From assembly GCF_008107645.1 (NCBI RefSeq), contig NZ_SDGY01000001.1, positions 186,540 through 250,539 of the forward strand: 64,000 bases of DNA, given 5' to 3'. Under the pieces are notes generated by a model. It worked only from the letters and a program-made list of their open reading frames with translations. It was not told the DNA's origin and did no database searches. The position numbers and the translations under genes are program-made. The stretch comes from Leuconostoc litchii. Lineage in GTDB: Bacteria > Bacillota > Bacilli > Lactobacillales > Lactobacillaceae. This document shows, piece after piece, positions 1 through 64,000 of this stretch; within the stretch, counting starts at the first letter, position 1; every line of letters starts with the position of its first letter.

Positions 1-1
1 A

Positions 2-1126
2 GAATTTGCCCAATTGAATAATAAAATTAATCGATTAAACTTGATTATCAATGAAGAATCAGCATTAAAAGACGTTATTCGTGAAGAAATTACAGCAATT
101 ACTAAAACTTATGTATCACCACGTCGAAGTGTGATTGAATCTGAAGTTGAAAACCTAGTGATTGATACAGCGGTAATGATTGCTGAAGAAGACGTCCAAG
201 TCTTGGTTTCACGGAATGGTTATTATAAGCGTTCCTCCTTGCGTTCATTCAAAGCATCTGACAAGGAAAATGGTTTGGCAGAAGATGACTTGGTTATTTT
301 TCAAGGAACATTAAATACAACGAATCATCTATTTATGTTTACTAACAAGGGAAACGTAATTTATCGACCAGTTCATGAATTGCCAGATACAAAATGGAAA
401 GATACTGGCGAACATTTTTCACAGCAACTTTCAAATTGGGACAAGGATGAGGTTGTTATTAAGGCTATTGCAATTGAAAATTTGGAACAAGGCGGAGCCT
501 TTACCATTGTTACTAATGATGGCTTTATTAAACAAACCACGTTATCTGATATTGTTCCTAAAGCCTATAAGAAAAAATCGTCAATAGCAATTAAGCTTAA
601 GAAAGAAATGAGCTATGTAGTTAACGTCGCTTACTTCCAAAAAGTCGTCAAACAAGATGTTCTACTATTATCGCATAATGGTATTGGACTACGTTATGCT
701 GTGACAGAAATACCAGAGATCGGTGCTCGTACTTCCGGCGTAAAAGCGATGGATCTTCGTGATAATGATACAATTAAAGCCGCTTTGTTTATTACGGATA
801 ACAACCAAAATGTAGCGATTGCTGCTGAAAACGGGGCCTTTAAGCATATGCCAGTGTCGTTGGTTACTCGCTCAAAACGTGGCAATAAGGGTGTTTTGAT
901 TTTTACTCAGAAAAAAACAGTAGCTTATAAAGTTGCCACAGCAACAATATTTGGTGATGATGTGAAAGCGTTGTCAATTTTGACAACAAGATATCAGATA
1001 CAAGAACTGCAAGTGAGCGATTATCACGGCTCACAGCGCGTAGGCAATGGTCAATATGTTGTTGATATTGAAAAGAATGGATCCCCTTGGATTATCGAAC
1101 CATTAACTTTTTCTGCCACAAAGTGA
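2..1126 (+). CDS. parC: DNA topoisomerase IV subunit A, C-terminal part (partial at window start)
   Basis: Type II topoisomerase subunit that decatenates and relaxes DNA together with ParE. Only the last 375 codons or so are present; the frame is open to the window edge, so the catalytic Tyr domain lies upstream. What is seen is the end of the coiled-coil/tower region (INRLNLIINEESALKDVI) followed by the C-terminal beta-pinwheel with repeated blade signatures such as LLLSHNGIGLRY and RGNKGV. The blades are more diverged than in GyrA and the canonical GyrA box is not obvious, which favours ParC over GyrA. It ends 47 bp before ppaC. Confidence 0.93.
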   Translation, partial: EFAQLNNKINRLNLIINEESALKDVIREEITAITKTYVSPRRSVIESEVENLVIDTAVMIAEEDVQVLVSRNGYYKRSSLRSFKASDKENGLAEDDLVIFQGTLNTTNHLFMFTNKGNVIYRPVHELPDTKWKDTGEHFSQQLSNWDKDEVVIKAIAIENLEQGGAFTIVTNDGFIKQTTLSDIVPKAYKKKSSIAIKLKKEMSYVVNVAYFQKVVKQDVLLLSHNGIGLRYAVTEIPEIGARTSGVKAMDLRDNDTIKAALFITDNNQNVAIAAENGAFKHMPVSLVTRSKRGNKGVLIFTQKKTVAYKVATATIFGDDVKALSILTTRYQIQELQVSDYHGSQRVGNGQYVVDIEKNGSPWIIEPLTFSATK

Positions 1127-1173
1127 TTAATTTTTGCTAAAATAAGAATATAAAATGCTAGGAGATAAAACTA

Positions 1174-2079
1174 ATGGCTAAAACTTTAGTTTTTGGGCAC
1201 AAGAACCCAGATACAGATACAATCGCATCAGCAATTGCTGCAAGTTATTTTTTGAACCGACAAGGTCAGGATACAGAAGCAGTTGCTCAGGGAAAGCCAA
1301 ATGCTGAAACGCAATTCGCGTTGGACTATTTTAAGATTGCACCACTTCGTGTTATTACATCAGCTGATACAGATACTGTTGTTTTAGTGGATCATAATGA
1401 GGCTGCGCAATCAGTTGATAATTTAGCTGATGTTACTGTAGAAAACATTTATGATCACCATAAGTTTGCCTTTACAAACTCAACACCACTGTATATTACA
1501 GCTAAGCCATGGGGTTCCGTTGCAACGATTTTGTATTACGAATTCAAGCAAGCAAACGTTGATATTCCTACTGAAATTGCTGGTTTATTAGCTTCTGCAA
1601 TTATCTCGGATACTTTATTACTTAAGAGTCCAACGACAACGGAATATGACCAACCAGCACTAGAGGCATTGGCGGAAATTGCTGGCTTAGAGGATTATGC
1701 TAGTTATGGTTTGTCTTTGCTAAAGGCTGGAACTGATTTATCATCACGTACCGATAAGGAATTAATCGATGGTGATGCAAAGTCATTTGATATGGGTGGA
1801 CATCAGTTCCGTATTGGTCAAGTGAATACAGTTGATATTGATGAAGTATTATCTCGTCAATCTGGTATTGAAGCAGCGATAGCAGAAGAAGGGTATGAAG
1901 ACTTCTTGTTTGTTATCACTGATATTTTAAATTCAACTTCTAAAGGGGTTTATATCGGTGATGCAGCACAAGCTATTGAAGCAGCATTTAATCAAACGAT
2001 TAATAATAATGTAATTGATTTACCTGGTGTAGTTTCTCGTAAAAAGCAAGTTGTGCCACCATTGGAAAGTCAGTTTTAA
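1174..2079 (+). CDS. ppaC: Manganese-dependent inorganic pyrophosphatase (DHH family II)
   Basis: Cytosolic enzyme that hydrolyses pyrophosphate to two phosphates and so drives biosynthetic reactions. The N-terminal DHH domain shows the metal-binding motifs GHKNPDTDT (residues 8-16), DHNE (near residue 73) and DHHK (near residue 95). The C-terminal DHHA2 domain ends with the substrate-binding SRKKQ motif near the C-terminus. At 301 residues it has normal family length. The start is supported by AGGAG in the stretch just before the ATG. It is a single gene with its own weak AT-rich upstream region. Confidence 0.95.
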   Translation: MAKTLVFGHKNPDTDTIASAIAASYFLNRQGQDTEAVAQGKPNAETQFALDYFKIAPLRVITSADTDTVVLVDHNEAAQSVDNLADVTVENIYDHHKFAFTNSTPLYITAKPWGSVATILYYEFKQANVDIPTEIAGLLASAIISDTLLLKSPTTTEYDQPALEALAEIAGLEDYASYGLSLLKAGTDLSSRTDKELIDGDAKSFDMGGHQFRIGQVNTVDIDEVLSRQSGIEAAIAEEGYEDFLFVITDILNSTSKGVYIGDAAQAIEAAFNQTINNNVIDLPGVVSRKKQVVPPLESQF

Positions 2080-2158
2080 AAACAGCACGTTATTTTGAAA
2101 TTCATAGGCAGCATAACTTGGTGTGGATAACATATGGATAAATTTGTTGAAAACACCC

Positions 2159-2187
2159 TTTACAGCGCCGATAGGTTCATGTATAAT
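2159..2187 (+). promoter_or_regulatory. Sigma-A promoter for rpmG-rpsN
   Basis: TTTACA, a 17-bp spacer and a perfect TATAAT, about 60 bp upstream of the rpmG ATG. I looked for the long Zur palindrome that controls zinc-free ribosomal protein paralogs in Bacillus and saw none. Confidence 0.75.
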
Positions 2188-2247
2188 AGTTATTTGTATT
2201 GACAAGCAAATAAAAATTTTTAAGAAAATCACTAAGGAGAAACGATT

Positions 2248-2397
2248 ATGCGTATCCACGTCGTTTTAGGAAATGATGAAACTGGTGAGCGTATTTACTT
2301 GACGTCTAAAAACCGTCGTAATACGCCTGACCGCCTTGAGTTAAAGAAGTACTCACCAAAACTTCGCAAAGTAGTAACATTTAAGGAGATTAAGTAA
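2248..2397 (+). CDS. rpmG: Ribosomal protein L33 (bL33), zinc-free form
   Basis: A 49-residue protein of the large ribosomal subunit, too short for many ORF callers. It reads [20 protein letters not shown] and ends TFKEIK. The four cysteines of the zinc-ribbon form of L33 are all absent, so this is the C-minus paralog. GGAGA lies 6-9 bp before the ATG. The TAA stop overlaps the ATG of rpsN by one base, so the two are translationally coupled. Confidence 0.93.
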
Positions 2398-2666
2398 TGG
2401 CAAAGAAGTCAAAGATTGCTAAAGCACAAAAGCGTGAAGCTTTAGTTGCAAAGTATGCTGACAAGCGTGCTGCATTGAAGGCAGCTGGTGATTATATTGG
2501 ATTGGCAGCTTTGCCAAAGGATTCATCTCCAGTTCGTGTTCACAACCGTGACTGGATTGACGGACGTCCTCATGCTTACATGCGTGAATTTGGAATGTCA
2601 CGTTTGAACTTCCGCCAATTAGCACACAAGGGTCAAATTCCTGGTGTCCGTAAAGCTTCTTGGTAA
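2397..2666 (+). CDS. rpsN: Ribosomal protein S14 (uS14), long zinc-free form
   Basis: An 89-residue small-subunit protein. It has the conserved C-terminal block [19 protein letters not shown] followed by RKASW, but no CxxC pair. It is the longer, zinc-independent type of S14, unlike the 61-residue zinc-binding type found in the main ribosomal operon of many Firmicutes. It overlaps rpmG by one base and is followed at once by an intrinsic terminator, so rpmG-rpsN is a two-gene unit. Confidence 0.95.
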
Positions 2667-2715
2667 AATTAATAATTGCTTACTAAGCATAATTTAGTTA
2701 GTAATATCTTACAAT

Positions 2716-2743
2716 AAAAAAGCCCCAGCTTGCGGGCTTTTTT
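2716..2743 (+). terminator. Intrinsic terminator of rpmG-rpsN
   Basis: The stem AAAAAAGCCC/GGGCTTTTTT closes an 8-nt loop and its 3' arm is itself the T-run. Confidence 0.85.
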
Positions 2744-2773
2744 ATGTTATGCACAGAAATGTTACATTGTAAT

Positions 2774-2802
2774 TTGCACTCTTTCTGTAAATGAGGTATA
2801 AT
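2774..2802 (+). promoter_or_regulatory. Promoter of the rimP-nusA-infB operon
   Basis: TTGCAC, a 17-bp spacer and TATAAT. Transcription would start near 2809, giving a leader of about 160 nt before rimP. Confidence 0.75.
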
Positions 2803-2813
2803 TAATGTAGTTA

Positions 2814-2873
2814 ATTTACATAGCAATTGTAAATGGGCGGGTCACTTTAAAAAGAGTGGCCGGCTCATTTTTT
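2814..2873 (+). promoter_or_regulatory. Structured leader with an intrinsic terminator ahead of rimP (putative attenuator)
   Basis: Two hairpins follow the predicted start site. The first is ATTTACA/TGTAAAT (2814-2820 with 2828-2834). The second is a GC-rich 12-position stem, 2835-2846 with 2855-2866, with one G-G mismatch and a few G-U pairs, followed at once by ATTTTTT. The second has the form of an intrinsic terminator but lies inside the 5' leader of an essential operon. That suggests regulated read-through, perhaps autoregulation by NusA; the regulator is inference. Confidence 0.55.
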
Positions 2874-2968
2874 ATGGGATTAGCACGCTTATTGTCAATA
2901 TAAAGGTAGTGTTAGCACAATATTTGTGAACACGAATGGCAAAACTATTCATCGAAAGGGGAAAACAA

Positions 2969-3445
2969 ATGGCAAACAAAACCGAACAAACAGTTATTGA
3001 TTTGATTTCGCCAATCATTAAAGTGCATAATGCTCTGTTGTGGGATTTGACGTTCACCAAAGAAGGTGGACAAAAGATTTTACGCATTTTATTGGATAAA
3101 CCTGATCACCAATTCATTACAATGGATGATTTAACATCATTTACGCAAGAAGTTAATGAATTATTAGACACAATTGATCCAGATCCGATTCCTGAAGCTT
3201 ATGTCTTAGATATCTCATCACCTGGTGCCGATCGCCCACTAAAGGAATTGTGGCATTTTGAATGGGCTAAAGAGGCTAATGAAAATATTTTAGTATCTTT
3301 GTTTGTTGCCAAAGAAGGTCAAAAAAAATGGCAAGGAAAAATTTCTGAGTTAAGTGAAGATGGTTTGATATTAACAACAACTAATGGGCGTTTGCCATTA
3401 ACTTTTGACGAAATAGCTAAAGCAATACTGGATGTCCAGTTTTAA
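2969..3445 (+). CDS. rimP: Ribosome maturation factor RimP
   Basis: Assembly factor for the 30S subunit, 158 residues. The N-terminal alpha/beta domain contains LRILLDKPD, and DISSPGADRPLK is the family signature at the junction to the C-terminal SH3-like domain. An in-frame ATG exists 33 bp upstream, but GAAAGGGGAAAA lies just before the ATG used here and the shorter protein has the usual family length. First gene of the rimP-nusA-ylxR-ylxQ-infB-rbfA operon. Confidence 0.93.
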   Translation: MANKTEQTVIDLISPIIKVHNALLWDLTFTKEGGQKILRILLDKPDHQFITMDDLTSFTQEVNELLDTIDPDPIPEAYVLDISSPGADRPLKELWHFEWAKEANENILVSLFVAKEGQKKWQGKISELSEDGLILTTTNGRLPLTFDEIAKAILDVQF

Positions 3446-3469
3446 ATCGTTAAAAATGGAGAAAATCGA

Positions 3470-4567
3470 ATGAGTAAAGAATTAGTGGAAGCACTTAATG
3501 CTCTTGAGGCAGAACGAGGAATTGATCGTCTAGTTGTTGTCGAAGCACTTGAAGATGCCTTAAAAGCTGCTTATAAAAAGCAATACAATACAGCCGATAA
3601 CGTTGAAGCAAAATTTGACGATAAAAAAGGTAATATTAGTATTAAACAAGTAAAAAATGTTGTTTTAGATGATGATTTTGAAGATGAAGAAACAGAAATT
3701 TCGTTATCTGATGCATTGACATTAAATCGTGCTTACGAAGCGGGTGATGAAATCCGTTTTGATGTAACACCAAAAGATTTTGGGCGTATGGCCGCACAAG
3801 CAGCAAAACAGGTTATTGTTCAAAAAATGCGTGAAGCAGGTCGACAAGCTATTTATAATAAGTTTTCTGATTATGAAGATGAAATTATAACTGGGGAAGT
3901 AGACCGCCAAGATGCCCGTTTCTTATACGTAAATTTGCCTGGTAATCAAGAAGCTGTCATGGCTCCTAACGATCAAATGCCTAATGAACGTTATCATATG
4001 GGAGATCGTATCAAGGTCTTGGTTAACAAGGTGGAAAACAATGCTAAGGGACCACAAGTATTCGTATCGCGAACAGCAGCAGACTTAGTAAAACGTTTAT
4101 TTGAACAAGAAGTACCTGAAGTCTATGATGGTACAGTTGAAATTATGTCAATTGCGCGTGAAGCTGGTGATCGTTCAAAAATTGCTGTTTATACCCATGA
4201 TTCAGATTTGGATCCAGTTGGTGCCATGGTTGGCCAACGTGGTGGTCGAGTGCAGAGCGTTGTAAACGAACTTGCTGGTGAAAATATGGATATCGTAGAG
4301 TGGGTTGAAGACGAAGCACAATATATTGCTAATGCTTTGAACCCCTCAGAAGTGACTGATGTAATTTTTGATACAGATAATGATCGTGCTGTAACGGTGA
4401 TTGTTCCGGATAACCAATTATCCCTAGCCATTGGTAAAAAAGGTCAAAATGCTAGATTGGCAGCTCGTTTAACAGGATTTAAGATTGACATTAAATCTGA
4501 AAGTGAAGCAGCGGATATATTGGACAAAAAATCAGCATCTAAGGTGGCTGACGAGACCGAAGAATAA
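3470..4567 (+). CDS. nusA: Transcription termination/antitermination factor NusA
   Basis: RNA polymerase-binding factor that controls pausing, termination and antitermination. It has 365 residues, the Gram-positive length without the extra acidic repeats of E. coli. The order is an N-terminal RNAP-binding domain to about residue 125, an S1 domain beginning around EDEIITGEVDRQ, and two KH domains with the signatures GAMVGQRGGRVQSV and AIGKKGQNARLAARL. GGAGA precedes the ATG, 24 bp after rimP. Confidence 0.97.
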   Translation: MSKELVEALNALEAERGIDRLVVVEALEDALKAAYKKQYNTADNVEAKFDDKKGNISIKQVKNVVLDDDFEDEETEISLSDALTLNRAYEAGDEIRFDVTPKDFGRMAAQAAKQVIVQKMREAGRQAIYNKFSDYEDEIITGEVDRQDARFLYVNLPGNQEAVMAPNDQMPNERYHMGDRIKVLVNKVENNAKGPQVFVSRTAADLVKRLFEQEVPEVYDGTVEIMSIAREAGDRSKIAVYTHDSDLDPVGAMVGQRGGRVQSVVNELAGENMDIVEWVEDEAQYIANALNPSEVTDVIFDTDNDRAVTVIVPDNQLSLAIGKKGQNARLAARLTGFKIDIKSESEAADILDKKSASKVADETEE

Positions 4568-4622
4568 TTTGAAAGGAAATATAATTATAAATTCAGTTGG
4601 TTTATAATTATACTAAATACAT

Positions 4623-4919
4623 ATGAAACCTCGTAAAATACCAATGAGAAAAGACATTGTAACGGGTGAAATGTTTCCTAAAAAAGAACTCGTTCGAGTC
4701 GTTCGTAGTAAAGAAGGCGATGTAATGCTTGATCCGTCAGGAAAAGCGAATGGTCGTGGTGCGTATATAAGCCTTGATGTAAAAAATGCAGAATTGGCAA
4801 AGAATAAGCGTATCTTTGATAAAGCGTTTGATGTAAAAGTTAGTGATGAGTTTTATGATGAACTTATTGCTTACGTGGACCATCAACAAGCGCGTCGGGA
4901 GTTGTTTGGTGATAAATAA
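4623..4919 (+). CDS. ylxR: YlxR/RnpM family RNA-binding protein
   Basis: A 98-residue DUF448 protein. The Bacillus homolog is described as a modulator of RNase P. The conserved core is present: a basic N-terminus, TGEMFPKKELVRVVRS and NGRGAYIS. Most family members have a Cys in the early RKC-x-TGE motif; here the sequence reads MRKDIVTGE, so the Cys is Asp. It lies in the canonical position between nusA and ylxQ. The start ATG has no strong Shine-Dalgarno site, so coupling to nusA is possible. Confidence 0.9.
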   Translation: MKPRKIPMRKDIVTGEMFPKKELVRVVRSKEGDVMLDPSGKANGRGAYISLDVKNAELAKNKRIFDKAFDVKVSDEFYDELIAYVDHQQARRELFGDK

Positions 4920-5229
4920 AGATGACCAAATATTAAATTTATTAGGTTTGGCAATGCGAGCTGGAAAATTAGTGCTTGGAACTGATCCGAGTTTATCCGC
5001 TATTCGTGGGCAAAAAGTTTCCCTAGTTTTTTTTCCAAAAGATGGCGGTCAAAGCCAAGCTAAAAAGTTTTCCGATAAATCAAATTTCTATAACGTTAAA
5101 TTGATACAAGACTATACTAAGAAACAATTAACAGATGCTATTGGTGTTAATCGCAGTGTATTTGGAATTGCTGACCAAGGTTTTAGTCGAAAAATTAAAC
5201 AATTAATTTCAGAAAAGGAGCGGAACTAA
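4909..5229 (+). CDS. ylxQ: YlxQ, L7Ae/L30e-family RNA-binding protein
   Basis: A small L7Ae-like protein of the K-turn-binding fold, 106 residues from the GTG start chosen here. An upstream in-frame ATG would add 22 residues that look unlike the family and lie inside ylxR. The GTG has CGGGAG about 7 bp upstream and gives an N-terminus (INKDDQILNLLGLAMRAGKL) that matches the fold. It overlaps the end of ylxR by 11 bp and its TAA directly abuts the infB ATG. Confidence 0.85.
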   Translation: MINKDDQILNLLGLAMRAGKLVLGTDPSLSAIRGQKVSLVFFPKDGGQSQAKKFSDKSNFYNVKLIQDYTKKQLTDAIGVNRSVFGIADQGFSRKIKQLISEKERN

Positions 5230-7728
5230 ATGACAGAAGAAAAGAAATTCTCAGGTTCAAACCGTCCTGCACGAAAACAGGCAGTCCCAGAACGTAAGGA
5301 ATTGCCTGCATCACAACGTCGTCATGCGGCAAAGTTAGCAGATGGCACAACACCGACTCAAGGAGGTTCACGTCCAAGTCGTCCATCACGTCCTAACAAC
5401 AATAATCAAAATCGCTCAAATAACAGTGGACAAGGGCAAAATCGTAATAATCAGAACCGTACAAATACATCTGGTGGTAGTCAAAATCGTTCAAATAATA
5501 GTGCAAATCGCAACAATCGTCCCGGTTCACGCGTTGCACCTGCTGAAGGACGGCCAATGATTCGTGAAAAGAAAAATTGGTCAACAAAGCCACGTGAAGG
5601 GCAAGTTGATTATTCTGCGAAACCTGATAACAGTTTGAAGCAGTATGTGAATGAAAACGAAAAAAAGCGTCAGGCGTCTGCAGAAGCCAAGAAACCTAAA
5701 AAGCCTGCGGCAGTTAAGCCAGCAGCCAAGAAAGAAACTGCAACCACTAAACCAGCTACAGCTGCAACTGCAGGGGCTGGTAAATTTGGTGGCGCCTTAG
5801 CTTCAGGAAATAATTCTGCTCGTAATAATTCACGTAAACGTAATACAAATGGTACAGGGCAACAAACACCACGTCGTAACGATAGACCACGTGGCTCTAA
5901 AAAATCACGTCGTATTGCTGCAAAGCATCAACCATCGACACCAGCGACAGTACGTAAGGAACAGCCATTACCAGCAGTATTAGAATATCGTATCGGTATG
6001 AACGTGCAAGACCTATCAAAGTTGTTGCATCGTGATACTGCAGAAATTATTAAGAAACTGTTTTTGCTCGGAATCGTAACCAATCAAAATCAAAGTTTGG
6101 ATGAAGATACGATTGAGATTCTTGCTGCAGATTATGGTATTGAAGCCCAAGCCAAAGAAGAAGAAGATGTTGCTGATATTGATAAGTTCTTCGATGATGA
6201 AAATATTGATGAAAGTAAGTTAGTTTCTCGTCCACCAGTTGTAACGATTATGGGACACGTTGATCATGGTAAAACAACGTTGTTGGATTACTTACGTAAT
6301 TCTCACGTTACTGATGGTGAAGCTGGTGGTATCACACAACACATTGGCGCTTACCAAACACGTATCAATGATAAATTAATCACATTTTTGGATACACCAG
6401 GGCATGCGGCCTTTACAGAAATGCGTGCACGTGGAGCCAACGTAACTGATTTGACAATTCTGGTTGTAGCAGCAGATGACGGTGTTATGCCACAAACAAT
6501 TGAAGCTATTAACCATGCTAAAGCCGCAGGGACACCAATCATTGTTGCAGTCAATAAGATTGATAAGCCTGGTGCCAACCCTGATGATGTCATGAATCAG
6601 TTGATGGCATACGATTTAGTTCCGGAAGAATATGGTGGCGACACTATCTTTGTTAAAATTTCAGCTAAGTTTGGACAAAATGTTGATGAATTACTTGAAA
6701 TGATTTTGTTGCAAGCTGAAGTGCTAGAATTAAAAGCAAATCCTGATATGCCAGCTCGTGGCTCAGTTATTGAAGCACGTTTGGACAAAGGGCGTGGACC
6801 AGTTTCTACTGTACTTGTTCAACAAGGTACGATGCATGTTGGTGATCCAATTGTTGTTGGGAATACCTATGGTCGTGTGCGTACGATGACTAACGAACGT
6901 GGAGTTGAATTAGCAGAGGCTTTGCCTGCAACACCGGTTCAAATTACTGGTTTGAATGGCGTACCGCAGGCAGGTGATCGCTTCATCGTTATGGCTGATG
7001 AAAAGACGGCTCGTGCTGCTGGTGAAGAGCGAGCAAAGCGTGCTCAAGAAGCAGTACGTAACTCAGGATCAGTTGTTACCTTGGATACGTTGTTTAATAC
7101 AATGGCTGAAAAAGCTATGAAAACAGTACCGGTTATTGTTAAAGCTGATGTTCAAGGCTCAGTTGAGGCACTTTCAGGCTCACTAAAGAAAATCGAAGTT
7201 GATGGTGTTCGTGTAGATATCATTCATACTGCGGTTGGTGCAATTAATGAATCTGATGTCACATTAGCTGAGGCTTCAGGAGCAATCATTATTGGATTTA
7301 ATGTTCGTCCTACACCTTTGGCTAAATCACAATCAGATTCTGATAAAGTTGACATTCGTTTCTATAATGTCATTTATAATGCAATTGATGATGTTGAAGC
7401 AGCTATGAAGGGTCAACTTGAACCAGTGTACGAAGAAAAAGTTATTGGAAAAGTTGAAGTTAAAGAATTATTCAAGTTCTCTAAGGTTGGCACAATTGCT
7501 GGTGCTATGGTTGAAGAAGGTAAGATTACCAAAGATTCTAAAGTTCGTGTTATGCGTAATAACGTTGTGGTTTTCGACGGTGAAGTTGGTTCATTGCAAC
7601 GTGGTAAAGATGCAGTTAGCGAAGTGAAGATGGGGTTTGAATTTGGATTTACAGTGGCTAAGTTCAACGATGTGCAGGCTGGTGATATTGTTGAAGCTTA
7701 TGTAATGGAAGAAGTTAAACCCAAATAA
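5230..7728 (+). CDS. infB: Translation initiation factor IF-2
   Basis: GTPase that brings initiator tRNA to the 30S subunit, 832 residues. The N-terminal 240 residues or so are low-complexity, basic and Asn-rich, with NRSNN-type repeats at about 55-95, then Ala/Lys/Pro-rich. An IF2-N domain follows (about 250-300). The G domain has GHVDHGKTT near residue 340, DTPGHAAF and NKID near 441, followed by domains II, III and IV. GGAGCGG lies before the ATG. The nucleotide repeats coding the Asn tract make several spurious ORFs. Confidence 0.98.
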
Positions 7729-7801
7729 AGTGCAATTGCTGTAAAATTTTTGTGGTAGTTGTGATCTTTTAGTAAATAAAGAAAGCGAAGGCATAGTAGT
7801 T

Positions 7802-8155
7802 ATGGTTAATCCACAACGTGCAGGTCGTCTCGCTCAAGAAGTGCAACGTGATGTTACTGATTTACTACTTAAGCGTATTAATGATCCGCGTGTAAAAGAT
7901 GTTACAGTAACAAGTGTTGAATTATCTGGTGACTTGCAGATAGCAACAATTTATTATTCTATTTTATCTGATTTAGCAAGTGAAGCTAAAAAGACTCAAA
8001 CTGGATTGGAAGCTGCTAGTGGACTGATTCGTAAAGAATTAGGTTCACGCTTAACAGTCTACAAGACACCAGAATTAAAGTTTGTTCGTGATCAGTCTGT
8101 TCAATATGGAAATCATATTGAAGATTTGATTCGTAAACTGCACACTGAAAATTAA
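7802..8155 (+). CDS. rbfA: Ribosome-binding factor A
   Basis: Cold-adaptation 30S maturation factor with a KH-like fold, 117 residues. Typical features are the N-terminal RAGRLAQEVQRDV, the central INDPRVKDVTVTSVELSGDL and the C-terminal LTVYKTPELKFVRDQS. It lies 73 bp after infB and ends the translation-factor operon at a clear terminator. Confidence 0.95.
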   Translation: MVNPQRAGRLAQEVQRDVTDLLLKRINDPRVKDVTVTSVELSGDLQIATIYYSILSDLASEAKKTQTGLEAASGLIRKELGSRLTVYKTPELKFVRDQSVQYGNHIEDLIRKLHTEN

Positions 8156-8173
8156 TAAAATATGAAATATTAG

Positions 8174-8201
8174 GCGCTCGCCATTAGGATGAGCGCTTTT
8201 T
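8174..8201 (+). terminator. Intrinsic terminator after rbfA
   Basis: GCGCTC pairs with GAGCGC across an 11-nt loop and is followed by TTTTT. It ends the rimP-rbfA operon. Confidence 0.85.
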
Positions 8202-8249
8202 GTGTTAAAATAGTTTTATACAATTAAAATTAAGAAAATGAGATTTTAT

Positions 8250-9425
8250 ATGACTAATCCAACCCAATCATTCAATGACATAGTGTTGAATATGGCGCCT
8301 GATAAATTGTTGAATTTTCAATTAAAAGTTCGTGATATTCCAGATATTTTAAGACTAACATTTGGCGAACCTGGTTTTGCAGTGGACGAGCGTATTAAGA
8401 AAGCCGCTATTGATGCAGTTTCTAATAATCGTTCACATTATGCTGAAAGTCAAGGAGAAACAGCATTAAGAGCTACCGCTGTAAAGTATTTTAATGAAAA
8501 CTATCATTTAAACTATGCTGGCCCAGAAAATGTTATTGTGACACAAGGTGTTAGTGAAGCTATTAATGTTGTTTTTCAGACCTTGCTCAATGAAAACGAT
8601 GGCTTGCTTGTTCCTGAGCCTGCCTATGGTCCGTATTTCTCATCTCTTGATTTAGCACATGGTGTACGCTTGTCGATTGACACAACACCAAACCATTTCA
8701 AATTGACACCTGAAATGGTTGAACAGGCTATTGCAGACGCAACAGTACCAGTTAAGGCTATTTTGATGAATTATCCAACTAACCCAACTGGTGTAACTTA
8801 CTCACGTGAAGAGATAATTGCGTTATCTGAAACTTTCGCAAACCATAATTTATGGGTGATTTCTGATGAAATATATTCTGTCCTAACATATGAGCAAGAA
8901 CACGTATCTTTTGCAGAGTACATACCAGAGCGTACAGTATACATTAATGGATTATCAAAATCGCATGCGATGACTGGTTATCGTATAGGTTTCATCTTAG
9001 GACAGGCTGATGTCATTGAACAAATGCAAAAAACACACGGAACGTTAGTTTTTGCAGTACAAACATTTGTTCAAGATGCAGCAATTGTTGCATTGCGTGA
9101 TGTTTATGATACACCAATTAATATGCGCAACGCTTATCGTAAACGCCGTGATAAAGTATTACTACAATTAAAAGCACTTGGATTTGAAGTGGTTGAACCA
9201 GAGGGTGCATTCTATTTATTTGCCAAGCTACCTGCTGACTTAGGTACGGATGGTGATGACTTTGCCTTGCAATTAGCAAAAGAGGGTAAGGTGGCTGTTA
9301 TTCCTGGTTCTGCTTTTAGCGACGCGGCACAAGCATATATTCGTATTTCATACGCAGCTGCAGATGAAGACTTAGAAGAGGGTATGAAGCGAATGAAAAA
9401 ATATATTGAAAAGGTACGTAGCTAA
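8250..9425 (+). CDS. PLP-dependent class I aminotransferase
   Basis: Fold-type I aminotransferase of 391 residues. The PLP lysine lies in INGLSKSHAMTGYRIGF, the ring-stacking region is in AESQGETALR, and substrate/PLP contacts are in NYPTNPTGV and SDEIYSVLTYE. Arg in YIRISYA would bind the substrate carboxylate. The substrate is probably aspartate or an aromatic amino acid (PatA/AraT-like) but cannot be fixed from sequence. A start 12 bp upstream is in frame; the ATG here is preferred because the AATGAG stretch is better spaced from it. It lies 2 bp from the EIIA-like gene. Confidence 0.85.
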   Translation: MTNPTQSFNDIVLNMAPDKLLNFQLKVRDIPDILRLTFGEPGFAVDERIKKAAIDAVSNNRSHYAESQGETALRATAVKYFNENYHLNYAGPENVIVTQGVSEAINVVFQTLLNENDGLLVPEPAYGPYFSSLDLAHGVRLSIDTTPNHFKLTPEMVEQAIADATVPVKAILMNYPTNPTGVTYSREEIIALSETFANHNLWVISDEIYSVLTYEQEHVSFAEYIPERTVYINGLSKSHAMTGYRIGFILGQADVIEQMQKTHGTLVFAVQTFVQDAAIVALRDVYDTPINMRNAYRKRRDKVLLQLKALGFEVVEPEGAFYLFAKLPADLGTDGDDFALQLAKEGKVAVIPGSAFSDAAQAYIRISYAAADEDLEEGMKRMKKYIEKVRS

Positions 9426-9427
9426 AG

Positions 9428-9967
9428 ATGAATTTCTGGAAACTACTTTTTGGTTCGAAAAAAAAATTATCACAATTGAAAAGTACGGGTCAACTTAACG
9501 CAATCAAAATAGCAAATAGTGATAATGCGCCTGTTTTAGTGGCACCAGTGACTGGAGAATTAAAAGAAATAAAAAGCAGCCACGATGATTCTTTTAAATC
9601 AAAAAGTGGTGTTATGTTTGTACCGCACGGTGGGAATTTGATGGTGCCAGTTTCAGGTATTGTTACGGAATCAACTAGTGACTATCTCAAGTTAACAGAT
9701 ATATCAGAACAGACGGTAATTATGACAGTTGTGGGTGCATCGACTGTTGTAAGATTAGCTCGTTATGGTATTGGTCAACAGTTGCACGCTGGTGACGTAG
9801 TTGGTACTATGAATCAAAAAATTTTATTTGCTGATCATGAAGCGTTAAGTGTTTATGTTGTTTGGGAAAATAAAACATTACCAATTATCCGTTATGGGTC
9901 AGTCTACGCAGGACAAAATATTTGGCAAGTTAAGGAACTGCACAATGGTGATGAATCAAATGATTGA
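9428..9967 (+). CDS. EIIA-Glc-like protein lacking both active-site histidines
   Basis: A 179-residue protein with the EIIA-glucose (crr) fold. Recognisable pieces are APVTGEL (about residue 39), GVMFVPHGGNLMVPVSG (61-77) and HAGDVVGTMN. In true EIIA-Glc the phospho-accepting His lies two residues before the Gly of the H-x-G-(I/L)-D-T-V motif; here that site is Val101 in TVVGASTVV. The supporting histidine of the T-x-H-A motif is Asp85. It therefore cannot act as a normal phosphocarrier. A regulatory or structural role is inference. The 3' end overlaps truB. Confidence 0.75.
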   Translation: MNFWKLLFGSKKKLSQLKSTGQLNAIKIANSDNAPVLVAPVTGELKEIKSSHDDSFKSKSGVMFVPHGGNLMVPVSGIVTESTSDYLKLTDISEQTVIMTVVGASTVVRLARYGIGQQLHAGDVVGTMNQKILFADHEALSVYVVWENKTLPIIRYGSVYAGQNIWQVKELHNGDESND

Positions 9968-10853
9968 TGGTCTATTAGTTATTAACAAACCAAAGGGAAT
10001 GACTTCTTTTGATATTGTGGCCAAAGTGCGTCGTTTAGTTGGTCAAAAAAAGGTGGGTCATGCTGGAACGCTTGATCCTAATGTTGATGGTGTATTGGTA
10101 GTTGCTCTAGGTAAAGCAACAAAATTAATTGATGAACTACAGACGCGTCCTAAAAGTTATATTGGTGAAATCACACTTGGATTTGCAACAGAGACGGAAG
10201 ATTTAGACGGTCAAGTTATTGAAGAACTTAGTATAGATATTCCATTTTCTAGTGAAAAAATAGATAATGCAATACAGCAGTTGAATGGCCCAATTAAACA
10301 GAAACCACCCATGTATTCAGCAGTTAAGGTTAACGGAAAACGTTTATATGAATATGCTCGAAATGGTGAAATAGTCGAGCGGCCAATTCGCGAGGCAATG
10401 ATTCATAGTTTTAGACGAACTTCGAATATTCTTTTTGCAAATGGTTTACAAAAATTTGACTTTGAAGCAAAAGTTTCTAAAGGAACCTATATTCGTACGC
10501 TAGCTGTAGATACTGGGCAAGCTATTGGTATTCCAGCGACTATGACGAAATTAACGCGAGTTATGGGTAGTGGGTTTAAAATTGAAGAATCTTTACATCT
10601 AGATGAGTTAATGCGGCTTGAACATAATGATGTTGTGGCTAAAGTGATTCCAATAAAAGAAGTATTAGATTGGCCAATTAAAGAATTGAATGAAGACGAA
10701 TGGTTTGCTGTAAAAAACGGTCAAAAAATTTCTAATTGGTCACCAAGTAATCAGTACCTACAGCTTTATTATCAAAATAAATTGAAAGCAGTTTATCAAT
10801 ATGACGAAGATGGGCGTGTTTGGCGTTCACGTTATGTGTTTGATAACCAATAA
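9960..10853 (+). CDS. truB: tRNA pseudouridine(55) synthase TruB
   Basis: Modifies U55 in the T-loop of tRNAs, 297 residues. Motif I is at the N-terminus (GLLVINKPKGMTSFD). The catalytic Asp is in GHAGTLDPNVDGVLV, near residue 38. KGTYIRTLAVDTG is a further conserved block, followed by a short PUA-like C-terminus. The open frame extends much further 5', but those codons lie inside the EIIA-like gene. The ATG at 9960 has GGTGA seven bases upstream and gives the usual N-terminus. It overlaps the preceding gene by 8 bp and runs 2 bp from ribF. Confidence 0.94.
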   Translation: MIDGLLVINKPKGMTSFDIVAKVRRLVGQKKVGHAGTLDPNVDGVLVVALGKATKLIDELQTRPKSYIGEITLGFATETEDLDGQVIEELSIDIPFSSEKIDNAIQQLNGPIKQKPPMYSAVKVNGKRLYEYARNGEIVERPIREAMIHSFRRTSNILFANGLQKFDFEAKVSKGTYIRTLAVDTGQAIGIPATMTKLTRVMGSGFKIEESLHLDELMRLEHNDVVAKVIPIKEVLDWPIKELNEDEWFAVKNGQKISNWSPSNQYLQLYYQNKLKAVYQYDEDGRVWRSRYVFDNQ

Positions 10854-10855
10854 TT

Positions 10856-11797
10856 ATGACAGAATTAATTCGTTTACATTATCCCATAGTAAATTTTAAA
10901 AAGCCGGTTCAACAAGTTGTTGCAATGGGCTTTTTTGACGGTGTACATCTTGGTCATCAAGCTGTTTTAGCTCGTGCTAAGCAGGAGGCTGAAAAGCGTG
11001 GTGTACCTTTGGCTGTTTTAACTTATGACCCACATCCTATTGTGGCATTTCAAAAACTAAATCAACCTTTACGCTATTTAACACCATTGGAACAAAAAGT
11101 ATCTATTATGTCTCGCTTGGGTGTTGATAAAGTTTATGTGATGCGTTTTACCTCAAAACTTTCAAAACTAAAGGGACAATCATTTGTGGATGAAGTATTA
11201 ATGCATTTAAATCCGTTGACGGTAGTAGCGGGCTTTGATCATTTATATGGTGCAAATGGTACGAATAGTGACATGTCACACTTGTTGGTTTATGCTAAGG
11301 AACGTTTCGGTGTTATTACAGTACCTGAACTTGATGATTTGAATCAAAAAATTTCATCATCAACTATTCGTAAATACTTAGATAATGGTAACGTTGATAT
11401 GGTTACCAAACAGCTTGGGCACCCACATGCAACAACTGGTACAGTGGTTCATGGTGAAGCACGTGGACGAGAATTAGGTTACCCAACAGCCAATATTCAG
11501 ACTCCAGAAAATGAATGGCTCCCAGGAATAGGTATCTATGCGGTAAAAATACAAATTAACAATCAATGGTATCTGGGAATGGCAAGCATTGGTCGCAATG
11601 TTACTTTTGGTGAAGCACGTCCAATAACTGTTGAAATTAATATTTTAGATTTTAAAGAAGAAATATATGGTGAGGCTGTGCAAGTAGAATGGTACCACTA
11701 TCTACGTGGTGAAGTGAAGTTTAACGGCGTGCAATCACTAATCAATCAGTTGAAACTAGATGCTGAAGATACGCATCGCTATTTTAATGACAAATAA
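10856..11797 (+). CDS. ribF: Bifunctional riboflavin kinase/FMN adenylyltransferase
   Basis: Converts riboflavin to FMN and then FAD, 313 residues. The N-terminal nucleotidyltransferase half shows MGFFDGVHLGHQAVL near residue 24 and the SSSTIRKYL motif. The C-terminal riboflavin kinase half begins near residue 190 with TGTVVHGEARGRELGYPTAN. truB-ribF is a common Firmicute pair. It is separated from hrcA by a CIRCE-containing promoter. Confidence 0.96.
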   Translation: MTELIRLHYPIVNFKKPVQQVVAMGFFDGVHLGHQAVLARAKQEAEKRGVPLAVLTYDPHPIVAFQKLNQPLRYLTPLEQKVSIMSRLGVDKVYVMRFTSKLSKLKGQSFVDEVLMHLNPLTVVAGFDHLYGANGTNSDMSHLLVYAKERFGVITVPELDDLNQKISSSTIRKYLDNGNVDMVTKQLGHPHATTGTVVHGEARGRELGYPTANIQTPENEWLPGIGIYAVKIQINNQWYLGMASIGRNVTFGEARPITVEINILDFKEEIYGEAVQVEWYHYLRGEVKFNGVQSLINQLKLDAEDTHRYFNDK

Positions 11798-11804
11798 TAA
11801 TTTT

Positions 11805-11831
11805 TTGGCACTCGAATAAAAAGAGTGCTAA
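11805..11831 (+). promoter_or_regulatory. CIRCE operator 1 (HrcA binding site)
   Basis: TTGGCACTC, 9 bp, GAGTGCTAA. It matches the CIRCE consensus TTAGCACTC-N9-GAGTGCTAA at all but one base. It lies just upstream of the -35 region of the hrcA operon. Confidence 0.95.
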
Positions 11832-11836
11832 AACAC

Positions 11837-11867
11837 TTGCATTATTTTCTAAATAGTGTATTATAAT
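11837..11867 (+). promoter_or_regulatory. Promoter of hrcA-grpE-dnaK-dnaJ
   Basis: TTGCAT and TATAAT with a 19-bp spacer, lying between the two CIRCE copies. Confidence 0.65.
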
Positions 11868-11872
11868 ACTTG

Positions 11873-11899
11873 TTAGCAGTTATATATAACGAGTGCTAA
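11873..11899 (+). promoter_or_regulatory. CIRCE operator 2, left arm degenerate
   Basis: TTAGCAGTT, 9 bp, GAGTGCTAA. The right arm is perfect while the last three bases of the left arm deviate (GTT instead of CTC). It lies downstream of the -10, just before the hrcA ribosome-binding site, where binding would block transcription early. Confidence 0.85.
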
Positions 11900-11913
11900 A
11901 AGGAGTGATCAAT

Positions 11914-12939
11914 ATGGCGCTGACAGAACGACAAAAGTTAATCTTAACCGCCATTATTTACGAGTATACACAACGTGAGCATGCAGTTGGATCGAAGAGA
12001 TTACAGGAACACTTAGATATTAAAATTAGTTCCGCTACTATTCGAAATGAAATGGCTGCATTAGAAGCAGATGATTTGATTAAAAAATTACATACATCTG
12101 CTGGTCGAGTACCTTCATACGAAGGTTATCGTTACTACTTAAATCATTTGATGGTTACTCGTCATGCAACACAGCGCGATGTGCAAGCTGTTATTCAGTC
12201 ATTCCGTGGTAATTTCCATGAAATTGATGATCTATTTGATGAAACAGCTAGAACGTTATCAAATTTGACTGGCTACACAGTTTTGATATTAAAACCAAAA
12301 CGAAATGATATTCGAGTCTCTGGTTTTCGACTTGTGCCACTTGAAGGTCATCAGCTAATTGCCGTATTAGTTACGAATGATGGTAAGGTAACAAGTCAAA
12401 CCTTCAAGTTGCCAAACGAAATGGCTGCTGAGTCATTGGAAAGTATGGTGACGTATATCAATAGTCAGATGGTTGGACGTCCGGTAAATGATGTGCTTCG
12501 AATGATGCAGTCTGATGAATTGCCAACGCAAATGAGTCGCATGATTAAAACACCAGCTGCTTTCTTACAATTGTTTGGCGATGTGTTAGCTCGTTCAAGC
12601 GGTGATACGGTTCATATTGGTGGTAGATTAAATGTCTTGGATTTTAGTAAACAAACGGATATCGCTAATGTTAAACCACTGTTGGAGTTTTTAACGAGTG
12701 CCGAAGATGTAAGACATATTGTTTCACCAACCGAAAATGTGCGTATTAGATTGGGACGTGAAATTGGTGAACCGTTATTGTCTGATTTCAGTTTAGTCTC
12801 TCGTGGGTTTGTAATGCCTAACCAAGGCAATGGAATTATAGCATTACTTGGGCCAATTCCAATGGCTTATAGCACTAATGTTTTGTTAACAGATGCATTT
12901 GCTGAAGCCTTAAGTCGCAAAATGATTGAATATACATAA
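11914..12939 (+). CDS. hrcA: Heat-inducible transcription repressor HrcA
   Basis: Repressor of class I heat-shock genes, binding CIRCE. From the ATG used here it has 341 residues. The N-terminal winged HTH includes [13 protein letters not shown], followed by [14 protein letters not shown]. Then come the GAF-like region and the dimerisation segment. A GTG seven codons upstream is in frame but overlaps the AGGAG ribosome-binding site of this ATG. It heads the heat-shock operon and is autoregulated by two CIRCE boxes. Confidence 0.96.
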
Positions 12940-12955
12940 CTAGGAGGTCACACCT

Positions 12956-13525
12956 GTGACAGAGAAAAATGAAGAAATTGTAGAAGATAAAGACATTTCT
13001 GAGGAAGTTGACGAGAAGTTGACGGAAGAAATCGAATCTGAAGCAGATAATTTACAAGCAGATAGTGATTTAGAGCAAGAAAAAAATAATGCGTTAGTTG
13101 AACAGGTTAACAACCTCGAGGAAAAGTTGTTACGTTCACAAGCGGAAATACAGAATATTCAGCAACGTAATGCACGAGAGATGCAAAATATTCGAAAGTA
13201 TGATGGTCAAAAGTTGGCCAGTGCTGTATTACCTGCTGTAGATAATTTGGAAAGAGCACTGCAAGTTGAAGCTAATGATGAAGTTGCAAAACAGATAAAG
13301 ACTGGTGTCGAAATGACACTCAAGACATTGACGCAAGCTTTAATTGATAATGGCATTACTTCAACTGGTGAAGTTGGTGAGGCCTTTGATCCGACAAAGC
13401 ATCAAGCAATTCAAAGTGTTGATTCGACTGACGTTGATTCTGATCAAATTGCGCAAGTCTTACAGAAGGGTTATGTTTTGCAAGATCGTGTTATTAGGCC
13501 TGCAATGGTTGCAGTTGCTAAGTAA
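12956..13525 (+). CDS. grpE: Nucleotide exchange factor GrpE
   Basis: Releases ADP from DnaK, 189 residues. An acidic N-terminal tail (1-45) precedes a long coiled coil (about 45-105) and the beta-domain containing GEAFDPTKHQAIQ and VLQKGYVLQDRVIRPAMVAV. It starts at GTG with TAGGAGGT nine bases upstream. It lies 16 bp from hrcA. Confidence 0.96.
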   Translation: MTEKNEEIVEDKDISEEVDEKLTEEIESEADNLQADSDLEQEKNNALVEQVNNLEEKLLRSQAEIQNIQQRNAREMQNIRKYDGQKLASAVLPAVDNLERALQVEANDEVAKQIKTGVEMTLKTLTQALIDNGITSTGEVGEAFDPTKHQAIQSVDSTDVDSDQIAQVLQKGYVLQDRVIRPAMVAVAK

Positions 13526-13612
13526 ATGTTGCACTATATGGTGATTCAATCGATTAGATACTACACCTTAAAAAGTTGAAAATGATTTTAAAAGTAAAGG
13601 AAGAATATACTT

Positions 13613-15460
13613 ATGTCAAAAATTATTGGTATTGATTTAGGAACAACAAATTCAGCTGTTGCCGTCCTTGAAGGTGGCGAACCAAAGATTATTACAAACC
13701 CAGATGGTGGTCGTACAACACCTTCAGTTGTTTCATTTAAGAATGGGGAAAGCCAAGTCGGCGACGTGGCCAAGCGTCAAGCAATTACAAATCCGGACAC
13801 GATTATTTCAATCAAGTCTCACATGGGTGAAGCTGGTTATAAAGTTAATGCCAATGGTAAAGATTACACACCACAAGAAATTTCAGCAATGATTTTACAA
13901 TATATTAAGGGTTATGCTGAAGATTACTTAGGTGAAAAGGTTGAAAAGGCTGTTATCACAGTTCCTGCATACTTTAATGATGCACAGCGTCAAGCTACTA
14001 AGGATGCTGGTAAGATTGCTGGTTTGGAAGTAGAACGTATCATTAACGAACCAACAGCAGCTGCGTTGGCCTATGGTTTGGACAAGTTGGATAAGGATGA
14101 AAAAATTCTTGTCTATGACTTGGGTGGTGGAACATTCGATGTGTCAATTCTTGAATTAGGAGATGGTGTGTTTGAAGTTTTGTCAACCAACGGTGATACT
14201 CATCTTGGTGGTGATGACTTTGATAACAAAGTTATTGACTATTTGGCAGGGCAATTTAAGTCAGAAAATGGTGTTGACTTAAAGGATGACAAATTGGCTT
14301 TGCAACGTTTGAAGGATGCCGCAGAATCTGCTAAGAAGACTTTGTCATCTGCAAACGAAGCTCAAATTGATTTGCCATTTATTGCTTCAGGTGATAACGG
14401 CCCATTGCACTTGCAGACATCATTGACACGTGCGAAGTTTAACGAATTAACAGCTGATTTGGTTAAGAAAGCTGAACAACCTGTTTTGAACGCTTTGAAG
14501 GATGCTGGATTGTCATTCTCTGACATCGATGAGGTTATCTTGAACGGTGGTTCAACTCGTATTCCAGCCGTACAAGAATCTGTTAAGAAGATGACAGGGA
14601 AGGAACCTAACCACTCAATTAACCCTGATGAAGCTGTTGCTTTGGGCGCTGCAGTTCAAGGTGGTGTCATTACCGGTGATGTTAAGGATGTTGTTTTGCT
14701 TGATGTTACACCATTGTCATTGGGTATTGAGACAATGGGTGGTGTGTTCACTAAGTTGATTGAACGCAATACAACAATCCCAACTTCAAAGTCACAAGTA
14801 TTCTCAACAGCAGCTGATAATCAACCAGCTGTTGATATCCATGTTTTGCAAGGTGAACGTTCAATGGCTGCCGACAACAAGACATTGGGTCGTTTCCAAT
14901 TAGCAGATATTCCAGCCGCACCACGTGGTGTTCCTCAAATTGAAGTGACATTTGACATTGACCGTAACGGTATTGTTAATGTTTCTGCTAAGGACTTAGG
15001 AACACAGAAGGAACAAAAGATTACAATCCAAGCTGCTGGTGGTTTGTCAGACGAAGAAATTGAAAAGATGATGAACGATGCCAAGGCAAACGAAGAGGCT
15101 GATGCTAAGAAGAAAGAGGCTGTTGATACACGCAACGAAGCTGATCAATTGATTTTCCAAACTGAAAAGACTTTGGAAGAGGTTGGCGACAAGTTGGGTG
15201 ACGATGAAAAGAAGCCAACACAAGACGCTTTGGAAGCTTTGAAAAAAGCTAAGGAAGATGCCGCAGCTGATGATGCTGATTTGACAGATTTGAAGGCTAA
15301 GTCAGAAGAATTAACTAAGGTAGCTGGTGAATTAGCAATGAAGTTGTATCAACAAGCAGCACCAAAAGATGGAGCTGAAGGAGATGCAAAATCTGCCGAT
15401 GATAACACAGTTGACGGTGATTTTGAAGAAGTTGATCCAAATAAGGATGACAAGAAGTAA
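13613..15460 (+). CDS. dnaK: Chaperone DnaK (Hsp70)
   Basis: ATP-driven protein-folding chaperone of 615 residues. The nucleotide-binding domain has [46 protein letters not shown] and [13 protein letters not shown]. The substrate domain begins near residue 360 ([14 protein letters not shown]), the lid follows, and an acidic Asp/Lys tail ends the protein. Codon use is strongly biased (TTG for Leu, AAG for Lys), as expected of a highly expressed gene. It lies 87 bp after grpE. Confidence 0.98.
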
Positions 15461-15472
15461 TATATCTTAAAA

Positions 15473-15499
15473 CAAACCGCATTCATTGAGTGCGGTTTG
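15473..15499 (+). terminator. Hairpin between dnaK and dnaJ
   Basis: A perfect 9-bp stem CAAACCGCA/TGCGGTTTG with a 9-nt loop. No T-run follows, so it is more likely an mRNA processing or stability element, or a weak attenuator lowering dnaJ relative to dnaK, than a full terminator. Confidence 0.5.
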
Positions 15500-15526
15500 T
15501 GTACATAAATTAGAAGGAGCGGGCGC

Positions 15527-16426
15527 GTGAATAACACTGAATATTATGACCGTCTCGGCGTTGGTAAAGACGCTAGTCAAGATGAAATAAAAAAGGCTTA
15601 TCGTAAGCTATCAAAAAAATACCATCCAGATTTGAACCATGAATCTGGTGCTGAAGAGAAGTATAAAGAAGTTCAAGAGGCTTTTGAAACACTTGGTGAC
15701 GAACAAAAACGAGCTCAGTATGATCAGTTTGGTCCAAACGGTGCGCAAGGTGGCTTCGGCGGTCAAGGTGGTTTTGGTGGTCAGGGCGGATTTAATGACT
15801 TTTCAGATTTGGGTGATATTTTTAGTCAAATGTTTGGTGGTGGTTTTGACCCTAATCGTCCACGTAAAGGACAAGACTTGCAATATCGCATAAATTTGAC
15901 TTTCGAAGAAGCTATTTTTGGAAAAGAAACGACTATTAAGTTTAATCGTGGAGATGGCCCACACGAAATAAAAGTTACCGTTCCTGCTGGTGTTGAAACA
16001 GGACAACAAATGCGCTTAAGTGGCCAAGGTGAAAGTGGTGTTAATGGTGGCCCACGTGGAGATTTGTTTGTGGTATTCCAAGTTTCACCATCAAGAGATG
16101 GTTTTGAACGTGATGGAGCTGATGTTTACTTGGAACAAAAAATTAGTTTTGTGACAGCTGCTTTGGGCGATGAAATTAAGGTTAAGACAGTACATGGCGA
16201 AATTAAACTAAGAATTCCGGCTGGTACTCAAACTGGTAAACGCTTCCGCTTGAGTGGCAAAGGGGCACCACGTTTACGAGGAAATGGCCACGGGGATCAA
16301 TTTGTTATTGTTACAGTTGAAGTACCAACGCGCTTAAATAAGGATCAGAAAAAGGCATTAGAGGCTTTCAAAGAAGCAACTGATGGTACAGCAACAAAGA
16401 AGAAGAGTTTCTTCGATAAGCTATAA
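15527..16426 (+). CDS. dnaJ: DnaJ-family co-chaperone without the zinc-finger domain
   Basis: Hsp40 partner of DnaK, 299 residues instead of the usual 370-380. The J domain is intact (residues 1-70, with the HPD tripeptide in KKYHPDLN) and is followed by a Gly/Phe linker with GGFGGQ repeats. The two C-terminal substrate-binding domains are present (ITVPAGV-type and [18 protein letters not shown]). The whole cysteine-rich domain with its four CxxCxGxG motifs is missing: TIKFNRGDG leads straight into [10 protein letters not shown], and the protein has no cysteine. It starts at GTG with AAGGAG upstream. Its operon position shows that it is the main DnaJ. Confidence 0.93.
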
Positions 16427-16427
16427 T

Positions 16428-16462
16428 AAAAAGGCTTGCAGATAATTTCTGTAAGCCTTTTT
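16428..16462. terminator. Bidirectional terminator between dnaJ and def
   Basis: AAAAAGGCTTGCAG and CTGTAAGCCTTTTT pair around a short AT loop, with A- and T-runs on either side. It serves both convergent genes. Confidence 0.9.
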
Positions 16463-16473
16463 ATTTCAGAAAA

Positions 16474-17049
16474 TCAATCGATATATTTTGTATCTTCATC
16501 TACTTCCCATGGTGATTTAACGTTAATGTGATCATAGTACAAGTGCCCATGTAAGTGATCTATTTCATGTTGAAAAACTATAGCTGGGTAGTCATGCAAT
16601 TTGATGGTTTTGGTATCACCGTTCTCGTTTTGATAGCGCACCGTTATTTTATAAGCTCGGGGTACAAACCCAGGTACGTCTTCATCAACTGATAGGCATC
16701 CTTCACCAACGTTTAAAGCACCACGCCTAACAGATTCTGATATAATGATAGGATTGAAAATAGTCCCTTGGAAATAAGGCTCATCTGATGTTTCTGGATC
16801 AAGAGATGGTATTAAAATAGACGACATATTCAAAGAATATCCAACTTGTGGAGCAGCTAATCCTACTCCTGGACGTAATCCATATTTTTCATTTTGTTGG
16901 TCATCTTGTGATATGACTAAATATGTCATCATATCTTTGGCAAGTTGAGCATGTTCATCATTCAAAGGGAAGTGGACAGGAGTAGCTATTTTACGTAAAA
17001 CAGGATCCCCATCTCGTACAATTTTATCCATAGTAAATCTGATTGTCAT
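16474..17049 (-). CDS. def: Peptide deformylase
   Basis: Removes the N-formyl group from nascent proteins, 191 residues. All three motifs are present: GVGLAAPQVG, EGCLSV (metal Cys) and QHEIDHLHG (metal His pair with the catalytic Glu). The insertion between motifs 1 and 2 and the length make it the type II (Gram-positive) form. GAGGT stands seven bases before the ATG on the minus strand. It is a monocistronic gene convergent with dnaJ. Confidence 0.96.
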   Translation of the reverse strand: MTIRFTMDKIVRDGDPVLRKIATPVHFPLNDEHAQLAKDMMTYLVISQDDQQNEKYGLRPGVGLAAPQVGYSLNMSSILIPSLDPETSDEPYFQGTIFNPIIISESVRRGALNVGEGCLSVDEDVPGFVPRAYKITVRYQNENGDTKTIKLHDYPAIVFQHEIDHLHGHLYYDHINVKSPWEVDEDTKYID

Positions 17050-17104
17050 TTTTTTTACCTCGTTAACTAGTATATCAAACGTTATAACATGTTAAAATAG
17101 AATT

Positions 17105-17377
17105 ATGAATGAAAATTATACATTACCGATTGACGGTGATTGGACTACAAAAGAAATTATTACTGTATCAACTTTTATTAACACTATTTTACAAGTATAT
17201 GAAGAGGGCGTTGTCCGCGAAGAGATATTATGTAATTACAATGCCTATCAAAAAATTATACCTGCTAAAAGTGAACAGAAGAGATTTGACAAAGATTTTG
17301 AGCGCCAGACAGGGTACAGTATTTATAGAACTATGAAACTAGTAACGACTTCAACGAAAGATAGAGTTCGCCTATGA
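17105..17377 (+). CDS. UPF0223 family protein
   Basis: A 90-residue protein of the YktA/UPF0223 family, whose function is unknown. Family marks are the N-terminal YTLPIDGDWTTKEIITVSTF and the C-terminal GYSIYRTMK. It overlaps the next gene by four bases (ATGA), so the two are co-translated; the same pairing with an inositol-monophosphatase homolog is seen in Bacillus (yktA-yktC region). Confidence 0.85.
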   Translation: MNENYTLPIDGDWTTKEIITVSTFINTILQVYEEGVVREEILCNYNAYQKIIPAKSEQKRFDKDFERQTGYSIYRTMKLVTTSTKDRVRL

Positions 17378-18162
17378 GTACGTTAAGTCCTTTTGAAATT
17401 CAAGAAATTGATCAAACTGTTTTAGGATGGCTTGATGAGTTACAAAAGTCAACAATGGCTGCTATGAACAGTCGGCTAGATGTTAGTACAAAGCATGATG
17501 CTCGTGACTTAGTTACAAATGTTGACAAAACGAATGAACAAATGATTAATGCCAACATTCGTAAATTTGACCCCAAGGCACATATTATTAGTGAAGAGGG
17601 GTATGGTGACAAACCGATTGCCATGACTGGACATGTTTGGTTTGTGGATCCAATTGATGGTACCATGAATTTTTATAAAGAACATGATGATTTTGCAATT
17701 ATGATTGCGCTTTATATCGATAATCAACCAGTTCTCGGTTGGATTATGGACGTGGTAAATAACATTGTTTATCATGGTGGTCCACAAATGGGGGTGTTTG
17801 CTAATCAATTACGTTTACGTCCACCGCTTGACGATGCCTTAAATGAAGGCATTGTTTTGCTAAGTGGGGCACGTTTACTTTATGGCATGTTTGGTTATGA
17901 TAAAATTGCTAAAAATGCTTTGGGATATCGCGTGATTGGTGCAGCAGGGCCATCGTTTATCCGTGTACTACGTGGACAAGCGGTTGGTTATTCTTCTAAA
18001 ATGATGTCGTGGGATTTTGCCGCTGGGTTAGTTTTGGCAAAAACATTAGGATTAATCGTTTCAGATATTGACGGAAAGCCGTTAGATATGTTATCATCTA
18101 ACATAGTATTAGTTGCTACGAATCGAGCGCATCGCGATATTTTGGCGTTGCATAGAAGCTAG
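17374..18162 (+). CDS. Inositol monophosphatase family protein
   Basis: A Mg-dependent phosphatase of 262 residues. Metal-binding motifs are SEEG (near residue 73), DPIDGTMNF (near 92) and SWDFAAGLVLAK toward the C-terminus. Substrates of bacterial members vary (inositol-1-phosphate, NADP or others), so none is assigned. It is translationally coupled to the UPF0223 gene, and its stop codon lies inside a terminator stem. Confidence 0.88.
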   Translation: MSTLSPFEIQEIDQTVLGWLDELQKSTMAAMNSRLDVSTKHDARDLVTNVDKTNEQMINANIRKFDPKAHIISEEGYGDKPIAMTGHVWFVDPIDGTMNFYKEHDDFAIMIALYIDNQPVLGWIMDVVNNIVYHGGPQMGVFANQLRLRPPLDDALNEGIVLLSGARLLYGMFGYDKIAKNALGYRVIGAAGPSFIRVLRGQAVGYSSKMMSWDFAAGLVLAKTLGLIVSDIDGKPLDMLSSNIVLVATNRAHRDILALHRS

Positions 18163-18186
18163 GGAACAATGATTCCCTAGCTTTTG
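18156..18186 (+). terminator. Terminator overlapping the end of the phosphatase gene
   Basis: An 11-bp perfect stem AAGCTAGGGAA/TTCCCTAGCTT with a 6-nt loop and short T-run. Confidence 0.85.
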
Positions 18187-18224
18187 TATGTGAGCAACAT
18201 TTAAATTAAAGGAGTACTAGAAAA

Positions 18225-20066
18225 TTGGCAAATCGCGAAGATATTCGTAACATCGCTATCATTGCCCACGTCGATCACGGTAAGACGACGCTGGTTAACG
18301 AACTTTTGAAGCAATCGGACACATTGGATTCACGCAAAGAATTGGGTGATCGTGCAATGGATACGAACGATATTGAAAAAGAACGTGGTATCACTATCTT
18401 GTCAAAAAACACAGCCGTTAAGGTTGGAGACAAGCAAATTAACATCTTGGATACACCAGGACACGCGGACTTCGGTGGTGAAGTTGAACGTATCATGGGT
18501 ATGGTTGATGGTGTTTTATTGGTTGTTGATGCCTTTGAAGGTACAATGCCACAAACTCGTTTTGTGTTGAAGAAAGCTTTCGAACAACATTTGACACCTA
18601 TCGTTATTGTTAACAAAGTGGACCGTCCTGGTGCACGTCCTGATGAAGTTGTTGATGAAGTGTTGGATTTGTTTATTGAATTGGGTGCTGATGAAGAAGA
18701 TTTGGACTTCCCAGTTATTTTTGCTTCAGCAATGAACGGAACGTCTTCATTGTCATCAAATGTTGACGATCAAGAGCATACAATGAAGCCAATTTTTGAT
18801 GCTGTCTTTGATACAATTCCTTCACCAGTGGATAATTCAGATGAACCATTACAATTCCAAGTTGCAATGTTGGATTATAATGATTTCGTTGGTCGTATTG
18901 GTATTGGTCGTGTTAAGCGTGGTACTATTAAGATTGGTGATAATGTTGAAGTGTTGAAGCTAGATGGTTCAACGCAAAGTTTCCGTGTCACGAAACTTGC
19001 AGGTTTCATTGGCTTAGATCAAGTAGATATTCAAGAAGCTAAAGCTGGTGATTTGATTGCAGTTTCTGGAATGGAAGATATTTCAGTTGGTGAAACAGTG
19101 GCAGATCCAGCACATCCAGATGCATTACCAATTCTACGTATCGACGAACCTACTTTGCAAATGACATTCCGTCAAAATGATAGTCCATTTGCAGGTAAAG
19201 AAGGTAAGTTTGTTACTGCGCGTCAAATTGAAGATCGTTTGCGTCGTGAATTGCATACTGATGTGTCATTGCGTGTTGAAGATATTGGACAAGCTGGTGC
19301 TTGGTCAGTGTCTGGTCGTGGTGAATTGCATTTGTCAATTTTGATTGAAACTATGCGTCGTGAAGGCTTTGAATTGCAAGCTTCACGTCCACAAGTTATT
19401 TACCGTGAAATTGATGGTGTTCAATCAGAGCCATACGAATCTGTTCAAATCGATACGCCTGATGAATATTCATCAACAGTTATTGATTCATTGAATCAAC
19501 GTAAGGGTGAAATGGTCAACATGGAGTCTGTTGGTAACGGACAAACACGTTTGACTTATATGGCACCTTCACGTGGCTTAATTGGTTACTCAACTGAATT
19601 TATGTCAGCTACACGTGGATATGGTATCTTTAATCATACGTATGCTGAATACCGTCCAGTTGTTCGCAACTGGGAACCAGGACGTCGTAATGGTGCTTTG
19701 GTTTCTATTAACCAAGGAACAACTTCAAACTATGCTATCATGGGCGTTGAAGATCGTGGGCAAATGTTTGTTGGTGCTGGGTTTGAAGTTTATGAAGGTA
19801 TGATTGTTGGAATGAATGCTCGTGACAATGATATTTCTGTCAATGTTACTAAGTTGAAGCCACAATCAAACGTTCGTTCTTCAAATAAGGATCAAACTGC
19901 ATCAATTAAGACACCACGTGTCATGAATTTGGAAGCTTCATTAGAATTCTTGAATGATGACGAATATGTTGAAGTAACTCCTGAAAACGTTCGTATTCGT
20001 AAGGCTATTTTGAACACAGCTGAACGTGAAAAGGCTGCCAAGCGTCGTAAGGCATCAACAAATTAA
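18225..20066 (+). CDS. typA: Ribosome-associated GTPase TypA/BipA
   Basis: Translational GTPase that acts in 50S assembly and stress adaptation, 613 residues. The G domain shows [10 protein letters not shown] (near residue 13), DTPGHADFGGEVER and NKVDRP; the elongation-factor-like domains II, III and V and the BipA-specific C-terminal domain follow. It starts at TTG, with AAAGGAG upstream. Codon use indicates high expression. A hairpin TAAGAATCT/AGATTCTTA (20078-20099) without a clear T-run follows the stop. Confidence 0.96.
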   Translation: MANREDIRNIAIIAHVDHGKTTLVNELLKQSDTLDSRKELGDRAMDTNDIEKERGITILSKNTAVKVGDKQINILDTPGHADFGGEVERIMGMVDGVLLVVDAFEGTMPQTRFVLKKAFEQHLTPIVIVNKVDRPGARPDEVVDEVLDLFIELGADEEDLDFPVIFASAMNGTSSLSSNVDDQEHTMKPIFDAVFDTIPSPVDNSDEPLQFQVAMLDYNDFVGRIGIGRVKRGTIKIGDNVEVLKLDGSTQSFRVTKLAGFIGLDQVDIQEAKAGDLIAVSGMEDISVGETVADPAHPDALPILRIDEPTLQMTFRQNDSPFAGKEGKFVTARQIEDRLRRELHTDVSLRVEDIGQAGAWSVSGRGELHLSILIETMRREGFELQASRPQVIYREIDGVQSEPYESVQIDTPDEYSSTVIDSLNQRKGEMVNMESVGNGQTRLTYMAPSRGLIGYSTEFMSATRGYGIFNHTYAEYRPVVRNWEPGRRNGALVSINQGTTSNYAIMGVEDRGQMFVGAGFEVYEGMIVGMNARDNDISVNVTKLKPQSNVRSSNKDQTASIKTPRVMNLEASLEFLNDDEYVEVTPENVRIRKAILNTAEREKAAKRRKASTN

Positions 20067-20104
20067 TTTTAAATTATTAAGAATCTACTCAGATTCTTAG
20101 TCAT

Positions 20105-20192
20105 GGAGCTATGGCACAATCTGGTACTGCAACGGACTCGAAATCCGTCGAGCCGCATTTCGCGGTGTGCGGGTTCAAATCCCGCTAGCTCC
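20105..20192 (+). tRNA. tRNA-Ser (anticodon CGA)
   Basis: The acceptor stem GGAGCTA/TAGCTCC is perfect. The anticodon stem ACGGA/TCCGT encloses the loop CTCGAAA, giving anticodon CGA for UCG. A long variable arm (GCCGCATTTCGCGG) and a T-arm GCGGG/CCCGC with loop TTCAAAT confirm a class II serine tRNA. No CCA is encoded. Length is 88 nt. Confidence 0.95.
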
Positions 20193-20226
20193 TTTCTTAT
20201 GCGTTATCTCATGTTCTTATATGTAC

Positions 20227-20255
20227 AAAAACGTTGTTATATCAACGTTTTTTTT
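20227..20255 (+). terminator. Terminator after tRNA-Ser
   Basis: AAAAACGTTG/CAACGTTTTT around a 6-nt loop, continuing into a T-run. Confidence 0.85.
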
Positions 20256-20460
20256 ATTTTCACAACTTATTAATGCAACGTTAAAAAACTGCACAGTAGG
20301 GCCATCTTGGAATTGTTTGTTGTTTTCTGATCTTAAATTGTAAGTATGTTGTGATACAAGTATTTTTCTAGGTTTTTGTCTTCAAATGCTTTTGCTTTTA
20401 TACTAAAAAAATAGACTATCCTTATTCAGTCCGTAAAATTAAAGTATAGGAGTATTTTTA

Positions 20461-21190
20461 TGTCAATTCGTTATTTCATAGGGTTTTAAAGATTTACTGG
20501 TTAAACTTCACCAAAAAGGTGTTCACTTAAATCATTAGCTGAGTAATTTGGATACTGAAAGATTCTATTACTATTTTGGAAAAAAATGAAATTTTAAAGC
20601 GAGAGGACATCTTACTAGCCAAAAAATAATCTGTGACGTGGGATTACCGCTAATTAATCAAATTTTAGCATAAGGGCGTATTTTAAGTGCGCTTAAAATC
20701 AAATCTAATGTCTATTATGGTTGGCACCATTGGCAGATAAGTTGACAATCTTTACGTCGATAAGTACTAAAACCTTATGTTCTCAGCATTTGGTAATCAT
20801 TTAAGTGCCGTATTGTTGCGTATAGCAAAATGATTAACGGCCTAAAATTTCTGAGTCTATGACACTCAAATTAGTGCATGAACTAGGGATTAAATTACGC
20901 ATGCAAAAATGCTATAGATTACAATTAAATATCAAGATGGTGCTGGTAATCAGCGAACTCCTGATAGGGTGATTTCTGTCTTTATTAGACAAAAATTCCT
21001 TTGAAGTCAGATATTATCCTAACAGTAATGATTCAAATTTATCTCAATTAATTTCTAAAAAGGCAGTGAATCAAGAAAAAAGAGTGTCCTACCAAATTAA
21101 GCGCAAAAGCTTACATAACTGATACTACACTATTATTAATGATATTTGATATGGCCTACATTATGAAGAAGTTTAAAAAAACAATTTTAT
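20461..21190 (+). pseudogene. Decayed IS3-family (IS150-like) transposase remnant
   Basis: A 1.1-kb stretch with no intact gene. Translated in pieces across frames it gives an OrfA-like segment ending EKNEILKREDILLAKK (about 20570-20625) and an OrfB-like segment with SNVYYGWHHWQ (about 20705-20740) and LKLVHELGIKLRMQK (about 20866-20910). These resemble the end of OrfA (NEILKKA...AKK) and the start of OrfB (YYxW, MHELGI) of IS3/IS150-type elements, broken by many stops and frameshifts. An ATG with TAGGAG sits at 20461. No intact terminal inverted repeats were recognised. Confidence 0.4.
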
Positions 21191-21202
21191 AATCAAAGTG
21201 TT

Positions 21203-21239
21203 AGACACCCAACCAGATAATCTAGTTGAGTGTCTTTTA
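21203..21239 (+). terminator. Terminator downstream of the IS relic
   Basis: AGACACCCAAC pairs with GTTGAGTGTCT (one mismatch) over an 11-nt loop, then TTTT. Confidence 0.65.
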
Positions 21240-21329
21240 TTGTTGAATGTGAAAATCATTATATTTGTGTTTTAATTGAAATAAGTTGTGAATAATGTTA
21301 ATGAGATCACAATTAAAGTGAATTTAAAT

Positions 21330-21590
21330 CTATAGTGCAGTTATAAAGGCTATTAAACCGAATATAATACCTGGGAAATTAGCTAATGCAACGGGAATAT
21401 CACGATGCTTCTTTTTTAAGGCATAAACAACCCATAATGTACAGTTGATGGCTGCCACTAATGGTTGCAGTGGATTAGCCTTAGAACCGGCTAAGTTATC
21501 AGCTATTTGAGGAATATACGATACATACATTAAAACAGCCATAACGGTTGCAATCCAGCTCAAATATGTTATAAATTTTGTTTCTTGCAT
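21330..21590 (-). CDS. SemiSWEET-type sugar transporter
   Basis: An 86-residue membrane protein with one triple-helix bundle (PQ-loop), about residues 8-85. It carries YIPQIADNL, the PQ-loop motif, and ALANFPGIIFGLIAF in helix 3, with the conserved Trp/Asn in INCTLWVVYALKK. Such half-SWEETs dimerise to move sugars down their gradient. RBS GGGAGAA precedes the ATG on the minus strand. The gene stands alone with its own promoter; a cre box lies farther upstream. The sugar is not predictable. Confidence 0.88.
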   Translation of the reverse strand: MQETKFITYLSWIATVMAVLMYVSYIPQIADNLAGSKANPLQPLVAAINCTLWVVYALKKKHRDIPVALANFPGIIFGLIAFITAL

Positions 21591-21620
21591 GATGTTTCTC
21601 CCTTTCTATTATGCAGTTCA

Positions 21621-21649
21621 ATAATACACCAAAGTGAAATAAATCACAA
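21621..21649 (-). promoter_or_regulatory. Promoter of the SemiSWEET gene
   Basis: On the minus strand: TTGTGA, a 17-bp spacer and TATTAT, ending about 30 bp before the start codon. Confidence 0.7.
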
Positions 21650-21730
21650 CGTTGTTATATTCGAGTATAAATTTAAAATATTTTATTGGTTTTGTAACTA
21701 ATTTCTGATACCTAAAAAGATAAAATTTTA

Positions 21731-21745
21731 TTGTAAACGCTTGCT
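21731..21745 (+). promoter_or_regulatory. cre box (CcpA site) between SemiSWEET and the SMR gene
   Basis: TTGTAAACGCTTGCT fits the consensus WTGNAANCGNWNNCW at every fixed position. It sits about 120 bp upstream of the SemiSWEET start site on the minus strand. On the plus strand it lies just ahead of an extended -10-like TGTGATAAT (21758-21766). Confidence 0.7.
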
Positions 21746-21766
21746 CTTTTCAGTGAGTGTGATAAT

Positions 21767-22092
21767 ATGTTACGGTGTAGATTAAGATAGGGCTCAAAAA
21801 AATATCATGATAATGGAATGGATTTTTTCAATTGAAATCAGTTTTGTTTATTGTCTTAATTAGAAGATAGTAGCCAGTCAAAAATGCACATATAGCTAAC
21901 GATTGAGCATAATCATGACAAGATGTAACGATTTTATGTCTAGTTACTTGAAAGCAAGTTGCTTTTATCTTGAAGATATGTAACAAAATAAAATACGTTA
22001 TGTGTTACACTGATAATTATTAACAATTGTGTGTCGAGATACCTGTGGATTGAACAAGGTATGAAGTGCATTTTTTATTTTGGAGGATAAGG
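21767..22092 (+). promoter_or_regulatory. Long intergenic leader of the SMR exporter with terminator-like hairpin
   Basis: No gene is visible here. Alternating GTAAC and GTTAC blocks (21925, 21943, 21980, 22004) can pair in mutually exclusive ways. A junction can form from GTTAC/GTAAC (21943/21980) enclosing CTTG-aaag-CAAG and ATCT-tga-AGAT. Just before the ribosome-binding site, ATACCT/AGGTAT (22039-22044/22057-22062) extends through TGTGTGTC/GAAGTGCA and is followed by TTTTTT (22071-22076), an intrinsic-terminator layout. A riboswitch is possible; I could not match it to a known guanidine class. Confidence 0.4.
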
Positions 22093-22413
22093 ATGTCTTG
22101 GGTTTATTTATTATTTGCTGGAATTTCTGAAATCGTATGGTCTACAGCTATGAAGCTTAGCAATGGATTTTCAAAAATTGGATGGGCAATTATCACCGTG
22201 GTAGGTTTAATCACAAGTATGCTTTGTCTTTTGCAAGCTGTAAAGCATTTATCATTTAGCTTAGCTTATCCGATATGGACTGGAATTGGTGCTGTCGGGT
22301 CAGTTATCGTTGGTGTTGCTCTTTTTCATGATAAATTTTCAAATGCTACATGGTTCTTTGTGGTCTTGCTAATTATCGCAATTATTGGTATAAAGATTAC
22401 AGCGGGTGAATAG
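22093..22413 (+). CDS. Small multidrug resistance family transporter, Gdx/SugE type
   Basis: A four-helix SMR protein of 106 residues from the ATG used (GGAGGA seven bases upstream; an in-frame ATG nine codons earlier has no RBS). The membrane Glu13 essential to the family is present in AGISEIVW. YPIWTGIGAVGSVIVG is the signature of the guanidinium-exporter (Gdx/SugE) subgroup rather than the drug-exporting EmrE subgroup. It therefore probably exports guanidinium in exchange for protons; single-gene members act as dual-topology dimers. It ends at a bidirectional terminator shared with rarD. Confidence 0.88.
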   Translation: MSWVYLLFAGISEIVWSTAMKLSNGFSKIGWAIITVVGLITSMLCLLQAVKHLSFSLAYPIWTGIGAVGSVIVGVALFHDKFSNATWFFVVLLIIAIIGIKITAGE

Positions 22414-22440
22414 GAGTAGCTAGTTTAGCTAAGAAATAAA

Positions 22441-22480
22441 AAACATCAAAGTATCAATCATCGTTGATACTTTGATGTTT
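22441..22480. terminator. Bidirectional terminator between the SMR gene and rarD
   Basis: A perfect 17-bp inverted repeat, AAACATCAAAGTATCAA with its complement, around a 6-nt loop. Confidence 0.9.
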
Positions 22481-23374
22481 TTATAATGTGGTTGTTTTTT
22501 TTAATTTTTGATAGTTACTGAGACTACCAAAAATAAATACAAGTATACCAGACCATATGAATGCAAAAACAATGACTTTATGCCAATTAAATGCTTCATG
22601 TAATACAAACACCGCCATAAGTAGTTGAATCGTGGGGTTGAGATACTGAATAAAACTAAGTGTAATGAAATCGGTATTTTTATTAGCCACAGCAAATAGT
22701 AACAAAGGGATAACTGTTAGGATACCGCTCATAATTAATAGCAAGGTAATTTTTATCCCGTCTTGATTCATAACATGTGGTGATAAAAGCAAATATATCA
22801 ACGCAATAGGTGTAACAGTCACTGTTTCCAACGTTAATGAAATCGTTGCTGGTAAAGGTACTTGCTTTTTGATTAATCCATAAAAACAAAATGAAGCAGC
22901 CATTAATAAAGTGTTGAATGGTAATGATCCAGTTTGAACAGTTAAAATGATTACACCAATGATCACAAGAATTAGGGCGATTATTTTAGAGCGTGAAAGC
23001 TTTTCATGCAAAAAAATTACTGCTACAGCAACATTCATGAGTGGCATTATGTAGTAAGAAAGGCTTGCTTCGGTTGCTTGCTGATGGGTTACCATATTAA
23101 TATATAAATACCAGTTGATTGAAATCAGAAAAGCACTTAAGATAATCCAGCCTATTTTATGATTGTTAATTAAGGTAACAACGGTGTGCCAAACCTCGAT
23201 CCAATTTTTTTGAATAGTCAGTACAACACTGATTGTTACAAGTGACCATACAATTCGATAGGCTAATGTATCCATTGCTGGAACAACACTAAGCAACTCC
23301 CAGAACACGCCCAGTAATCCCCACATGACATATGCTGCGAACCCTGAGGTAATGCCTAAACGTCTATTTTCCAT
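22481..23374 (-). CDS. rarD: EamA-family transporter RarD
   Basis: Drug/metabolite transporter of 297 residues with about ten membrane helices in two EamA repeats. The N-terminal GITSGFAAYVMWGLLGVFWE and SINWYLYINMVTHQQATEASLSYY are typical of the RarD subgroup. The substrate is unknown. It is a single gene with no strong ribosome-binding site seen. It runs toward the SMR gene and shares its terminator. Confidence 0.9.
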   Translation of the reverse strand: MENRRLGITSGFAAYVMWGLLGVFWELLSVVPAMDTLAYRIVWSLVTISVVLTIQKNWIEVWHTVVTLINNHKIGWIILSAFLISINWYLYINMVTHQQATEASLSYYIMPLMNVAVAVIFLHEKLSRSKIIALILVIIGVIILTVQTGSLPFNTLLMAASFCFYGLIKKQVPLPATISLTLETVTVTPIALIYLLLSPHVMNQDGIKITLLLIMSGILTVIPLLLFAVANKNTDFITLSFIQYLNPTIQLLMAVFVLHEAFNWHKVIVFAFIWSGILVFIFGSLSNYQKLKKTTTL

Positions 23375-23442
23375 AATGAGATACCATCCCTAAACTGAAA
23401 TATAACTACTATCATACCATCTCACATAGAAAAAAAGAAAAT

Positions 23443-23467
23443 AAAAAGATCTCATTGAGATCTTTTT
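23443..23467 (-). terminator. Terminator of the 23.5-kb gene
   Basis: AAAAAGATCTC/GAGATCTTTTT with a 3-nt loop. It covers the stop codon of the gene to its right. Confidence 0.85.
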
Positions 23468-23984
23468 ATTCTTCGTGCTTGGCACCAATTTGATATATTG
23501 CTTCTTCAATATTTAAATCTTTCTTCATTTGTGTAACAATATTTGCACGTTGTGCTGAACTTTTATTAATTGCGTTAACTGACATTGTAATAATCGTATC
23601 AAATCCTGTATGGAACCGTGAAGCCACACTCGCATCGATATTATATTTACCAGTTTGTGCAGCTTTGACAATTGTAATAATACCATTTTGCCCATATAAT
23701 GCATCACGTAGTGCCTGCGCATCTGAACTACTCAAATCTTTGCTGTTTTCTTTAGCGATTGTCTTGGCGTCTTTTTCAATAGCAGACATAGTATTGCTAT
23801 TTTTGTAGTTAAACTTACTTAGGTCGTCGATTAAGCTTTTAATATTCGTTCGTGACTCTTGTAAATGAGTATAATCAGCTTTTGGCATTGAAACATCAGC
23901 GTATTTTGGCTGCTGATTAAAGGTTACAAAAGTAATGAGTAACGCTGCAATAATAACACCTAGGGCAATAAATGCTTTTCTCAT
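23466..23984 (-). CDS. Membrane-anchored extracellular protein of unknown function
   Basis: A 172-residue protein with one N-terminal membrane segment (RKAFIALGVIIAALLITFV) and a hydrophilic, Lys/Ser/Asp-rich helical domain outside the cell. No lipobox is present, so the segment is an anchor or an uncleaved signal. I recognise no family. GGGAGAAG precedes the ATG used; a start 14 codons earlier has no RBS. It stands alone beside tRNA-Arg with its own terminator. Confidence 0.75.
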   Translation of the reverse strand: MRKAFIALGVIIAALLITFVTFNQQPKYADVSMPKADYTHLQESRTNIKSLIDDLSKFNYKNSNTMSAIEKDAKTIAKENSKDLSSSDAQALRDALYGQNGIITIVKAAQTGKYNIDASVASRFHTGFDTIITMSVNAINKSSAQRANIVTQMKKDLNIEEAIYQIGAKHEE

Positions 23985-24085
23985 GTGGTCTTCTCCCAAT
24001 ATTGTATTACTATTAGTATAAATCAAATTAAATTTTAAAAAAACACTTTCATCAAATGTAATAAAATGTTATTATATTATAGTAC

Positions 24086-24159
24086 GCGCTGGTAGCTCAG
24101 CTGGATAGAGCAGCCGGTTTCTACCCGGCAGGTCGAGGGTTCGACTCCCCCTCAGCGCA
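24086..24159 (+). tRNA. tRNA-Arg (anticodon TCT)
   Basis: The acceptor stem GCGCTGG/TCAGCGC is followed by discriminator A. The D-arm is GCTC/GAGC. The anticodon stem GCCGG/CCGGC holds the loop TTTCTAC, giving anticodon TCT for AGA. The T-arm is GAGGG-TTCGACT-CCCCC with one A-C mismatch. No CCA is encoded. Length is 74 nt. Confidence 0.95.
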
Positions 24160-24164
24160 TTTAT

Positions 24165-24199
24165 ACCGTTTTATCACAAATGTTGATAAAACGGTTTTT
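24165..24199 (+). terminator. Terminator of tRNA-Arg
   Basis: A 12-bp perfect stem ACCGTTTTATCA/TGATAAAACGGT followed by TTTT. Confidence 0.88.
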
Positions 24200-24391
24200 G
24201 TTTGATTATATATTGATACGTACGCGTTTGTGAGGTGTCTTGTTATTCTTTCTAAATCGTTGAAGATTGTTTAAAATCGTATTTTTTTACTACAATTTGC
24301 TACAAATTACTAACTAGGATAATAAAATATTAGTTAGAAAGAAGTAACGGCGCTAGTTATCCAAATAATTATTTTATGAAATGAGAAATAA
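24200..24391. other. AT-rich stretch after tRNA-Arg with CTACAA repeats
   Basis: No gene. Two CTACAA copies 10 bp apart (24290-24295 and 24300-24305) resemble arm-type sites of phage tyrosine integrases. Next to them is the inverted repeat CTAACTA/TAGTTAG (24310-24316/24331-24337). No integrase gene is nearby. Confidence 0.3.
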
Positions 24392-24712
24392 ATGTTAACA
24401 AATACTTTAGTGGCATTGTTTATTGAAGGTATATTATTATACAGTGCAAAAACATTTTCTTTGTTAGTAGTTAAGCTTAGGAAAAGCAAAATTAATCCAA
24501 GAAAAGTAATGAATCGAGTTTGTCAAAGAAATATTTACAAATGGTTTTTTACAATAATAATTTTGTTTTCACTTGAAATTTTGGCTTATGTTAGCGTAGT
24601 GAGAAAAGGTGTATTTTTCAAACAATCACTTGAAAGAAAAATTGTTCAAAAAGTTTTTCAAATATTTTGTATAGTGCAGTTCGTTTTGCTGTTGATGCCA
24701 GTATTAATTTAA
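24392..24712 (+). CDS. Hypothetical small membrane protein
   Basis: A 106-residue basic protein with three predicted membrane helices (about 5-28, 50-70 and 86-105) and a positively charged loop between the first two. I recognise no family. The ATG has only a weak purine stretch (GAAATGAGAAATAA) upstream, so expression is uncertain. It lies in AT-rich sequence right after tRNA-Arg. Confidence 0.5.
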   Translation: MLTNTLVALFIEGILLYSAKTFSLLVVKLRKSKINPRKVMNRVCQRNIYKWFFTIIILFSLEILAYVSVVRKGVFFKQSLERKIVQKVFQIFCIVQFVLLLMPVLI

Positions 24713-24862
24713 AAGCCAGCGGTGTAACAAATATACTTGAAAAATAACTAAATATCTGAGAATCTAAAACAAATACGCAGACTGGACGTTTTTGATTTGA
24801 TGAAAAACATGGTATGGTAGTTGAAACATTGGCGAGTACGTTACTTGGAAAATTAATAAAAG

Positions 24863-24914
24863 ACAATAAACAAAAAGACCTCATCTTAATTGATAACGTC
24901 TTTTTGTTTATTGT
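24863..24914. terminator. Bidirectional terminator with a perfect 17-bp stem
   Basis: ACAATAAACAAAAAGAC is repeated in inverted order at 24898-24914 with an 18-nt loop. It lies between convergent genes and covers the stop codon of the minus-strand one. Confidence 0.8.
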
Positions 24915-25147
24915 GTTTTAATAAAGTCAATTACACCAAGTAGTATAAATACTATTGGGATTACCAAAGCAGGAAATATAGGCATATTTAAGACAGCATA
25001 TATCGCAATACAGATACCTACTGTGATCAATACAATCCCACGATATGGTAAAATATAACCATAAAATTTAGAATTTTTATACTTTTCTGTACTGGTAAAA
25101 GCCATAGTACAAATAAGTAGTAACAGTAAATTAGTATTATTAGCCAT
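24908..25147 (-). CDS. Hypothetical small membrane protein
   Basis: A 79-residue protein with a short N-terminal hydrophobic stretch, a basic YKNSKFYGYILPYRG segment and two adjacent C-terminal helices (about 38-74). GGGAGAT stands before the ATG on the minus strand, which supports real translation. No family is recognised. Confidence 0.65.
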   Translation of the reverse strand: MANNTNLLLLLICTMAFTSTEKYKNSKFYGYILPYRGIVLITVGICIAIYAVLNMPIFPALVIPIVFILLGVIDFIKTQ

Positions 25148-26020
25148 TTTAGTTATCTCCCAAAAAATATTATTAAAGCGTGCTGAAAATATAATTCAAT
25201 CAATATGATATATTCAAACAGATTCTATTTTGCATATGGGTAGATCTGCAATAATTCAAATTTTATGCAACATCATCGAAATACTATGTATCAGCACTAA
25301 CAACAGTTTCTATTAATTCGAACTAATTATCAACTATCATGATGACATGATCGACAAACTTTTCCTGATCTGTGATAGATAAGGTGGTAGTTCTTACTTG
25401 TTATTTTGTAAGTTTGGAAACTGTTGTTCAGTTGCATCACTATAAACACTAGTAAGGTTGGTTGCTACTAGTAGTGAAAAAACAAGTCTCGCAATCATAA
25501 TTACGGCGTTTTTAAAAGCAATATTAATTACTATTTTTCATGAAAAAGTATCATTATTTTCATGAAAATTAAATGATTATATTCACAAGTGTACTATATA
25601 AAAAATATATTGTAAAGGGAAGAGGGGATTGTTTTTTAGGAAATGAGTGTTTGTCTAATGACATGGAAGTGAATTTATAAACATGACGGCAAAACGCTTA
25701 AAAAAAAGAATAACACGTTATATTGTGTATTAAAGATACTCTAAAAAAAATAAATGCTAAATTAATAAAATACACTAAGAAAGCAACAGGTGTAAGTGTG
25801 GCTCTGATCCTTGCGAATAGTATCGTTTTCTGTTAGCATTTGTGGTGCACTTATTGGTTAAAATACCCATATAATTATAGTAATTGTAATTAGTTGACAT
25901 GCTAGAATCTTTATTTCTATCTGCTTATTATGTAAAGATTTAATGTGTTAGCTAATTAGTCAATGTTAGCTGAAAAATAAAAGCCAGACGATTTTTTATC
26001 GAAGGGCTTTTATTTATTAC
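25148..26020. other. 870-bp gene-free AT-rich region with twin palindromes
   Basis: No supported gene. Two copies of the palindrome TTTTCATGAAAA (25535-25546 and 25557-25568) lie 22 bp apart, centre to centre. Short open stretches, such as one encoding KKINAKLIKYTKKATGVSVA near 25760, lack a proper start and look like decayed coding sequence. Confidence 0.5.
25977..26013. terminator. Terminator of the DUF2798 gene
   Basis: ATAAAAGCC/GGCTTTTAT outer stem with an inner CGAT/ATCG stem. Confidence 0.75.
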
Positions 26021-26467
26021 TTATGATTGAATAGATGACAACACAAATCTCGATATAGGACCAACAATTAAAAGTTGTAGGGGCAAGGCCACAATAATAT
26101 TTAATATCCAAGTAGTAGGATAAGATAATAAATTTTGATTATTGATTAAGACACCAAACAAGGACATGCAACTAACCATACCTGCAACCATCAATAAGGA
26201 AATAGTTAGCGCGATTTTTGTAGCGGTCTTTTTCATGTACTTCGGAATCAACATCCTAAAAGCTATTTTTTTAGCGATTGGACCAACAATAACGAAATCG
26301 CACAAAAGAGCTACGAACAAACCTAAAGGATATCCTGTAAATATTTCGTTAATTGAGTTTAAGGAAAAGCCTTGGGATAATACGACGTTATAGGATGTCA
26401 TTCCGAAAACCATTAATCCTGCTAAGACTAGTGTAAATATGAGTTCTTCTTTTAAATTTTTTGGCAC
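26021..26467 (-). CDS. DUF2798-type membrane protein
   Basis: A 148-residue protein with four predicted helices arranged as two similar halves, each ending in a VGPI-type motif (DFVIVGPIAKKIAF near residue 57 and LLIVGPISRFVL near the C-terminus). This internal duplication fits DUF2798. Function is unknown. AGGAG is present just upstream of the ATG on the minus strand. Confidence 0.75.
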   Translation of the reverse strand: MPKNLKEELIFTLVLAGLMVFGMTSYNVVLSQGFSLNSINEIFTGYPLGLFVALLCDFVIVGPIAKKIAFRMLIPKYMKKTATKIALTISLLMVAGMVSCMSLFGVLINNQNLLSYPTTWILNIIVALPLQLLIVGPISRFVLSSIQS

Positions 26468-26742
26468 AACTTTACTCCTTTTTCTGATTTTTAATATAGC
26501 ATAAATAAAAAATTTTCATAAGTTACAATGTCATTACATAAAAAATATTGGATAGTTTAATCATTACAGCGATTTAATCTTTGATATGTCATATTTTTTC
26601 GCAAAACAAATTGTGAATGTGATTAGCTTCTGACGTATGTTTATCGAAAATCATTATACAAAACAAAATGTAAATTTCAATAATTCTATTAGAGCAATTA
26701 AGAATAACCTCATTAGTACAACTACACTTATTAAGATTCATT

Positions 26743-27444
26743 TTATTTTCTTTTTGATAGTTCTTTTGTTATTTCTTTTAATTCTTGTTTGATATCTTGT
26801 AATTCAGTTTTTAACAAATCATTTTCTTTTTCAGATTTCTCATCAACAAAGAACGCAGTTACAGTGCTTGTGACACTACCTATTAGACCAATACCTAATA
26901 TCATCAAGACAACAGCTATAAATCTGCCAATTTCTGTATGTGGTGATATATCGCCATATCCAACAGTAGTTGTGGTGGCTATGGCCCACCATAATGAATT
27001 CATATAGCTGACATTTTCAGCAACGGAATACATTTCAGCCCCAACTAATATTAGGACAACTGCGGTAATTATTAAATACATAAATCCATTTGTATTAAAG
27101 AAACGTTTGATATTTTTTTGTATTTTAGCAGTAAAACCAATAATTCTAATTAGGCGTAGTAATTTAATAACCCGCAACACTTTTAATACTCGGAATAAAT
27201 AAAATATTGAATCAAACGGAATAATTGCAAGTAAATCGAAAATATTGTGTTTGAAAAAATTTTTCTTGTCTTTTGATATATATAGTCTAGATAAATAATC
27301 AATCCAGAAGAATAGTAATATCAACTTATCCATATAATTATATGGATATAAATTGATATTAATCACATTTGATATATCTAATAAAGCCAAGGTAATAGAT
27401 GTAATTGAAAGAATAAGAACAACGGGGTAGTATATTTTTTTCAT
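26743..27444 (-). CDS. Voltage-gated potassium channel, six-helix type
   Basis: A 233-residue ion channel subunit that would form a tetramer. The selectivity filter TVGYGD is at residues 160-165 between S5 and S6. S4 carries basic residues at every third position (Arg85, Lys88, Arg91, Lys94, Arg97, Arg100), a complete voltage-sensor pattern, and S2/S3 contain acidic partners (FFWIDYLSR, NIFDLLAIIPFD). The C-terminus (about 205-233) is a Glu/Lys-rich coiled coil rather than an RCK domain. It stands alone; no regulator is nearby. Confidence 0.92.
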   Translation of the reverse strand: MKKIYYPVVLILSITSITLALLDISNVININLYPYNYMDKLILLFFWIDYLSRLYISKDKKNFFKHNIFDLLAIIPFDSIFYLFRVLKVLRVIKLLRLIRIIGFTAKIQKNIKRFFNTNGFMYLIITAVVLILVGAEMYSVAENVSYMNSLWWAIATTTTVGYGDISPHTEIGRFIAVVLMILGIGLIGSVTSTVTAFFVDEKSEKENDLLKTELQDIKQELKEITKELSKRK

Positions 27445-27591
27445 TAAATTTATTCACTAAATCTTTTAACGTGGATATTAGGCACGTGAGTTTATTCTAG
27501 TACACTTAAACATTTAATATAGCATTAGCAAGGAAATAATATAACAACTATGTTATATTAATATGTAAATACGTTACAAGGGGGAAATAAT

Positions 27592-27978
27592 ATGAAATCT
27601 TATCATGAATTTTGGTCAAAGATGTTTGTTTGGAATGCTACCGCTACGCGTACACAGTACTGGGTACCTGTGATTTTGAATTGGATTTTGGGTGGCATAT
27701 TAATGAATTTGGTTGAAAAACTACAAGGTCACTCAATTGAGGAAATTTATAATTTTAGTGATTTGTCGACTAATACAGTCGCTAAATTAATCGCATTTTT
27801 AATCTGGATTGCAACAATTACGCTAAAGGTACGTAGATTGCATGATACCAATCGTAGTGCAGGATGGATTTTGATACAATTTGTACCAATTATTGGAACG
27901 ATTTGGTTTTTTGTGTTAATGCTATTACCAACAACACCGGAATCACGTTGGACAAAAAACCAATCATATGTTGAATAA
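27592..27978 (+). CDS. DUF805 family membrane protein
   Basis: A 128-residue protein with the DUF805 signature VRRLHDTNRSAGW (about residues 81-93) and a preceding motif ATRTQYWVPVILNWI. Three to four membrane helices. Function is unknown. GGGGGAAA lies close to the ATG. It ends at a clear terminator. Confidence 0.88.
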   Translation: MKSYHEFWSKMFVWNATATRTQYWVPVILNWILGGILMNLVEKLQGHSIEEIYNFSDLSTNTVAKLIAFLIWIATITLKVRRLHDTNRSAGWILIQFVPIIGTIWFFVLMLLPTTPESRWTKNQSYVE

Positions 27979-28013
27979 AAAACGCCCTGAAGCAATTTTA
28001 GGGTGTTTTTTTT
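27977..28013 (+). terminator. Terminator of the DUF805 gene
   Basis: AAAAAACGCCCT pairs with AGGGTGTTTTTT (one G-U) and continues as a T-run. Confidence 0.85.
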
Positions 28014-28042
28014 ATTTATTAAATTCTTTATCACTGAATCGT

Positions 28043-29689
28043 TTATGAAAGAAACTTTTTATAAAAATCGGAAGTGTTGTTAAATTTATTTCTATATAAT
28101 ATATAAATTATCAGTAAAATCAGAGATATTAAGGAAATAAATAATGCTATTTTATCCGAAAGTGAATACTGATAACTTATTGATATTTGTGATATTCCTT
28201 TTGGTATAGTGATCAACGTTGTGCCGGTATTATTTGCACTACTTTTAGAGAGGTTATGATTGACTACTACTCGTTGGTTTGGATAATAATAAACAGGTAC
28301 TGATAAGTCATAGTCTTTCTCGTTTTTATTGTTGATTTTGATCGTATAATTATTTTCTCCAATTTTTACTTGAGCAACAACATTTTTATTTAAACTATTA
28401 ATACTTTGGGATAGAAGGTCTGCGTGTTCAGCAGCAGATATAGGTGTGTAATCTGTATGAAAATAATTAGCTGCTAATTTATTTGTGTAACGATCTCCTT
28501 CAAGTTGATTATAAGTTTTTTGAGGATCATTATACATGTCATGCACAGCAGAAAGATGTAAACATGTAATGGCCAATAATGCTACAACATAATAACTATT
28601 TTTAATACGCAATTTTGGTAGGGTGAATAGACTGAACGCCATTAGTATCAATGCAGTCGAAAATGCATTTAAACGCCATATAAATTGTATTTGTGCGAAG
28701 GGAGTATTATTAAATAAATGCCAAGGAAACAATGAAGAACTGCATAATAATAAAACAGTGCCATAATACAAAGTATATTTTTCGAATTTTGTTGCTTTGA
28801 AGTTACCATTTATAAACATTATGCCTGTTAAGCACAGAGTTAATATAACCAGAGCCCCCAAATTAGTATGTTGTATATGATTGTTTAACGAATCTACTAA
28901 CATTGAACCAAAATCAAATCCCTGTAATTTAAAAACAGGTGGTGTGCTTAAATTATTTTCCAGTGAATATGTAATAAACGGGACAATAAATGCTAAGCTA
29001 AGTAAAAATGAAGATAGTCCAGCGAATATCAAAGCAACTAAACGTTTCAAAATATTATTGCTTTTAGCTATACTGCATACCAGTGTTACTGTTAGCAACA
29101 GCGTTGCGATAACTGTTGAAAGAAGATGTGTATACAATAAAGCAGACATACCAAAAGATAGCCAATACCATTTCTTATAGTCGTCAAATATGACATAGTA
29201 TATACCAAGCAGCATCAAGGGTAAGAATGCCATTGCTACTGCTTCACCAACTGAGGATCTATAATAAACGTCATCCGTTCGATATAATGAAAAGGAGTAA
29301 GTAATGGCAAAGCATAGAGCGCTTATTTTATGTTTATTGATTTTATAAACTGAAAAATAACTAATGAGCATAGTCATTAGAGTTACAAACAAAAAGTAAA
29401 TTTTATAGCCTACGATTATGCTATGGGTAATTTTAAAAACAATGTACATAGGGGCTAAAAAAAGCCATGGATAAAATGGATTAATCATTGTGCCATGATG
29501 AGCGAAATTATTAAAATTAACAGGAGAAGATAGTACATTACTTAGTCCAATCGCTCGTGATAGATGAAACATCATGTCTTGATTATTGAAAGCTCTTAAT
29601 CCATTCATTCGGAACATAGGCAAACAATAAATAACACTCATTAATACCATGATTATGAATATAACGTAATTAGAATTTATTTTTTTCAT
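28043..29689 (-). CDS. Polytopic membrane protein, GT-C-like (YfhO-like)
   Basis: A 548-residue protein with about 11-12 N-terminal helices, a soluble domain at about 395-510 and one C-terminal helix with a basic tail. The first extracytoplasmic loop has NNQDMMFHLSRAIG, with an acidic residue as in GT-C glycosyltransferases. The overall plan resembles Gram-positive YfhO/GT-C proteins that modify cell-wall polymers, but I see no decisive motif and the substrate is unknown. It is a single gene divergent from the RNA and TetR gene to its right; no strong RBS was seen. Confidence 0.7.
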   Translation of the reverse strand: MKKINSNYVIFIIMVLMSVIYCLPMFRMNGLRAFNNQDMMFHLSRAIGLSNVLSSPVNFNNFAHHGTMINPFYPWLFLAPMYIVFKITHSIIVGYKIYFLFVTLMTMLISYFSVYKINKHKISALCFAITYSFSLYRTDDVYYRSSVGEAVAMAFLPLMLLGIYYVIFDDYKKWYWLSFGMSALLYTHLLSTVIATLLLTVTLVCSIAKSNNILKRLVALIFAGLSSFLLSLAFIVPFITYSLENNLSTPPVFKLQGFDFGSMLVDSLNNHIQHTNLGALVILTLCLTGIMFINGNFKATKFEKYTLYYGTVLLLCSSSLFPWHLFNNTPFAQIQFIWRLNAFSTALILMAFSLFTLPKLRIKNSYYVVALLAITCLHLSAVHDMYNDPQKTYNQLEGDRYTNKLAANYFHTDYTPISAAEHADLLSQSINSLNKNVVAQVKIGENNYTIKINNKNEKDYDLSVPVYYYPNQRVVVNHNLSKSSANNTGTTLITIPKGISQISISYQYSLSDKIALFISLISLILLIIYILYRNKFNNTSDFYKKFLS

Positions 29690-29861
29690 TTTATAACTTC
29701 GACTTTCATTAAAAATTGCACATACTTAGCAAGTATACTACAATTTTAACCTTGTTATTAAGAATTTTAAAATAATTAGGTAAAAACTAGCCATGATTTT
29801 AATATTTGTGTTTATTTTTTATTAGTCTAGGGTGTGCTTTCAAAATAATTGAATTACATTG

Positions 29862-29892
29862 TTGTGATATTCAGAGAAAATAGTGTTATGAT
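29862..29892 (+). promoter_or_regulatory. Putative promoter of the 29.9-kb RNA
   Basis: TTGTGA, a 19-bp spacer and TATGAT. Transcription would start at about 29899, right at the foot of the first stem of the RNA. Confidence 0.5.
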
Positions 29893-29899
29893 AATTTTA

Positions 29900-30044
29900 C
29901 GGTGATCTTTTCATTACTTCATTTTTTATTTCATAAGATCTTATTTTATTTCATTATTGGGGGATCACCATACATATTGGGCATATCGTGTATCAATATT
30001 TTTGGTACACGATGATGGTAAAAACACCGTTTAGGTGTTTTTTT
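29900..30044 (+). ncRNA. Putative structured small RNA with intrinsic terminator
   Basis: A 145-nt stretch with no ORF, bounded by a promoter and a terminator. Stem 1 is GGTGATC/GATCACC (29901-29907/29963-29969), closing a long U-rich loop with four TTCAT copies (near 29911, 29919, 29930 and 29951). Stem 2 is ATCGTGTA/TACACGAT (29985-29992/30006-30013). Stem 3 is the terminator AAAAACACC/GGTGTTTTT (30020-30028/30034-30042) ending in a T-run. The next gene begins 187 nt later, so this is more likely free-standing than a leader. I could not match it to 6S, tmRNA, RNase P, SRP or a riboswitch class I know. Confidence 0.5.
30020..30044 (+). terminator. Terminator of the putative small RNA
   Basis: AAAAACACC, a 5-nt loop (GTTTA), then GGTGTTTTTTT. 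Confidence 0.85.
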
Positions 30045-30143
30045 GTTGAGCGGGACTAATATTGATACTTCAGTGTACTAAAATTTTTATTTAATTTAAT
30101 ATCTTTATGTTATTATTACTACAGTAATGAACTAATATAGTAT

Positions 30144-30163
30144 CTGATAGGTTAATATATCAG
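30144..30163. promoter_or_regulatory. Candidate operator upstream of tetR
   Basis: The inverted repeat CTGATA-N8-TATCAG, 20 bp in all, lies 67 bp before the TetR start. Its size fits a TetR dimer site, which would imply autoregulation. This is inference. Confidence 0.4.
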
Positions 30164-30230
30164 CACTTAATTTTTATATTTGCCACATAAAGTATGGCTT
30201 CTCATATTATATTTAATCAGGAGTAGAACT

Positions 30231-30806
30231 ATGTCAAATAAAACGGATGCACGTGTTATACGTACAAAATATATTATTCAAACTGAAACAATTTTATTGC
30301 TATCGACTCAGCCGGATTTTTCTATCACAATGTTATTATCACGTGCTAACATAACACGAGGCACTTTTTACAAATATTATCGTAACAAAGAGCATCTGAT
30401 TTCAGAAATTAATGATGCTTTAATTAATGATCTGCTAGAACATACACAAGAGACTTTTAAAATCACAGATATGATTAATACGGTTAGTAAACAAGCTGCT
30501 TTTTATAATGCGGTTTTGAATCATGATATCGATAAATCATTTAGCGATACGCTGTATAGTCGATTACGTACGCAAATGGCAACACATACAAACGATTTAA
30601 GCGATGAAGAGAGAAGGGCACAGCAATACCAATGGGAAGTAATTAATGCTGGTTTCTGGGCAATTATGGCAAAATGGCTAGCTGATAACATGAATATTTC
30701 TCAAGTAGCTTTATTTGAAGAATTCACTGAGTTGTGGCGATTAAATACTAATACAGTGGCTAATAATGGGTTGAATTTATTTGACTTCAGTACTGATGAA
30801 ATTTAA
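30231..30806 (+). CDS. TetR/AcrR-family transcriptional regulator
   Basis: A 191-residue regulator. The N-terminal HTH spans about residues 10-60 and contains SRANITRGTFYKYYRNKEHL, the family signature. The rest is a ligand-binding domain rich in aromatic residues (YQWEVINAGFWAIMAKWLADN). CAGGAG stands before the ATG used; the longer ORF upstream has no RBS. No transporter or enzyme is adjacent in the same direction, so its target is unknown. Confidence 0.88.
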   Translation: MSNKTDARVIRTKYIIQTETILLLSTQPDFSITMLLSRANITRGTFYKYYRNKEHLISEINDALINDLLEHTQETFKITDMINTVSKQAAFYNAVLNHDIDKSFSDTLYSRLRTQMATHTNDLSDEERRAQQYQWEVINAGFWAIMAKWLADNMNISQVALFEEFTELWRLNTNTVANNGLNLFDFSTDEI

Positions 30807-30829
30807 ATGCTAGGCGTATTGTAGAAACA

Positions 30830-30858
30830 TTGACTTTAATAGGTAGTATTGGTATAAT
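30830..30858 (+). promoter_or_regulatory. Promoter of rplU-rpmA
   Basis: TTGACT, a 17-bp spacer and TATAAT. Confidence 0.85.
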
Positions 30859-30863
30859 TAAAC

Positions 30864-30952
30864 GGTTGTTAGCATAGCTACAACCACTCAGAACAGGTCA
30901 AAGCATGTTCGGGACAAGGGCCCGACCGCCTGGGATGGTGAGTCTAAGTATA
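30864..30952 (+). ncRNA. Ribosomal protein L21 leader
   Basis: The leader folds as GGTTGT/ACAACC at its 5' end, then a GAACA/TGTTC stem, a CGGG/CCCG stem around ACAAGG, and an ACTCA/TGAGT closing pair. The conserved single-stranded blocks AGGTCAAAGC and GGGATGGTGAGTCT resemble the L21 leader found before rplU in Firmicutes. It would let L21 repress its own operon. Confidence 0.75.
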
Positions 30953-30966
30953 AGGAGAAACCAATA

Positions 30967-31266
30967 ATGGCATACGCAATTATTGTAACTGGCGGCAAAC
31001 AATATAAAGTCGCTGAAGGTGACACAATCTTCGTTGAAAAGTTAGATGCAGAAGCAGGTGAAAAGGTTACTTTTGATCAAGTTGTATTGACGGATTCAAA
31101 GATTGGTACACCATTCGTTGAAGGTGCAAAGGTCGAAGGTACTGTGGAAAAGCAAGGTAAGCAAAAGAAAGTTATTACTTTCAAGTACCGTGCTAAGAAG
31201 CATTCACATACTAAGCAAGGCCACCGCCAACCATATACACGCGTGAAGATTGATTCAATCGCGTAA
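30967..31266 (+). CDS. rplU: Ribosomal protein L21 (bL21)
   Basis: A 99-residue large-subunit protein: [19 protein letters not shown] at the N-terminus and [19 protein letters not shown] in the C-terminal basic signature. AAGGAGA precedes the ATG. It is autoregulated through the leader and followed by rpmA after only 28 bp, with no prp gene between. Confidence 0.97.
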
Positions 31267-31294
31267 TCATTACTTGTAAAGGAGAAATAGACTT

Positions 31295-31612
31295 ATGTTG
31301 ATGAATCAAGAAAACTTACAAATGTTCGCGCACCACAAAGGTGGCGGATCTTCAGCCAACGGTCGTGATTCAGCTGGTCGTCGTTTAGGAACTAAAGTTG
31401 CTGACGGACAAGACCTTACTGCTGGTTCAATCATTTACCGCCAACGTGGTACACACATCTATCCAGGCGTAAACGTTAAAAAGGGTGGAGATGACACATT
31501 GTTTGCTTTGACTGACGGTGTTGTTAAATTTGAACGTAAAGGTCGCGAAAAGCGCCAAGTATCTGTTTACACACGTGAACAATACAATGAAATTATTGCT
31601 GCTGCGAAGTAA
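31295..31612 (+). CDS. rpmA: Ribosomal protein L27 (bL27) with cleavable N-terminal extension
   Basis: A 105-residue protein (or 103 from the second ATG). The mature L27 begins at [21 protein letters not shown]. It is preceded by the extension ending NLQMF, which matches the LQxF-A cleavage motif for the protease Prp known in Firmicutes. Removal is needed for the flexible N-terminus to reach the peptidyl-transferase centre. AAGGAGA is upstream. Confidence 0.96.
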
Positions 31613-31624
31613 GTAGTGGTTATT

Positions 31625-31668
31625 AAAAGACTAGCGTATTATGTTCATAATATGCTAGTCTTTTTACT
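31625..31668 (+). terminator. Terminator after rpmA
   Basis: An 18-position stem from AAAAGACTAGCG to its complement around GTTC, followed by a T-run. Confidence 0.9.
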
Positions 31669-31727
31669 TACAAAATATTATTGTAACAGATGTTATAATT
31701 AAATTAGTTACAAGAAAGAGGAATTAT

Positions 31728-32822
31728 ATGTCTAAATATTATGAGGCGCGTATAAGTAAGCTGCAAAAATTGTTGAAAAAGCTTAATTTGGACGGTATGA
31801 TTGTCTATCAGGGCTTTAATACAAAATATTTAACTGGTTTTGATGGTGGAACTGGTGATGGTGTTGTTGTTGTGGGCCGTGAACAAGTTCGTTTAATTAC
31901 TGATGCTCGATATGAAGAAGATTATAAAAATAGATTACCTGAAGGTGTTGGAATCGAAATCACACGTGATTACTATGGTGTTGCAGTGAAAACGGCAGAG
32001 GAATTTGGCATAAAAAAATTAGCCTTTGAAGCTGATATGCCTTATGATATTTATGATTATTTTGATGAAATGTTACCAGCTGATATTGATTTTGATGCGT
32101 TACCAAAAGCCATCGAAACATTACGTGAAGTAAAAGATGAAAAAGAATTAAAAGCTTTACGAAAAGCTGCTGAAGCCTCAATAAAAGCGTTTCAAGATTT
32201 GTTACCTTTTATTAAGCCAGGTAAAACAGAACAAGAAGTAGCTAATGAATTAGATAGACTCCAAAAATTATATGGTGCCCAAAAAGCATCATTTGACACA
32301 ATAGTGGCTTCTGGTTATCGATCAGCTTTGCCCCATGGAGAAGCAACTGAAAAAGTCATTCAAAGTGGTGAATTAGTGACAATTGACTTTGGCTACTATG
32401 TGGATGATTATACTTCTGATGTTACACGTACAATTGCTGTTGGTGATATTAATGATGAGTTGAAAAATATATATGCTGTTGTTAAGCAAGCTAATGAGAA
32501 TGCAGTTGCTGTTGTTAAGCCGGGAATCTCAGGTAGTGAAATTGACAAAGTTGCACGAGATTATATCATTGACCATGGTTACGGTGAACAATACAATCAC
32601 GGTGGTGGACACGGGGTTGGTTTAGATATTCATGAAGGACCATCAATCAGTCCCCGTTCGAGTGATGAAATGCAGGCTGGTCATTTACTAACTATTGAGC
32701 CCGGAATATATATTCCTAACCAAGGTGGGGTTCGTATTGAAGATGATGTCATTGTGACAGCCGATGGTTATGAAAATTTAACCGCAACATTAACTAAGGA
32801 ATTAATTATTATTGGGGATTAA
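31728..32822 (+). CDS. M24-family aminopeptidase (Xaa-Pro peptidase type)
   Basis: A cytosolic metallopeptidase of 364 residues that would remove the residue before a proline. The N-terminal creatinase-like domain spans about 1-130 and the pita-bread domain follows. Metal ligands lie in TIDFGYYVDDYTSDVTRT (two Asp), GGGHGVGLDIHE (His), TIEPGIY (Glu) and RIEDDV (Glu). It could be PepP or PepQ; the lone domain order fits aminopeptidase P of Firmicutes (YqhT-like). GAAAGAGGAA precedes the ATG. Confidence 0.92.
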   Translation: MSKYYEARISKLQKLLKKLNLDGMIVYQGFNTKYLTGFDGGTGDGVVVVGREQVRLITDARYEEDYKNRLPEGVGIEITRDYYGVAVKTAEEFGIKKLAFEADMPYDIYDYFDEMLPADIDFDALPKAIETLREVKDEKELKALRKAAEASIKAFQDLLPFIKPGKTEQEVANELDRLQKLYGAQKASFDTIVASGYRSALPHGEATEKVIQSGELVTIDFGYYVDDYTSDVTRTIAVGDINDELKNIYAVVKQANENAVAVVKPGISGSEIDKVARDYIIDHGYGEQYNHGGGHGVGLDIHEGPSISPRSSDEMQAGHLLTIEPGIYIPNQGGVRIEDDVIVTADGYENLTATLTKELIIIGD

Positions 32823-32823
32823 T

Positions 32824-33270
32824 ATGGGACAAGAGCGACTAGATTTTTTGGTGTTTTACCGCGGTAACCTAGTGGAAGGTTTTGATTACGTTTATGTTAA
32901 ACGTCAAGATGGTCGTGCTTTTTGGAAAAGTGAGTATAAGGCACAAGAAGCCAAAGATATTTTAGATAAGGATTTTATGTTTTATAATCCACATTTAAAT
33001 GATAAAGGAGAACCTTTTAACTGGCGTTACCGTGAAGATTGGGTTGATATGACAAAGGTTTGGGATCATTTTTCAGAAGAATCAATAGCTTATATCAAAA
33101 CTTGGTTAGATGAATATCGAGGTCCGGCTCATGACGACCCTAGTAAAAATGACGAGTGGGGTGTTCGATGGAAAGAACCGAATAATCAAGAAAAGTTAAT
33201 CTGGGGATTAAATGCTTTTCCAGCTAATTTAAATGATTTTAGTGATTTCCTATATCGATTTGGTAAATAA
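32824..33270 (+). CDS. Conserved-looking protein of unknown function, Trp-rich
   Basis: A 148-residue soluble acidic protein with no membrane segment or signal. It is unusually rich in aromatic residues (about nine Trp, e.g. NWRYREDWVDM and DEWGVRWKEP). I do not recognise the family. The ATG lies one base after the peptidase stop and has GGGGATT upstream; a start four codons earlier would overlap the peptidase. A terminator follows, so it is the last gene of the peptidase transcript. Confidence 0.75.
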   Translation: MGQERLDFLVFYRGNLVEGFDYVYVKRQDGRAFWKSEYKAQEAKDILDKDFMFYNPHLNDKGEPFNWRYREDWVDMTKVWDHFSEESIAYIKTWLDEYRGPAHDDPSKNDEWGVRWKEPNNQEKLIWGLNAFPANLNDFSDFLYRFGK

Positions 33271-33297
33271 AAAAGACGTCTTTTGGCGTCTTTTTAA
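33270..33297 (+). terminator. Terminator after the Trp-rich protein gene
   Basis: AAAAAGACG/CGTCTTTTT around an 8-nt loop. Confidence 0.85.
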
Positions 33298-33352
33298 ATG
33301 GTTAGGTGTAGAATTAGAATATAAATTATTTGAAATGCTAGAGAGGCAACAA

Positions 33353-34696
33353 ATGGGGATAATTCACTTATTACATACAAACGATATCCACTCACATTTT
33401 GAAAATTGGCCACGTATTTCGCGTTATTTATTAGAAAAACAGGCTGAATATGACGAGTCATTAACTTTTGATATTGGGGATGCGATAGATAGACTGCATC
33501 CATTGACGGAAGCAACGCTAGGAACAAGTAATGTGATGCTTATGAACCGTGTACATTATGATGGTGTGACAATCGGCAACAATGAAGGCCTTGTGTTTTC
33601 ACATCGTGCTATGAATCACTTGTATGATGATGCTAATTTTGACGTTTTGTTAGCTAATTTGAAAGAATTACCAAATAGTACGCAACCACAATGGGCTAAG
33701 AACTATAAAATAATAGTAGCAAATGATGGTACAAAAATAGGTGTTATTGGATTAACTGCACCGTATCAACTAACTTATCCAGCACTTGGGTGGCAGCCGA
33801 TTGCTGTTGACAAAACATTAGAGAAGTATTTACCAATTTTGCGTAGCCAAGTAGATGTCATTTTAGTACTGTCCCATTTAGGTTTACCTACCGATGAGCG
33901 GATTGCTGAAACATACGATGTAGATGTTATCATGGGTGCTCATACCCATCATTTATTGCCGCAAGGAAAGATGATTAATAAAACACTATTAGCAGCTGCA
34001 GGGCGCTACGGTGAAAATATCGGTGATATCAAATTAACAATCAAAGATCACAAAATAGTCGATAAATCAGCGACAACTACGCCTATCTATATGTTATCTG
34101 AACAAGATGATGATTATAAACAAATTCGTAGTTGGGTCACAGAGGGGAAGGCACTACTTGAAAGACAGTATATAGGCACTTTACCACGCGAAATTACAGT
34201 GGATGAACAAGTTTATGATAGTTTGCGTGCGTTAAAGCAATATTACGGGGTACCTGCTGCAATGATTTCTACAGGTATGTTTAGCGAAAGCTTACCAAAA
34301 GGGAAATTAAGTCGATATGAGTTGCTTGAAAGTATGCCACATTCTATTAATCCTATGCTACTTACCTTAAGTGGGCATAAAATCATTTCTTTGTTAAATA
34401 GTATCGAAGACCAAATAACGTATTTGTCTGATTATCCTATGAAAGGTAGTGGCTTTCGCGGTAAAATATTTGGTTATATGCGTTTTGATGGTATCGATCG
34501 TCAAAAAGATGGTCAAATTTTGTATAATGGAAAGATAATAGAAGAAAACAAGTTGTATAAAATAGCTACACTAGATCATTATAAGTGGATTCCCTTTTTT
34601 CCAGATATTGCCCAAGCGCCAGTGAAAATAGAGCTTAATCTAATTTTGCGTGAACTAATGGCCAATTATTATACTAATAAATATAAGGATAACTAA
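33353..34696 (+). CDS. Metallophosphatase / 5'-nucleotidase, YunD-like
   Basis: A 447-residue protein of the 5'-nucleotidase family. The N-terminal calcineurin-like domain (to about 220) has HTNDIHSHFENWPR, DIGDAIDR, TIGNNEG and MGAHTHH, the metal-binding motifs. The C-terminal substrate domain follows. There is no signal peptide, so it acts in the cytoplasm, unlike most UshA-type enzymes; that is the YunD arrangement. GAGAGG precedes the ATG used. It is followed by yutD after 2 bp. Confidence 0.85.
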   Translation: MGIIHLLHTNDIHSHFENWPRISRYLLEKQAEYDESLTFDIGDAIDRLHPLTEATLGTSNVMLMNRVHYDGVTIGNNEGLVFSHRAMNHLYDDANFDVLLANLKELPNSTQPQWAKNYKIIVANDGTKIGVIGLTAPYQLTYPALGWQPIAVDKTLEKYLPILRSQVDVILVLSHLGLPTDERIAETYDVDVIMGAHTHHLLPQGKMINKTLLAAAGRYGENIGDIKLTIKDHKIVDKSATTTPIYMLSEQDDDYKQIRSWVTEGKALLERQYIGTLPREITVDEQVYDSLRALKQYYGVPAAMISTGMFSESLPKGKLSRYELLESMPHSINPMLLTLSGHKIISLLNSIEDQITYLSDYPMKGSGFRGKIFGYMRFDGIDRQKDGQILYNGKIIEENKLYKIATLDHYKWIPFFPDIAQAPVKIELNLILRELMANYYTNKYKDN

Positions 34697-34698
34697 AA

Positions 34699-35199
34699 AT
34701 GGATCACGAAACATTAAAAGAGCGTACTCTTAAGCAACAAGAGGAACGAAAAAGCACTTATGAGGTTAAAAAACTAGGTAACGAAGTTGAAATTGATAGG
34801 TTAACATTAGAGATTGTTGAAAATTTTAAAGATGCATTTGACGTCGAAAAATTGGCCATTCGTTACACACCTTTGTTAGCGCAATATGATTACATTGTGG
34901 GTGACATTTCGGCGGACCAATTGCGTTTGAAAGGTTTTTACAATAATGACAAATCCGTAAATAACCAAGATAAAATCCAATCTTTGCAGGATTATTTATA
35001 CGAATATGTTAACTTTGGAGCACCATATTTTGTCTTAGAAAATGTTAATCCACGTGTTGTTGGGGACACAGAGCACCGCTTGAAAAGCAAAAATAAAAAC
35101 AAACGTCGTAAGCCAAACACTCATCAAAAAGAGACAAGAGCTAAGGCTGCTACGGTAAAACAGAAACGAAAAAAGACATTTGTTATTAAACAAAAATAA
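34699..35199 (+). CDS. yutD: YutD family protein (DUF1027)
   Basis: A 166-residue cytosolic protein of unknown function. The family core is DYIVGDISADQLRLKGFY (about 55-72) and LQDYLYEYVNFGAPYFVLEN (about 95-115). The C-terminal 45 residues are a Lys/Arg-rich tail that may bind nucleic acid. It is co-transcribed with the YunD-like gene and ends at a strong terminator. Confidence 0.85.
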   Translation: MDHETLKERTLKQQEERKSTYEVKKLGNEVEIDRLTLEIVENFKDAFDVEKLAIRYTPLLAQYDYIVGDISADQLRLKGFYNNDKSVNNQDKIQSLQDYLYEYVNFGAPYFVLENVNPRVVGDTEHRLKSKNKNKRRKPNTHQKETRAKAATVKQKRKKTFVIKQK

Positions 35200-35224
35200 G
35201 AGCCAAATCTGGCTCTTATTTTTT
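35195..35224 (+). terminator. Terminator of yutD
   Basis: AATAAGAGCCA/TGGCTCTTATT with a 4-nt loop and T-run. Confidence 0.9.
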
Positions 35225-35277
35225 AATATGATTTATTTTAAATAAAAAAAGCTACAAACTTAATTGTAACTTCTTTA

Positions 35278-35349
35278 TAGCTCGTGAGAGAATCGAACTC
35301 TCGATTCTGCCGTGAAAGGGCGGCGTCTTAACCACTTGACCAACGAGCC
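35278..35349 (-). tRNA. tRNA-Glu (anticodon TTC)
   Basis: On the minus strand the acceptor stem is GGCTCGT/ACGAGCT with the usual G1-U72 pair of bacterial tRNA-Glu and discriminator A. The anticodon loop CTTTCAC gives TTC. The T-loop is TTCGATT between GAGAG and CTCTC. Length is 72 nt, without encoded CCA. Confidence 0.95.
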
Positions 35350-35471
35350 ATGATCAATTTGTTGTTTTCTTGAATCAAACAACTATAATAGAATACCAAG
35401 AATTTTGGATGTTGTCAATAGTTTTTAGAGACAAAATAAAAAACGTCATTAAGACGTTCTGAATATATTAC

Positions 35472-36515
35472 TTAGTCAAGAGGTACGTCGACTGCCCATC
35501 CTTCAGGACCTTCTTGATCACCGTACTGAATAGCTGTTAAACGATCATATAGCTTTTGTGTCCAAGGACCCACTTCTGTTTCTGAATAAAAAACATGCTT
35601 ATTGCCATTATGTGTAATAGAACCAACAGGAGAAATTACTGCAGCAGTTCCCATGGCACCAGCTTCAGAGAATTGGTCAAGGTCGTTGATTGAAATAGTA
35701 GTTTCTTCAGCTTGTAATCCGAGTTCCTTTGCTACTGCGAGCAACGAATATTTCGTAACAGAAGGCAAGATAGAAGGTGACTTTGGTGTCAAAAAACGGC
35801 CGTCTTTTGTGATACCAAAGAAGTTTGCTGATCCTAATTCTTCAATATTTTCGTGTAGACGTGGATCCAAATAAACAACATCTGAATAGCCAGCAGAGTG
35901 TGCTTCATCACCAGCAATCATTGAGGCACCATAGTTACCACCAGTTTTTGCTGCACCAGTGCCACCATGTGCTGCACGATCATAATGATTGGTAACGTAT
36001 GCGGTTGGTGTCAAGCCACCTTTGTAATATGCACCGACGGGTGTTGCATAAACTTCAAATACATAGTTATCTGCTGGATGAACACCAACAACGGGACCGC
36101 CACCAAATTCGAATGGACGTAGATACAACGTTGCACCGGTGCCATATGGTGGGATAAAGTCTTGATTGGCTTTTGTGACTTCTTTTAGAGCACGCACAAA
36201 AAGTTCTTCGGGTACTGGAGCCATCATCAAACGAGCGGCTGAATTTTGTAGACGTTTTGCATTACGATCGGGTCGGAAAATGTTAGCACCGCCATCTGCA
36301 CGGCGATAAACTTTCAATCCTTCAAAAATTGTTTGACCATAATGTAGTCCTGTTGCTGCTTCATTAACTGAAATATTTGAGTCTGTTTCGAGACCACCTT
36401 CGCTCCATTTACCATCTTTATAATAGGCACGAAAACGATATGGTAGGTCATGATACGCAAAACCTAAGTTGTTCCAATCAAAGTCTTCAGCTTTAGCCTT
36501 TCGCTGTTCTGACAT
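35472..36515 (-). CDS. ilvE: Branched-chain amino acid aminotransferase
   Basis: PLP enzyme of fold type IV, 347 residues, moving the amino group of Leu/Ile/Val to 2-oxoglutarate or the reverse. Signatures are ALHYGQ-type TGLHYGQTIFEGLK, the PLP lysine in GAAKTGGNYGASM, and EAGAMGTAAVISPVGSI. It is the type II BCAT of Firmicutes. The longer ORF is ignored: GAAGGA stands before the ATG used. The promoter region carries the ATTGTGCAAT palindrome also found at the PucR locus. Confidence 0.95.
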   Translation of the reverse strand: MSEQRKAKAEDFDWNNLGFAYHDLPYRFRAYYKDGKWSEGGLETDSNISVNEAATGLHYGQTIFEGLKVYRRADGGANIFRPDRNAKRLQNSAARLMMAPVPEELFVRALKEVTKANQDFIPPYGTGATLYLRPFEFGGGPVVGVHPADNYVFEVYATPVGAYYKGGLTPTAYVTNHYDRAAHGGTGAAKTGGNYGASMIAGDEAHSAGYSDVVYLDPRLHENIEELGSANFFGITKDGRFLTPKSPSILPSVTKYSLLAVAKELGLQAEETTISINDLDQFSEAGAMGTAAVISPVGSITHNGNKHVFYSETEVGPWTQKLYDRLTAIQYGDQEGPEGWAVDVPLD

Positions 36516-36552
36516 AATACGTCCTTCTTTCTTAGAAAAATATGATAAAACT

Positions 36553-36581
36553 ACTATAACGCTTAGAAGATAATTGTGCAA
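36553..36581 (-). promoter_or_regulatory. Promoter of ilvE
   Basis: On the minus strand: TTGCAC, a 17-bp spacer and TATAGT. The -35 lies inside the palindrome ATTGTGCAAT (plus strand 36573-36582). Confidence 0.65.
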
Positions 36582-36665
36582 TAGCTAACGATAAATCTTT
36601 TTAATGCTAATTTTTTTAAAATTTCGTATAATTATAAATAGAAGGTAGTCTTATAAATTAAGACA

Positions 36666-36695
36666 TTGAGTGGTATCACTTAACTTATTTATGAT
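36666..36695 (+). promoter_or_regulatory. Promoter of the D-hydroxyacid dehydrogenase gene
   Basis: TTGAGT, an 18-bp spacer and TATGAT, about 40 bp before the start codon. Confidence 0.5.
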
Positions 36696-36733
36696 ATCAG
36701 TAATTAATCAAGAATTATGGGAGATAAATTAGA

Positions 36734-37678
36734 ATGGTGTTATTATTAGCAGTAAAAGCAATCACAGAAGAAAATCGTGAATTTCTTTCTAAATATGATA
36801 TTAATGTTGTTACACCAGATACAATCACTGAAGAACAGATACCAGAAGTTTTAATCAGCTATGCTTGGGATAATGAACTTGGGCAAAAGATCCTTGCTAA
36901 CCCAAAATCAAAATTGAAATGGATCCAGGCACAATCTGCAGGTGTAGATTACCTGCCTTTGCAAAAACTCCAAGAACGTAATATTACGGTTACTAATGCG
37001 AGTGGCCTCAAAGCTGTGCCTATTTCACAGACTGTTCTAGGATATATACTTTATTTTGCTCGTGGTTTGAACGTTTATACCACTCGTCATCATTGGGAAC
37101 CTTTTACAAATCAGTATTTAATGAGTGAGCTTCCAGTTTTAGTATTTGGTACTGGTCATATTGGACAACAAATTGCCCAAGCTGTGAAAGCCTTGGGGGG
37201 AATCGTATATGGTGTAAATACTAGCGGTCGTCCAGTACCAGGATTTGATGCAATATATCCAATTTTTGACTACCAAGAAGCATTAGCTAAGGCGCAAGTG
37301 GTTGTTGATGGTTTACCAGGGACAAAAGACACAGAAAACTTTTTTGATGAGCATTTTTTTCAACAATTTAATCAACTATTTTTATTTATCAATATTGGGC
37401 GCGGAACAACTTTGAATCAAGAACATTTACTTGCAGCCATTGATGATTCTCGTGTTAAATATGCCGCACTGGACGTCACAACACCTGAACCTTTGCCTAA
37501 AAATCATCCTTTGTTTGAACGACCACAAATTTTATTAACACAGCATACGAGTTGGGGTGAACAGAAGAATGCTGGTAGAATGGGTGGCTTGTTTCGTTTG
37601 TTTGAAAAAAATGTACCATCATTTATGTTTAATGGCACATTTGTACAAAATGTTGTTAACCTCAGTAAAGGGTACTAA
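36734..37678 (+). CDS. D-isomer-specific 2-hydroxyacid dehydrogenase family protein
   Basis: An NAD(P)-dependent dehydrogenase of 314 residues. The Rossmann motif is VFGTGHIGQQIAQ (about 136-148). Catalytic residues are Arg in NIGRGTTL, Glu in VTTPEPLP and His in TQHTSWGEQ. It is shorter and more diverged than D-lactate dehydrogenase, so it is likely a 2-oxoacid reductase of unknown substrate. It lies divergent to ilvE across a 218-bp shared promoter region, which makes a role in reducing the 2-oxoacids made by IlvE possible (inference). Confidence 0.85.
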   Translation: MVLLLAVKAITEENREFLSKYDINVVTPDTITEEQIPEVLISYAWDNELGQKILANPKSKLKWIQAQSAGVDYLPLQKLQERNITVTNASGLKAVPISQTVLGYILYFARGLNVYTTRHHWEPFTNQYLMSELPVLVFGTGHIGQQIAQAVKALGGIVYGVNTSGRPVPGFDAIYPIFDYQEALAKAQVVVDGLPGTKDTENFFDEHFFQQFNQLFLFINIGRGTTLNQEHLLAAIDDSRVKYAALDVTTPEPLPKNHPLFERPQILLTQHTSWGEQKNAGRMGGLFRLFEKNVPSFMFNGTFVQNVVNLSKGY

Positions 37679-37706
37679 TTGTTATAATATTTGAGAGTAT
37701 AAGATA

Positions 37707-37744
37707 TTAAAAAAGCAGTGATTTTTATGTCAGTGCTTTTTTAA
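37707..37744. terminator. Bidirectional terminator
   Basis: TTAAAAAAGCA/TGCTTTTTTAA outer stem between convergent genes. Confidence 0.85.
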
Positions 37745-37763
37745 TACATTAAGTTAAATTTTG

Positions 37764-39119
37764 TTAGTCAAAATGTCGCCAATCTTTATCAAGTATGGCA
37801 CGTGCTACAAACAATCCGAGCGGCAAAAACATAATAATTAAGGCTGCTTTGGTCATCCATAAGGCACCAGCTCCAATTTGATTAGTACCAATATTGTAAA
37901 CTGCACGATAAATATATAAACCAGGAACCATAATAACAATAGAAGGAACGGTCAATGAAATCCTAGGATATCCATTATAACGATTAACCATAGAAGCCAC
38001 TAAGCCAGCAACAAGGGCAGCTAGAAAAGCTGCAGCTGCAGGTGGAATAGTAGTTAAATCAACTAGTTCCAATCTTAATGTATTAGCGATTGCACCGATG
38101 CAACCAGAAACAGCTGCCATCTTTTTGGAACTATTAAACATAATTGAGAATCCAAATACGCCACAGAAACTGGCAGGAATTCTAAGAATCATGAGAAGTA
38201 ATGGTGATAAACTAAGTGGTAAGAAATTCTCTGGCCGAAAATGGACAATAGAAGCCACTAGCCAACCAACTAAAGTAGCAATTAAGGTAATCATCACGGC
38301 ATAAGTTAATCTTTCTAAGCCAGACCGTATATCTAACTTCGAAATATCTAACATACTGGTGATGAAGGGAAAACCAGGAATGACAAAGAGCATGGCACCA
38401 ATATATCCTGCTTCATGTTGTGCAAGTATATTAAAATATGATTCAAATATTTTAAACGCAAACATATAAGTGACACAGGCGATGGCCACACTGATTGCAA
38501 CACCTACAATAGTCGTTATAGCATGTTTACCTAAAATTGAACGCACATAATTTCCAATGCCGGCGCCAATAAATGAACAAATCATTTCTGGAATCCCACC
38601 CCCAAGTAAAAAAATGAATCCACTGCAGGCCATAGCAGCAGCTAACCCTAAAATTACAGGAGTATATCGCCTTGGATGGTTTTGAATAGCATCAATTTTT
38701 TGATGAATCTGACTAATCGTTAGTGAGGAAAATTCATTATGAATATTATTAACAAAATGTTCTAAAATATTTAGTTTATCTGTATTTACGCCCGTGTTGG
38801 GTAGTGAAAGAACTTGAGTATAGCTCTGGTTATTACTAAAACAGGTATATTCTAACGAAATGAGGCCAATATCAGCGGAACAAGTCAAATTTAGTTTTAG
38901 GGCTACTTTGTCCATTGCCTCTCGTACGCGCCAAGCACCGGTACCACATGATAGCATCAAAATTCCAATGCGACCAACAATTGATGCACGTTCTGTTAGA
39001 CTTGCTTTGCTTGCTGGTATATCTTCGCTTTTAATCAAACTGTCCCAGGGAATAGTCATATGATGGTGTAGAGATAGAGGCATTGATTTAAAGATATTTT
39101 CATTCCTATTTTTGTCCAT
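37764..39119 (-). CDS. Threonine/serine exporter family protein (ThrE-like, fused halves)
   Basis: A 451-residue membrane protein. The N-terminal soluble part (about 40-160) matches the DUF1212/ThrE head (LMLSCGTGAWRVREAMDKVA). Then come about ten helices, including the DUF3815-like second half; the two halves are separate proteins in some Firmicutes. It probably exports small amino acids. A TTG four codons upstream is in frame but lies within the GGAGG ribosome-binding site of the ATG used. Confidence 0.85.
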   Translation of the reverse strand: MDKNRNENIFKSMPLSLHHHMTIPWDSLIKSEDIPASKASLTERASIVGRIGILMLSCGTGAWRVREAMDKVALKLNLTCSADIGLISLEYTCFSNNQSYTQVLSLPNTGVNTDKLNILEHFVNNIHNEFSSLTISQIHQKIDAIQNHPRRYTPVILGLAAAMACSGFIFLLGGGIPEMICSFIGAGIGNYVRSILGKHAITTIVGVAISVAIACVTYMFAFKIFESYFNILAQHEAGYIGAMLFVIPGFPFITSMLDISKLDIRSGLERLTYAVMITLIATLVGWLVASIVHFRPENFLPLSLSPLLLMILRIPASFCGVFGFSIMFNSSKKMAAVSGCIGAIANTLRLELVDLTTIPPAAAAFLAALVAGLVASMVNRYNGYPRISLTVPSIVIMVPGLYIYRAVYNIGTNQIGAGALWMTKAALIIMFLPLGLFVARAILDKDWRHFD

Positions 39120-39220
39120 CGTGTCCTCCAAATGAAGTAGTATATTTTAAATAATACTCCTGATTTCTTCATTATAGTTGCAGTTATGGTTGTATTCAAG
39201 TTATTTAGTACTATTGGTGA

Positions 39221-42415
<3,195 letters not shown>

Positions 42416-42439
42416 ATAATAGTTAAAAAGGAGTATTCA

Positions 42440-43441
42440 ATGTATAAAGCAAATGATGAACGTTACGAAAAAATGATATATAATCATGTTGGCCATAGTG
42501 GGTTAAAAGTTTCAGCAATTAGTTTAGGTCTATGGAATAATTTCGGAAGCGTAGACCCTTATGAAAATCAAAAAGATATGATTCACACAGCCTTTGACCT
42601 CGGGATTACTTATTTTGATTTAGCCAACAACTATGGCCCTAAACCTGGAAGTGCTGAAAATAATTTTGGCAAGATTATGGCTACTGACATGTTTTCTTAT
42701 CGTGATGAATTGGTAATTGCTAGTAAAGCGGGCCATCAAATGTGGCCTGGACCTTATGGTAATTGGAACTCACGAAAAAGTATTATTGCAAGTGCAGACC
42801 AGAGCTTAAAGCGTACAGGTTTGGATTATTTTGATATTTTTTATAGTCATCGACCAGATTCAAACACACCAGTTGAAGAAACAGCAGAAGGACTAGATCA
42901 ACTTGTTCGTCAGGGGAAGGCGCTTTATATAGGTATTTCTAATTATTCAGGTCAACAGACAAAAGAAATTAGTGAGATTTTTAAGGTTCTAAAGACGCCT
43001 TTCATCATTCATCAACCACGCTATAATATGTTTAATAGGCAAGCAGAGCAAAATTTATTTTCGGTTTTAAAGAAAGAAAAAATAGGCGCGGTTGGTTTCA
43101 GTTCATTAGCACAAGGGTTGTTATCTGACAAATATTTTGATGGTATTCCTATTGATTCCCGCGCTAATAAAATAACGATTCCTTTTCTAACTAAAGAAAA
43201 AGTTCAACCCACCATTAGTACTGTTCAACGATTGAGTGAGATTGCTCGTAAAAGAGGGCAAAGCTTACCACAAATGGCATTGGCTTGGAATTTGAGAATT
43301 CCTCAGTTAGCTAGTGTGTTGATTGGTGCTAGCACACCCGAGCAAATTGTAGAGAATGTCAAAGCGTTGGATAATTTATCATTTGAACCAGATGAATTAT
43401 TAGCGATTGATCGTATATTAGCAGAATATGTAATTGATTAA
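42440..43441 (+). CDS. Aldo/keto reductase, YghZ/L-glyceraldehyde-3-phosphate reductase type
   Basis: An NADPH-dependent reductase of 333 residues with the AKR barrel. The tetrad residues are seen: Asp and Tyr in YFDLANNYGP, Lys in IASKAGHQMWPGPYG and His in FYSHRPD. The GHQMWPGPYGNW segment is typical of the YghZ group, which reduces L-glyceraldehyde 3-phosphate and methylglyoxal. AAAGGAG precedes the ATG. It is co-transcribed with lacZ. Confidence 0.88.
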   Translation: MYKANDERYEKMIYNHVGHSGLKVSAISLGLWNNFGSVDPYENQKDMIHTAFDLGITYFDLANNYGPKPGSAENNFGKIMATDMFSYRDELVIASKAGHQMWPGPYGNWNSRKSIIASADQSLKRTGLDYFDIFYSHRPDSNTPVEETAEGLDQLVRQGKALYIGISNYSGQQTKEISEIFKVLKTPFIIHQPRYNMFNRQAEQNLFSVLKKEKIGAVGFSSLAQGLLSDKYFDGIPIDSRANKITIPFLTKEKVQPTISTVQRLSEIARKRGQSLPQMALAWNLRIPQLASVLIGASTPEQIVENVKALDNLSFEPDELLAIDRILAEYVID

Positions 43442-43470
43442 CAATTTTTGAAATTTAAATATTTAATTAT

Positions 43471-43505
43471 AAAAAACATCGCAATTCAGTATTGCGATGT
43501 TTTTT
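43471..43505 (+). terminator. Terminator of lacZ-AKR
   Basis: AAAAAACATCGCAAT/ATTGCGATGTTTTTT, 15 bp, 5-nt loop. Confidence 0.92.
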
Positions 43506-43641
43506 ATGCAAATAATACCGATTCATTCAGTATTCTTTATAAACTTTACCTATTTGAAAATAGCCATTTACAAATGATTGTTATAGTGGAAATGTTAACA
43601 AATATTATGTCATCGATGCAAAGTGAAAGAGAGCTAATGAT

Positions 43642-44718
43642 ATGTCGATTGAATTGCAACATTTGAAAAAGACGTATGAAAATGGAGAAGAGGTTTTAAC
43701 AGATATTAATACAACGATTGAAAATGGACAATTCTATATATTAGTTGGTGCATCAGGATCGGGCAAAAGTACTATTTTAAATGCTATTGCAGGATTTATC
43801 CCCATAGATGAAGGGGCTGTTATTATTAACGGTAAAGATGTCACACAGTTACCGCCAAAGGACAGAAATTTGTCTATGGTCTTTCAAAATTATGCATTAA
43901 TGCCTAATTTAACTGTTTCAGAAAATATTGTATTTGGTTTAGCAGCAAGACATACGGATAAAGATATTCAACAAAAAAAATTACGTGAAGTATTAAATTT
44001 AGTTCATTTAGAAGAATATAAAAATAAAAAACCAGGCAACTTATCTGGTGGGCAGAGACAGCGTGTGTCCTTAGCACGAGCACTAGTATCTGATGCACAA
44101 ATTATATTAATGGATGAACCACTATCTAATTTGGATGCTAAGCTTCGTGCTGAAATGCGTAAGGAAATACGTTCACTGCAACAACAACTTGGTATAACCG
44201 TGATTTATGTTACGCATGATCAAACTGAAGCGATGACAATGGGTGACCAAGTTATGTTGTTGAACGAGGGTAAAATAGAGCAAATTGGGTCACCTTTAGA
44301 TCTTTATAATGTTCCTGCTAATACATTTGTAGCTGATTTTTTTGGCTCACCAGCAATTAATTTGGTAGATGTCAGTATTAAAAATGATATTTTAGAACTA
44401 AATAATACTTTCAAAATACCCTTTAATTTTGAAAATGTTCAAGGAAAGTTTAAGTTAGGTGCCCGTCCGGAAAACATAGTGATCAAAAATAGTGGTCAAC
44501 TGAAAGGAAAAGTGACCCACATTGAACCACTAGGGGATGGCACAAATTTAGAAGTTGATATTGGTCTTGTTGAGCCGTTTAGAATCAAAGTCAGCGAACA
44601 AATTCACCTGATGATAGGAGATTCTGTTAACTTCGACATTCTGCCTGACAAGGTGTTACTTTTCACATTAGAAGGTAACTTAATTAAAATTGGGCAGTCC
44701 GAGTTAACGGTTGTTTAA
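43642..44718 (+). CDS. ugpC: ABC transporter ATP-binding protein, UgpC/MsmX type
   Basis: ATPase subunit of a carbohydrate-type (CUT1) importer, 358 residues. Walker A GASGSGKST (36-44), Q-loop VFQNYALMPN, signature LSGGQRQR (near 134), Walker B IILMDEP and switch His in VTHDQTEAM. The C-terminal third is the TOBE/regulatory domain. It is the first gene of a ugp-like operon; MsmX-type ATPases may also energise other sugar importers. A weak GAGAG lies before the ATG. Confidence 0.92.
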   Translation: MSIELQHLKKTYENGEEVLTDINTTIENGQFYILVGASGSGKSTILNAIAGFIPIDEGAVIINGKDVTQLPPKDRNLSMVFQNYALMPNLTVSENIVFGLAARHTDKDIQQKKLREVLNLVHLEEYKNKKPGNLSGGQRQRVSLARALVSDAQIILMDEPLSNLDAKLRAEMRKEIRSLQQQLGITVIYVTHDQTEAMTMGDQVMLLNEGKIEQIGSPLDLYNVPANTFVADFFGSPAINLVDVSIKNDILELNNTFKIPFNFENVQGKFKLGARPENIVIKNSGQLKGKVTHIEPLGDGTNLEVDIGLVEPFRIKVSEQIHLMIGDSVNFDILPDKVLLFTLEGNLIKIGQSELTVV

Positions 44719-44751
44719 AAAAATTGTGTTAAGAACTTGGATTAAGAAACT

Positions 44752-45651
44752 ATGAAAAAAGATAAAAAGGGACAATTAGCTAGTCAAAATTTATTGGCAT
44801 GGTCATTATTGTTACCATCGTTTATTATTCTTGGAATTTTTGTTTTTTATCCAATGGTAAAAACATTTATTCTCAGTATGCAATTAACTGATTTAATGGG
44901 TAATCCAATTAAGTTTATTGGATTCAAAAATTTTTTGAATTTATTTAACTCAGATAGTTTTGGTACATCATTTACAGTCACATTGATTTTTGTCTTTTTC
45001 TCAACGACGTTGACATTAATTATGTCTTATCTTATGGCTGTACTTGCTAGCCAAAAAATGAAAGGAATCGCGCTCTTTCGAACGATGTTTTCATCAACGA
45101 TGGGTGTTTCCGTAACTGTTGCTTCAATTTTATGGTTGTTTATGTTCAACCCACAAATTGGTTTATTTAGCAAAATACTTACGTTACTACATTTACCACA
45201 AATTAATTTTTTATCTGACCAAACTTGGTCTTTGATAGCAATTATTGGTACGACTGTCTGGATGAATCTCGGATTTTCATTTTTAATTTTATTAGGTGCT
45301 ATTCAAGCTATTCCCCAAGATTTGTATCAAGTAGCTGATTTGGATGGCGCATCTTGGTGGATGCGACTCAGAAAGATTACGATTCCATCAACCAGTGCCA
45401 CAATATTTTTTGTTACTGTTGTAACGTTGATTAATGCATTTCAGACATTTGGACAAGTTGATATCTTAACCTCGGGTGGCCCAGATTATCATACTAATTT
45501 ACTGGTCTATGCTATTTATCAAGATGCTTTCGTAAATCATAGCGTTGGTCGAGCAAGTGCACAATCTGTTATTTTGACAATAATCATTATGATATTTACG
45601 ATGCTTCAATTTTATGTAAAAAATAAGAAAGGAGCTAAAAATGCAAACTAG
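44752..45651 (+). CDS. ugpA: Glycerol-3-phosphate ABC transporter permease UgpA
   Basis: Membrane subunit of 299 residues with six helices. The EAA motif that contacts the ATPase reads QVADLDGASWWMRLRKITIP (about residue 195). It is the first permease of the pair, as usual for CUT1 systems. The sugar-type annotation is narrowed to glycerol-3-phosphate only because the neighbouring binding protein resembles UgpB and a glycerophosphodiesterase follows. Confidence 0.88.
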   Translation: MKKDKKGQLASQNLLAWSLLLPSFIILGIFVFYPMVKTFILSMQLTDLMGNPIKFIGFKNFLNLFNSDSFGTSFTVTLIFVFFSTTLTLIMSYLMAVLASQKMKGIALFRTMFSSTMGVSVTVASILWLFMFNPQIGLFSKILTLLHLPQINFLSDQTWSLIAIIGTTVWMNLGFSFLILLGAIQAIPQDLYQVADLDGASWWMRLRKITIPSTSATIFFVTVVTLINAFQTFGQVDILTSGGPDYHTNLLVYAIYQDAFVNHSVGRASAQSVILTIIIMIFTMLQFYVKNKKGAKNAN

Positions 45652-46459
45652 TAACTTTCAAAAAACCTCTCGCTTAATTTTGCTAATTAGTGTAACAATA
45701 TTATTGCTATTACCTCTAATTTTAGGTATTTCGCTAAGTTTATCCTCTAGTCAATCAATTGCTCAGGGCAATCTTTGGCCAAAACATCTTGAATTTGGAA
45801 ATTATATTAAGGTGTTTACCAATACACCGATGGCTAAATTTTTATTGCATAGTTTTATTGTTTCGGGATTAGTTATGATTGGACAAGTGGTTTTGTCGGC
45901 CATGGCTGCTTATGCATTTGTATTTTTAAATTTTAGATTTAAAAAATCGGTTTTTATTTTATTCTTAAGTACAATGATGCTACCATTTGAAGCTCAAATT
46001 ATCCCTAACTTTGCAACAATGCGTGATTTGAACTTATTAAATACATACGCAGCAATTGGATTACCATTTTTGGCTTCAGCGTTTGGAACATTTATGATGA
46101 AAACCAGTTTTGAACAAATTCCGACGGCATTACGACAATTAAGTGATATTGAGGGATTGAATCATTTTCAATTTGCTACAAAAGTTGTTGTGCCGTATAC
46201 AAGAGTTAGTATTATTACATTTGCATTGTACAGCTTTCTAACAAATTGGAACATGTATCTATGGCCATTAATTGCTACAACAAATGATAAAGTGCGGACA
46301 GTGCAAATTGGTTTGAGACAGTTGCGTTCGCAAGATACAGCAAGCAATTGGGGTTTGATTATGGCCGTAACAATTATTTCAGTGATTCCCACACTGTTGA
46401 TTATTTTTTTAGGCCAAAAATATTTTAAAAAAGGCCTAACAAATGGTGTTATTAAGTAG
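45641..46459 (+). CDS. ugpE: Glycerol-3-phosphate ABC transporter permease UgpE
   Basis: Second membrane subunit, 272 residues and six helices. The EAA motif is in LSDIEGLNHFQFATKVVVP. It overlaps ugpA by 11 bp; its start has AAAGGAG within the ugpA end, giving translational coupling. Confidence 0.88.
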   Translation: MQTSNFQKTSRLILLISVTILLLLPLILGISLSLSSSQSIAQGNLWPKHLEFGNYIKVFTNTPMAKFLLHSFIVSGLVMIGQVVLSAMAAYAFVFLNFRFKKSVFILFLSTMMLPFEAQIIPNFATMRDLNLLNTYAAIGLPFLASAFGTFMMKTSFEQIPTALRQLSDIEGLNHFQFATKVVVPYTRVSIITFALYSFLTNWNMYLWPLIATTNDKVRTVQIGLRQLRSQDTASNWGLIMAVTIISVIPTLLIIFLGQKYFKKGLTNGVIK

Positions 46460-46525
46460 TTTATTGAGAGTTTTCGCAGAGAAGATTTTATTTAGCAGTT
46501 AAAATAGTAAATAGGAGAATATAAA

Positions 46526-47854
46526 ATGTTTAAGAATTTTGCAAAGTACACTGTGCTGACTACAATAGGAATCGGTGCATTGTTGCCATTAACGCAAGTT
46601 CATGCTGCAGAAACGAAGCGCCAAAATATTGTTTTTTGGCACTCAATGACAGGCCAAAATCAGCAAGCAATCGAACGTATAGTTAACGAATTCAATGCTT
46701 CACAAACAAAGTATAAAGTTACACCAGAATTCCAAGGGCAGTATGTTGAAGCTTTGCCAAAGTTTTTGTCGGTCGGTGGCACGAGTAAAGCACCAGATTT
46801 ATTCCAGTCAAACGAAATTTCAACTAAACAGTTGTCTACATCAGGAATGATTGAACCCATGCAGACGCTCATTAAAAAATATAAGTACAATACTAAGGAT
46901 TTGCGAAAAAATATTTTAAATTATTATACGATTAATGGCAAATTATATTCGATGCCATTCAATTCTAGTGCGCCAGTGCTTTATTACAATAAAGATGCGT
47001 TTAAGGATGCGGGCATTGATGATCTACCTACAAATCCTACATATGAACAAGTGACTGAAGCAGCAAAAAAATTGAAAGAAAAAACTGGTAGTGCTAAGCT
47101 ATCAATTCTTCCTTATGGGTGGACTTTTGAAGAATTACTTGCTAACCAAAATCAAACGCTTGTTAACAATGGTAATGGACGTAAGAAAACAGCTACTGAA
47201 GCAACATTCAATAATAAAGCTGGTAAAAATATTTTAAATTGGATCAAAACAAATGCTACTGCTGGTACCCTAGTAGATTTTGGAACGGGAGCTAATGCGG
47301 GAGATAGTGAAGTATCAGCGTTTACTTCTGGTCAAATTGATATGTTTATGAATTCGTCAGCTTCGTTGGGAAATATCAAGAAGAATGCAAAATTTAATGT
47401 TGGTGTAACTTATTTACCTCATCCAGAAGGTACGAAAGCAAACGGTGTTGTGATCGGTGGTGCAAGTATTTGGCTATCAAAGGGAAAGTCTACTAAAGTA
47501 CAAAAAGGAGCATTTGAATTCTTAAAGTTTGCCACGTCTGCAAAGGAACAAGCTCAATGGTCAATTGACACAGGTTATTTCGCTGTTAATAATAAGTCTT
47601 ATGATACAAAGCTCTTGAAAGATGCGTTTAAAGAAACGCCTATTTTAGCAGCACCAGTTAATCAATTAAAAGCAACTAAAATTAATGCTGCTAGTGCGGG
47701 TGCGTTGATTACAGCTATGTCAAAAGAACGTGTTAACACACAAAACGCAATGGAAAATGTCATTAATGGTAAAGATGTTGATTCAGAATTAAGCAAAGCT
47801 GCTAAGCAAACAACTACTGACATTAAAGAAGCAAACGAACAAACAGGAGAATAA
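46526..47854 (+). CDS. ugpB: Extracellular solute-binding protein UgpB-like, without lipobox
   Basis: Substrate-binding subunit, 442 residues. The signal peptide (1-30) ends PLTQVHA-AE, a type I cleavage site with no Cys. The mature protein matches UgpB: NIVFWHSMTGQNQQ at the N-terminus, PFNSSAPVLYYNKDAFKDAG and VIGGASIWLS. These include residues that bind sn-glycerol-3-phosphate or glycerophosphocholine in E. coli UgpB. Gram-positive binding proteins normally carry a lipid-anchored Cys; this one does not. AGGAGA precedes the ATG. Confidence 0.9.
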   Translation: MFKNFAKYTVLTTIGIGALLPLTQVHAAETKRQNIVFWHSMTGQNQQAIERIVNEFNASQTKYKVTPEFQGQYVEALPKFLSVGGTSKAPDLFQSNEISTKQLSTSGMIEPMQTLIKKYKYNTKDLRKNILNYYTINGKLYSMPFNSSAPVLYYNKDAFKDAGIDDLPTNPTYEQVTEAAKKLKEKTGSAKLSILPYGWTFEELLANQNQTLVNNGNGRKKTATEATFNNKAGKNILNWIKTNATAGTLVDFGTGANAGDSEVSAFTSGQIDMFMNSSASLGNIKKNAKFNVGVTYLPHPEGTKANGVVIGGASIWLSKGKSTKVQKGAFEFLKFATSAKEQAQWSIDTGYFAVNNKSYDTKLLKDAFKETPILAAPVNQLKATKINAASAGALITAMSKERVNTQNAMENVINGKDVDSELSKAAKQTTTDIKEANEQTGE

Positions 47855-47857
47855 TAT

Positions 47858-48574
47858 ATGGCAACAACAATTTTTGGACATCGTGGTATACCAGTAAAAT
47901 TTGTTGAAAATTCTATCTCTGGGTTTGAATATTTAGCGCAACACGGGGAAGCTGTAGAATTTGATGTCCATTTAACAAAAGATAATGTACCTGTTGTTAT
48001 GCATGATGAGAAATTAGATCGAACGACCGATTATTCAGGATTTATTAAAGATTTGAATTTTTCTGATTTGCAAACCGTCAAGCTGATTAACGACAAAAAT
48101 AGAAAAGACCAAAATTTAGTTCATGATGAGTATGTGCCAACCCTCGATGATGTACTAGCAATTTTTAATCACTCAAATATCCAGTTAAATATTGAGTTGA
48201 AAACGGACCAATTTGAGTATCCTGGTATAGAAGAGAGTGTGCTTAATGCACTCAAAGCGTATGATTTGCAACAACCAATAATATTTTCTTCTTTTAATAT
48301 CCAGACTCTAAAACGATTGTATCAAATAGATCATACACAAAATTTGGCATTTCTAAGTCCATTTAAAATCCAAAATCCAGTACAATTTATGGCGAATAAT
48401 CATTTCCAAGCATTGCATTTGAACTATGAATCTTTATTGGAAAGCAATATTGTGCAACGAATTTGGACAGTTAATGATGAAGAACAGATGAAATCATTGT
48501 TTTTACGTAAGATTGCTGGTATTTTTACGGATGATTTTGAGACTGCCATTCAGCTCAGGGATACTATTGGGTAA
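47858..48574 (+). CDS. ugpQ: Glycerophosphodiester phosphodiesterase
   Basis: Cytosolic enzyme of 238 residues that splits glycerophosphodiesters into glycerol-3-phosphate and an alcohol. Catalytic His pair: FGHRGIPVKFVENSI (His7) and VVMHDEKLDRTTD; metal ligands in EFDVHLTKD and NIELKT. There is no signal peptide, so it acts on diesters imported by the Ugp transporter. It lies 3 bp from ugpB. Confidence 0.92.
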   Translation: MATTIFGHRGIPVKFVENSISGFEYLAQHGEAVEFDVHLTKDNVPVVMHDEKLDRTTDYSGFIKDLNFSDLQTVKLINDKNRKDQNLVHDEYVPTLDDVLAIFNHSNIQLNIELKTDQFEYPGIEESVLNALKAYDLQQPIIFSSFNIQTLKRLYQIDHTQNLAFLSPFKIQNPVQFMANNHFQALHLNYESLLESNIVQRIWTVNDEEQMKSLFLRKIAGIFTDDFETAIQLRDTIG

Positions 48575-48579
48575 TTGAA

Positions 48580-49248
48580 ATGCTAAAAAAGATTCAGCTA
48601 TATTTTGTACGTCATGGTGAAACATACTTTAATACTTGTGAGAAAATACAAGGTTGGTCGGACTCTTTATTAACTCAAGAAGGGGTTAATAAAGTGACTC
48701 ATGTTGGTAAAATAATTAATCGGTTGTCATTTGCAAAAGTCTATTCTAGTGATTTGGGCCGCGCTAGATCAACAACAGAAATTATATTATCAGAAAATAA
48801 AAATCAACAGGTAATACCGTTAGAATATGTTTCAAATTTTCGTGAACAATTCTTCGGCTCATTTGAAGGCGATCAGTTAAACATATTTTCAAAGTTATTT
48901 GATTTAAAAACAATCAATAAGGTTTCGGTGGCAAATGACAGTGAATTAGCAATGTATTTTCCAGAAGATGAAATCATGGATAGGTTTAAATTGATCGACC
49001 CATCTCATGACGCAGAGAATTCATTAGAATTTTGGCATCGCATTGAACAAGGATTACGACATATTTTTTCTGAATCACAGAATGGAGATAAAATTTTAGT
49101 CATTACTCATGGCGCAGTGATTCGTAAACTTGCTACTCGAACAACACGTTCATACCATAAAAACCCTGATAATGCTTCGATATCTATTTTTGAGATCAAT
49201 GATGATTTGAAAATGAAATTAAATAAATATAATCAACATAATCTTTAG
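48580..49248 (+). CDS. Histidine phosphatase family protein
   Basis: A 222-residue phosphatase of the phosphoglycerate-mutase superfamily. The phospho-His motif is FVRHGETYFN (about 9-18); the second His is in VITHGAVIRK. Typical partner Arg and Glu are in SSDLGRARSTTE and NFREQFFGSFEG. The substrate is unknown; as the last gene of the ugp operon, 5 bp from ugpQ, it may dephosphorylate a product of that pathway (inference). The RBS is weak. Confidence 0.85.
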   Translation: MLKKIQLYFVRHGETYFNTCEKIQGWSDSLLTQEGVNKVTHVGKIINRLSFAKVYSSDLGRARSTTEIILSENKNQQVIPLEYVSNFREQFFGSFEGDQLNIFSKLFDLKTINKVSVANDSELAMYFPEDEIMDRFKLIDPSHDAENSLEFWHRIEQGLRHIFSESQNGDKILVITHGAVIRKLATRTTRSYHKNPDNASISIFEINDDLKMKLNKYNQHNL

Positions 49249-49261
49249 AAAGTTAAATAAT

Positions 49262-49289
49262 ATCATCACTCACAGAGTGGTGATTTTTT
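49262..49289 (+). terminator. Terminator of the ugp operon
   Basis: ATCATCACTC/GAGTGGTGAT (one G-U) with a 3-nt loop and T-run. Confidence 0.85.
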
Positions 49290-49332
49290 AATATCACAAA
49301 ATAACAAAAATAAGAGACAAATTGCGCTATTT

Positions 49333-49347
49333 TTGGAAACGCTTACA
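49333..49347 (+). promoter_or_regulatory. cre box before the GPH permease
   Basis: TTGGAAACGCTTACA is a perfect match to the cre consensus. It overlaps a CTTACA-N16-TATCAT promoter (49342-49369). Confidence 0.82.
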
Positions 49348-49398
49348 TAGTATTGTTAACGTGTATCATGAACTTAATAAATAATAAGGAGTCGAAAG

Positions 49399-50808
49399 AT
49401 GTCTGATAAAATGAAACAACGTTTTGCATACGCTTTTGGTGCATTTGGTCATGACGCGTATTATGTCACGTTATCAACATATTTTATGATTTTCGTTACC
49501 AGCACATTATTTGCTGGTAGTGATAAAGCTACAGAGGCTAAATACATCGGGATAGTAACCTCGTTGGTGGTAGGTATTCGCTTAATAGAAATTGTTTTTG
49601 ATCCCATTATTGGTAGTGTAATTGACAATACACATTCTAAATATGGAAAATTTAAGCCGTGGTTAGTTATTGGTGGCATTGTTTCCAGTTTTGCTTTGCT
49701 TGTTATTTTTACTAATTTTTTTGGTTTATCAATTAGTAATCCATCCTTTTATTTAGTCATATTTATCATTGTTTTCGTCATTTTAGATAGTTTTTATTCT
49801 TTTAAAGATATTGCCTTTTGGTCAATGATTCCAGCACTTTCTACGGATACAGCTGAACGTGGCACTTTAGCAACTTTTGCGCGATTTGGTTCATCTTTGG
49901 GTGCAAATGGTACTACTGCAATGGTTGTGCCGACTGTAGCGTTTTTCACAGCGATTAGCGGTGGTACTGGTAAAGAAAGCGCCACTGGGTGGTTTTGGTT
50001 TGCGTTGATTGTTGCTATTTTATCAGGTGGATCAGCTATTATTACTGCAAAATTTTCTAAAGAAAATGAAACGGTTTTAAGAACGCAGGTTAGTGAAAAA
50101 TATAATATCATTGATGTTTTTAAAGCAATTGTCAAAAATGACCAACTACTGTGGTTGGCTTTGTCATACATTTTCTATGCTATTGCTAATGTTGCAACGA
50201 CAGGTGTGTTATTATTTTACTTCAAATTTGTAATTGGTCGTGTTGATGAATTCGCCATGGTTGGTGTGATTTCAATGGTTACCGGTATCATTGCCGTACC
50301 ATTATTCCCATTCTTAGCTAAAAAGTTAACACGACGTTATGTTTTTGCAGGTGGAATTACAATGATGGTATTGAGTTATGTGATGTTTACCATTGCTGGG
50401 AATAATTTGTGGGTTGTTGGTCTGGGACTTGTGCTTTTTTATTTCCCACAACAACTTATTTTCCTATCTGTTTTAATGACTATTACAGATTCTGTTGAGT
50501 ATGGTCAGTGGAAAAATGGGCAACGAAATGAAGCAGTTACACTGTCATTACGGCCTTTGCTGGATAAGTTAGCTGGTGCTTTTTCAAATGCTATTGTCGG
50601 ATTTGTTGCCATTGCTGCTGGTATGACTGGAAACGCAACTTTTAAAGATATGACAGCCGGTGGTATTCATACCTATAAACTTTATGCTTTTTATATTCCG
50701 GCAGCTTTAATGATTATCTCTCTATTGATTTTCATGTTTAAAGTAACATTAACAGAAAAAAAGCATGCTAAGATTGTTGCTGAATTGGAAGAACGTTACA
50801 CGAAATAA
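49399..50808 (+). CDS. GPH-family sugar:cation symporter, galactoside type
   Basis: A 469-residue, twelve-helix permease of the MelB/LacS group. Family motifs: FGHDAYYVTLSTYF in helix 1, DPIIGSVIDNTHSKYGKFKPW after helix 2, and DSVEYGQWKNGQRNEAVT in the later loop. Its C-terminus ends soon after helix 12, so the EIIA-like domain of LacS is lacking. Position before galK and in the same region as lacZ suggests galactose, lactose or melibiose. AAGGAG precedes the ATG. Confidence 0.88.
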   Translation: MSDKMKQRFAYAFGAFGHDAYYVTLSTYFMIFVTSTLFAGSDKATEAKYIGIVTSLVVGIRLIEIVFDPIIGSVIDNTHSKYGKFKPWLVIGGIVSSFALLVIFTNFFGLSISNPSFYLVIFIIVFVILDSFYSFKDIAFWSMIPALSTDTAERGTLATFARFGSSLGANGTTAMVVPTVAFFTAISGGTGKESATGWFWFALIVAILSGGSAIITAKFSKENETVLRTQVSEKYNIIDVFKAIVKNDQLLWLALSYIFYAIANVATTGVLLFYFKFVIGRVDEFAMVGVISMVTGIIAVPLFPFLAKKLTRRYVFAGGITMMVLSYVMFTIAGNNLWVVGLGLVLFYFPQQLIFLSVLMTITDSVEYGQWKNGQRNEAVTLSLRPLLDKLAGAFSNAIVGFVAIAAGMTGNATFKDMTAGGIHTYKLYAFYIPAALMIISLLIFMFKVTLTEKKHAKIVAELEERYTK

Positions 50809-50835
50809 AAACTATTTAATTTTGAAAGGTTAATT

Positions 50836-52008
50836 ATGAAAAGAATTAAATCATTAAATACAAAATTTGCTGAAAAATTTGGGCCACACGTAACACAACA
50901 ATACTTCTCGCCAGGGCGTATTAATCTTATTGGTGAACACACAGATTATAACGGCGGACATGTGTTTCCGGCAGCTATTACCTATGGCACTTATGGTGTG
51001 GCTAGAAAGCGTGATGATCAGCGTATTTTAGTTTATTCTGTCAATTTTGAGGAAAAAGGCGTTGTGCAGCTAGATTATAAAAAAATGTTATTTGATGAAA
51101 ATGATGGGTGGGCTAATTATGTGAAAGGTGTTATTGTGCAACTTCAAGCGCAAGGGTATAAATTTGATAGTGGATTTGAATTACTAGTTGAAGGCAATAT
51201 ACCAAATGGTGCTGGATTATCATCTTCAGCTTCCTTAGAGTTGTTAGTCGGTGTTGCTTTACAAGATTTATTTAATTTAGATATATCTAGGTTAGAACTT
51301 GTTAAAGTGGGTCAAAAAGTTGAAAACCAATACTTCGGTTTACATACAGGTATTATGGATCAATTTGCGATTGGTTTTGGTCAGGAACAAAAAGCGATAT
51401 TATTAGATACAAATACTTTGTCTTATGAATTGGTTCCAATAGTGCTTGGGGAGTACGCCATTGTGATTATGAATACGAACAAGCGTCGAGAATTAAGTGA
51501 CTCAAAATATAATGAAAGACGTTCCCAATGCGAAACAGCCTTGAAGCTATTGCAAACCAAGTTGAGTATACAGTCACTTGGGGAGTTAACGAATGAAATT
51601 TTTGATCAGAATGTAAAATTAATTAATGATGAAACGTTGATTAAAAGAGCTCGTCATGCCGTCTATGAAAATCAACGGACGTTAAAGGCAAAACAAGCAC
51701 TGCTAGAAGGAGATTTAGCATCTTTTGGTCAACTGATGAATGCTTCTCATGCCTCTTTAAAAAATGATTATGAAGTGACAGGTACTGAGTTAGATACATT
51801 AGTTACTTCAGCACAAAAACAACCAGGTGTCTTAGGAGCGCGAATGACAGGTGCCGGATTTGGAGGGTGTGCGATAGCATTGGTTAAAGAATCAGCCATT
51901 TCTAATTTTGAGAATAAAGTATATGATGATTACCTCAATATCATCGGTTATGCCCCCAAATTTTATGTTGCTCATATTGGCAATGGAACATTAAAGTTGG
52001 AAGACTAG
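50836..52008 (+). CDS. galK: Galactokinase
   Basis: First committed enzyme of the Leloir pathway, 390 residues of the GHMP family. Signature FSPGRINLIGEHTDYNGGHV (about 27-46), ATP loop NIPNGAGLSSSASLELLVG (about 123) and C-terminal GARMTGAGFGGCAIALV. It lies 27 bp from the permease and is probably co-transcribed. galT and galE are not in the window. Its stop overlaps the stop of the convergent AraC gene. Confidence 0.97.
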   Translation: MKRIKSLNTKFAEKFGPHVTQQYFSPGRINLIGEHTDYNGGHVFPAAITYGTYGVARKRDDQRILVYSVNFEEKGVVQLDYKKMLFDENDGWANYVKGVIVQLQAQGYKFDSGFELLVEGNIPNGAGLSSSASLELLVGVALQDLFNLDISRLELVKVGQKVENQYFGLHTGIMDQFAIGFGQEQKAILLDTNTLSYELVPIVLGEYAIVIMNTNKRRELSDSKYNERRSQCETALKLLQTKLSIQSLGELTNEIFDQNVKLINDETLIKRARHAVYENQRTLKAKQALLEGDLASFGQLMNASHASLKNDYEVTGTELDTLVTSAQKQPGVLGARMTGAGFGGCAIALVKESAISNFENKVYDDYLNIIGYAPKFYVAHIGNGTLKLED

Positions 52009-52937
52009 GTAGATTGTTGAACAGGGTTTAGTCCACCTAAGATATCATCAATTTGATGCCATTCTAAAGGGTATTGTTTACTGATATTATTAAATCTTCT
52101 CCTTTTTCGGTATGCACTAGGCGTCTCATGAATGAACTGTGTAAAAGAGTGACCGAAAATTGATGCATTACTGAATCCGACTTTTTCGGCAATTTGATTG
52201 ATTGATAGTTGAGTTGTCTGAAGAAGTTGACAAGCTTCATTAATACGCATGCGAAGTAAAAACTGTTTGGGGGATATACCTAAATCACGTTGAAAAAGTC
52301 TAGAAAAATAAGAACGATTAATTTTAATGGCAGTTGCTATGTCATTTATGGAAGTATTGTAAGTAAAGTTGTTATTGATGTAAGTTAAGGCAAGCTTTGT
52401 ATATTCTGACATTAGTTGATGTGAAATTTCTTGACGAGAAGAATTTACTTCCAAACCATTTTCGTCCATTAATAACTCCAAAAAAGTGCTAGATATTTGA
52501 TTTAATTGCAGTTCGGATTTCGGTTTTTGGTCAGTTAATGTTAAAGTTTTGATGATTAGTTGAAGATACTGTTTAATATTTGAACAAGAGAATATATAGC
52601 GGTTATTTTTAAATGGGGAAAAATGTTCGATAAGCTGCGTAGTTTCGTCACCGCCAATAGATATCCAAGCATAATGCCACGGATCGTTCAAATCAGCCTG
52701 ATAAAATATAGTTTCATTAGGTCTGACGAGGAAAAAATCACCGGCACTTAATGTGTATTTTTGATTGCTAGTAAAGTATGTGCCATGGCCAGCTAAAACA
52801 ATATGAATCAGATAATTTGAACGTTTCAATGGGCCAGAAGAATGACTGGCAAAAGTTTTACTGACACCAGCAAAATCAAAGCAAATACTTGATTGAAATG
52901 TATGTTGAGTAATAATGTTAAAAAGTGATTTTTCCAT
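52005..52937 (-). CDS. AraC-family transcriptional regulator
   Basis: A 310-residue regulator. The N-terminal cupin-like sugar-sensing domain (about 25-150) includes GDFFLVRPNETIFY. Two HTH motifs follow at the C-terminus: INDIATAIKINRSYFSRLFQ and INQIAEKVGFSNASIFGHSF, with the FIHETPSAYR family end. It resembles MsmR/LacR-type activators of galactoside genes and is flanked by galK and galM. AAAGGTA stands before the ATG used; an in-frame start 13 codons earlier overlaps a cre box. Confidence 0.9.
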   Translation of the reverse strand: MEKSLFNIITQHTFQSSICFDFAGVSKTFASHSSGPLKRSNYLIHIVLAGHGTYFTSNQKYTLSAGDFFLVRPNETIFYQADLNDPWHYAWISIGGDETTQLIEHFSPFKNNRYIFSCSNIKQYLQLIIKTLTLTDQKPKSELQLNQISSTFLELLMDENGLEVNSSRQEISHQLMSEYTKLALTYINNNFTYNTSINDIATAIKINRSYFSRLFQRDLGISPKQFLLRMRINEACQLLQTTQLSINQIAEKVGFSNASIFGHSFTQFIHETPSAYRKRRRFNNISKQYPLEWHQIDDILGGLNPVQQST

Positions 52938-52961
52938 CTTGCAGTACCTTTTTGTTTTGTT

Positions 52962-52976
52962 TGATAGCGCTTTCAA
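52962..52976 (-). promoter_or_regulatory. cre box before the AraC gene
   Basis: On the minus strand TTGAAAGCGCTATCA, a perfect consensus match, 25 bp before the start codon. Binding here would block the regulator gene itself. Confidence 0.75.
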
Positions 52977-53118
52977 TGCAAGGCTAGTATACCATTTTAA
53001 TTAATAAATAGTTGAGATAAAGTATGAACGCCTTGTGATACGAAATAGACATAGCATATTATTAAATTAAGTAGTTAATGACAGTAAGGAATAAATATTT
53101 TGAAGAAAGAGGTAGCAT

Positions 53119-54114
53119 ATGAAAGTAGTAGAAGATGTATTTGGTACGTTGCCCGATGGTGACAAAGTAACTTCATTTACGCTAGAAAATATTAACCACA
53201 CACAAATAACTGTAATTTCTTATGGTGCAACATGGCAATCATTTTCAATTGAACGTGCTGGGGAAAAGCAGGAATTACTTGTTCAATTTGATGAATTAGA
53301 TAGTTACTTGAATAATCCACTACATCTTGGCAATACGATTGGTCGTGTCGGTGGTCGCTTATCCAAAACTTCTTATAATTTATCAGGTAAAATATTTAAT
53401 TTAACGCCAAATGAAAGAGGTAATGTGCTACATTCAAGTGTGAATGGTTTCGACACAGTTAACTGGCAAGGAACCGCTCGTAATATGGGACATGCTGCTG
53501 AAGTTAAGTTATCGCATGTATTTGATGATGAATTCCCAGGGCAGTTACAGATGGATGTGACCTATACATTGTATGATGATGATCACGTGACAATTAAATT
53601 TAGTGGACAGTCTACTGAAACCACATTATTTAATCCAATGACTCATGTCTATTTTAACTTAGTTGGTAAAAATGCTGATATTACTAAACATGAATTACAA
53701 ATTGCATCTCAAAAGCATGTTGAGGTAGATAGTAATACAGTGCCAACTGGTCGATTATTGGATAATAAAAACACGAGATTTGATTTTTCTCGAATGAAGA
53801 AAATAGGAGATGAGCAATTTGATGATGCTTGGTTACTCGATAATCAGCATGATAAAAATCTTGTTATTGTTAAAGAATCTCAAAATGGACGTGCATTAAC
53901 TATTGATTCAGATCGAAATGGTGTAGTAGTTTTCATGACGAATCCAGAGGTTACAGCACACGATGATTCATGGGCCAAAAGTGCATCTTTTACGGCGTTA
54001 GCTATTGAAATGCAAACGTTACCCGATGCTGTCAACCATGAAGGTTTTGGTGACATTATATTACCGGCAGGTGAATTGAAAGAATATATGGTTACGTATA
54101 GCATAACTGATTAA
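53119..54114 (+). CDS. galM: Aldose 1-epimerase (galactose mutarotase)
   Basis: Interconverts the alpha and beta anomers of galactose for GalK, 331 residues. Catalytic His is in PMTHVYFNLVG and catalytic Glu in LAIEMQTLPDAVNH; NVLHSSVNGFD holds a further conserved His. AAGAGGT precedes the ATG. It is divergent from the AraC gene across 181 bp. Confidence 0.93.
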   Translation: MKVVEDVFGTLPDGDKVTSFTLENINHTQITVISYGATWQSFSIERAGEKQELLVQFDELDSYLNNPLHLGNTIGRVGGRLSKTSYNLSGKIFNLTPNERGNVLHSSVNGFDTVNWQGTARNMGHAAEVKLSHVFDDEFPGQLQMDVTYTLYDDDHVTIKFSGQSTETTLFNPMTHVYFNLVGKNADITKHELQIASQKHVEVDSNTVPTGRLLDNKNTRFDFSRMKKIGDEQFDDAWLLDNQHDKNLVIVKESQNGRALTIDSDRNGVVVFMTNPEVTAHDDSWAKSASFTALAIEMQTLPDAVNHEGFGDIILPAGELKEYMVTYSITD

Positions 54115-54123
54115 AAATTATCC

Positions 54124-54152
54124 TTGACATTGTTTGTGGTTAAAGCTATTAT
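54124..54152 (+). promoter_or_regulatory. Promoter of hisS-aspS
   Basis: TTGACA, a 17-bp spacer and TATTAT. Confidence 0.85.
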
Positions 54153-54158
54153 TAACTA

Positions 54159-54379
54159 TATTAAAACCGATGAATTGGAAAAATTATTGTTTGGACATAA
54201 AGAAATTTTGCGGATGCTGTAAGCAAAACAAAAACGTAATTTTGGACACCTTGGAGGTTGCTGTTGTTTAAGGCAGCTCGTGGTTGCGCGTTAAGCAATT
54301 AAAGTGACATGACAATGTTAAACTAAGGTGGTACCGTGCAAATTGCGCCCTTAACGATAAATCGTTAGGGCGTTTTTTT
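54159..54379 (+). promoter_or_regulatory. T-box riboswitch of hisS-aspS
   Basis: The T-box sequence AAGGTGGTACCGTG is at 54325-54338, followed by the terminator CGCCCTTAACGAT/ATCGTTAGGGCG and a T-run (54346-54379). Stem I is short: AACC-GATGA near 54166 pairs with GGTT near 54257, AAAATTA with TAATTTT, and TTTTGC/GCAAAA closes the apical loop. The likely specifier region GGACACC (54244-54250) contains GAC (Asp, 54245-54247) and CAC (His, 54247-54249) in overlapping frames. The variable antiterminator base after TGG is T. Confidence 0.85.
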
Positions 54380-54501
54380 CGGATTTTAAACATACTAACG
54401 GAGGAAACACGTTTAAATTTGTTCATCGTTTGTACCTGAAGCTTTCTAATTATGTAGCTGATGTTCAAAACTTGATAAACAAGCATTAAACAATAACGAC
54501 T

Positions 54502-55803
54502 ATGGCAAAACCAATATTTCAAAAACCAAAGGGCACAGCTGATTTGTTACCTGGTAAAACAGCGCAGTGGCAACATGTTGAAGCAGTTGCACGTGTTTTA
54601 TTTGGCGATTATAATTTTAAGGAAATCAGAACACCTTTATTTGAAAATTTTGAAGTTTTTTCACGATCAGCGGGAGACACTTCTGATGTTGTAACCAAGG
54701 AAATGTATGATTTTCATGATAAGGGTGATCGTCATATTGCGTTGCGTCCTGAAGGCACGGCAGGAGTTGTTCGTGCTTATGTTGAAAATAAATTATACGG
54801 ACCTGAATTTGATAAGCCATACAAGACTTTTTATATGGGACCGATGTTCCGATATGAACGACCACAAGCTGGTCGGTTCCGTCAATTTCATCAAATCGGT
54901 GCTGAAGCCTTTGGATCAGATTCACCAGCCTTAGATGCAGAAATTATAGCAATGGTAGTTGATTTTTTCAAAACATTAGGGCTCAAAAATTTAAAAGTTG
55001 CGATTAATACACTGGGTGACAAGGAGTCACGTGATGCTTATCGACAAGCGTTGATTGCCTATCTTAAGCCACATTTTGATGAATTATCTGCAGATTCTCA
55101 AGAACGTTTGGAAAAAAATCCATTACGTGTTCTAGATTCTAAAGATCCTCGCGATAAGGTTTTTGTTGCTGATGCACCTTCAATTTTAGATTATTTGTCT
55201 GAAAAATCGATTAAACATTGGGAAAAATTACAAGAAATTTTGACAACTTTAGGTTTGAATTTTGAAATTGACACAACAATGGTGCGCGGATTAGATTACT
55301 ACAATGATACAATCTTTGAAATCATGACAACCGATGATAGTTTGAAGGGTGCAGCAACGATTGCTGGTGGCGGACGTTATTCCGGTCTAGTTGAAGAGTT
55401 CGGTGGTCCGGAAACACCTGGTGTTGGCTTTGGAATCGGTGTAGAACGATTACTTGACTTACTAGCAGCTCAAAATGTATCACCTGATGATAATCAGAAT
55501 ATTGATTTTTATGTTGTAAATATTGGTGATGAAACAGATATTGCAGCAACAAAAATTGTTCAAGCTGTTCGTGCTTTTGGTTATGTTGCTGAACGTGACT
55601 ACCTTGCAAGATCAGCCAAAGCACAATTTAAAACTGCTGATCGTTGTCATGCACAGTATGTGATTACTATTGGTGAAAAAGAATTAGAAAACCAAGTTGT
55701 TAATATTAAAAATATGGCAAATGGTCAACAAACATCTGTTGATTTAGCAACTTTGTACACAAACTTACCAACTATTCTGGATGCAGAAGGGGATAAAGAA
55801 TGA
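54502..55803 (+). CDS. hisS: Histidyl-tRNA synthetase
   Basis: Class II synthetase of 433 residues. Motif 1 and 2 are in [13 protein letters not shown] and [18 protein letters not shown]. The histidine-binding motifs are [10 protein letters not shown] and [15 protein letters not shown], and motif 3 is [11 protein letters not shown]. The C-terminal anticodon-binding domain spans about 335-425. No Shine-Dalgarno site stands before the ATG; a GGAGGA at 54400-54405 is about 95 bp upstream with no start near it. It overlaps aspS by four bases. Confidence 0.97.
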
Positions 55804-57575
55804 AAAGAACAAATTATGCGGGACTAATTGATGAAACATATCTTGAACAAACAGTGACATTAACTGGTTGGGTACAAAAGCGACGCGATTTTGGTGATTT
55901 GATTTTCGTTGATTTACGTGATCGTGAAGGGATTGTTCAACTGACATTTAACGCAACAAATGCTGCTGCACTATCTGTTGCAGAAAAAGTACGTAGTGAA
56001 TATGTTTTAAAAATTACAGGGCAAGTTGTTAAACGTGCTGAAAGTCAGTTAAATACAAAAATTAAATCTGGTGCAATTGAAATTGATGTCACAGAAGCCG
56101 AAATTTTGTCAACTGCAAAAACACCACCATTTTACATTGAAAATGATGTTAATGCTAATGAAGAGTTGAAATTACAATATCGTTACTTAGATTTGCGACG
56201 TCCAGAAATGCAAAGAAACTTACGTATTCGTTCAAAAATCATGAGCAGTGCAATGCACTTTATGGATACACATGACTTTATTAACATTGAAACACCAATA
56301 TTGGCTAAGTCAACACCAGAAGGAGCGCGTGATTATTTGGTACCATCACGTGTATTTCCAGGATCATTTTATGCTCTGCCACAATCACCACAATTATTCA
56401 AACAACTATTAATGGGCGCTGGATTTGATCGATATTTTCAAATTGCGCGCGCTTTTCGTGATGAAGATTTACGTGGCGATCGTCAACCAGAGTTTACTCA
56501 AATGGATGTTGAAACATCATTCATGTCAGCTGATGAGATTCGTGAATTGGTCAATGAATGGGTTAAAGCGATGATGAATGACGTGGTTGGATTTAACCTT
56601 GATACGGAAAATATTCCAACACTAACTTGGCAAGAATCTATGGATCGCTTTGGTACAGATAAGCCCGATTTGCGTATTCCTTATGAAATAAAAGATTTAT
56701 CTGAAACAGTGAAAAATAGTGATTTTGGCGTGTTTGCTAATTCTGTCAAAGATGGTGGCGTCGTTAAAGTACTTGCTGTTCCAGGTGGGGCTAATCATTA
56801 TTCTCGTAAAGATATTGATAAATTGACAAAGTATATTGAGCGTTTTGGTGCGAAAGGCCTGGCTTGGATGAAAGTAGCTGAAGGTGCGTTAACAGGCCCC
56901 ATAGCTAAATTTTTTAATACTGAAATGCAAAGTGAATTAATTGCAAAATCTGATGCCAACGATGGTGATTTACTTTTGTTTGGTGCTGGACGAATGGATA
57001 TTGTCTCAGCAACACTAGATTACTTGCGTCGTGAAACAGCTAAAGAATTAGATTTGATTGATCAAACAAATCCATGGGCATTTGCTTGGATTGTTGACTG
57101 GCCACTGTTTGAGTATTCTGAAGACTTTGACCGTTGGATAGCTGCTCATCATCCATTCACAATGCCAAATGAAGAGGATTTGCATTATTTGAATGAAGGC
57201 GAAGACCCGCATAAAGCGCATGCTCAAAGTTATGACTTAGTGTTAAACGGCTATGAATTAGGTTCTGGTTCAATTCGTATTCATCGTATGGATATACAAG
57301 AAAAGATGCTTAAAGCACTTGGATTTACAAAGGAAAAAGCCCATGAAGCATTTGGTTTCTTGCTTGAAGGCATGGAATACGGGTTCCCACCAATGGGAGG
57401 AATTGCCTTAGGTCTGGATCGTTTGGCAATGCTATTGGCAGGGCAAGAAAATATTCGAGAAGTAATTGCTTTTCCAAAAAATTCTCGAGCCACAGAGCCT
57501 ATGACTGAGGCGCCAACACGTGTCGAAAGTAAACAATTAAATGAACTTGGATTGTTTGTACCGGACGCTGAATAA
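55800..57575 (+). CDS. aspS: Aspartyl-tRNA synthetase, bacterial type
   Basis: Class II synthetase of 591 residues, the long bacterial form with a GAD insertion domain. The N-terminal OB fold begins [21 protein letters not shown]. Motif 2 is [18 protein letters not shown] and motif 3 [13 protein letters not shown]. The hisS-aspS overlap (ATGA) couples their translation, and both fall under one T-box. Confidence 0.97.
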
Positions 57576-57671
57576 TGGTTATATGTGTTATTATTAATTT
57601 AGATAAATCTTGGAGATGAACGTGTATTAAAGTATAGACAATAATGTTCTTGTTTGATACATATCTTAATT

Positions 57672-58538
57672 ATGCAAAAAATTGTTCACAATTTTATGAA
57701 AAATCAGTATGCTAGTCGTATTGGTGGTGCCGTCTTTTATGGTGTAATTGTTGCTTTTGCAATGAATTATTTCTGGCATCCAGGACATATTTATTCTTCT
57801 GGATTTACCGGATTTGCACAACTTGTTTCAACATTAACTGGGGACAGAGTGTCTGTAGCGTTAGCATTGGCACTTGTTAATCTACCAATGTTGGTAATTG
57901 CTTGGTGGAAATTATCTTGGCGGTTTGCTATTTTTACCACCTTAGCAGTATTACTTAGCTCAGCTTTAATCCCAGTATTTGATACGACACGTGTTCTAAC
58001 CACTGATCCATTGATAAACGCAATGTTTGGTGGTGCACTGAATGGTATGGCGGTTGGAACGGCATTACGTTATGGTGTTGGTACAGGTGGTTTGGATGTG
58101 ATTGGTTTGCTTGTCAAAAAGCATTATGGATTTAAGATGGGACCAATTAATCTGTCCTTTAATGCTCTGATTATGGTTGGTGCAGGATTAACTTATGGCT
58201 GGAAGTATGCTTTATATTCAATTGTTGGTGTGATTATTAGCTCGCGAATGATTGATGCATTTTATACGCGACAACAACAAATGCAAGTCATGATTATCAC
58301 TACAAAACCTGACGAGATGGTTGATAGTATTCAACACAAGCTTCGACGAGGGGTAACTATTATTGACGATGCGCGTGGTGGTTACACGGGACGAGAACGA
58401 TCAGTATTATTAACGGTTATTACACAACAAGAACGTTTTGAATTACGTGAAGCTATTAAGGAAGTCGATGAACATGCTTTTTCATCAACGTGGAAAATTG
58501 AACATACTGTTGGCCGATTTTACGAACCTGAATTATAA
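57672..58538 (+). CDS. YitT family membrane protein
   Basis: A 288-residue protein of the DUF161 + DUF2179 plan. Five or so helices occupy about 20-190, with GGALNGMAVGTALRYGVGTGGLDVIG as the DUF161 signature. The C-terminal soluble DUF2179 domain (about 205-285) has RGVTIIDDARGGYTGRER. Function is unknown. The start is uncertain: no RBS is near, and an ATG eight codons further on is an alternative. Confidence 0.85.
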   Translation: MQKIVHNFMKNQYASRIGGAVFYGVIVAFAMNYFWHPGHIYSSGFTGFAQLVSTLTGDRVSVALALALVNLPMLVIAWWKLSWRFAIFTTLAVLLSSALIPVFDTTRVLTTDPLINAMFGGALNGMAVGTALRYGVGTGGLDVIGLLVKKHYGFKMGPINLSFNALIMVGAGLTYGWKYALYSIVGVIISSRMIDAFYTRQQQMQVMIITTKPDEMVDSIQHKLRRGVTIIDDARGGYTGRERSVLLTVITQQERFELREAIKEVDEHAFSSTWKIEHTVGRFYEPEL

Positions 58539-58572
58539 AAAGAGTCGTTGCTTTATGCAACGACTCTTTTTT
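58537..58572. terminator. Bidirectional terminator between yitT-like gene and permease
   Basis: AAAAAGAGTCGTTGC pairs with GCAACGACTCTTTTT around TTTAT. Confidence 0.92.
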
Positions 58573-58573
58573 G

Positions 58574-59983
58574 TTAGTATACAGTAACTGTGTTTTTATT
58601 AGAAAATTTTCGATGGGAAAGGTAGCCAAATACAATGGTAAAGAGGATAGCACCGACAGCAGCAATGCGAGAATCAGATTGAAAGAACAAACTAACATAA
58701 ATACTGACGAAAAATAAAAGCGTTAGCGGACTAGTCCACTTGTATCCAGGCATTAAGAAACCATCGGGCATGAAATTACTTGATTCACGAAACTTTCTGT
58801 GTGCATACATTGTCATTGCGTAAACAATAATATACATATTTGAAGAAATTGATGTGATTAATCCAAATGCACTAGTAATTTGTGGAATAGCGTTAATAAT
58901 CGGAGATAGCAGGACTAGAATTGCTGTCAAAATAATGGCTTTTGCAGGAACTCCATTTGAAGAAATTTCCTTAAAACTGGTCATGAATTTAGAATCAGAT
59001 TCTTCAGCCAGTTGATAAAAATGGCGTCCTGCTGAATAAATGGCAGAATTTAAGGCAGAGGCAGCAGAAGTTAGTACAACGAAGTTAATAATGGTGGCGG
59101 CTGCTTTAAAACCTGCTAATTGGAATACCATTACGAAAGGGCTGGATTCAGGGGTTTTAGCGATGACGTGCCAGTTAATAATTGACATGATAATAATCAT
59201 TGCCCCTAAATAGAAGATTAAAATGCGTATGATAATTGTATTGATTGCTTTTGGTAGAACTTCACGAGGGTTTTCTGTTTCAGCAGTCGTAATACCAACG
59301 AATTCCATGCCTTGAAAAGCGAAAAATACCATGGGAAAGGCGGCGATAAACATTGAGGCACCATTTGGGAAGAGCGAGAAGTTTGAAAAGACATTACTAA
59401 AGGAAGCCACAGTATGACCGCCACTCGCTGGCGCTTTGAATCCAGTAAATATGAGTACTAATCCAGTGACAATCATTGCTACAATTGCAATTATTTTAAT
59501 CATCGCAAACCAGTATTCCGTTTCACCAAAAACTTTAACAGCGATTAAATTAATCATTGTGAGAACGAACAGAAAAGCAATTTGTATTACCCAAGTTTTC
59601 CAACTAGGGAACCAAAATTTAACGTAGGTTGAAACAGCAGTTAATTCAGCCATGGCCACAAACAGTAAACCAATCCAATAAGACCAACCAGCAAAATATC
59701 CGGCGCCAGCGCCAACATATTTACTAATAAAAGAGACGAAAGTGTGTTGGGAGGGGTCTGCATAAAGCATTTCTCCAATACCACGCATCATCATGAAAAA
59801 AAATGCACCTAATATAGCATACACAATTAAAATTGATGGGCCAGTTTTGGCAATAGAATTTCCAGCTCCCAGAAATAATCCTGTACCAATAGTTCCACCG
59901 ATGGCAATCATCTGAACATGTTTCTTTTTTAAACCGCGAATGGTTCCGTCCGCGTTGACTGTTGCTTTTATTTGTTGGCTCAT
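58574..59983 (-). CDS. Amino acid permease, APC superfamily (AAT family)
   Basis: A 469-residue, twelve-helix proton-coupled permease. It has the AAT-family N-terminus KKKHVQMIAIGGTIGTGLFLGAG, the helix 3 loop YFAGWSYWIGLL and FAFQGMEFVGITTAETENPRE. The substrate (one of several neutral or aromatic amino acids) cannot be told from sequence. TAGGAGGA is close to the ATG. The palindrome ATTGTGCAAT lies about 86 bp upstream, near the PucR gene end. Confidence 0.9.
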   Translation of the reverse strand: MSQQIKATVNADGTIRGLKKKHVQMIAIGGTIGTGLFLGAGNSIAKTGPSILIVYAILGAFFFMMMRGIGEMLYADPSQHTFVSFISKYVGAGAGYFAGWSYWIGLLFVAMAELTAVSTYVKFWFPSWKTWVIQIAFLFVLTMINLIAVKVFGETEYWFAMIKIIAIVAMIVTGLVLIFTGFKAPASGGHTVASFSNVFSNFSLFPNGASMFIAAFPMVFFAFQGMEFVGITTAETENPREVLPKAINTIIIRILIFYLGAMIIIMSIINWHVIAKTPESSPFVMVFQLAGFKAAATIINFVVLTSAASALNSAIYSAGRHFYQLAEESDSKFMTSFKEISSNGVPAKAIILTAILVLLSPIINAIPQITSAFGLITSISSNMYIIVYAMTMYAHRKFRESSNFMPDGFLMPGYKWTSPLTLLFFVSIYVSLFFQSDSRIAAVGAILFTIVFGYLSHRKFSNKNTVTVY

Positions 59984-60067
59984 AAGCTTTGTCCTCCTAG
60001 ATTGATAACAATTCTAACACAATCATCATCTTTCTCTCATTTTAAAATGAACAAAAAATAAATAAAT

Positions 60068-60083
60068 AATTGTGCAATATGAC
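60068..60083. promoter_or_regulatory. Candidate PucR operator upstream of the amino acid permease
   Basis: AATTGTGCAATATGAC, 15 of 16 bases equal to the copy at 61700-61715. The core ATTG-TG-CAAT is an inverted repeat. It lies between the pucR-like stop and the permease start. Confidence 0.45.
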
Positions 60084-61630
60084 TAATTTAATAGTAAAAA
60101 GGCAAGCTGAATATCCACCAAAACGTCTGGCATATCCAAATTGACATCTAGTAACTCAGATATCCGTTTCAGACGATAATTAATAGTATTTCGGTGTACG
60201 AACATATCAGAAGCTACAGCTGTGACATTTTGATGTAAAAACATGTAGGTTTCTAATGTTTTGAGCAGGCTCGGATTATCTAAAATAGGTCCTAATATTC
60301 TTTCAACGAAGGCATCACTTTCTTGTTTAGGTAGTAAATCCAACATTTCTTGTGCACTTTTGGGACGAAAGCGCATAATAGGATGTGTAGAGGAGGTGAG
60401 TTGCAATGCATGATTAGCTTGCTCATAGAGATCTGCCAAAGTATGAATAGGTTCCGCCACCCGGGAAAAACCAATCGTAAAAGTATAGGCTAATTTTTCT
60501 TGTGTAGTCAAAAAATTATATAATTGCTTCAAAAATTTTCTTGTATCGATTTTATTGTCAATTAGTAAAATAAGCTGTTGTTTATAGGAAAAAATCAGTA
60601 CGGACCAATTAAACTCGTTAATAAACCAGCGTGTTAAGGCCTGTAAAATTTCAAATTGATGTGTTTCAATGACTGTTTTTTTTCTTGTAAAATCGATTAC
60701 TGCAACGCGATAAGGATTTTGAGAATCGATGCCTGCATTTTTTAAATAGTTATCGATAGCTGCATTGCTTAAGCCGTGTTGCATAATATTCAAAAAGAAT
60801 CCAGACCGATTACGAAATTCAGTTTCATTGAGTAAATCAGTGCGGGAGTTTGAAAAGCCTAAAGCTGTTATAACTTGTTCTCTTTTTAATAATTCAAAAT
60901 CAGATAAGGTTTTACCGGAGCTCATAATAGCCACAAAGGCCTTGTTCTCATTTAAAGCAGAAAATATGGGTGAAATTTCAAAAACATTATTATGAAATGT
61001 GACATGGACTTTCTGAGTTAAATTTAAGTAATCAATGCCAGATTTTTCACGTAAAAAAGTTGTGAAAAAATCACGTTGCGGTAGCAATTCAGTACTGGCA
61101 TATAGCGCACGAAAATGTGAATCTAGTAAAGTTAATGAAGCATCTAAAATTTCAGCACTAAGATTTAATAAGTGCTGATAAGTATTGTTATTTTGCATTT
61201 CTGATAGTCTATGATTAATGTTCACAATTTCATGCAGTTCACTGGTACGTGTGTTTAATATAACATCTGTGATGTTTTGAATGGTTTGTGGCAATAATTC
61301 ATTATTTGGTGTCATTAAAATTGGTACACGGTGTTTGTTAGCCAACACAATAATGTCACGTGGTAGATTGGAAAGATATCGACTCATTTTAATACCTAGT
61401 CCAGCAGCATTGTGTTTGTCCATTGTTATGATTAACTCACGAAGCAAAGTCCAATTGTTTTTAAATAAAAAACCTGTTGTTAGGATAAGTTGTCCTGAAG
61501 TAACATACTCATCAAAATCAGGAGCATCAATCATGCCAACTTGAGTAATTTCACGATTAAGACCATTAGAACCAGCCAGAATAGGATATTCTCCTAAAAT
61601 AGGATTGTTTAATAATTCTTTAATATTCAC
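60083..61630 (-). CDS. PucR-family transcriptional regulator
   Basis: A 515-residue regulator. The N-terminal PucR ligand domain (about 1-120, PF07905 type) includes GMIDAPDFDEYVTSGQLILTTG. A middle CdaR-like region (about 290-410) follows, and the C-terminal HTH_30 domain contains HRNTINYRLKRISELL. Members control purine, amino-acid or other nitrogen catabolism in response to a small ligand. It is divergent from the MHS symporter and lies head-to-tail with the amino acid permease, so these are probable targets. AGGTTT is near the ATG. Confidence 0.9.
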   Translation of the reverse strand: MNIKELLNNPILGEYPILAGSNGLNREITQVGMIDAPDFDEYVTSGQLILTTGFLFKNNWTLLRELIITMDKHNAAGLGIKMSRYLSNLPRDIIVLANKHRVPILMTPNNELLPQTIQNITDVILNTRTSELHEIVNINHRLSEMQNNNTYQHLLNLSAEILDASLTLLDSHFRALYASTELLPQRDFFTTFLREKSGIDYLNLTQKVHVTFHNNVFEISPIFSALNENKAFVAIMSSGKTLSDFELLKREQVITALGFSNSRTDLLNETEFRNRSGFFLNIMQHGLSNAAIDNYLKNAGIDSQNPYRVAVIDFTRKKTVIETHQFEILQALTRWFINEFNWSVLIFSYKQQLILLIDNKIDTRKFLKQLYNFLTTQEKLAYTFTIGFSRVAEPIHTLADLYEQANHALQLTSSTHPIMRFRPKSAQEMLDLLPKQESDAFVERILGPILDNPSLLKTLETYMFLHQNVTAVASDMFVHRNTINYRLKRISELLDVNLDMPDVLVDIQLAFLLLN

Positions 61631-61699
61631 CGAAAAACCTCCAATTATATTTTTATCATTATGACATTTTTTGTTAATATGTACAAATGAAATTAAAAA

Positions 61700-61715
61700 A
61701 ATTGTGCAATTTGAC
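61700..61715. promoter_or_regulatory. Candidate PucR operator between pucR and the symporter
   Basis: AATTGTGCAATTTGAC. The core palindrome abuts a TTGACA (61712-61717) that could be the -35 of the symporter gene, a usual place for an activator. Confidence 0.5.
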
Positions 61716-61769
61716 AGTGATTATTCTGAATGCATTAGCTAAAGTAAAGAAAAAATAAGAGGTGAACTT

Positions 61770-63038
61770 ATGCAACGTACAGAGAAAAAAATTATTAGTA
61801 ATATTTTAAAAGGTTCACTAGGTAATTTAATTGAGTGGTTTGATTGGTATGTGTACGCATCCTTTGCGATCTACTTTGCACCTGCCTTTTTCCCAAGTCA
61901 CGATAAAACAGCAGAATTATTGAGTACTGCTGCTGTGTTTGCAATTGGATTCCTAATGCGACCATTAGGAAGTTTGATACTTGGTAAATATGCTGATCAG
62001 TATGGGCGTCGTGCCGCTCTCACATTATCTGTACTAATTATGGCAGTAGGTTCGCTTGTGATTGCTATCACTCCCAGTTATAGTACAATAGGTATTTCAG
62101 CACCAATTATCCTAATACTAGCTAGACTTTTTCAAGGGCTATCGCTTGGTGGTGAATATGGTACTTCAGCAACATATCTTTCTGAGATGGCAAGCCGAGG
62201 TCATCGAGGTTTTTATGCATCGTTTCAATATGTCACATTGATTAGTGGACAATTAATTGCTTTAGGAGTGCAAATTATTTTGCAATCACTTTTGTCAAAT
62301 GAGATGCTATCACGTTGGGGTTGGCGTATACCATTTGTAGTTGGTGCTTTGGGTGCAATCGTGGTGTTATTTCTCCGCTTGAGTATGGAGGAATCTGATC
62401 AATTTAAGACACAAAATAATCGAAATAGTGGTAGCTTACGCCTATTATTGCAATATCCAAAGTCAGTTTTAACAGTTGTTGGTTTGACATTAGGTGGTAC
62501 AATTGCCTTTTATACTTATACAACTTATTTACAAAAATTTATGATTAACTCTGTTGGGTTGCCAACGCAAAAAGTTACATTAATTAATTTTGCTGCCTTA
62601 TTTATTTTTATGTTATTACAACCGATTGCTGGTGCTGTTTCTGATAAAATTGGTCGTAAACCATTACTATTTTGGTTTGGTATTATGGGTACAATATTTA
62701 CAATGCCTATTTTTATCTTACTCCAACAAGTAAAAACAGGTTTTGAAGCTTTTTTGCTCATGTTGGCTGGACTGATTATCGTAACCGGTTATACTTCAAT
62801 TAATGCGATTGTTAAAGCCGAGATGTTTCCAACGGAGATTCGTGCATTGGGCGTCGGGTTACCTTATGGGTTAACGGTTGCGATATTTGGTGGAACAGTT
62901 GAATATGTTGCGTTGTACTTAAAGAAAATAAACCATGAAAATTTGTTCTTTGTATACGTGACTGTCGTTATTTTTATTAGTTTGCTAGTTTATTGGCGAA
63001 TGACTGACACAAAGCATACTTCTCATTTGGATAAGTAA
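61770..63038 (+). CDS. MHS-family metabolite:H+ symporter, KgtP-like
   Basis: A 422-residue MFS transporter of twelve helices. NLIEWFDWYVYASFAIYFAPAFFP at the N-terminus is typical of the metabolite:H+ symporter group (2-oxoglutarate, citrate, proline/betaine, shikimate). Further marks are RPLGSLILGKYADQYGRR and GLSLGGEYGTSATYLSE. Resemblance is closest to 2-oxoglutarate or dicarboxylate carriers, but the substrate is inference. AAGAGGTGA precedes the ATG. Confidence 0.88.
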   Translation: MQRTEKKIISNILKGSLGNLIEWFDWYVYASFAIYFAPAFFPSHDKTAELLSTAAVFAIGFLMRPLGSLILGKYADQYGRRAALTLSVLIMAVGSLVIAITPSYSTIGISAPIILILARLFQGLSLGGEYGTSATYLSEMASRGHRGFYASFQYVTLISGQLIALGVQIILQSLLSNEMLSRWGWRIPFVVGALGAIVVLFLRLSMEESDQFKTQNNRNSGSLRLLLQYPKSVLTVVGLTLGGTIAFYTYTTYLQKFMINSVGLPTQKVTLINFAALFIFMLLQPIAGAVSDKIGRKPLLFWFGIMGTIFTMPIFILLQQVKTGFEAFLLMLAGLIIVTGYTSINAIVKAEMFPTEIRALGVGLPYGLTVAIFGGTVEYVALYLKKINHENLFFVYVTVVIFISLLVYWRMTDTKHTSHLDK

Positions 63039-63083
63039 TTCGTGTTAGACGCCTATTATAGCTTAATATTAATTGTTTATGTA

Positions 63084-63112
63084 TTGACGATTAAGAATAA
63101 TTCTGTCATAAT
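63084..63112 (+). promoter_or_regulatory. Promoter of rpsU
   Basis: TTGACG, a 17-bp spacer and CATAAT. Confidence 0.65.
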
Positions 63113-63172
63113 AAATAAGTATTTACTGCATGTCGTTTAACGAAATAAAATGCGAGAAAGGAGGGTTATCAC

Positions 63173-63358
63173 ATGGCAAAGGTCATCGTACGTAAGAACG
63201 AATCTTTGGATGATGCATTGCGTCGCTTCAAGCGCGGTGTTTCAAAGGACGGTACTCTCCAAGAATACCGTAAGCGCGAATTCTATGTTAAGCCTTCAGT
63301 TGCTCGTAAATTGAAGTCTGAAGCAGCACAAAAGCGTAACAAGAAAAAGGGTCGTTAA
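63173..63358 (+). CDS. rpsU: Ribosomal protein S21 (bS21)
   Basis: A 61-residue small-subunit protein: [20 protein letters not shown] at the N-terminus and a Lys/Arg-rich end. AAAGGAGGG precedes the ATG. It is followed by a terminator and then yqeY, the usual Firmicute order. Confidence 0.97.
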
Positions 63359-63368
63359 TCTGAACCTG

Positions 63369-63396
63369 AAACGTCACTTCGGTGGCGTTTTTCTTT
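63369..63396 (+). terminator. Terminator of rpsU
   Basis: AAACGTCAC/GTGGCGTTT (one G-U) around TTCG, then a T-run. Confidence 0.85.
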
Positions 63397-63438
63397 TGTG
63401 ATAGAATAAAATAAATGAATTTAAAAGGAGTATTGCAC

Positions 63439-63885
63439 ATGAGTTTGTTAGAAGAGTTAAATGCTGATATGAAGCAGGCAATGAAAGAAAAGAAGAGAGA
63501 TGTTTTGTCTGTTATTCGTATGGTTAAATCAACTGTGATGAACGAACAGATTACTTTGGGACATGATTTAACAACAGAAGAGGAATTAACTGTGTTGTCA
63601 CGTGAAGTTAAACAACGTCAAGATTCATTGTCTGAGTTTGAAAAAGGTAATCGTGAAGACTTGGCCGAAGGCATTCGAGATGAATTAAAAGTGTTGGCTA
63701 AGTACCTACCAGAGCCATTGACAGAAGAAGAGATTATCAGTATCATTCGTGAGGCAATTGAACAAACAAACGCTACTTCACCAAAGGATATGGGGAAGGT
63801 CATGGGCGTTGTGACACCACAAGTTAAAGGTAGAGCAGATGGTAAGTTTGTAGCTAATCAAGTCAAAGATTTGTTAAAACAATAA
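63439..63885 (+). CDS. GatB/YqeY domain-containing protein
   Basis: A 148-residue helical protein of the YqeY family, related to the tail domain of the GatB amidotransferase subunit. Marks are the N-terminal LLEELNADMKQAMKEKKRDV, YLPEPLTEEEI and MGKVMGVVTPQVKGRADGK. Its function is not settled; tRNA binding is likely. AAAAGGAG precedes the ATG used, eight codons inside the longer ORF. Confidence 0.92.
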   Translation: MSLLEELNADMKQAMKEKKRDVLSVIRMVKSTVMNEQITLGHDLTTEEELTVLSREVKQRQDSLSEFEKGNREDLAEGIRDELKVLAKYLPEPLTEEEIISIIREAIEQTNATSPKDMGKVMGVVTPQVKGRADGKFVANQVKDLLKQ

Positions 63886-63972
63886 CACGTCCATAGATTA
63901 TGTAAACTACTCATGTTAAAATGATAAGTAATATAAATAGTGCGTGATGTTGCGCATGTTAAGGAAGAATTT

Positions 63973-64000
63973 ATGAACCCAAGAGTTGGAACAGTTATAA
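63973..64000 (+). CDS. Start of a gene cut by the window end
   Basis: An ATG with AAGGAAG seven bases upstream opens MNPRVGTVI and runs off the window. Nine residues are too few to identify. In many Firmicutes phoH follows yqeY, but the N-terminus does not prove that here. Confidence 0.5.

Follow-up and report, generated by a model that had tools for sequence, protein, structure and literature searches.

A candidate free-standing small-RNA gene upstream of tetR in part of the genus Leuconostoc

The Leuconostoc litchii stretch analysed here (64,000 nucleotides, hereafter the window) carries, directly ahead of a TetR-family regulator gene (tetR), an element that we regard, on its sequence features, as a credible new small-RNA gene. 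We give somewhat better than even credence to the view that it is a free-standing, non-coding gene found in only a part of Leuconostoc, whose RNA would act in trans through pairing of its loop with mRNAs. Transcription would begin at the element's own extended -10 promoter, the 5'-terminal stem should protect the 5' end and may confer stability, the long U-rich loop would lie exposed as the likely surface for pairing with mRNAs, and the transcript is predicted to end at an intrinsic terminator set behind a fast-evolving spacer hairpin. A role in trans is the simplest reading because the element has no conserved reading frame, tetR appears to have a promoter of its own and the gene upstream of the element is not the same in the window as in three close relatives. 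Leuconostoc is a food-fermenting genus and the element is common to several of its sister species; a genus-restricted RNA that combines a near-invariant 5' module with free 3' hairpins would suit as a tractable model of RNA regulation in food bacteria.

Architecture of the element

The features of the element and of the adjoining tetR are collected in Table 1. An earlier note on this DNA, made from the window's letters, had described a promoter (TTGTGA-N19-TATGAT), a GGTGATC/GATCACC stem, a second hairpin and an intrinsic terminator; all are present in the sequence where they were described, and the promoter gains an extended -10, with TATGAT at 29887-29892 and the upstream TG at 29884-29885 in a coordinate check. 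A consensus promoter scan chose a related pair (GTGATA-N17-TATGAT, with the TG flagged) and returned 11 promoter-like pairs in 551 bases against 4.9 expected. The terminator at 30020-30044 is missing from the list of a terminator scan, perhaps because its T run overlaps the stem.

Table 1. Coordinates of the element and of the downstream regulator gene in the window
Feature	Position	Strand	Remarks
Promoter	29862..29892	+	TTGTGA 29862-29867, 19 nt, TG-T-TATGAT 29884-29892; extended -10
Predicted small RNA, about 146 nt	29899..30044	+	Ends predicted: 5' by the -10, 3' by the terminator
Stem 1, 5' arm GGTGATC	29901..29907	+	
Loop, 55 nt, U-rich, mostly unpaired (predicted)	29908..29962	+	Blocks TTTTATTTCATAAGATC and ATTTCATTATTGGGG conserved in four window-group genomes
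Stem 1, 3' arm GATCACC	29963..29969	+	Conserved ATACATA (29970-29976) right after
Hairpin 2	29985..30013 (29985-29996/30002-30013)	+	G018, G013 and G010 carry a hairpin of different sequence ahead of the terminator
Intrinsic terminator	30020..30044 (30020-30028/30034-30042 + T run 30038-30044)	+	Terminators of other sequence in G018, G013 and G010
Probable separate tetR promoter	30086..30116	+	Extended -10 TGTTATTAT (30108-30116); read by eye
TetR-family regulator (TetR_N, TetR_C_8)	30231..30806	+	Directly downstream of the element in 6/6 genomes having it

The same note saw no ORF in the element. Taken literally this does not hold, as a 37-codon GTG frame spans 29902-30015. The frame is not found in any of the three relatives translated, a 2-base gap falling within it in the close ones, and the three share no common peptide, so that a coding peptide was rejected; nor is there a conserved reading frame among the genomes compared.

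Distribution within and beyond Leuconostoc

The element sits upstream of the orthologous tetR in five other genomes, that is in six of the 19 Leuconostoc genomes examined. Besides the window itself, a DNA search of these 19 returns three genomes that match the first 97 of the 171 query bases at 85-86% and, in G015, a lone 30-base match; in the three, conservation at this level extends from the -10 through stem 1. We refer to the window genome together with these close relatives (G018, G013 and G010) as the window group. Inspection of the sequence upstream of the tetR ortholog revealed a diverged version in two more genomes (G003 and G016), whose counterparts we infer to be L. falkenbergense (locus L067) and L. 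pseudomesenteroides (locus L066).

A covariance model built from all six elements matches exactly those six among the 19 Leuconostoc genomes. Under stricter filters its matches among 301 family genomes number five, each of them a Leuconostoc, with none outside the genus; G013, absent from these matches, probably falls outside that genome draw. Applied to 13 named Leuconostoc loci and the window, the model matches only the window, L066 and L067. Since the matched members were in the seed of the model, these results show restriction rather than independent discovery. Matches shorter than 60 bases do occur in other genera; with E up to 0.05 they are seen in 52 of 151 genomes, and most are marginal. 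They were rejected as homologs: they look like AT-rich chance and none is among the matches to the 301 genomes, a draw that may omit some of the 151 and that was filtered more strictly.

The inverted repeat that flanks the conserved stretch might mark a DNA element, an operator or a mobile remnant, with no functional RNA. We consider this very unlikely, given that the element is matched once in its own genome and has no match in plasmid and phage searches, that the extended -10 is conserved at a nearly fixed distance and that the 3' hairpins and terminators persist with changed sequence in the window group. Its exact core was not found in viral contigs.

Conservation pattern and the diverged pair

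G018, G013 and G010 share 75 of the first 76 RNA bases without change; substitutions and gaps follow. Between the window and G018, identity in 20-base bins is 0.65-0.80 at 29890-29930, reaches 1.00 at 29950, falls to 0.18-0.50 at 29970-30010, where hairpin 2 lies, and is 0.75 at 30030, over the terminator and its T run; the loops of the two differ in part. A hairpin followed by a terminator is kept in all four window-group genomes, with sequences that differ between the window and its relatives. Within the diverged pair, L. falkenbergense and L. pseudomesenteroides differ by one substitution in 99 bases, and their flanks differ often. Each of the five homologous loci has an extended -10 (TGnTATnAT) at a distance of 8 or 9 nt ahead of the stem. 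Read from these alignments, the pattern is what a functional 5' module joined to a changeable 3' end would show. The free-standing structured RNA proposed earlier finds support in the conserved promoter, stem and loop, and in the window group also in 3' hairpins and terminators that keep their order with altered sequence.

Stem 1, whose absence from related species would by the earlier note have spoken against the RNA, is present in five relatives, one pair being broken in two of them. Covariation in the stem is thin: of six pairs scored, four are invariant, one is compensated and one broken, a score that 29 of 500 shuffles attain.

The diverged elements are probably homologous to that of the window group, judging from position and shared sequence. 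Both groups have the place before tetR, the extended -10 located 8-9 bases before GGTGA, the stem and then CACC-R-TACATA; they have little loop sequence in common. With a model made from the window group only, the diverged elements are the top two of five hits over 13 loci (80,660 bases; E 0.78 and 0.99), and when two loci are searched unfiltered they come third and fourth among 10 hits (E 1.7). No recognisable terminator lies between element and tetR in the two genomes of the diverged group.

Predicted folding

The segment 29900-30044 folds at -39.2 kcal/mol, compared with -20.7 +/- 3.2 for dinucleotide shuffles (z -5.75, none of 200 as good); adding the promoter brings z to -3.68, and one of 200 shuffles is then equally good. 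Among GC-corrected 145-nt segments of the window on both strands the element ranks 7th of 1278, and some of those ranked better may overlap the element itself. The RNAs of G018 and G010 give z of -1.26 and -1.81, with terminators incomplete in the folded sequence, and the diverged RNAs have no advantage over their shuffles (z 0.13 and -0.15). When the core is folded in isolation, stem 1 is predicted to close in each of the six genomes (P 0.99-1.0), and on average 63-69% of the loop stays unpaired. In every one of them the region of the 3' arm can also pair with bases inside the loop (maximum P 0.60-0.74) with stem 1 still at 0.99-1.0; with both at high probability, the two would largely coexist in the prediction.

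Stem 1 could also serve a ribosome decoy, in which the 5' arm would pair with the 3' tail of 16S rRNA and the stem would hide or release this Shine-Dalgarno-like end, a scheme that we judge highly improbable. The pattern GGAUCACCUCCUUUCU, which we take to be that of the 16S 3' tail, is present in the three genomes examined and finds seven complementary bases in the window group (GGUGAUC) and six in the diverged group (AGGUGA). However, a seven-base match is possible by chance, stem 1 is predicted closed with P of about 1, and no ATG, GTG or TTG lies at the usual distance after the arm.

Relation to tetR and neighbouring genes

The orthologous tetR is present in all 19 genomes. In the 13 that lack the element, a gene whose product starts with MRKAF lies directly before tetR. 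In the window this gene is found at 23466-23984 on the minus strand, 6 kb off and in the opposite orientation, so that the interval has been either rearranged or filled. The upstream neighbour of the RNA differs between the window and the three close relatives. In the window it is a minus-strand gene (28043-29689) for a 548-aa membrane protein, for which Pfam and NCBIfam give no family at E 0.001.

Inspected by eye, both groups seem to have a promoter dedicated to tetR. Between the terminator and tetR, conservation peaks in the 20-base bin at 30090 (0.80); the consensus scan did not pick the promoter at 30086..30116.

These neighbourhood data bear on the alternative that the element is a cis-acting leader or attenuator of tetR, whose 5' hairpin would switch and so decide on passage through the terminator into the gene. 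The constant position before tetR in six of six genomes, the alternative loop partners of the 3' arm region in all six and the want of a clear terminator before tetR in the diverged group all speak for such a leader. Nevertheless we hold it to be rather doubtful: 187 nt separate the terminator end (30044) from the tetR ATG (30231), each group has a likely promoter for tetR on its own, and the 13 other Leuconostoc genomes keep tetR with no element at all. The terminator and the separate promoter side, by sequence, with the earlier remark that the element does not look like a leader. Complementarity between the RNA and the tetR start is likewise weak outside the window (z -2.1 in the window; -0.4, -0.7, -0.5, 1.5 and 1.5 in the others), and pairing with the tetR start was rejected because it is not conserved across the six genomes.

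Loop pairing and candidate targets

We return to the reading that we prefer, a small RNA whose loop would pair with mRNAs in trans. The earlier note had counted four TTCAT copies in the loop and proposed that UUCAU binds AUGAA at translation starts. The count is exact for this loop (4 copies against a shuffle mean of 1.5, P 0.011) and is not kept in the relatives: the two close ones that were counted have three copies apiece and the two distant ones a single copy. The proposed start-codon antisense role is not supported: the count is not conserved, and pairing of the loop with 45 start regions of the window is no stronger than that of its dinucleotide shuffles (-12.50 vs -12.59 kcal/mol for the window loop, -12.68 vs -12.93 for that of G018). 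The diverged loop does somewhat better than shuffles (-13.90 vs -12.84, sd 0.82). These 45 starts were picked by hand from ORF lists; three (11911, 39317 and 57675) clearly sit in the wrong register, and there may be further errors, for instance at 4843.

The same data touch on the possibility that the RNA binds or titrates a protein, the near-invariant long loop being the landing site of an RNA-binding protein. This would agree with a loop that is near-invariant in the three close relatives, and again between the two diverged species, and with start regions that show no pairing excess. No protein motif was identified in the element, however, the two groups have little loop sequence in common and even the window and G018 loops differ in part, and we regard a protein-binding role as unlikely.

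For loop-mRNA pairing, sites complementary to the invariant blocks were sought with two patterns in four whole genomes. The scans return 42 and 15 sites, counts that include the element itself once per genome; reversing the pattern as a control gives 29 and 3. Loci were assigned to 30 of the 42 and to all 15, and the follow-up was limited to these. One site lies exactly over the Shine-Dalgarno sequence and start codon of an alpha-glucosidase gene in G018 (L139), presumably oligo-1,6-glucosidase-like from its sequence, and is kept in the 95% ortholog of G010 (L140). At this start the RNA is predicted to pair with AAGGAGATCTTATGAATAA at -32.2 and -31.7 kcal/mol in G018 and G010, compared with about -21.5 for shuffled RNAs (z -3.4 and -2.6). 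The remaining 19 of the 21 starts scored have z between -0.9 and 1.5. Given the number of starts in a genome, z values of this size may be reached by chance. Of the four homologs listed for G013 and the four for the window genome, three each were looked at, and the site is missing from all of these. We consider the alpha-glucosidase complementarity, a strong site in two of the four window-group genomes, a lead. The broader proposal that this is a lineage-restricted regulatory RNA whose loop masks the Shine-Dalgarno sequence and start codon of sugar-utilisation genes strikes us as quite unlikely.

Comparison with known RNAs

The element has no match in Rfam 15 at the gathering score, a relaxed threshold yields only chance-level hits, and the elements of the relatives have no sequence match there either. 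The Rfam search, raised in the earlier note as a way to expose a known leader of tetR, thus points to none.

Small RNAs of Gram-positive bacteria that act by base pairing have their own promoter and an intrinsic terminator, and include a type with a C-rich loop. The element is likewise free-standing, with a 5'-terminal stem-loop, an exposed loop and a terminator hairpin, but its loop is U-rich rather than C-rich. By sequence, a promoter, a terminator and the lack of a conserved frame are found together in the four window-group genomes.

6S RNA is short and structured, a stem closing over a large stretch left unpaired. The element resembles it in all of these respects, but a further hairpin and a terminator follow its stem. 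The 6S covariance model (RF00013) has no match in the element or anywhere in this genome, and by this model, which in a control finds its RNA in 5 of 14 genomes and in 0 of 1 for the element's own genome, the element is not 6S RNA. The 6S region of Weissella is reported to lie downstream of rarA, not at tetR as the element does, and non-canonical 6S structures are noted for Leuconostocaceae (PMC8414754). In the titles and abstract openings of the literature within reach, which leaves most subscription papers outside, no free-standing Leuconostoc small RNA other than 6S was found.

Another structured RNA occurs in the same neighbourhood. An ordinary L21 leader (RF00559) lies at 30872-30955 before rplU; it is a separate cis element downstream of tetR and does not overlap the element described here.
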